Positions 1 to 21,659 of a stretch of DNA of 21,659 bases are shown one piece after another (the stretch's first letter is position 1; the number at the start of each line of letters is the position of its first letter). Below the pieces are notes generated by a model. That model did no database searches, had not been told where the DNA came from, and saw only the letters and a program-made list of their open reading frames with translations. This DNA comes from a virus. The translations under genes were made by a program, and so were the position numbers. The DNA lies in IMG/VR virus record IMGVR_UViG_3300025889_001090, positions 1 through 21,659 of that record; one strand, 5' to 3'.

Positions 1-1
1 A

Positions 2-22
2 TACACGCCTGGCGGCGTTGTA
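2..22 (-). terminator. Hairpin after the leftward small-gene series, possible terminator
   Basis: Read leftward, the stop codon of the 37-aa gene is followed at once by an inverted repeat: TACACGCC (2-9) pairs with GGCGTTGTA (14-22) across the loop TGGC, giving 8 base pairs with one bulged T at position 19. The stem is GC-rich in an AT-rich setting and sits directly after a stop. The window ends before any U-tract can be seen, so termination is inferred from position and fold only. Confidence 0.45.
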
Positions 23-136
23 TTAGTTTAGGATCATATTGACGGTTAGGTATACTGCGGCTATGATGCCGGTGACTGCGGTTAACATTAAGCCGAACAC
101 GGCTACTTCGATGATTGATTTGATTGCTGTTTTCAT
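23..136 (-). CDS. 37-aa single-span membrane protein
   Basis: Function not recognised. The product has a short basic start (MKTAIKS) followed by one hydrophobic stretch from about residue 9 to residue 35, so it is probably an inner-membrane peptide. A longer open frame extends upstream to position 265, but that extension overlaps the better-supported 57-aa gene at 138-311. The ATG at 134-136 begins two bases after that gene's TAA, so I chose the short form. It is the last gene of the leftward series and is followed by a hairpin. Small single-span proteins in phages are sometimes holins or superinfection-exclusion peptides, but nothing here decides that. Confidence 0.55.
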   Translation of the reverse strand: MKTAIKSIIEVAVFGLMLTAVTGIIAAVYLTVNMILN

Positions 137-137
137 A

Positions 138-311
138 TTATAATTCTTTAAGCCATTTAGCGATTCCGTTATGGTATGCCTGCATCTCAGGAGATTCAGC
201 ACAGGTGTGAGCTGGGTTGATGGTTGATTGCATGATCCAGCGTCTTGAGAATGGTTCCCACACACGTTGTGTAGTCCATCCTTGGGTGTTAACAGGTTTG
301 AATGGTGACAT
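138..311 (-). CDS. 57-aa hypothetical protein
   Basis: Starts MSPFKPVNTQGW and ends IAKWLKEL. Soluble and rich in Trp and aromatic residues (W12, W19, W25, W53), with no signal peptide or membrane span. The reading frame is supported by its packing: its ATG lies two bases after the stop of the 29-aa gene (junction TAACTATG), and its TAA lies one base before the 37-aa gene. I do not recognise the family. The Trp and Arg content suggests a compact fold or nucleic-acid contact, but that is only a guess. Confidence 0.6.
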   Translation of the reverse strand: MSPFKPVNTQGWTTQRVWEPFSRRWIMQSTINPAHTCAESPEMQAYHNGIAKWLKEL

Positions 312-313
312 AG

Positions 314-403
314 TTATTTTGCTTTATAGTTTTCAATGATTATACTTAGTAACAGTCCGATGCGGATACTGCCAAGGACCAGGATTGTAATTGCTAGTAG
401 CAT
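314..403 (-). CDS. 29-aa hydrophobic micropeptide
   Basis: Starts MLLAITILVLGSIRIGLLL and ends ENYKAK: one membrane-spanning stretch with a short positively charged tail. It is very short, so the call depends on context. It sits exactly between two other leftward frames, with two-base gaps at both ends and the same TAACTATG junction on each side. Role unknown. Confidence 0.4.
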   Translation of the reverse strand: MLLAITILVLGSIRIGLLLSIIIENYKAK

Positions 404-405
404 AG

Positions 406-462
406 TTAGTGTTTCTTAATGATTAGTATTAATATTGTTATCAATGGTATTATCAATTCCAT
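406..462 (-). CDS. Possible 18-aa hydrophobic micropeptide
   Basis: The frame MELIIPLITILILIIKKH begins at the ATG complementary to 460-462 and stops two bases before the start of the 29-aa gene, with the same TAACTATG junction as the next gene downstream. It would form one short membrane helix with a basic end. In AT-rich DNA an open frame of this length can occur by chance, so this is tentative and could instead be a leader peptide or untranslated sequence. Confidence 0.22.
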   Translation of the reverse strand: MELIIPLITILILIIKKH

Positions 463-486
463 ATCGTAGTCTATCTGCTTTAAGGC

Positions 487-499
487 AAGCCAAAGGCTT
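487..499 (-). terminator. Short hairpin at the stop of the 73-aa gene
   Basis: AAGCC (487-491), AAA, GGCTT (495-499) forms a perfect 5-bp stem with a 3-base loop, overlapping the stop codon of the leftward 73-aa gene. No U-tract follows. It may be a weak attenuator or processing site, or chance. Confidence 0.2.
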
Positions 500-719
500 A
501 CTCGTTGATGAGTAAACCTTTAGCAAAGCTTGGTACATTATTAGTAGCTGTGTATGATTTGTATTTAGCAAAACAGTCCATAGCTTCTAGTTTTTCTTTG
601 TTAGTGTTGTATACTTCATCATGATTGTATTTAAACACTTGACCTTTGGTATTAGTGAATTCAATTGTTACATTTTTACCCACTAATGATTTTCTGATAA
701 CGAATCTTTTTGTTTTCAT
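498..719 (-). CDS. 73-aa hypothetical phage protein
   Basis: A small charged protein with no membrane span or signal peptide. The N-terminal half looks like a beta hairpin (KNVTIEFTNTKGQVFKYNHDE), followed by a helical stretch with a Cys and aromatics (MDCFAKYKSYT) and a C-terminal PSFAKGLLINE. I recall similar small proteins in phages of marine Bacteroidota, always of unknown function. The start ATG follows an A/T-rich leader with no Shine-Dalgarno sequence, as expected for a Bacteroidota host. The roughly 80 bases upstream are very AT-rich and probably hold its promoter. Confidence 0.7.
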   Translation of the reverse strand: MKTKRFVIRKSLVGKNVTIEFTNTKGQVFKYNHDEVYNTNKEKLEAMDCFAKYKSYTATNNVPSFAKGLLINE

Positions 720-800
720 AATTATTAATTTAAGTTATTTATTTATTTGTTACATTTATATTATCTAATTATACTCGTATTAAGTCTGTAAATTTATTTT

Positions 801-1007
801 TTATATTATATTAAAGAAGTTTTTATTGTATGTTTTTATATTTAAATAATAATATGGAAAATCATTTAAGTATATTATTTTATTAAATGGAATTAATTGT
901 ATTTGATATGAATGTTTTGGATTTATTATAAATTTATTTTTAGATAATAATTGAAATTGAATATTGTTATTGTTTAAATAATTAATTAATTTTTTAGATT
1001 GTGACAT
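801..1007 (-). CDS. 68-aa Asn/Ile/Tyr-rich hypothetical protein
   Basis: Starts MSQSKKLINYL and is dominated by N, I, Y, F and K, as forced by DNA of only about 15-20% GC. In DNA this AT-rich, TAA and TAG codons are frequent, so an uninterrupted 68-codon frame is itself some evidence of coding. There is no membrane span or recognised motif. The start lies just left of an AT-rich inverted repeat (1011-1035) that could carry its promoter. Base composition is far more AT-biased than the rest of the window, which suggests a different origin or relaxed selection. Function unknown. Confidence 0.45.
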   Translation of the reverse strand: MSQSKKLINYLNNNNIQFQLLSKNKFIINPKHSYQIQLIPFNKIIYLNDFPYYYLNIKTYNKNFFNII

Positions 1008-1010
1008 GGT

Positions 1011-1035
1011 ATATATATTTTAAATTCATATATAT
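1011..1035. promoter_or_regulatory. AT-rich 8-bp inverted repeat in the divergent region
   Basis: ATATATAT at 1011-1018 is mirrored by ATATATAT at 1028-1035 around TTTAAATTC. It lies four bases upstream of the leftward 68-aa gene and just left of the GC-rich island. A promoter or operator, or an easily melted element, is plausible. The simple alternating sequence means chance is also possible. Confidence 0.3.
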
Positions 1036-1040
1036 TATCT

Positions 1041-1196
1041 ACACAACAACGTAGAGTGTCTGCACTGCGCAGAACGATGCGTCCAGCCGCGGGTGAGGTG
1101 GTCGCCCTGTAGAGACGTGAGGTGTCCGTAGCTAGTCTGCCAAAACCTAAAACATTTCCAGGCTTACAGCCAAAATAGGGCCCGGTGGGGTTTTTT
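1041..1196 (+). ncRNA. GC-rich island, candidate structured RNA
   Basis: Positions 1041-1140 are 60% GC by direct count, set between DNA of 15-20% GC on the left and about 30% on the right, with no convincing reading frame. Three helices can be drawn: 1059-1063 with 1069-1073; 1078-1083 with 1114-1119; and, nested in the second, 1091-1096 with 1102-1107 (loop GGTGG). The last two use G-U pairs that exist only if the plus strand is transcribed. The octamer GTGAGGTG occurs twice (1093-1100 and 1117-1124). A G-rich segment and six Ts (1191-1196) close the island, as at an RNA 3' end. Family unknown; it does not fit a tRNA. It could instead be a protein-binding site such as an origin or packaging site. 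Confidence 0.4.
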
Positions 1197-1229
1197 AAGT
1201 GACTTTCCTTTTTGTACCGCGCAACGAGA

Positions 1230-1248
1230 TTTGTAGGTATAATACAAA
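1230..1248. promoter_or_regulatory. Dyad TTTGTA-N7-TACAAA around TATAAT
   Basis: A perfect 6-bp inverted repeat (1230-1235 and 1243-1248) flanks GGTATAA and overlaps TATAAT at 1238-1243. Dyad symmetry over a -10-like box in the divergent intergenic region is what an operator-promoter looks like. Regulator and transcription direction are unknown. Confidence 0.35.
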
Positions 1249-1295
1249 GACTCTATATTTCTCATAACTAAAAAAAACAACACTGATGAAAAACG

Positions 1296-1336
1296 TGACA
1301 TTAGGCTATTATATAATATATTTAAGGCTATTGTCA
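1296..1336. promoter_or_regulatory. Repeat-rich AT element upstream of the rightward genes
   Basis: Holds AGGCTATT twice in direct orientation (1303-1310 and 1325-1332), a 12-bp palindrome TATTATATAATA (1307-1318) between them, and TGACA/TGTCA arms at 1296-1300 and 1332-1336. It lies 55-95 bases before the first rightward gene, so a promoter region with a regulator site is plausible. No Bacteroidota -33/-7 pair is clear enough to name. Confidence 0.3.
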
Positions 1337-1390
1337 TGATTTTAAACGATGCCATATGTGTGTGATTAATAGAGTGTAAACAAGACTATT

Positions 1391-1621
1391 ATGGGACAGA
1401 AGTTATCGCCTAAGGCTGCAAAGGCAAAGGCTGAAAGAGATCTGGCATACGCTAAGACAGAGAGAAGGGCAACGATGAAGGCGGAGAACCAGAGAAAAAG
1501 AAGGGCCGCAAAGAAGAAAGGGCAGAATATAGACGGTATGGATTACGACCATAACCGTAAGAGGTTCGTTTCTGTGAGAACAAACAGGAGTGCAACTAGA
1601 ACTACAAACAATACAAAGTAA
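1391..1621 (+). CDS. 76-aa highly basic protein, first rightward gene
   Basis: Lys/Arg-rich and probably helical over residues 1-45 (KAAKAKAERDLAYAKTERR, then KAENQRKRRAAKKKG), followed by a more ordered tail containing DYDHNRKRFVSVRTNRSA (about residues 51-68). I recall similar small basic proteins with a DHN-x-KRFVSVxTNRS tail in marine phages, with no established function. The tail loosely recalls the end of HNH-type motifs, but the catalytic context is missing. The charge suggests DNA or RNA binding, or packing inside the head. Its TAA shares a base with the next ATG (TAATG), so it is translationally coupled to the virion protein at 1621. Confidence 0.75.
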   Translation: MGQKLSPKAAKAKAERDLAYAKTERRATMKAENQRKRRAAKKKGQNIDGMDYDHNRKRFVSVRTNRSATRTTNNTK

Positions 1622-2262
1622 TGGGTAGGATAGAGAATTACGATAACGACAGTGGTATATCTAATCAGGATAGATTATTTGGGACTAGCTACGAAGGCAT
1701 CGTAGATGGTAAGCCTGTGTACAAGACAAAGAACTACTTGATGGGTGAGGTGATTAGTAAGGTTGTATCACAAGTTGAATCAGCTGGTGATAGATGGGAT
1801 GTTATATCTTACAAGTTTACGCCACAGATGGTACATGACCTAGGTGATGCTGGAAGTGGGGTTCTTGATTTGGATCCTTCATCAAGTGGTAACAACAAGC
1901 ATTGGGTTTTAATTCCCGGTGTGGCTAATAAAATATTATGTATTTCTAATATAATTTTTTATCTTAAAAGTGCATCTACAGTACCAGATGCAACGTATTT
2001 ACTTTCTTTAGCTTCGTATAGTTCTGGATTCACTGCAAATCCAGGCAACATATTATACAATTGGTATATTTATATTAGTGAGATTCATAATATTGAGCAA
2101 GATTTTTACATAACTTCTGGATCTCCTATTGGAGATTATTATTATTTAGTTGGAAAACCATTGATGCTTAGGGTTCAAAACTCAGAACTTATGACAGAAG
2201 GAGACAACGAAATTGGGATATGGATAGAGTATAAGTACTTAGATTTTAATACAGACTTTTAA
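1621..2262 (+). CDS. 213-aa putative virion (tail or baseplate-type) protein
   Basis: The first 45 or so residues (MGRIENYDNDSGISNQDRLF...) match the opening of the proteins at 2262 and 9318 in pattern: M-[AG]-R-[IL]-[DE]-x-Y, an Asp about residue 17, then [LF]-x-G-[ST]. This suggests a shared anchor for attachment to the virion. The rest is Ser/Tyr/Ile-rich beta-type sequence without enzyme motifs, ending EIGIWIEYKYLDFNTDF. It resembles a short tail-associated adhesin or decoration protein. The gene is joined by one-base TAATG overlaps to the basic protein before it and the large fibre after it, so all three are probably one transcript. Confidence 0.65.
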   Translation: MGRIENYDNDSGISNQDRLFGTSYEGIVDGKPVYKTKNYLMGEVISKVVSQVESAGDRWDVISYKFTPQMVHDLGDAGSGVLDLDPSSSGNNKHWVLIPGVANKILCISNIIFYLKSASTVPDATYLLSLASYSSGFTANPGNILYNWYIYISEIHNIEQDFYITSGSPIGDYYYLVGKPLMLRVQNSELMTEGDNEIGIWIEYKYLDFNTDF

Positions 2263-5200
2263 TGGCTAGATTAGATACATATAAGAGAGACACAGAGATA
2301 AACGGTTTAGATTTCTTAGCTGGATCTTCGTATGTGACCACTGGTATTAATGGTCCGATATACGAAACCACTAAGTTCTCTATGCTAGATTTAGCTAGGT
2401 TCTTTGGTAGCTATACGAATATAAATGGGTTTACGTATGACATAGCCCAGATGTATCAAGATATACAGAACAACATAAGTTCTTTGGCGTCGGTAAGTGT
2501 AAGTATAACAGCTTTGACTGATGCAACACAAGCATTGGCTCAGGTTGATATAGATCTACAAACAGCTTTCTCTAATGGTATTAGTGCTGCCGTGTCTGAG
2601 ATTAACTTAACACTTACATCGTTATCTAATGCTGACTTAGCCTTAGCAAGTGTTGTAACTAATTTAGAGACATCATTTACTACACAGCTCACACAAGCTG
2701 TTTCTACGATTAACACAGAGCTTGTATCACTTACTACCGCGGACTCTGCTTTAGCTACTTCTATAACAGAACTTGAGACAACGTTTAATACGGATCTAAC
2801 AGCCGCTGTAGCTACAATAAACACCGAACTCACTACATTATCAACAGCGGACTCTGCGCTTGCTACGTCGATAACAGAACTAGAAACTACATTTACAACA
2901 GACCTAAGCGAAGCTGTTGCAACTATAAATACAGAACTTACTACGCTATCTACGGCGGACGAAGCATTAGCCACTAGTATAACTACGCTAGAAACCACGT
3001 TTACAACTGACTTGGCTACGGCAAACGCGGCCATAACAAACGAGGCTACAACAAGGGCAGCGGCTGATTTAGCAGAGGCTACAGCTAGACAAGCCCTTGA
3101 GACGTCTTTAACTACACAGATAGGTGTTGTAAGTGCTGCTGTTACCTCAGAGCAAACAGCTAGGACTACGGCTGATGAAGCTATAGCTGAAGATATAACA
3201 ACACTTACCGCTGCTATAGCAAACGAAACAACAGCTAGGACAGCGGCAATAACCACAGTTAACCAAGCCATCGTAGATGAAGCATCGGCTAGAACTACAT
3301 CTGATACCACGCTTAACACAGCTATATCTGTAAAACCTAATATATTTAGGCAACCATCGGCGCCGGCGGTCACAGAACCTGTAGGTAGTGTATGGTACGA
3401 TACTGACGACAACAACAAGACTTATGTATTAGTTGCTGGTACGCCAAGGGTTTGGACAGCAACTGATGACGCTAGGATCGGAGCCACAATAACTTCACTT
3501 GCTACAGCGCAAGAGTCAATAGGTACGTTATCTACAAACTTAAGCTCAGAGGCAACTAAAATAACAAAGCTTCAAGCCCAATATACGTTTGATGCTAGTG
3601 GTGATGTAAACGGTTTAGCTAGTGGCGCGATCGTATCTAACGCGGTTAACGATGCTTACTCATCTGCTGTAGCTGACGCTGGAAGTGCTACCGCCACCGC
3701 TATAACAAACTTGTCTGCCACTATATCTAAGGTATATAGGCAAGACGCAGAGCCAACTGGTACAATACCGACAAACTCCATATGGTATGATACTAACGAT
3801 GGAAACAAAAGCTACGTATACAACGGTAGCGCTTGGATATATACTGTGGATGCTACGCTTGCAACTACAGCATCGGTTAGTACTGTTCAGAGCGCAGTTA
3901 ATGATATAAACGGTAATTTAAATGCTCAGTATGGTTTAAAGGTTTCAGCTGGTGGTGCTATCGCTGGTATGACTTTATCTGCTAGTGCTACAGACGCAGG
4001 GGCAACCTCAGCGGTTGTTTTCCAAGCGGATCAATTCAACATAAAGACAGACAGTGGAACTAAAACGCCTTTTAGCGTATCAGGTGACACTGTAACCATG
4101 TCTAATGTGGTTGTAGCTGGTACAGTATCTATAGGTGGAACTACGGCATCTACGTTGGTTTCAAACGCATCTATAGGTGCTACAGCGATACAACCTAGCG
4201 ACAACATATCAGCACTTACAAACGATGCTGGATTTCAAAACTCAACACAGGTTAACGCTGCTGATAAAACAGACGGAACTGTTGCTGGTTGGAGTATAGA
4301 CTCAAACTATATTTGGTCTGGTACCAAGCAAACAACAAACGGGTACTCAACGTCTGGTATAACAATGTTTAATGGTGGAGCTATAAGAACCCCACAATTT
4401 TATATCGATCATACAAATGGTAACGCGTATTTTAAAGGAACTATAACCGTTGGTGAAACAATACTAACAGAGACTAATACTTTAAACGTTAACACAACTA
4501 AAACAGATGTTGGTCTAGGAAACGTAGACAACACGTCTGATGCTACTGTTCTTGCAAACGCAGCAACAGCTGCCAATAGCGCAACTAAAACAGCTGGAGC
4601 AGTTGGACCTGTAACTATAACCGCTACATCGCTTTATCAAGGAGCTGGTAACTTTGGCAATGCAGACACTGGTTTCTTCTTAAACAACGAAGGTAAGTTT
4701 TCGTTAAAAGACAAACTAACTTTTGATGGAACGAGTTTGACTGTTAACGGTAGTGGTACTTTCACTGGTTCTCTTTCTGGTGCTAGTATAACTGGAGCAA
4801 CTGGAACTTTTTCAGGAGCTTTTTCAGCCGGTAACATAACTATAAATGCATATGCTACACCTTCAATCGATCTAGAGTATGATGGATCTGGCGGAAGTAG
4901 ATATATAAACTTCAGAGATGCCTCTAACAACATAGCTGCTCAGTTAGCTTACAACAATACTGGTAGTTATTTTTCTATAGCTGGTTCAACAAAAGATATT
5001 CAAATATCACCAGGTACTGGAAAGGAAGTTAAGATATTCAACAATGTAAGGTTAGCAAACGCAGGAACGCCAAATATACTATTAACAGATCTTACGACGT
5101 ATCATTCATATACTGGTTCAGTATCAAACACGCTACAAAAGCACTACCAAAAATTACCAGGAGGCGTGATAATGCAGTGGGGTTACCAAAGCGGTTCTTC

Positions 5201-5384
5201 ATCGCCTGTATCTGTAACGTTTCCACTTACTTTCCCTAGCGCGTGTAGATCAGTATCTGTAACTACGGATAGAACAACTGCTAGTGGTAGTGGTACAAAC
5301 TACGCTTATAGTTTGTCTACAACTGGATTTACAGCCGTTGTAGATTCAGCATATGACTTTTGGTGGATAGCTTTTGGCGATTAA
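2262..5384 (+). CDS. 1040-aa tail fibre with coiled-coil repeats and gp53-like tip
   Basis: Domains in order: residues 1-50, the same N-terminal module as at 1621 and 9318; residues 85-264, five tandem 36-residue repeats (consensus near L-S-T-A-D-S-A-L-A-T-S-I-T-x-L-E-T-x-F) expected to form a trimeric coiled coil; about 265-355, Ala/Thr-rich segments with recurring E-x-x-A-R; two copies of an F/Y-RQ...WYDT-[DN]-[DG]-N-K-[TS]-Y-V module starting at residues 361 and 491; a long beta-rich shaft; and about residues 960-1040, a tip with GGVIMQWG, VTFPLTFP and a final WWIAFGD, which resembles the C-terminal domain of gp53-like tail fibres. It likely binds the host surface. The tail assembly chaperone-like gene follows directly. 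The long antisense frame across the repeats is an artefact of the repeat composition. Confidence 0.85.
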   Translation: MARLDTYKRDTEINGLDFLAGSSYVTTGINGPIYETTKFSMLDLARFFGSYTNINGFTYDIAQMYQDIQNNISSLASVSVSITALTDATQALAQVDIDLQTAFSNGISAAVSEINLTLTSLSNADLALASVVTNLETSFTTQLTQAVSTINTELVSLTTADSALATSITELETTFNTDLTAAVATINTELTTLSTADSALATSITELETTFTTDLSEAVATINTELTTLSTADEALATSITTLETTFTTDLATANAAITNEATTRAAADLAEATARQALETSLTTQIGVVSAAVTSEQTARTTADEAIAEDITTLTAAIANETTARTAAITTVNQAIVDEASARTTSDTTLNTAISVKPNIFRQPSAPAVTEPVGSVWYDTDDNNKTYVLVAGTPRVWTATDDARIGATITSLATAQESIGTLSTNLSSEATKITKLQAQYTFDASGDVNGLASGAIVSNAVNDAYSSAVADAGSATATAITNLSATISKVYRQDAEPTGTIPTNSIWYDTNDGNKSYVYNGSAWIYTVDATLATTASVSTVQSAVNDINGNLNAQYGLKVSAGGAIAGMTLSASATDAGATSAVVFQADQFNIKTDSGTKTPFSVSGDTVTMSNVVVAGTVSIGGTTASTLVSNASIGATAIQPSDNISALTNDAGFQNSTQVNAADKTDGTVAGWSIDSNYIWSGTKQTTNGYSTSGITMFNGGAIRTPQFYIDHTNGNAYFKGTITVGETILTETNTLNVNTTKTDVGLGNVDNTSDATVLANAATAANSATKTAGAVGPVTITATSLYQGAGNFGNADTGFFLNNEGKFSLKDKLTFDGTSLTVNGSGTFTGSLSGASITGATGTFSGAFSAGNITINAYATPSIDLEYDGSGGSRYINFRDASNNIAAQLAYNNTGSYFSIAGSTKDIQISPGTGKEVKIFNNVRLANAGTPNILLTDLTTYHSYTGSVSNTLQKHYQKLPGGVIMQWGYQSGSSSPVSVTFPLTFPSACRSVSVTTDRTTASGSGTNYAYSLSTTGFTAVVDSAYDFWWIAFGD
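2514..3053 (+). repeat. Five tandem 108-bp repeats inside the fibre gene
   Basis: Five in-frame units of 108 bp encode 36 residues each (protein residues 85-264). Units three and four are most alike (LTTADSALATSITELETTF and LSTADSALATSITELETTF); the first and last have diverged. The unit length is constant across all five copies, which points to growth of the fibre shaft by duplication. Confidence 0.8.
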
Positions 5385-5394
5385 ATAACAAAAT

Positions 5395-5775
5395 ATGATA
5401 TATTACGCTACATACAACGAACAAGGAGATTACACTGGATTCTATACAGAAGAGATACATGGTGACAATATACCAACACCTAATATACAACTAACTGAGG
5501 ATCAATGGCTTGAGGCTAACAACTCTAGATGCAAAGTTATAAATGGCGAGCATACGCAAAATCCTATCACAGAAGAAGAGTTAATTGAAGTAAAGTATAT
5601 TAGATTTAGGGCTGAAAGAGATTTTCTTTTAAAGGAAAGTGACTGGACACAGTTTAATGATTCACCACTTTCTGCAGAGAAAAAAGCAGAGTGGGCCGTG
5701 TATAGACAAACATTAAGGGATTTACCAAATACAGTGGACATAAATAACATAGTATACCCAATTAAGCCAATTTAA
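5395..5775 (+). CDS. 126-aa tail assembly chaperone-like protein
   Basis: The C-terminal half carries R-x-x-R-D-F-L-L-x-x-S-D-W-T-Q, then SPLSAEKKAEWAVYRQTLRDLP (about residues 70-112). This combination is the hallmark of the phage tail (fibre) assembly chaperone families found after fibre genes. The N-terminal half (MIYYATYNEQGDYTGFY) looks like the beta module that often precedes it. It is probably a cytoplasmic helper for folding or trimerising the 1040-aa fibre encoded ten bases upstream. The start follows an A-rich gap with no Shine-Dalgarno sequence. Family assignment is from motif memory; the position supports it. Confidence 0.7.
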   Translation: MIYYATYNEQGDYTGFYTEEIHGDNIPTPNIQLTEDQWLEANNSRCKVINGEHTQNPITEEELIEVKYIRFRAERDFLLKESDWTQFNDSPLSAEKKAEWAVYRQTLRDLPNTVDINNIVYPIKPI

Positions 5776-5778
5776 TTT

Positions 5779-5792
5779 CACAAGATATTGTG
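5779..5792 (+). promoter_or_regulatory. Small dyad CACAA-GATA-TTGTG
   Basis: A perfect 5-bp inverted repeat with a 4-base loop begins four bases after the stop of the assembly chaperone-like gene. It overlaps the start of the TGTGTAATA leader element. It could be a weak terminator for the upstream genes or an operator for the downstream ones. Confidence 0.25.
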
Positions 5793-5832
5793 TAATATAT
5801 ACATAGGTTAACCACTAATAATACCAAAACCA
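5789..5832 (+). promoter_or_regulatory. Leader element, copy 1 (TGTGTAATA)
   Basis: TGTGTAATA at 5789-5797 lies exactly 44 bases before the ATG at 5833. The same nonamer lies exactly 44 bases before the ATG at 19530, and the sequence between shows further similarity in the same order (an AGGT box, then TAACCA versus TAATCA). This is one of the few real intergenic gaps in the rightward block. A phage promoter with a conserved 5' leader is the simplest reading. Confidence 0.45.
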
Positions 5833-6117
5833 ATGACTTATTTTTACAGAACCGTTACGACGTCTCAAGGAGATGGTCGTATCCCAGAAGAAACCAGGAA
5901 GCTATGGGAAGCTATCATCGAAAAAAAGAACTGGAGAATTGTTCAATTACCAAACCAATACTACCAAGCCGAGTACCACGATGGCGAAGTCTGGAAGGAT
6001 GTAACAAGACGCGAAACAATTGAAAGTTGTGAAGCAGCAATTGATGCATCAATAGATTTCTACAAGCGTAGACTTGAACTGGCTAAAGGACCAGTTGTAG
6101 TAAAAACCTTTGAATAA
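5833..6117 (+). CDS. 94-aa hypothetical protein
   Basis: Soluble, mixed-charge protein: a short beta start (MTYFYRTVTTSQGDGRI), a helix (PEETRKLWEAIIEKK), a two-strand stretch with several aromatics (WRIVQLPNQYYQAEYHDGE) and a C-terminal helix (ESCEAAIDASIDFYKRRLE). I do not recognise the family with confidence. It follows the shared leader element and precedes groEL by 28 bases, so it may be the first gene of the chaperonin transcript. Whether it is a chaperonin cofactor or simply a neighbour cannot be told from the sequence. Confidence 0.7.
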   Translation: MTYFYRTVTTSQGDGRIPEETRKLWEAIIEKKNWRIVQLPNQYYQAEYHDGEVWKDVTRRETIESCEAAIDASIDFYKRRLELAKGPVVVKTFE

Positions 6118-6145
6118 ACCATAGCCACTTAATAAATTTAATATA

Positions 6146-7696
6146 ATGGAATACAATAACCCAAGTGAGTTGATTAAAGATCTAGCCTTTGGAAACGAAG
6201 CTAGTGAAAAGATAATTTCCGGAGTTGACAAACTAGCAAGAGCAGTTAAGTCAACATTAGGGGCTTCTGGTAAGTGTGTTATATACGAGGACAGCATGGG
6301 CAAACCCGTAATAACAAAAGATGGTGTTACAGTCGCAGAATCGGTTGTGCTTTTCGACCCAGTTGAAAACATCGGAGCGACACTTATTAAAGAAGCCGCC
6401 AAAAACACAGTGAAAGAGGCAGGTGACGGTACTACAACAGCTACCGTCCTTGCCCAAGCACTGTTAAGAGAGATACGAGATAGAAATCCTAAGTCTATAA
6501 GAGAAGTTAAGATAGGTATTGAAAAAGGTCTGGAGAAAATTAACAAATATCTTGATGATACAAAAATCGAAGTTAAAGATAACATGCTTCGTAGCGTCGC
6601 AAGTATTTCTTGTAATAACGATGTATTTCTCGGTAGTATTGTATCCGAGGCTTTTGAAAAGGTTGGGAAGAACGGAGTAGTTCTAATGGAAGAGTCGGAG
6701 GATGAAAAAACTTACGTAGACGTTATTGACGGCGCGCAGTTTTCGTCAGGACTTAAATCACAGCACTTAGCTACTAACGACGAAAAGACTAAGGCCATAT
6801 TAGAAAGACCTTATGTTCTAGTAGTTGCTTCACCAATCACAAACCTAAGAAAAATCATAAGCATCATGGAGCTAGTCATTAAAAATGACAGAAGCTTGTT
6901 GATAGTTGGTAATGTTGAACAACAACCATCTGCAGCACTTATGATGAACAAAGTAAAAGGTAACGCTAAAGTTAACTTTGTAGATCCACCTGGTTTTGGG
7001 CAAACTAAAATCGAAGCTATGGAGGATATTGCAGTTTTAACTGGAGCTACACTTATAAATGAAGAACTAGGTGATGATATGGATTTAATCACGCCAGATG
7101 TTCTAGGTGAGGCTAAAAAAGCTGTAACTGATAACTCTACTACAATCATAACTATAGATGGTATGCCTGAAGCTGTTCAGGAACGCATTAAGATCATCAA
7201 GGATAAGATTAAAACAGAAACTAATCCTTTCCTTAAGAAAAAACACGAGGAACGCCTAGCGACGCTCTCTGGAGCCGTAGCGATAGTTAAGGTTGGTGCT
7301 GAGTCTAAAGTAGAGTTAAAAGAAAAGAAAGACAGAGTAGAAGATGCTATTTTCGCAGTTAAAGCTGCTTTGAAAGAAGGCATTGTAGCTGGTGGTGGCG
7401 TTGCGCTTGTTGACGCTAGTAAAAAACTAGATATTATGAATATTGGTGAATCAATACTAGCTAATGCAATAACCGCTCCATACAGGACAATACTTGAAAA
7501 CGCCGGTATAGATTTGTTCTACACTGGTAAACAAAACTACGGCGTTAATGTTGTAACAGGTGAATCAGTGAATATGATTGATGCTGGTGTAATAGATCCA
7601 GTGCTTGTGACTAAAACAGCGTTAAAGAACGCTATAAGTGTTGTAAATACTATAGTTTCTGCTGATTGTGTAATTTCTAATATGCGTCAATCATGA
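6146..7696 (+). CDS. groEL: Phage-encoded chaperonin GroEL (Hsp60, group I)
   Basis: A full-length group I chaperonin of 516 residues; the bacterial protein is about 545. It should form a ring complex that folds proteins with ATP. The nucleotide-site residues are all present: ITKDGV with D59, GDGTTTATVLAQ with D94 and RVEDA with D400, matching E. coli D52, D87 and D398. The apical domain spans about residues 190-375, including PGFG. Two departures stand out. The nearly invariant apical segment GYLSPYF reads GLKSQHL (202-208), replacing the aromatics that help bind substrate and GroES. The Gly-Gly-Met tail is absent; the protein ends ISNMRQS. The gene overlaps groES by ATGA. Its place among tail genes suggests a role in virion protein folding. 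Confidence 0.97.
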   Translation: MEYNNPSELIKDLAFGNEASEKIISGVDKLARAVKSTLGASGKCVIYEDSMGKPVITKDGVTVAESVVLFDPVENIGATLIKEAAKNTVKEAGDGTTTATVLAQALLREIRDRNPKSIREVKIGIEKGLEKINKYLDDTKIEVKDNMLRSVASISCNNDVFLGSIVSEAFEKVGKNGVVLMEESEDEKTYVDVIDGAQFSSGLKSQHLATNDEKTKAILERPYVLVVASPITNLRKIISIMELVIKNDRSLLIVGNVEQQPSAALMMNKVKGNAKVNFVDPPGFGQTKIEAMEDIAVLTGATLINEELGDDMDLITPDVLGEAKKAVTDNSTTIITIDGMPEAVQERIKIIKDKIKTETNPFLKKKHEERLATLSGAVAIVKVGAESKVELKEKKDRVEDAIFAVKAALKEGIVAGGGVALVDASKKLDIMNIGESILANAITAPYRTILENAGIDLFYTGKQNYGVNVVTGESVNMIDAGVIDPVLVTKTALKNAISVVNTIVSADCVISNMRQS

Positions 7697-7950
7697 AAGC
7701 GGTAAACTACTACATAATCGTAGACAAAATAAAACAAGAGCCATTAAAGCAGAACGGGCTTATAATGACTGAGAGTATCGAAACAGATGTTAGATACCTG
7801 AAAGGTAAAGTTATTAGCTGCGGAGAAATGACACAAGGCTTATCAGAAGGAGATATTATATATTACGACAAACACGCTGGACATGGTATAAGTTTCGATG
7901 ATAAACTGTACTATGTTATAAAACAAGGCGATGTAGTTATTGTTGAATAA
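7693..7950 (+). CDS. groES: Co-chaperonin GroES (Hsp10)
   Basis: An 85-residue co-chaperonin that should cap the GroEL ring. A strand near the start (VNYYIIVDKI) is followed by a mobile loop (about residues 15-33) with LIM at 23-25, where E. coli has the GroEL-binding IVL. Then come the barrel strands KGKVISCG (37-44), SEGDIIYYD (51-59) and KLYYVIKQGDVVIVE (71-85). The segment between CG and EGD is much shorter than in E. coli GroES, so the roof hairpin seems to be missing and the dome may be open, as described for T4 gp31. The start ATG overlaps the groEL stop (ATGA), and the stop overlaps the next ATG (TAATG), so expression is coupled on both sides. Confidence 0.93.
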   Translation: MKAVNYYIIVDKIKQEPLKQNGLIMTESIETDVRYLKGKVISCGEMTQGLSEGDIIYYDKHAGHGISFDDKLYYVIKQGDVVIVE

Positions 7951-8390
7951 TGAGGATAGATCCAGAAGATTTAAGAGAAATGCAATTGTTTAAGTATTAC
8001 AGGCTCGTTAGAAAATGGGCCTGTAAAACTAACAAGCTTAATGATGCAGACTTAGAATTATTAATCTATTTAGATTGCATTGGTCGATTTACGCGTAATG
8101 ATTTCATTAATGGGGTTTATACATATAAATGGGATAAACACCGCTGGGAAAGACTAAGGAATGAAGGTTGGATAGATGTGTGGAGGAATAGAAACGGTAC
8201 CACAATAAAGTACAGTATATTCCAAACGTCATTTAAAGCTAAGTTGTTAATTAACAGGATATATAAGATATTGCTAGGCAAAGAAGATATACCTCATAAA
8301 GACAACAATGTATTTTATAAAGGAACAAGATACTCAGACAAGGTATATGGAAAAGCCCTTGATGATATGTTAAAAGATAAAACTAGATAA
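7950..8390 (+). CDS. 146-aa probable winged-helix protein
   Basis: The predicted layout fits a MarR-like winged helix: helix NDADLELLIYLDCIG (31-45), short helix FTRNDFIN (47-54), recognition-type helix YKWDKHRWERLRNEGW (59-74), a beta wing (IDVWRNRNGTTIKYSI, 75-90) and a long helix (FKAKLLINRIYKILLG). The C-terminus is basic and polar. I recall relatives near structural genes of Bacteroidota phages. It may regulate late genes or bind DNA during assembly; the sequence does not say which. It starts inside the groES stop (TAATG) and ends two bases before the next small gene. Confidence 0.65.
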   Translation: MRIDPEDLREMQLFKYYRLVRKWACKTNKLNDADLELLIYLDCIGRFTRNDFINGVYTYKWDKHRWERLRNEGWIDVWRNRNGTTIKYSIFQTSFKAKLLINRIYKILLGKEDIPHKDNNVFYKGTRYSDKVYGKALDDMLKDKTR

Positions 8391-8392
8391 CT

Positions 8393-8476
8393 ATGTACGG
8401 TAAAGCAAAAGCTCCAGCTAAAAAAGGTAAGAAATGTCCTAAATGCGGTAAAATACCTTGTAAGTGTAAAAAGTAA
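8393..8476 (+). CDS. 27-aa Lys- and Cys-rich micropeptide
   Basis: MYGKAKAPAKKGKK is followed by CPKCGKIPCKC and KK. Four Cys (C15, C18, C23, C25) in the pattern C-x2-C-x4-C-x-C could bind one metal ion as a minimal zinc knuckle, and eleven Lys make the peptide strongly basic. It is far too short to be called by usual gene finders. It is well supported by packing: the ATG is two bases after the winged-helix gene's stop (TAACTATG), and its TAA shares a base with the next ATG (TAATG). Nucleic-acid binding is inferred, and the family is unknown to me. Confidence 0.55.
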   Translation: MYGKAKAPAKKGKKCPKCGKIPCKCKK

Positions 8477-8763
8477 TGGCTAACAAGAACGCACCTTCAA
8501 GAAAAAAATCACTAGGTTATTACGCCGAGGTGAATAAAAAAGGTGGAACTGGCGCTAAAGCCGGTGGAGGCATGACTAAAAAAGGTGTTGAAAAATACAA
8601 AAGGGATAATCCAGGAAGTAAACTAAGCACCGCTGTTACTACACCACCTTCTAAGTTAGATCCTGATAGCAAAGCTGCTAAAAGGCGTAAATCATTTTGT
8701 GCAAGATCTAGTAGCTGGACCTCTGAAAGAGGCAAGGCGGCTAGAAGAAAATGGAACTGTTAA
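8476..8763 (+). CDS. 95-aa basic phage protein (DUF6321-like)
   Basis: Lys/Arg/Ser/Gly-rich. Conserved-looking parts are MTKKGVEKYKRDNPGSKL (about residues 33-50), AVTTPPSKLDPDSKAAKRR (53-71), SFCAR and the terminal RKWNC. This order recalls a family of basic phage proteins (DUF6321, from memory) seen in marine phages, which usually have a longer segment between FCAR and the end, so this may be a short version. Role unknown; the charge suggests nucleic-acid binding or packing within the virion. It is coupled to the 27-aa gene by TAATG and lies one base before the 35-aa gene. Confidence 0.65.
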   Translation: MANKNAPSRKKSLGYYAEVNKKGGTGAKAGGGMTKKGVEKYKRDNPGSKLSTAVTTPPSKLDPDSKAAKRRKSFCARSSSWTSERGKAARRKWNC

Positions 8764-8764
8764 T

Positions 8765-8872
8765 ATGAAAAAAGCAATTAAATCTTGCTGGAAAGGCTAC
8801 GAAGCCATAGGCATGAAAAAGAAAAACGGTAAAAAGGTTCCAAACTGTGTACCTGTAAAAAAGAAAAAATGA
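8765..8872 (+). CDS. 35-aa basic micropeptide with a GYEAIGMK...VPNCVP motif
   Basis: MKKAIKSCWKGYEAIGMKKK is followed by NGKKVPNCVPVKKKK. The sequence K-G-Y-x-x-x-G-M-K, then KKVPNCVP, is a recurring short motif that I recall from cyanophage and other marine phage proteins, often next to the basic family encoded just upstream. Here it stands alone as a complete gene. Two Cys (C8, C28) could pair or bind metal. Start and stop are fixed by context: one base after the previous gene, and an ATGA overlap with the spanin candidate. Function unknown. Confidence 0.6.
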   Translation: MKKAIKSCWKGYEAIGMKKKNGKKVPNCVPVKKKK

Positions 8873-9318
8873 AAAAAATAATCCTACTTTTATTTACTTC
8901 AATGTTCTTGTTTAGTTGTGCTGTGAAAAAAGTCAGTACAACTAAAACTGTTTTAGAACAAACCACAGATACCGTGATGATTGAAAAGATCCGTGAGGTA
9001 ATAAAACCTGTCAAAGAAACTATATATGTTGAAAATCCATGTGATAGTTTAGGTAACCTCAAAGACTTTGAAAGAACAATAACATCACAACACGGTACTA
9101 TTGTAATTAAGAACGAAGGAGGTAAAATAAAAGCGGATATTAACCTAGATAGCATAGTTGCTGGTATTGAAAGAGAATACAAAAGCAAAATGCAAAGTAA
9201 ATCAGAAGTGACAGAGAAAATAGTTGTAAAAGAGAAAAAACCTTTATGGGTTTATTTGTTAATTGTTTATTCTGTGGTCATAACTGCTTTATATATAAAA
9301 AGATTGTTTAGATTGTAA
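8869..9318 (+). CDS. 149-aa candidate unimolecular spanin (lipoprotein with C-terminal membrane span)
   Basis: A signal peptide (MKKIILLLFTSMFLFSC) ends in a lipobox, L14-F15-S16-C17, so C17 should be lipid-modified and held in the outer membrane. The middle is a charged periplasmic segment (about 18-124) with a helical, Lys/Glu-rich C-terminal part. Residues 125-143 (PLWVYLLIVYSVVITALYI) form one membrane span followed by basic residues. An N-terminal lipid anchor plus a C-terminal inner-membrane span is the defining layout of u-spanins such as T1 gp11 (about 131 aa), which link the two membranes and fuse them at lysis. No endolysin or proven holin is nearby in this window, so the role rests on topology. 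The gene is coupled on both sides (ATGA, TAATG). Confidence 0.7.
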   Translation: MKKIILLLFTSMFLFSCAVKKVSTTKTVLEQTTDTVMIEKIREVIKPVKETIYVENPCDSLGNLKDFERTITSQHGTIVIKNEGGKIKADINLDSIVAGIEREYKSKMQSKSEVTEKIVVKEKKPLWVYLLIVYSVVITALYIKRLFRL

Positions 9319-10013
9319 TGGCTAGAATAGAAAAGTATAATATAGATACTAAGGTAACAGACGGTGACAAGTTCATAGGTACTGATGCTGCTGGTAATGT
9401 TACTAGAAACTATAGAGCTTCTAATATAGCTGACTACCTAAATAACTATGGCAAGATAGGTATTGGTGGTCAAGTTTCGTATAAGTTTACTACGAATATA
9501 GCCCCAAGAACTTGGGGTACACTTACTTTTCAATCTGGTAGTGGTGACAATACAGCTTTTTCTTCAATAACATCTATATACGCTAGTAAATATAATAATT
9601 CAAACATAGTAATAAGTGATTTAATATCTTACTACGTAGAAAAATCTATATTTATTTTTCAATTTGATAATCCAAACAATTTCGCTGAATATCTATTAAA
9701 TAGCGCAAGTGTAGTAGAAACTGATTTCTTTGACTTATCGTTGACGTTTATTTCTGGCAATGGTAATATACAGAACGACAAGTACTATGGTCTACTGATA
9801 GCAGCTAATACAAATACTGACAAAACGTATAGACACGTACAAAGCGTATCAAGTGACACTTGGACAATAAACCACGATTTAAATAAATACCCATCTGTAA
9901 CAGTGCAGGATTCTGCTGGATCTGTTGTTATAGGTGAATTAACATATAACAGCAAAAATACTATAACACTAACATTCAGTGGAGCATTCTCTGGAGAAGC
10001 ACACTTAAACTAA
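9318..10013 (+). CDS. 231-aa virion protein, third copy of the shared N-terminal module
   Basis: The N-terminal 45 residues (MARIEKYNIDTKVTDGDKFI...) match the module that opens the proteins at 1621 and 2262. The C-terminal 65 residues (VSSDTWTINHDLNKYPSVTV, then a beta stretch ending GEAHLN) look like a small beta domain common at the ends of marine phage tail proteins, with relatives in the 371-aa protein that follows. The middle is Asn/Ser/Phe-rich with no enzyme motif. It is likely a short tail-associated protein that attaches by its N-terminus and exposes its C-terminus. It starts inside the spanin stop (TAATG). Confidence 0.7.
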   Translation: MARIEKYNIDTKVTDGDKFIGTDAAGNVTRNYRASNIADYLNNYGKIGIGGQVSYKFTTNIAPRTWGTLTFQSGSGDNTAFSSITSIYASKYNNSNIVISDLISYYVEKSIFIFQFDNPNNFAEYLLNSASVVETDFFDLSLTFISGNGNIQNDKYYGLLIAANTNTDKTYRHVQSVSSDTWTINHDLNKYPSVTVQDSAGSVVIGELTYNSKNTITLTFSGAFSGEAHLN

Positions 10014-10020
10014 CTAAACT

Positions 10021-11136
10021 ATGGCACAAAAGTTTTTAACTAGCATTGACTTAACTAAAAATGAACTACAGAACGCTGTAATTCAGAATTTAGCTACAGC
10101 ACCATCTTCTCCAGTCAAAGGTCAAATATATTTTAACACTGGAGACAATAAATTATACGTTTACGACGGAACAGCTTGGGAACCTATAGAAGGTGATATA
10201 CAATCCGTTACCGCTGGTGATGGTTTGTCTGGCGGAGGTGACTCTGGAGCAGTTACACTAAATGTAAATGTTGATGATTCTACAATCGAGATCAACTCTG
10301 ATTCATTAAGAGTTAAAGCTGGTGGTATTGGATCTAATGAATTAGCCGCTACTACTGTAACAGCTGGATCTTATGGATCTGCTACAGCAATAGCTACATT
10401 CACTGTAGATGCTGATGGTCGTTTGACCGCTGCCGGTGAAGCTTCTATATCAACTGATTTAGATATAGCTGGCGATACTGGAACTGATACTATTTCTTTA
10501 GCTTCTGAAACCCTTACTTTTACAGGAGGTGATGGTGTAACTACTTCTGTTGCTTCTTCAGCTGTAACAATTGATGTTGACAATACTGTTGTTAGAACAT
10601 CTGGTGCTCAAACAATAGGTGGTGACAAAACATTTAGTGATAATGTTGTCATAAGCGGCAACTTAACAGTTAGTGGTTCAACCACAACCGTTAACACGGA
10701 AACAATCCTTCTTGCTGATAATATTATAACATTAAACAGCAACGCAACTGGATCGGCTACAGAAAATGCTGGTATAGAAGTTGAAAGAGGTGATGATGCT
10801 AATGCTGAATTACGTTGGAATGAAACAACTGACAAATGGCAGATTGAAGTAGATCCAGCTAATGACACATATCAAAACATTGCTACTGAAGATTATGTAG
10901 CTACACAAATAAGTGATAATTCTTATGCGGCATCTATAGGTAATGGTTCATCTACAGCTATAGCAGTAACCCACGGTTTAGGTACTAGAGACGTTATTGT
11001 TCAGTTGTTTGACAATGCCACTTATGATACCGTTTACGCTGACGTTGTAAGAACAGACGTAAATAATGTTACAGTTACATTTGCTGTAGCACCTTCATCT
11101 AATGCTTATAGAGTATTGGTGCAAAAAATATCTTAA
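10021..11136 (+). CDS. 371-aa tail fibre-like structural protein
   Basis: After a short helix (FLTSIDLTKNELQNAVIQNL) comes KGQIYFNTGDNKLYVYDGT, a module very common near the start of marine phage fibres. It is followed by a low-complexity Thr/Ala/Ser/Val beta shaft containing VTAGDGLSGGGDSG, FTVDADGRLTAAGE and ISGNLTVSGSTTTVNTE. The last 70 residues (about 300-371) form a beta domain with VTHGLGTRDVIVQLFD, comparable to the end of the protein at 9318. It is probably part of the adsorption apparatus. Cyanophage and pelagiphage fibres share these modules, so the gene is mosaic. Start ATG follows an AACTAAACT leader with no Shine-Dalgarno sequence. Confidence 0.75.
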   Translation: MAQKFLTSIDLTKNELQNAVIQNLATAPSSPVKGQIYFNTGDNKLYVYDGTAWEPIEGDIQSVTAGDGLSGGGDSGAVTLNVNVDDSTIEINSDSLRVKAGGIGSNELAATTVTAGSYGSATAIATFTVDADGRLTAAGEASISTDLDIAGDTGTDTISLASETLTFTGGDGVTTSVASSAVTIDVDNTVVRTSGAQTIGGDKTFSDNVVISGNLTVSGSTTTVNTETILLADNIITLNSNATGSATENAGIEVERGDDANAELRWNETTDKWQIEVDPANDTYQNIATEDYVATQISDNSYAASIGNGSSTAIAVTHGLGTRDVIVQLFDNATYDTVYADVVRTDVNNVTVTFAVAPSSNAYRVLVQKIS

Positions 11137-11155
11137 TAATATTACAATAAAATAA

Positions 11156-14100
11156 ATGGCAAATCGTTTTCTTAATAATATAAAGATAAACGACGCATAT
11201 ACTTTCCCTGCGTCAGACGGAACAAATGGGCAGTTTATAGCCACAGATGGTGCTGGCAATCTTTCTTTTCAATCGGCTGGCGAAGCTGGCGCAACAGTAA
11301 TATATAAAGATTTATTTACAGGAAATGCTTCAACAGTTGTTTTTACCTTAGCTAATTCAGTAGATAACGAAGTAAAGACACAAGTATATTTTGATGGTGT
11401 ATACCAAAGCAAAGAAAACTATACTGTTTCTGGAAACGCAATAACTTTTTCTACAGCTCCACCTTCTGGCGCGGCTATAGAAGTAATTACATTTGCAACT
11501 GTAGCAGCAGCGGACTATAACCAAAAGTTGAACTTTTACGGTAAAGCTGTTGGCGCAATAGCCAAAGGAGACGCCGTTATGTTTGCCGGCGCACAAGGGG
11601 ATCACTTCTTGATTACTAAAGCAACTCAAGCCGCGTTAGATGCTAACCACGAATATTTCTTAGGTTTAGCTGCTCATGACTTTGTAAACAACCAATATGG
11701 TTATGTTACTCAGTTTGGTAGGCTTGAAGCCATGGACACAAGCAACTATATTGCCGGTGACATATTATGGTTTGATTCCGCCGGTGCAGTTGCTGGAGCT
11801 TTAACAACCGCGCCGCCATCTGCGCCAAATACTAAAATACAAATAGCAGCTGTTGTAAGAGTTCATCAAAACGAGGGTGTGATATTTGTACGCCCAACTG
11901 TTTACCACGAAATTAGCGAGCTGCATGATGTATCTATTACTAGCGCAGCTGATAAAGACTTATTATCTTGGAATGCTACTTTAGGTGTTTGGGAAAACAC
12001 TAAAACATTAGGGAACATCACTACTGGCAATATTACCACATCAGGTACTGTTGACGGTGTTGATGTTTCTTTGTTTAAATCAGATTATGACACGCATAAT
12101 CACGATAGCATATATTATACCGAAACTGAGATTGATACCTTATTAACTAATAAAAGTAATTGGGACACGGCTTATAGTTGGGGTGATCATTCTTTGGTTG
12201 GTTATTTAACTTCGTTTACAGAAACAGACCCAATCTATACAGCTTCATCTTGGTACACAACAACTAATAATTCTGGAAACTGGAACACAGCCTTTGGTTG
12301 GGGCAATCACGCTTTAGCGGGATACTTAACTTCATATACTGAAACAGATCCTATTTACACTGCATCGTCTTGGTATACCACGCCAAATAACTCAGTCAAC
12401 TGGGATACTGCATATTCTTGGGGTAACCATGCCGGATTATATTCTTTACTAGGGCATACACACGATTATCTACCAATTGGAGGTAAGGCTGCTGATTCTG
12501 AATTGTTAGACGGAATTGATTCGTCAAGAGTTATATATGGAAGTAACTCAACTGGAACAAGTTATATCTCCGGAACAACATTAGACACGGCTTTAAAGAG
12601 TGGTTTCTACACAACTAACGGTGGTGTGCCAAACGCAACTGCTGTAAACTTTGTTTTACATACGGCTTATTACGGAGAAGGCAATTTAGCTGGATTTGAT
12701 TTAGCTTGCAACGATTCTACATCAAGTAGTTTTTATTTAAGACCAGCTACCGGAGGAGGTAAAGGGGCCTGGCAAACAATTATCACTTCATCAAACATAG
12801 GTTCCCAGTCTGTTAACTATGCTAACAGCGCTGGAACAGCTACTGATTCAAGTAAATTGCCGTTAACAGGAGGAACATTAACAGGTACGCTAACCGTTAA
12901 TACGAATGCAAATCAAGTAGCATACTTCCAGTCGCCAAATGCTAATACTTGGGTAGATATAATATCTACTACTAGGACTTGGTCGATGGGCTCAACGTCT
13001 GGTTCAACTTGGGCTATATATGACAGGGGTAGTAATACTACTCGCATTGAGGTTGACACAAGTAGTAATTTGTACTCTTACGGCTCAATGCGGTCGCCTA
13101 TATTCTACGACAGTAATGACACCGGGTATTACGTGGATCCAAATTCAACAAGCAGATTAAATTCATTAAATCTTGGGCAGTTAGCTTTTGTTGATGGAGC
13201 CGGCGAATGGTCAAATATAATAAGGTCTGCTGCATACCCAAGTGAAGGATACTCAACTGGCTCTAATTATTGGCTAGAATACAGAGCTAAAGGAGGGCAT
13301 CATTTTGTTTTAAATACTGACGGAGGTGTTGGAAGTGGAGCCAATAATATGGACGACTTTACCATATGGCAAGGGAGCATAGATGGTAATAGACTTTTAG
13401 AGGTTACAAACACAGGTGTTGTAACAGCAACGGAATCTCATAGAGCCCCTATCTTTTATGACTCAAACAATACTAATTATTATGTTGATCCAAATAGCAA
13501 TAGCGCGTTTGTTGAAGGAACATTTGGGCAAGGAAGCGGGTATTCAGATCAAGGAATAAGAATATCATATGGGAATTATGCCGGCGGTTATGGTCGTATA
13601 AGATTTTATCAAAACGGTTCGAATCATTCTACAATACATTCATTTTCTGATGGTTGGCAAGGTGGCTCGCTAGCTGGACACTCTACCGGGGCCATAAATT
13701 TAGAAGGTAACTATGGTGTTACTATTGGTCCGTGGAATAATGTTGACATGTGGATTGACAGGTCTGGAAATTCACAATCAAGAAATTCGTCTAGAGCACC
13801 TGTATTCTATGATAGCAATGACACCGGGTACTTTTTAGACCCTACCGCTGCGTCTAATTCTAAATCTTTGCTGGTTTCTGGTTTTGTAGGATGGCCAAAT
13901 CATCAATGGACTTGGTCAAGAGGCGCTCACCAGGATGCAACTAACTCAATAAAGATTTGGGATCAATATAGTGATTATGGCGGTAGTGGAAACCCAACAT
14001 CGTATGGAACAATACTACACATAACTGGTAGATCTGGTCACGAGGACGATCAACTGTATTTTTCGTATGATGGGCAGATACTTCATAGAAATGCATTTTA

Positions 14101-14776
14101 CGGAAGCGATAGTTGGAGTAGTTGGAATTCAGTAGCTACAGCAAGACATGGTTTTACAAACAATGTAGAGCTTCGAGCACCTATCTTTTACGATAGCAAT
14201 GATTCCAGTTATTACTTAGATCCTAACAACACGTCTGTGTTAAATACGGTTTCACTCGGCGCTCAAACATGGAGGGGCCAAATATCTTGGAACGCAGGTG
14301 TTAATATAATAGTAGACGGGGAGTGCTCCTTTGATATGTATGGTGGCCAATGGGGCGTTTGGAATAGCGAAACTTCGGAGTTTTCAATAGTAGCTCCGCA
14401 TGGAGGGCAAGTACAGATAGGAAAAGCGGGTAGTAGAGGATTGTATGTTTTTGGAGCAATAACAGCCTCTGGAGACGTAACAGCTTACTCTGATATTTCT
14501 GTAAAAGAAAACATTAGACTTATAGAATCGTCTCTGGATAAAGTCAAACTATTGAATGGAGTGACATATAATAGAAACGATATAGATGACAAGTCTGATA
14601 AAGTAGGTTTTATAGCGCAAGAAATAATAAACGTGTTACCTGAGGTTGTTACTGAAAACGAAGATGGTAAATTATCAGTAGCTTACGGCAACATAACCGC
14701 TGTGTTGGTTGAAGCAATCAAAGAATTATCAAAAAAAGTTGAAGAATTAGAAAATAAACTAAATGGCAATAACTAA
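11156..14776 (+). CDS. 1206-aa tail fibre with peptidase S74-type chaperone tip
   Basis: Domains: a beta start; a module with QVYFDGVYQSKENYTV (about residues 75-95); a beta domain with WFDSAGAV; three WGxH...SFTETDPIYTASSWYTT-type repeats (about 333-430); the TGTATDSS...LPLTGGTL link; four R-[AS]-P-[IV]-F-Y-D-S-N-[DN] units starting at residues 646, 763, 880 and 1007; and a C-terminal S74 intramolecular chaperone. The putative catalytic pair is S1112 and K1117 (SDISVK). Cleavage before S1112 would release about 95 residues after trimerisation. A coiled coil (ELSKKVEELENKL) ends the protein. It likely forms a long host-binding fibre. It overlaps the next fibre gene by 14 bases and is its paralogue. 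Confidence 0.88.
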   Translation: MANRFLNNIKINDAYTFPASDGTNGQFIATDGAGNLSFQSAGEAGATVIYKDLFTGNASTVVFTLANSVDNEVKTQVYFDGVYQSKENYTVSGNAITFSTAPPSGAAIEVITFATVAAADYNQKLNFYGKAVGAIAKGDAVMFAGAQGDHFLITKATQAALDANHEYFLGLAAHDFVNNQYGYVTQFGRLEAMDTSNYIAGDILWFDSAGAVAGALTTAPPSAPNTKIQIAAVVRVHQNEGVIFVRPTVYHEISELHDVSITSAADKDLLSWNATLGVWENTKTLGNITTGNITTSGTVDGVDVSLFKSDYDTHNHDSIYYTETEIDTLLTNKSNWDTAYSWGDHSLVGYLTSFTETDPIYTASSWYTTTNNSGNWNTAFGWGNHALAGYLTSYTETDPIYTASSWYTTPNNSVNWDTAYSWGNHAGLYSLLGHTHDYLPIGGKAADSELLDGIDSSRVIYGSNSTGTSYISGTTLDTALKSGFYTTNGGVPNATAVNFVLHTAYYGEGNLAGFDLACNDSTSSSFYLRPATGGGKGAWQTIITSSNIGSQSVNYANSAGTATDSSKLPLTGGTLTGTLTVNTNANQVAYFQSPNANTWVDIISTTRTWSMGSTSGSTWAIYDRGSNTTRIEVDTSSNLYSYGSMRSPIFYDSNDTGYYVDPNSTSRLNSLNLGQLAFVDGAGEWSNIIRSAAYPSEGYSTGSNYWLEYRAKGGHHFVLNTDGGVGSGANNMDDFTIWQGSIDGNRLLEVTNTGVVTATESHRAPIFYDSNNTNYYVDPNSNSAFVEGTFGQGSGYSDQGIRISYGNYAGGYGRIRFYQNGSNHSTIHSFSDGWQGGSLAGHSTGAINLEGNYGVTIGPWNNVDMWIDRSGNSQSRNSSRAPVFYDSNDTGYFLDPTAASNSKSLLVSGFVGWPNHQWTWSRGAHQDATNSIKIWDQYSDYGGSGNPTSYGTILHITGRSGHEDDQLYFSYDGQILHRNAFYGSDSWSSWNSVATARHGFTNNVELRAPIFYDSNDSSYYLDPNNTSVLNTVSLGAQTWRGQISWNAGVNIIVDGECSFDMYGGQWGVWNSETSEFSIVAPHGGQVQIGKAGSRGLYVFGAITASGDVTAYSDISVKENIRLIESSLDKVKLLNGVTYNRNDIDDKSDKVGFIAQEIINVLPEVVTENEDGKLSVAYGNITAVLVEAIKELSKKVEELENKLNGNN

Positions 14777-17180
14777 GGCAAAGCTAATAGCTGACGGTGT
14801 AATAACCGTAGGTAATCTTCACGAATCACACGGAATAACAACTACACATATAGGTGAAGGAGATAAATTATTCTACACTGACACAAGAGTTAGTAATTAT
14901 TTATCCGCAAACAACTATATTACAACAAGTGATGTTCCTAATTTAGAAACAGTAACTAGCCTTAGTATTAGTGCTAACATACTTAGCTACACAAACGAGG
15001 CTGGTGTAACTACTGACGTTGATTTATCTACTTACTTAGACGACACAAACCTAGCTAGGTTAGTTTCTGGAACATTGAATCCAGGTACTGGTATCGCAAC
15101 GTTTACCAGAGACGATTCTAGCACGTTTACAATCGATTTCTCAGCGTTTCTAGCTGATGCTAATGATTATGTATCCTCAGGAAGTTTTAACACGTCTACA
15201 GGCGTCCTAACACTTACAAGATTAGGCGGTGGAACTGTGACTGTTGACTTAGATGGTAAGTATGCTGAGGCTTCACACACACACCTATGGTCACACATAA
15301 CAGATAGACCTACTGCTTTATCTGCGTTTACTAATGATCTAGGTAACTACGGAGGGTTCTTAACCTCGTTTACTGAAACAGACCCTGTTTATACCGCGTC
15401 GTCTTGGTATACTACAATTAACAATTCTAGTAATTGGAATACGGCTTATGGCTGGGGTAACCACGCGACAGTTGGCTATTTAACCTCATTTACAGAAACT
15501 GATCCAACTGTACCATCACACGTTAAGTCAATCACTTCTACTAACATAAGCAACTGGAACACCGCTTATGGGTGGGGTAACCATGCCAACGCTGGTTATC
15601 AAGCCGCAGCAACAGCTATAACTACTTCAAACATAGGATCACAAATAGTTAATCAGGCTGATAGATTACGTGCTTACAGTGCTGGAGCAACACCTCAAAG
15701 TGCTAACTCATTTGGTTTAGGTGTTTTATCTAATTATTACGGAGGTGGTCAAATTACTGATATTCCAGAGGGCGCGTATGGCTCGCTATATAACTTTGGC
15801 GGTTACGACGCAAGTAGCTTGTCAATGCAAATGTTCTTAGGTGTAAACCATAATTCTACCTCGTCCACTAGAAGCTTATTCTTCAGAATGGGTAATAATT
15901 TAGGTTTTCAAAACGATTGGAAACAAGTTATAGATTCTAGCAACATAGGAAGTCAGTCTGTTAATTATGCTGCAAGTGCTGGAACAGCAACTGACTCAAG
16001 TAAGCTGCCATTAACAGGTGGTACACTTTCTGGAACCCTAATATTAGGAAGCACTGCATCTGCTGGGTCTTCCGCAATATTAAACACCAATGGATTTATT
16101 AGAGTAGCGGAGCATGTTATAATACATAATCCATCTAATCTTGCTATGGCTCAGGGTATTAGTTGGGATTCATCTACTAACGGACTTTACACTTATAATG
16201 AAAGTTCTACTGGTACACTAAGAGCCACTGGCTCAATGCGAGCTCCTATATTCTACGATAGCGATGATACTGGGTACTATGTTGATCCAAATAGCGAATC
16301 AAAACTGCGCAAGTTATGGATAAACAATGGTGGAGCTAATGGCGTTTCATGGTCCTCAGGATTAAACATGGGCGACGCTTCTAACTACTGGAACTTAATA
16401 CAAGATGCAGGAACTGCTAGGCAAAGAAATTTTGGTACTGGTGGATATGATTGGTATAATAATTCTGCTTCAACGCAAATAATGTTATTAAGCAATGGTG
16501 GAGATTTGACTACTTCTTCGTCAATGCGCGCTCCAATCTTCTACGACACTAACAACACTGCTCATTATATAGATCCATCAGGTGGCTCTAATATTAGAAA
16601 TCTATATGTTGGCGACCCAGGTGACTCTTGGTCAGATCCAGGCGGTTGGGGCACTCAAGTAAGGTTTAGCAACGGTCCACACGTTAGATTTGTGTTACAT
16701 GCTAGAACACCTGAAATTCAAGCTGGTATGTATGTACATACTCCAAGCTCGGTATTCATTGGAAGTTATACAGCACACCCAGTGAACATGATGGTTGGTG
16801 GAAATAGTAGGCTTCTTATAGAAGACAGTAGAGTGTATTCTCATGTTTATTCTGAGGCAGCTGGTTCTTCAAGAGCCCCAATATTCTACGATAGTAACGA
16901 CACCGGATATTACTTGAATCCAGCTGGTAACAGTGTATTAACTACTGCAACATTTAATGTAAATGCATCTTCTACTTTATCAATTATTGCAGGTGGAACA
17001 AATGCTACTGTAATAAGAGCTGCAGCTGGAGATGAATTATATATTGGTGGTAATGATAGCTGGCAGATGAGATTTAATGGAGGCAATGTTTTAATGGATA
17101 ACGGCGGTTATCTTCAAAACAATACTTCAATTAGAGCCCCAATCTTCTACGACGCTAACAACACAGGGTATTATGTTGAT
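13091..17180 (+). repeat. Dispersed RAPIFYDSND-type repeats across two fibre genes
   Basis: Eight clear copies of a roughly 25-residue unit (R-[AS]-P-[IV]-F-Y-D-[STA]-[ND]-[DN]-[TS]-x-x-[YF]-[YFV]-[LVI]-[DN]-P) begin at 13091, 13442, 13793, 14174, 16239, 16527, 16872 and 17133; a degenerate copy lies near 17742. In the first gene the spacing is 117, 117 and 127 codons; in the second it is 96, 115 and 87. Sequence between copies varies. The pattern suggests repeated shaft joints with exchangeable domains between them. Confidence 0.8.
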
Positions 17181-18146
17181 CCAAATAATACTAGTAATTT
17201 ATCTACATTAAACATAGAGGCTAGTAACTCAATAGTAATGTACAAGTCTCAGACTGTAAATATGTCTGGAGCGGAATACAGCACATCTAACTACTATCCT
17301 GTAATTATAAGTGTTCCTGTTGATGGGGTTTTAATAGAAATACAAAATAACTTGAACTCCAATATACCTTCATGGTCAGGTCATGGCGGTGGATTTACAC
17401 TAAATCTTAGATGGTGGGTAAATGGAAGCGGATGGGGAACAACAGATATAAAAAGAAAAGTTTACCAATGGCATGAGAGATTTGCAAATTTAAGAATATG
17501 TGGTGGTATAACACAAATGTATACATCCAGCCAAGAGGTTGTTTACTTGCGAGGCGGTGGTGTCTATTATTTTAGGTTCAGTAAAAACTTAAATGCAACG
17601 CCTTATTCTTCCAACTACACCAATTCATATAATAACGAGGTTGCTAACGTTACTTCTTCACCTATAAATAGTGTATGGGAGGCTGCGGCTGGTAATGAAG
17701 CTTACTACGCTGAAGATATATATACTTCAAATATCCAGTCTTATGTATATTATGATCGAAATAGCACATCTTACTACCTAGACGCATCTTCAACTGGTGA
17801 TTCATTAAGAGTAGCAGGAGATGTTGTGGCATATTACTCTGATGAAAGATTAAAAAACATTGAATGCAACATTCCTGACGCTATAGAAAAGGTAAAATCT
17901 TTAAATGGTTTTTATTACACAGCTAATGAGACAGCGCAAAAACTAGGATATAAGGAAGGAAGACAAGTTGGTTTATCCGCGCAAGAGGTTGAGGCTATTA
18001 TGCCGGAGGTTGTAAAAGAAGCTGCTATTGGTAAGGGATATAAAACACTAGACTATTCCAAAATAATACCTCTTTTAGTAGAAGCTATAAAAGAACAGCA
18101 AAAACAAATTGACGAACTAAAAGCAATTATAAATGGCACTACCTAG
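14763..18146 (+). CDS. 1127-aa tail fibre with peptidase S74-type chaperone tip, paralogue of the preceding gene
   Basis: The start (MAITKAKLIADGVITVGNL) is followed by beta modules, WGNH...SFTETDP repeats (about residues 200-275) and the TGTATDSS...LPLTGGTL link (about 403-425). Four R-A-P-I-F-Y-D units start at residues 493, 589, 704 and 791; a degenerate fifth (YYDRNSTSYYLD) begins near 994. Domains of about 60-90 residues, different from each other, are inserted between units. A longer unique domain with WSGHGGG and several Trp follows the fourth unit. The C-terminus is a classic S74 chaperone: SDERLKNIE with S1026 and K1031, then GLSAQEVEAIMPEVV and a coiled coil. It presumably works beside the 1206-aa fibre, perhaps with a different receptor. 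The stop is TAG, unlike most neighbours. Confidence 0.88.
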   Translation: MAITKAKLIADGVITVGNLHESHGITTTHIGEGDKLFYTDTRVSNYLSANNYITTSDVPNLETVTSLSISANILSYTNEAGVTTDVDLSTYLDDTNLARLVSGTLNPGTGIATFTRDDSSTFTIDFSAFLADANDYVSSGSFNTSTGVLTLTRLGGGTVTVDLDGKYAEASHTHLWSHITDRPTALSAFTNDLGNYGGFLTSFTETDPVYTASSWYTTINNSSNWNTAYGWGNHATVGYLTSFTETDPTVPSHVKSITSTNISNWNTAYGWGNHANAGYQAAATAITTSNIGSQIVNQADRLRAYSAGATPQSANSFGLGVLSNYYGGGQITDIPEGAYGSLYNFGGYDASSLSMQMFLGVNHNSTSSTRSLFFRMGNNLGFQNDWKQVIDSSNIGSQSVNYAASAGTATDSSKLPLTGGTLSGTLILGSTASAGSSAILNTNGFIRVAEHVIIHNPSNLAMAQGISWDSSTNGLYTYNESSTGTLRATGSMRAPIFYDSDDTGYYVDPNSESKLRKLWINNGGANGVSWSSGLNMGDASNYWNLIQDAGTARQRNFGTGGYDWYNNSASTQIMLLSNGGDLTTSSSMRAPIFYDTNNTAHYIDPSGGSNIRNLYVGDPGDSWSDPGGWGTQVRFSNGPHVRFVLHARTPEIQAGMYVHTPSSVFIGSYTAHPVNMMVGGNSRLLIEDSRVYSHVYSEAAGSSRAPIFYDSNDTGYYLNPAGNSVLTTATFNVNASSTLSIIAGGTNATVIRAAAGDELYIGGNDSWQMRFNGGNVLMDNGGYLQNNTSIRAPIFYDANNTGYYVDPNNTSNLSTLNIEASNSIVMYKSQTVNMSGAEYSTSNYYPVIISVPVDGVLIEIQNNLNSNIPSWSGHGGGFTLNLRWWVNGSGWGTTDIKRKVYQWHERFANLRICGGITQMYTSSQEVVYLRGGGVYYFRFSKNLNATPYSSNYTNSYNNEVANVTSSPINSVWEAAAGNEAYYAEDIYTSNIQSYVYYDRNSTSYYLDASSTGDSLRVAGDVVAYYSDERLKNIECNIPDAIEKVKSLNGFYYTANETAQKLGYKEGRQVGLSAQEVEAIMPEVVKEAAIGKGYKTLDYSKIIPLLVEAIKEQQKQIDELKAIINGTT

Positions 18147-18750
18147 TACAGGATCAATATCTATAAGTCAAATAAAGACTGAGCTTGGAAGTTCAAGTAA
18201 TTCACTTAGAACTTTATCATCTCAAGCTGACCAGCCAAAGTCTTCTCCTGACGGTATGTCGGAGTTTAGGGGTTACGTTCAAACACAATACAAAACCGCA
18301 ACAAATCCAAGTAGCTATATAAGTAGAACATACGTTAATGGTACTAGGAATATGAGTGTAACATATCAGTATTTAGCCTTTGGCGGCATGCCGCAAGGGC
18401 CTGTTGTTACAATGGTTAATGAAGACACAGTGAATGCTGACTTTTACAAAGACTTTTCGCAAATGACTGGTCTTGGCTGGGATGGTAGATATGTAGTTTA
18501 TGACTCAACAAATAGAAGATATAATAAAATATCTATTATAGCATATTATGAAAACCCATATCTCGAAACCTTAACAGTTAACGTGAACACGTCTTCACCT
18601 TATGGTGGTAACCCATATTACGTTGGGTGGAACGCGGGTGGGGGAAATGCCGCGTCGCAAACATATACAAGCACAGGATTTACATTAGTGCTCACAACTA
18701 ATAACTATTACCCATACATTGCACTTGACATTGTGTTTGAAATATCTTAA
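18133..18750 (+). CDS. 205-aa tail fibre or adhesin-like protein
   Basis: The N-terminal 48 residues (MALPSTGSISISQIKTELGS to MSEFRGY) form a module I recall from many marine phage tail proteins: ALPxxGxISxSQ, a Leu/Ser-rich helix, then MSEFxGY. It is followed by a Tyr/Asn/Thr-rich beta domain (residues 50-205) with no enzyme motif. It is probably a small virion-attached receptor-binding or decoration protein. The start overlaps the stop of the 1127-aa fibre by 14 bases, in the same arrangement as the junction between the two large fibres, so it is likely produced with them. Confidence 0.7.
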   Translation: MALPSTGSISISQIKTELGSSSNSLRTLSSQADQPKSSPDGMSEFRGYVQTQYKTATNPSSYISRTYVNGTRNMSVTYQYLAFGGMPQGPVVTMVNEDTVNADFYKDFSQMTGLGWDGRYVVYDSTNRRYNKISIIAYYENPYLETLTVNVNTSSPYGGNPYYVGWNAGGGNAASQTYTSTGFTLVLTTNNYYPYIALDIVFEIS

Positions 18751-18761
18751 ACTATAAAACT

Positions 18762-19073
18762 ATGGAATACTTTTTTGAACTATTTGGATTAGAAAAACTA
18801 CAATCAGAAAACGGCCTAGACGGTGTGTTAATATCTGTACATTGGGCATATTATTTAAGAACAGAGACTCCAGCTATTAGAATAGTTAGAGGCATAACAT
18901 ATTTAGATGCGCCGGACGCTGAGACTTTCACTCCTTTTAATGAGTTAACTAAAGAACAAATAATAGGTTGGCTAGAAACTAAACTTGATATTGTAGCATT
19001 ACAGGAAAGATTAGTATATTTGTCTACTTTTGAAAATCAACCGGATATGTTACCGGCTGTCTTTAACCAATAA
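18762..19073 (+). CDS. 103-aa small phage protein, relative of the 19098 product
   Basis: A beta-rich first half (GLDGVLISVHWAYYLRTE) is followed by DAPDAETFTPFNELTKEQIIGWLETKL (about residues 50-77). The same order occurs in the next gene: GAPNAENFTPLASITEENVIEWAK. The pattern of strands, then F-[IT]-P-[FY], then a helix ending in I-x-W, matches a small family of phage proteins that I recall as DUF7936-like, found after tail genes. Function is not established. The start ATG follows AAACTATAAAACT, with no Shine-Dalgarno sequence. Confidence 0.7.
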   Translation: MEYFFELFGLEKLQSENGLDGVLISVHWAYYLRTETPAIRIVRGITYLDAPDAETFTPFNELTKEQIIGWLETKLDIVALQERLVYLSTFENQPDMLPAVFNQ

Positions 19074-19097
19074 AAAAAATAATTTAAAACAAAAACT

Positions 19098-19472
19098 ATG
19101 GAAATTACTTACGCATGGAAAATCACGGCTTTGAAAAAAGCACCATCACTGAACGGATTGTCAGATGTGATAACTCACATTAGATTTGACTATACTGGTA
19201 CAGACGCTGTATCTGGAGAGTCTCACACTTTCCACGGAGCTTGCCCAGTTGGCGCGCCTAATGCTGAAAACTTTACGCCTTTAGCATCTATTACAGAAGA
19301 AAATGTAATTGAGTGGGCTAAAGCAAATCACCCAACAGGACACATGAATGAAGTTATTGAGAGAGAAATCAGCAAGAAGATTACTCCTACTAACGAGGAA
19401 GTTACTGAGTTAGAGTGGTTGCAGCCTGCTGCTGTTCCAGCCACGGAACCAGCTGTTGACCCAGGTGCTTAA
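19098..19472 (+). CDS. 124-aa small phage protein (DUF7936-like)
   Basis: Starts MEITYAWKITALKKAPSLNG, continues with LSDVITHIRFDYTGTD (beta strands) and SHTFHGACPVGAPNAENFTP, then a helix (EENVIEWAKANH) and a charged helix (NEVIEREISKKI). It ends in a disordered Pro/Ala-rich tail (about residues 105-124). The core resembles the DUF7936-type phage family (from memory) and is related to the product of 18762. It may be a minor virion or tail assembly protein by neighbourhood. The start is preceded by an A-rich stretch typical of Bacteroidota translation starts. Confidence 0.7.
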   Translation: MEITYAWKITALKKAPSLNGLSDVITHIRFDYTGTDAVSGESHTFHGACPVGAPNAENFTPLASITEENVIEWAKANHPTGHMNEVIEREISKKITPTNEEVTELEWLQPAAVPATEPAVDPGA

Positions 19473-19485
19473 TTAACTGAACAAG

Positions 19486-19529
19486 TGTGTAATACTTATA
19501 AGGTATAATCATATTAAATACAATAAATT
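19486..19529 (+). promoter_or_regulatory. Leader element, copy 2 (TGTGTAATA)
   Basis: TGTGTAATA at 19486-19494 lies 44 bases before the ATG at 19530, the same distance as copy 1 before 5833. An AGGTATAATC stretch follows, and the leader is A/T-rich up to the start. It sits in one of the longest gaps of the rightward block (19473-19529). It probably marks a second late promoter, serving the group of genes that leads into the terminase. Confidence 0.45.
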
Positions 19530-19787
19530 ATGAAAATCGAAGGAAAAATTACAGAAAAGCAACTTGAGAAACTTCGTGGTTATGTAACTGCTATTAATCA
19601 AGGCCAAGCACAACTTGGAGGAATTGAAGTTCAAAAGCACCAATTGCTACATCAAATAGCACAAGTGCAATCAGAACTACAAGGATTTCAAAAAGATCTA
19701 GAGGATGAGTATGGAAAAATTTCCATTAACATCCAAGATGGTTCTTACGAAGAAGTTGCTGAAAATGAAGCTGATACGCAAAATTAG
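19530..19787 (+). CDS. 85-aa coiled-coil protein
   Basis: Helical and Gln-rich. ITEKQLEKLRGYVTAINQ, then LGGIEVQKHQLLHQIAQVQ and ELQGFQKDLEDEYG (about residues 7-63), show a regular heptad pattern. The end is a conserved-looking KISINIQDGSYEE. The helical hairpin with a strand between the halves recalls prefoldin-like proteins, but that is only a resemblance. I recall near-identical small proteins in Bacteroidota phages, of unknown function. It follows the second leader element and its 3' end overlaps the next gene by 23 bases. Confidence 0.75.
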   Translation: MKIEGKITEKQLEKLRGYVTAINQGQAQLGGIEVQKHQLLHQIAQVQSELQGFQKDLEDEYGKISINIQDGSYEEVAENEADTQN

Positions 19788-19983
19788 TATCGGTAGAGAT
19801 TATAAAACTGATAGTATGCATTACGCCGTAGGTCAAGAGGTCTACGGCGGGCATACAATCTGTGATATTATTGAAGAACAAGATAAATACTCTATTTACA
19901 TACAGAAAGGAAACGAAGTATTACCTTGGAAAGAATTCAATAAGAACATGGCAATCAGTGTAGAATTTAATCTTGAGTACTAA
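19765..19983 (+). CDS. 72-aa hypothetical protein
   Basis: I chose the ATG at 19765 (MKLIRKISIGRDYKTD). A longer frame from 19705 would overlap the coiled-coil gene by 83 bases and add a region that looks like its shadow. The product is beta-rich: MHYAVGQEVYGGHTICDIIE, then KYSIYIQKGNEVLPWKEFN. This resembles a small SH3-like or KOW-like barrel that sets a nucleic-acid or protein contact, but no family is recognised. It ends one base before the double GroES-like gene, so the two are probably made together. Confidence 0.6.
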   Translation: MKLIRKISIGRDYKTDSMHYAVGQEVYGGHTICDIIEEQDKYSIYIQKGNEVLPWKEFNKNMAISVEFNLEY

Positions 19984-19984
19984 A

Positions 19985-20590
19985 ATGAAATCACTTTTCG
20001 ACTTTATTGTTACACCAATAGGTGACAGATACAGTAATAAGAAAAAGATAGGAGACAAGGAGTTAATCCTTAACACTGAAATATCAGGACACGAATTTGT
20101 AAACAGACAGGCTACGGTAATAAGTACACCTATTCTTTACGATGGTCCAATAAAGCCTGGTGATGAAATAATCATACACCATAACGTTTTTAGAAGGTTC
20201 TACGACGTTAGAGGCAATGAAAAAAATAGCAAATCATATTTTAAAGAAGATCAATACTTTTGTCAAGTAGACCAAGTATTTCTTTATAAACAAAACGAAG
20301 AGTGGGTAACACCAGATGATTTTTGTTTTGTAAAACCAATATCCAAGAGAGATAAATTCTCAACCGATAAAGAAGAACCACTGAAAGGTATAGTCAAGTA
20401 TACAAACGTGTGTATAGCAAACATGGGAATACTACAAGGAGATCTAATAGGTTTCACCCCTGAGAGCGAATACGAGTTTATAATAGATGACCAAAGACTA
20501 TACAGAATACCAATTAACTCTATTTCTATTATATATGGACATCAAGGAAACCAAGCGGAATATAATACGAGCTGGGCGACGGGCAGTTGA
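19985..20590 (+). CDS. 201-aa protein with two GroES-like lobes in tandem
   Basis: Each half repeats the order seen in GroES. Lobe 1: FIVTPIGDRY (7-16), a loop with KELILNTEIS (25-34) where GroES has its GroEL-binding mobile loop, QATVIS (42-47), IKPGDEIIIHH (56-66) and FCQVDQVFLYK (92-102). Lobe 2: FCFVKPISKRDKF (113-125), LKGIVKYT (133-140), LQGDLIGFTP (150-159) and RLYRIPINSISIIYG (171-185). Lobe 2 lacks a clear mobile-loop tripeptide. I recall related 200-aa proteins in Bacteroidota phages, sometimes labelled hypothetical and sometimes co-chaperonin. A TTG start at 19973 is possible, but the ATG at 19985, one base after the previous stop, is preferred. The overlap with the next gene is about 56 bases. 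Confidence 0.75.
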   Translation: MKSLFDFIVTPIGDRYSNKKKIGDKELILNTEISGHEFVNRQATVISTPILYDGPIKPGDEIIIHHNVFRRFYDVRGNEKNSKSYFKEDQYFCQVDQVFLYKQNEEWVTPDDFCFVKPISKRDKFSTDKEEPLKGIVKYTNVCIANMGILQGDLIGFTPESEYEFIIDDQRLYRIPINSISIIYGHQGNQAEYNTSWATGS

Positions 20591-20810
20591 CGAACTCATA
20601 AAAGTAGCTGAAGAGCAAATACTAACAGGAGGCGAAGACGATGTAAGTGCTGATAGACTCAAGAACGCTGCTGCTACTAAAAAGCTAGCTATATTTGATG
20701 CTTTTGAAATATTAAACAGGATAGAGCAGGAAGAAAACTTATTGGAAAATAAGCCAGCAGAAGAAAAGCCAGAGGCTTTTAAAGGTTTTGCAGAAAGGAG
20801 GTCTAAATGA
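20535..20810 (+). CDS. 91-aa possible terminase small subunit
   Basis: Mostly helical and charged: DIKETKRNIIRAGRRAVDEL, then VAEEQILTGGEDDVSADRLKNAAATKKLAIFDAFEIL, and an acidic disordered tail before GFAERRSK. A helical protein of this size directly before terL, overlapping it by ATGA, is the usual place for a small terminase subunit, which recognises the DNA and regulates the motor. No DNA-binding motif is clear, so the call rests mainly on position. The frame is open from an ATG at 20487, but that start would overlap the previous gene by 104 bases; the ATG at 20535 reduces this to 56. Neither has a Shine-Dalgarno sequence. Confidence 0.5.
   Translation: MDIKETKRNIIRAGRRAVDELIKVAEEQILTGGEDDVSADRLKNAAATKKLAIFDAFEILNRIEQEENLLENKPAEEKPEAFKGFAERRSK
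20795..20801 (+). promoter_or_regulatory. Unusual Shine-Dalgarno sequence before terL
   Basis: GGAGG within GAAAGGAGGTCTAA lies about six to eight bases before the terL ATG. Nearly all other starts here have A/T-rich leaders without such a site. It also encodes the last codons of the upstream gene (AERRSK), so the match could be incidental. Confidence 0.35.
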
Positions 20811-21659
20811 CAGTCTACGAGCAAACACTTGTAAAAGTTATAGAACCTATAAAACTTAATACATTACATCGTTTAAATAAGTCAAAGTCGTGGAAGTACG
20901 GTTACGATAAAGAAAATGATGTAGTTGTTATAAGTAAAACTGGTCAAATAGGTGAAGTATATGAAATACAAAACCTAAAAATAGCTTTACCGTTACAACC
21001 AAAGGAAATAGCCAATACAAATAATAAATGGCAAGCTAAGGATTATCCTAAAGAGCTTAAGAACATTAAAACTATATTTGACTGGCAAGAGTATCCTGAG
21101 GATTTTAAAAACAAATGGGAGCCATATATAGACCAGGAGTTCACTAGACGTGAAGAAGGTTACTGGTTTGTGAATAACGATAAACCTACTTATATCACCG
21201 GTACACACTATATGTACCTACAGTGGTCTAAGATTGACGTTGGTCAACCTGACTTTCGTGAAGCAAACAGATTATTTTTTATATTCTGGGAAGCTTGCAA
21301 AGCAGATGATAGATGTTACGGTATGTGCTATTTAAAGAACAGACGTTCTGGTTTTTCTTTTATGGCATCTGGAGAAACGGTGAATTTAGCAACAATAACA
21401 TCGGACGGTAGATTTGGTATATTATCAAAGTCTGGATCTGATGCTAAAAAGATGTTCACCGACAAGGTAGTTCCAATATCACTTAACTATCCATTCTTCT
21501 TCAAACCAATACAAGACGGTATGGACCGTCCTAAAACAGAATTAGCTTATAGGGTTCCAGCTTCTAAACTTACTAGAAAGTCAATAACATCTAAAGATCA
21601 ACGAACTCAACTAGAGGGACTTGATACTACTATTGACTGGAAAAATACAGGGGACAACA
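20807..21659 (+). CDS. terL: Terminase large subunit, N-terminal part (cut by window end)
   Basis: 284 residues are visible, with no stop before the edge. This should be the ATPase and nuclease that packs DNA into the head. The N-terminal 90 residues are an unrecognised lead-in. Then come EFTRREEGYWFVNNDKPTYI and TGTHYMYLQWSKIDVGQPDF (about 111-150), REANRLFFIFWEACKADDRC (151-170) and YLKNRRSGFSFMASGE (175-190), a pattern I know from terminases of Bacteroidota phages. The last segment stands where Walker A should be but lacks the usual GK[ST]; K177 or R179-R180 may serve instead. Walker B and the nuclease domain lie outside. An AGGAGG-like Shine-Dalgarno (GAAAGGAGG) eight bases from the ATG is exceptional in this window and may boost terL. 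Confidence 0.8.
   Translation, partial: MTVYEQTLVKVIEPIKLNTLHRLNKSKSWKYGYDKENDVVVISKTGQIGEVYEIQNLKIALPLQPKEIANTNNKWQAKDYPKELKNIKTIFDWQEYPEDFKNKWEPYIDQEFTRREEGYWFVNNDKPTYITGTHYMYLQWSKIDVGQPDFREANRLFFIFWEACKADDRCYGMCYLKNRRSGFSFMASGETVNLATITSDGRFGILSKSGSDAKKMFTDKVVPISLNYPFFFKPIQDGMDRPKTELAYRVPASKLTRKSITSKDQRTQLEGLDTTIDWKNTGDN

Follow-up and report, generated by a model that had tools for sequence, protein, structure and literature searches.

A virus-encoded GroEL with a small GroES and a likely tandem GroES-domain protein: comparative analysis of a possible three-part chaperonin

The 21.7-kb linear viral record analysed here, called the window, encodes a complete GroEL/GroES pair and, before its terminase gene, a third protein in which two GroES-type domains are likely to stand in tandem. 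From these genes and their relatives we consider it probable, with some room for doubt, that the viruses have a virus-specific three-part chaperonin of the group I type, which matches its own two lids by co-adaptation and serves to fold virion proteins. The source viruses are a large ocean group, probably with hosts in the Bacteroidota. An earlier sequence-only reading had described the pair and its changed apical segment, which was confirmed, and had interpreted them as a chaperonin tuned to its own lid and to large fibres, which was supported in part. It contained neither the loss of inter-ring segments in the ring protein nor the tandem lid, and both weigh more than the points it made.

Genes, neighbourhood and co-occurrence

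The genes discussed are as follows.

5833 to 6117 (+): ORF of 94 aa upstream of groEL, function unassigned
6146 to 7696 (+): viral Cpn60 (GroEL-type), 516 aa, intact ORF
7693 to 7950 (+): small lid, Cpn10/GroES, 85 aa, intact ORF
7950 to 8390 (+): ORF of 146 aa downstream of groES, weak match to phrog_17028 (E=3e-4)
19985 to 20590 (+): putative second lid with tandem GroES domains, 201 aa, from PHROG and AF2/Foldseek
20807 to 21659 (+): terminase large subunit (TerL), downstream of the tandem lid gene and running off the contig (phrog_6681, E=4e-54)

Both ORFs of the pair are intact, and the Pfam, PHROG and PDB searches are concordant, so the pair is complete as had been claimed. In Pfam, the ring protein matches Cpn60_TCP1 with E=3.6e-55 (PF00118, 188 bits against a gathering score of 34.3) and the small protein matches Cpn10 with E=4.2e-9 (PF00166, 36.8 against 21.1 bits), while the 516-aa ORF matches the GroEL profile of PHROG with E=2e-134. 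The groEL stop and the groES start overlap by 4 bp (ATGA). The order of the two genes is EL-ES, whereas in bacterial GroEL/GroES it is ES-EL.

For the comparison of sequences, the viral set consisted of the best 80 loci among 253 viral stretches with GroEL relatives, and the cellular set of 80 close GroELs among the matches listed, the top ranks being mostly Bacteroidota, together with E. coli. The pair is not a chance product, since the gene occurs in these 80 viral contigs at 62-67% identity and the dN/dS between close pairs of clade genes is about 0.03-0.06. The latter values also indicate that the genes are under purifying selection. The upstream ORF, groEL, groES and the downstream ORF form a constant core (79, 80, 80 and 78 of the 80 loci, respectively), and the fibre genes are inconstant neighbours. 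The two flanking ORFs are candidate chaperonin partners or regulators.

Co-occurrence was evaluated in 34 viral records, namely the window and 33 contigs of 40-72 kb that had been selected for the presence of either GroEL or the tandem gene. Of these records, 33 have GroEL, 33 have the small lid by profile match and 32 have the tandem lid. The complete set is present in 31, and the 3 records lacking one or more genes are all fragments of 40-42 kb. The three-part set also exists in named phages of Bacteroidota, including Flavobacterium elemo, Maribacter Panino and Cellulophaga phi38:1/Calle. By search, elemoC, Panino and ctfjg026 have GroEL, the small lid and the tandem lid, and phi38:1 and Calle_1 have GroEL and the tandem protein, with the small Cpn10 known from annotation. 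The complete 71-kb genome of Cellulophaga phage phi18:3 carries the small GroES (31108-31362) and the tandem lid (41458-42060) and no GroEL, so its lids presumably act on the host ring. On the other hand, the tandem lid was not found by profile search in immuto, DAC19, D504, AR9 and HHBS8_1.

Several loci deserve a separate mention. In Panino, the gene at 68134-68394 (PANI_CDS0109), annotated as hypothetical, matches the small-lid profile with E=5e-11 and adjoins groEL. In Bacteroides phage DAC19, two genes annotated as hypothetical (2718-4617) resemble GroES and GroEL. One 40-kb contig (L041 / G022) contains two different GroEL-GroES pairs, at 17895-19439 and 33719-35251, and represents a phage that has two chaperonins or else an assembly chimera.

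The small lid and the tandem GroES-domain protein

Two features of the small lid are needed here.

7756 to 7770 (+): mobile-loop core GLIMT, the GroEL-binding motif (GIVLT in E. coli GroES)
7822 to 7854 (+): small-lid roof, of which just a short turn remains

The mobile-loop core follows the pattern G[LF]xxT in 25 of 27 relatives and has the hydrophobic core expected of a GroES loop. The roof was estimated by regular expression and by eye, and its approximate lengths are 6 residues in the phage proteins, 10 in flavobacteria and 15 in E. coli. The small lid had been thought to lack a roof hairpin. Its roof segment is indeed short, but this is partly a host trait, as the GroES of Bacteroidota is already shorter, and roof loss as a phage-specific trait has to be softened. 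A virus-encoded roofless lid is known from T4, whose gp31 has no roof loops and makes the cage larger for a 56-kDa capsid protein (PMC6318259). The window system is similar in this respect and in that it would be expected to help fold a large capsid protein. The difference is that gp31 has one domain and uses the host GroEL, whereas the window phage encodes a ring of its own together with two lid types.

The putative second lid matches the co-chaperonin family phrog_13932 along its full length (E=3.8e-28, profile positions 1-193 of 200); an alternative TTG start at 19973 is possible. Its AF2 model has a pLDDT of 78 and a pTM of 0.72. The first PDB match of this model by Foldseek is 7ekq_R (200 columns, prob 1.00, E=2.6e-3, TM 0.46), a chain of the Chlamydomonas ClpP complex named 'Cpn20 co-chaperonin subunit', which covers both domains and is followed by a run of Cpn10 structures. 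In the viral structure library it matches the phi18:3 'Chaperonin cpn10'. With an E value of 2.6e-3 and a TM of 0.46, the modelled fold of two GroES domains in one chain is likely but not certain. Pfam Cpn10 gave no match to the protein, and a sequence search against PDB chains found none up to E=10. Profile-profile comparison of its halves with GroES gave a weak match from shallow alignments, which makes it a weak proof of two GroES domains; the small-lid profile also matches the C-terminal half of the tandem proteins from phi18:3, phi38:1 and Calle. A search of viral contigs with the tandem alignment confirmed at least 597 relatives. One homologue, with 45% identity to the window protein, lies in MW202828 at 16001-16564 and is annotated as hypothetical. 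The genes upstream of TerL in phi14:2 and cr108 were tried as further homologues and had no profile match.

The closest structural parallel is the Cpn20 of chloroplasts and apicoplasts, which likewise has two GroES domains in tandem and accompanies a single-domain Cpn10. Cpn20 has a mobile loop and a roof in both domains (PMC3542282). In contrast, the tandem lid of the window clade has short roofs and a clear loop core in domain 1 only, where a conserved core of the LILN type resembles the mobile loop of GroES; its domain 2 has just a short loop and no clear mobile loop. In phi18:3, domain 2 carries PSLIYIPEDNKEK, very like a host mobile loop.

The tandem protein may also be GroES-like in fold without being a lid, acting instead in DNA packaging or head assembly. 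Its position upstream of TerL is conserved across families: the distance is mostly 169-252 nt in marine loci, and the genes adjoin directly in elemoC and Panino. This position, the presence of the protein in phi18:3 without any phage GroEL and the missing Pfam Cpn10 match all fit such a role. However, a separate ORF of 107 aa at 20487-20810, which overlaps the end of the tandem gene and has no family match, lies between it and TerL; its position suggests the small terminase subunit. The conserved loop core of domain 1 is like a GroES motif, and in phi18:3 a small GroES accompanies the tandem protein, so that lids in a phage lacking GroEL would fit the host ring. In addition, gp096 is not among the proteins marked as detected by MS in phi18:3. 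We regard the packaging role as unlikely.

Changes in the ring protein

The following segments of the ring protein were located by alignment.

6749 to 6769 (+): apical segment GLKSQHL, residues 202-208 (E. coli 198-204)
7421 to 7450 (+): shortened inter-ring segment at the E434 site, KKLDIMNIGE, 10 aa
7478 to 7540 (+): shortened inter-ring segment at the R452/E461/S463/V464 site, 21 aa

The window GroEL is 40% identical to E. coli GroEL, and its AF2 model (pLDDT 80) has the three-domain GroEL fold, with a Foldseek prob of 1.00 to GroEL structures. The aspartates of the ATP site named earlier (D59, D94 and D400) are kept; they correspond to E. coli D52, D87 and D398, which are invariant in 81/81 sequences as in group I chaperonins, and D495 is likewise kept. 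The intact ATP site and the purifying selection are consistent with the active ring that had been proposed. The Gly-Gly-Met tail is absent, also as described. The protein scores below the cut-off of the NCBI equivalog for bacterial GroEL, TIGR02348 (457.5 against 582.1 bits). The viral clade is monophyletic, lying on one side of a branch that has an SH-aLRT of 100, and its stem measures 1.37 changes per column; the placement of the jumbo-phage GroELs in this tree is unreliable, with branch lengths of 10.

Alignment with E. coli confirmed that GLKSQHL stands in place of GYLSPYF, with Y199 replaced by L, Y203 by H and F204 by L. Among the viral loci, position 199 is L in 62 and I in 18, whereas every one of the 80 cellular GroELs has Y there. 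The presence of the same changes in the GroEL of the host, which the sequence-only reading had named as refuting it, was thus not seen. Position 203 is H in 66/80 and Y in 14/80 of the viral loci, and position 204 is F in 43, L in 31 and W in 6. As a motif common to the viral clade, GLKSQHL therefore stands only in the loss of Tyr199, fixed in 80/80; the rest varies as G[LI][KT]S[PQN][HY][FLW], and the exact motif is a local variant. A rule that phages with the tandem lid lose the SPYF segment also fails, because some clade members keep GLKSPYF. The GroELs of phi38:1/Calle, elemo and Panino, which have 36-39% identity to that of the window, keep Tyr199 and are changed in the next residues.

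Other positions are changed as well. In the 80 clade loci, L234 is always Q (the window has I) and E386 is K in 77; R197 has been lost, and at D83/K327 there is a tendency toward an inverted charge pair. When the columns invariant in cells are considered, 23/63 are kept by the clade in the apical part compared with 67/94 elsewhere (Fisher p=2e-5). The part of the earlier interpretation in which the chaperonin is co-adapted to its own lid is plausible.

The two rings of E. coli GroEL touch around K105/A109/E434 and R452/E461/S463/V464. At both sites, the clade and cellular length ranges are disjoint: the segment aligned with E. coli 424-440 has 9-10 aa in 80/80 clade loci against 15-18 in cellular GroELs, and that aligned with 450-476 has 21-23 aa in 80/80 against 25-28. 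The conserved inter-ring segments of a staggered double ring, which are characteristic of group I, are thus lacking as judged by these lengths, and the AF2 model has no helix in the 461-471 part, where the E. coli helix bears S463/V464. The shortening of both segments in all 80 relatives makes a canonical double ring doubtful. Among other phages, elemoC has just the first site shortened and phi38:1/Calle the second, while the crAss phages phi14:2 and cr108 are short at both; in the 490-494-aa GroELs of phi14:2 and cr108_1 the segments are even shorter than in the window clade.

The jumbo-phage chaperonins set a limit to this argument. OBP and AR9 are single rings and EL separates into single rings (PMC9598537, PMC7185714). 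Unlike the window Cpn60, the AR9 protein is not shortened at the inter-ring segments in our alignment, although it is a single ring (PMC9598537), so the number of rings cannot be read with certainty from segment length. Our comparison predicts an altered ring interface, which does not itself prove a single ring. EL, OBP and AR9 resemble the window protein in being phage-encoded Cpn60s, and OBP has also not retained the R197-E386 pair (PMC9598537). They reportedly function without any lid (PMC9598537), whereas the window Cpn60 is encoded with lids and is far closer to GroEL (40% identity against 22% for EL). Judged from gene content, it would not belong to this lid-less class, since GroES is adjacent in the window and found in 33 of the 34 records.

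When compared with bacterial GroEL/GroES (E. coli, Bacteroidota), the system shares the Cpn60 fold, the ATP residues and a Cpn10 with a mobile loop; it is without Tyr199, R197-E386, the inter-ring segments and the GGM tail, and it adds the tandem lid. The shared part would be enough for a generalist helper, that is, a diverged GroEL/ES that increases folding capacity while working just like that of the host, and the carriage of GroEL by many unrelated phages agrees with it. We find this quite unlikely in view of the fixed apical changes and the losses just listed, the deep and separate clade, the score below the GroEL equivalog cut-off and the retention of a second lid.

Proposed action and clients

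The three parts of the favoured chaperonin would be the Cpn60 ring, a minimal roofless Cpn10 with an overlapping gene, and the tandem lid of two GroES domains encoded before the terminase. The Cpn60 would bind phage proteins in their unfolded state, on an apical face reshaped to suit its own lids. Lids without the usual roof, as in T4 gp31, would then close the ring and give more room, and virion proteins such as the capsid protein would be folded during infection. With the inter-ring contacts lost at both sites, a single ring or non-canonical ring contacts would be most likely. Small and tandem lids may together make up a mixed ring, as in chloroplasts, where Cpn10 and Cpn20 co-assemble into seven-domain lids (PMC5780408). 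A more specific version, with a single-ring chaperonin, a mixed lid of seven domains (three tandem proteins and one small lid, as for chloroplast Cpn10/Cpn20) and a cavity and contacts specialised for virion proteins, seems to us rather doubtful. Against the three-part chaperonin itself stand the lid-less EL, OBP and AR9, the weak scores of the tandem fold and the second domain without a clear mobile loop.

The GroEL of phi38:1 is made during infection, having been found both in infected cells and in samples of free virions (PMC13288928). Its peptides in the latter samples may be carry-over, or they may indicate that the viral GroEL no longer folds proteins by encapsulation and has a virion-associated or host-interfering role. 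Such a role is very improbable, as the ATP site and the pairing with a lid are conserved under strong purifying selection. Least tenable of all is the tuning to tail fibres of 1000-1200 aa proposed in the sequence-only reading: fibre genes do neighbour groEL in the window, but they are inconstant across the 80 loci, two long fibres end in Peptidase_S74 intramolecular chaperone domains, the window has a separate tail-fibre assembly gene (PF16778, Pfam), and fibres of this length exceed the size that GroEL normally encloses.

GroEL in 36 related marine viral genomes was noted earlier (PMC5332604). The tandem gene is already labelled cpn10 or GroES in database records, and in the open-access literature, whose coverage is incomplete, we found no paper that presents it as a tandem lid or that reports the loss of inter-ring segments. 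Marine viruses commonly carry chaperonin genes, and virioplankton chaperonins have reportedly been surveyed more widely by Marine et al. 2017 (cited in PMC7185714). Those phage chaperonins examined to date are, to our knowledge, from jumbo phages and are reported to be lid-independent. The system described here is encoded with two kinds of lid and has fixed changes both at the surface for substrate and lid and at the ring interface. Three questions follow from it: can a natural ring whose inter-ring contacts have been lost run its cycle with a lid, in what way do tandem lids fit onto a ring of seven-fold symmetry, and for which virion proteins is a viral chaperonin required? As related forms exist in the culturable phages Flavobacterium elemo, Cellulophaga phi38:1 and Maribacter Panino, these questions are testable.
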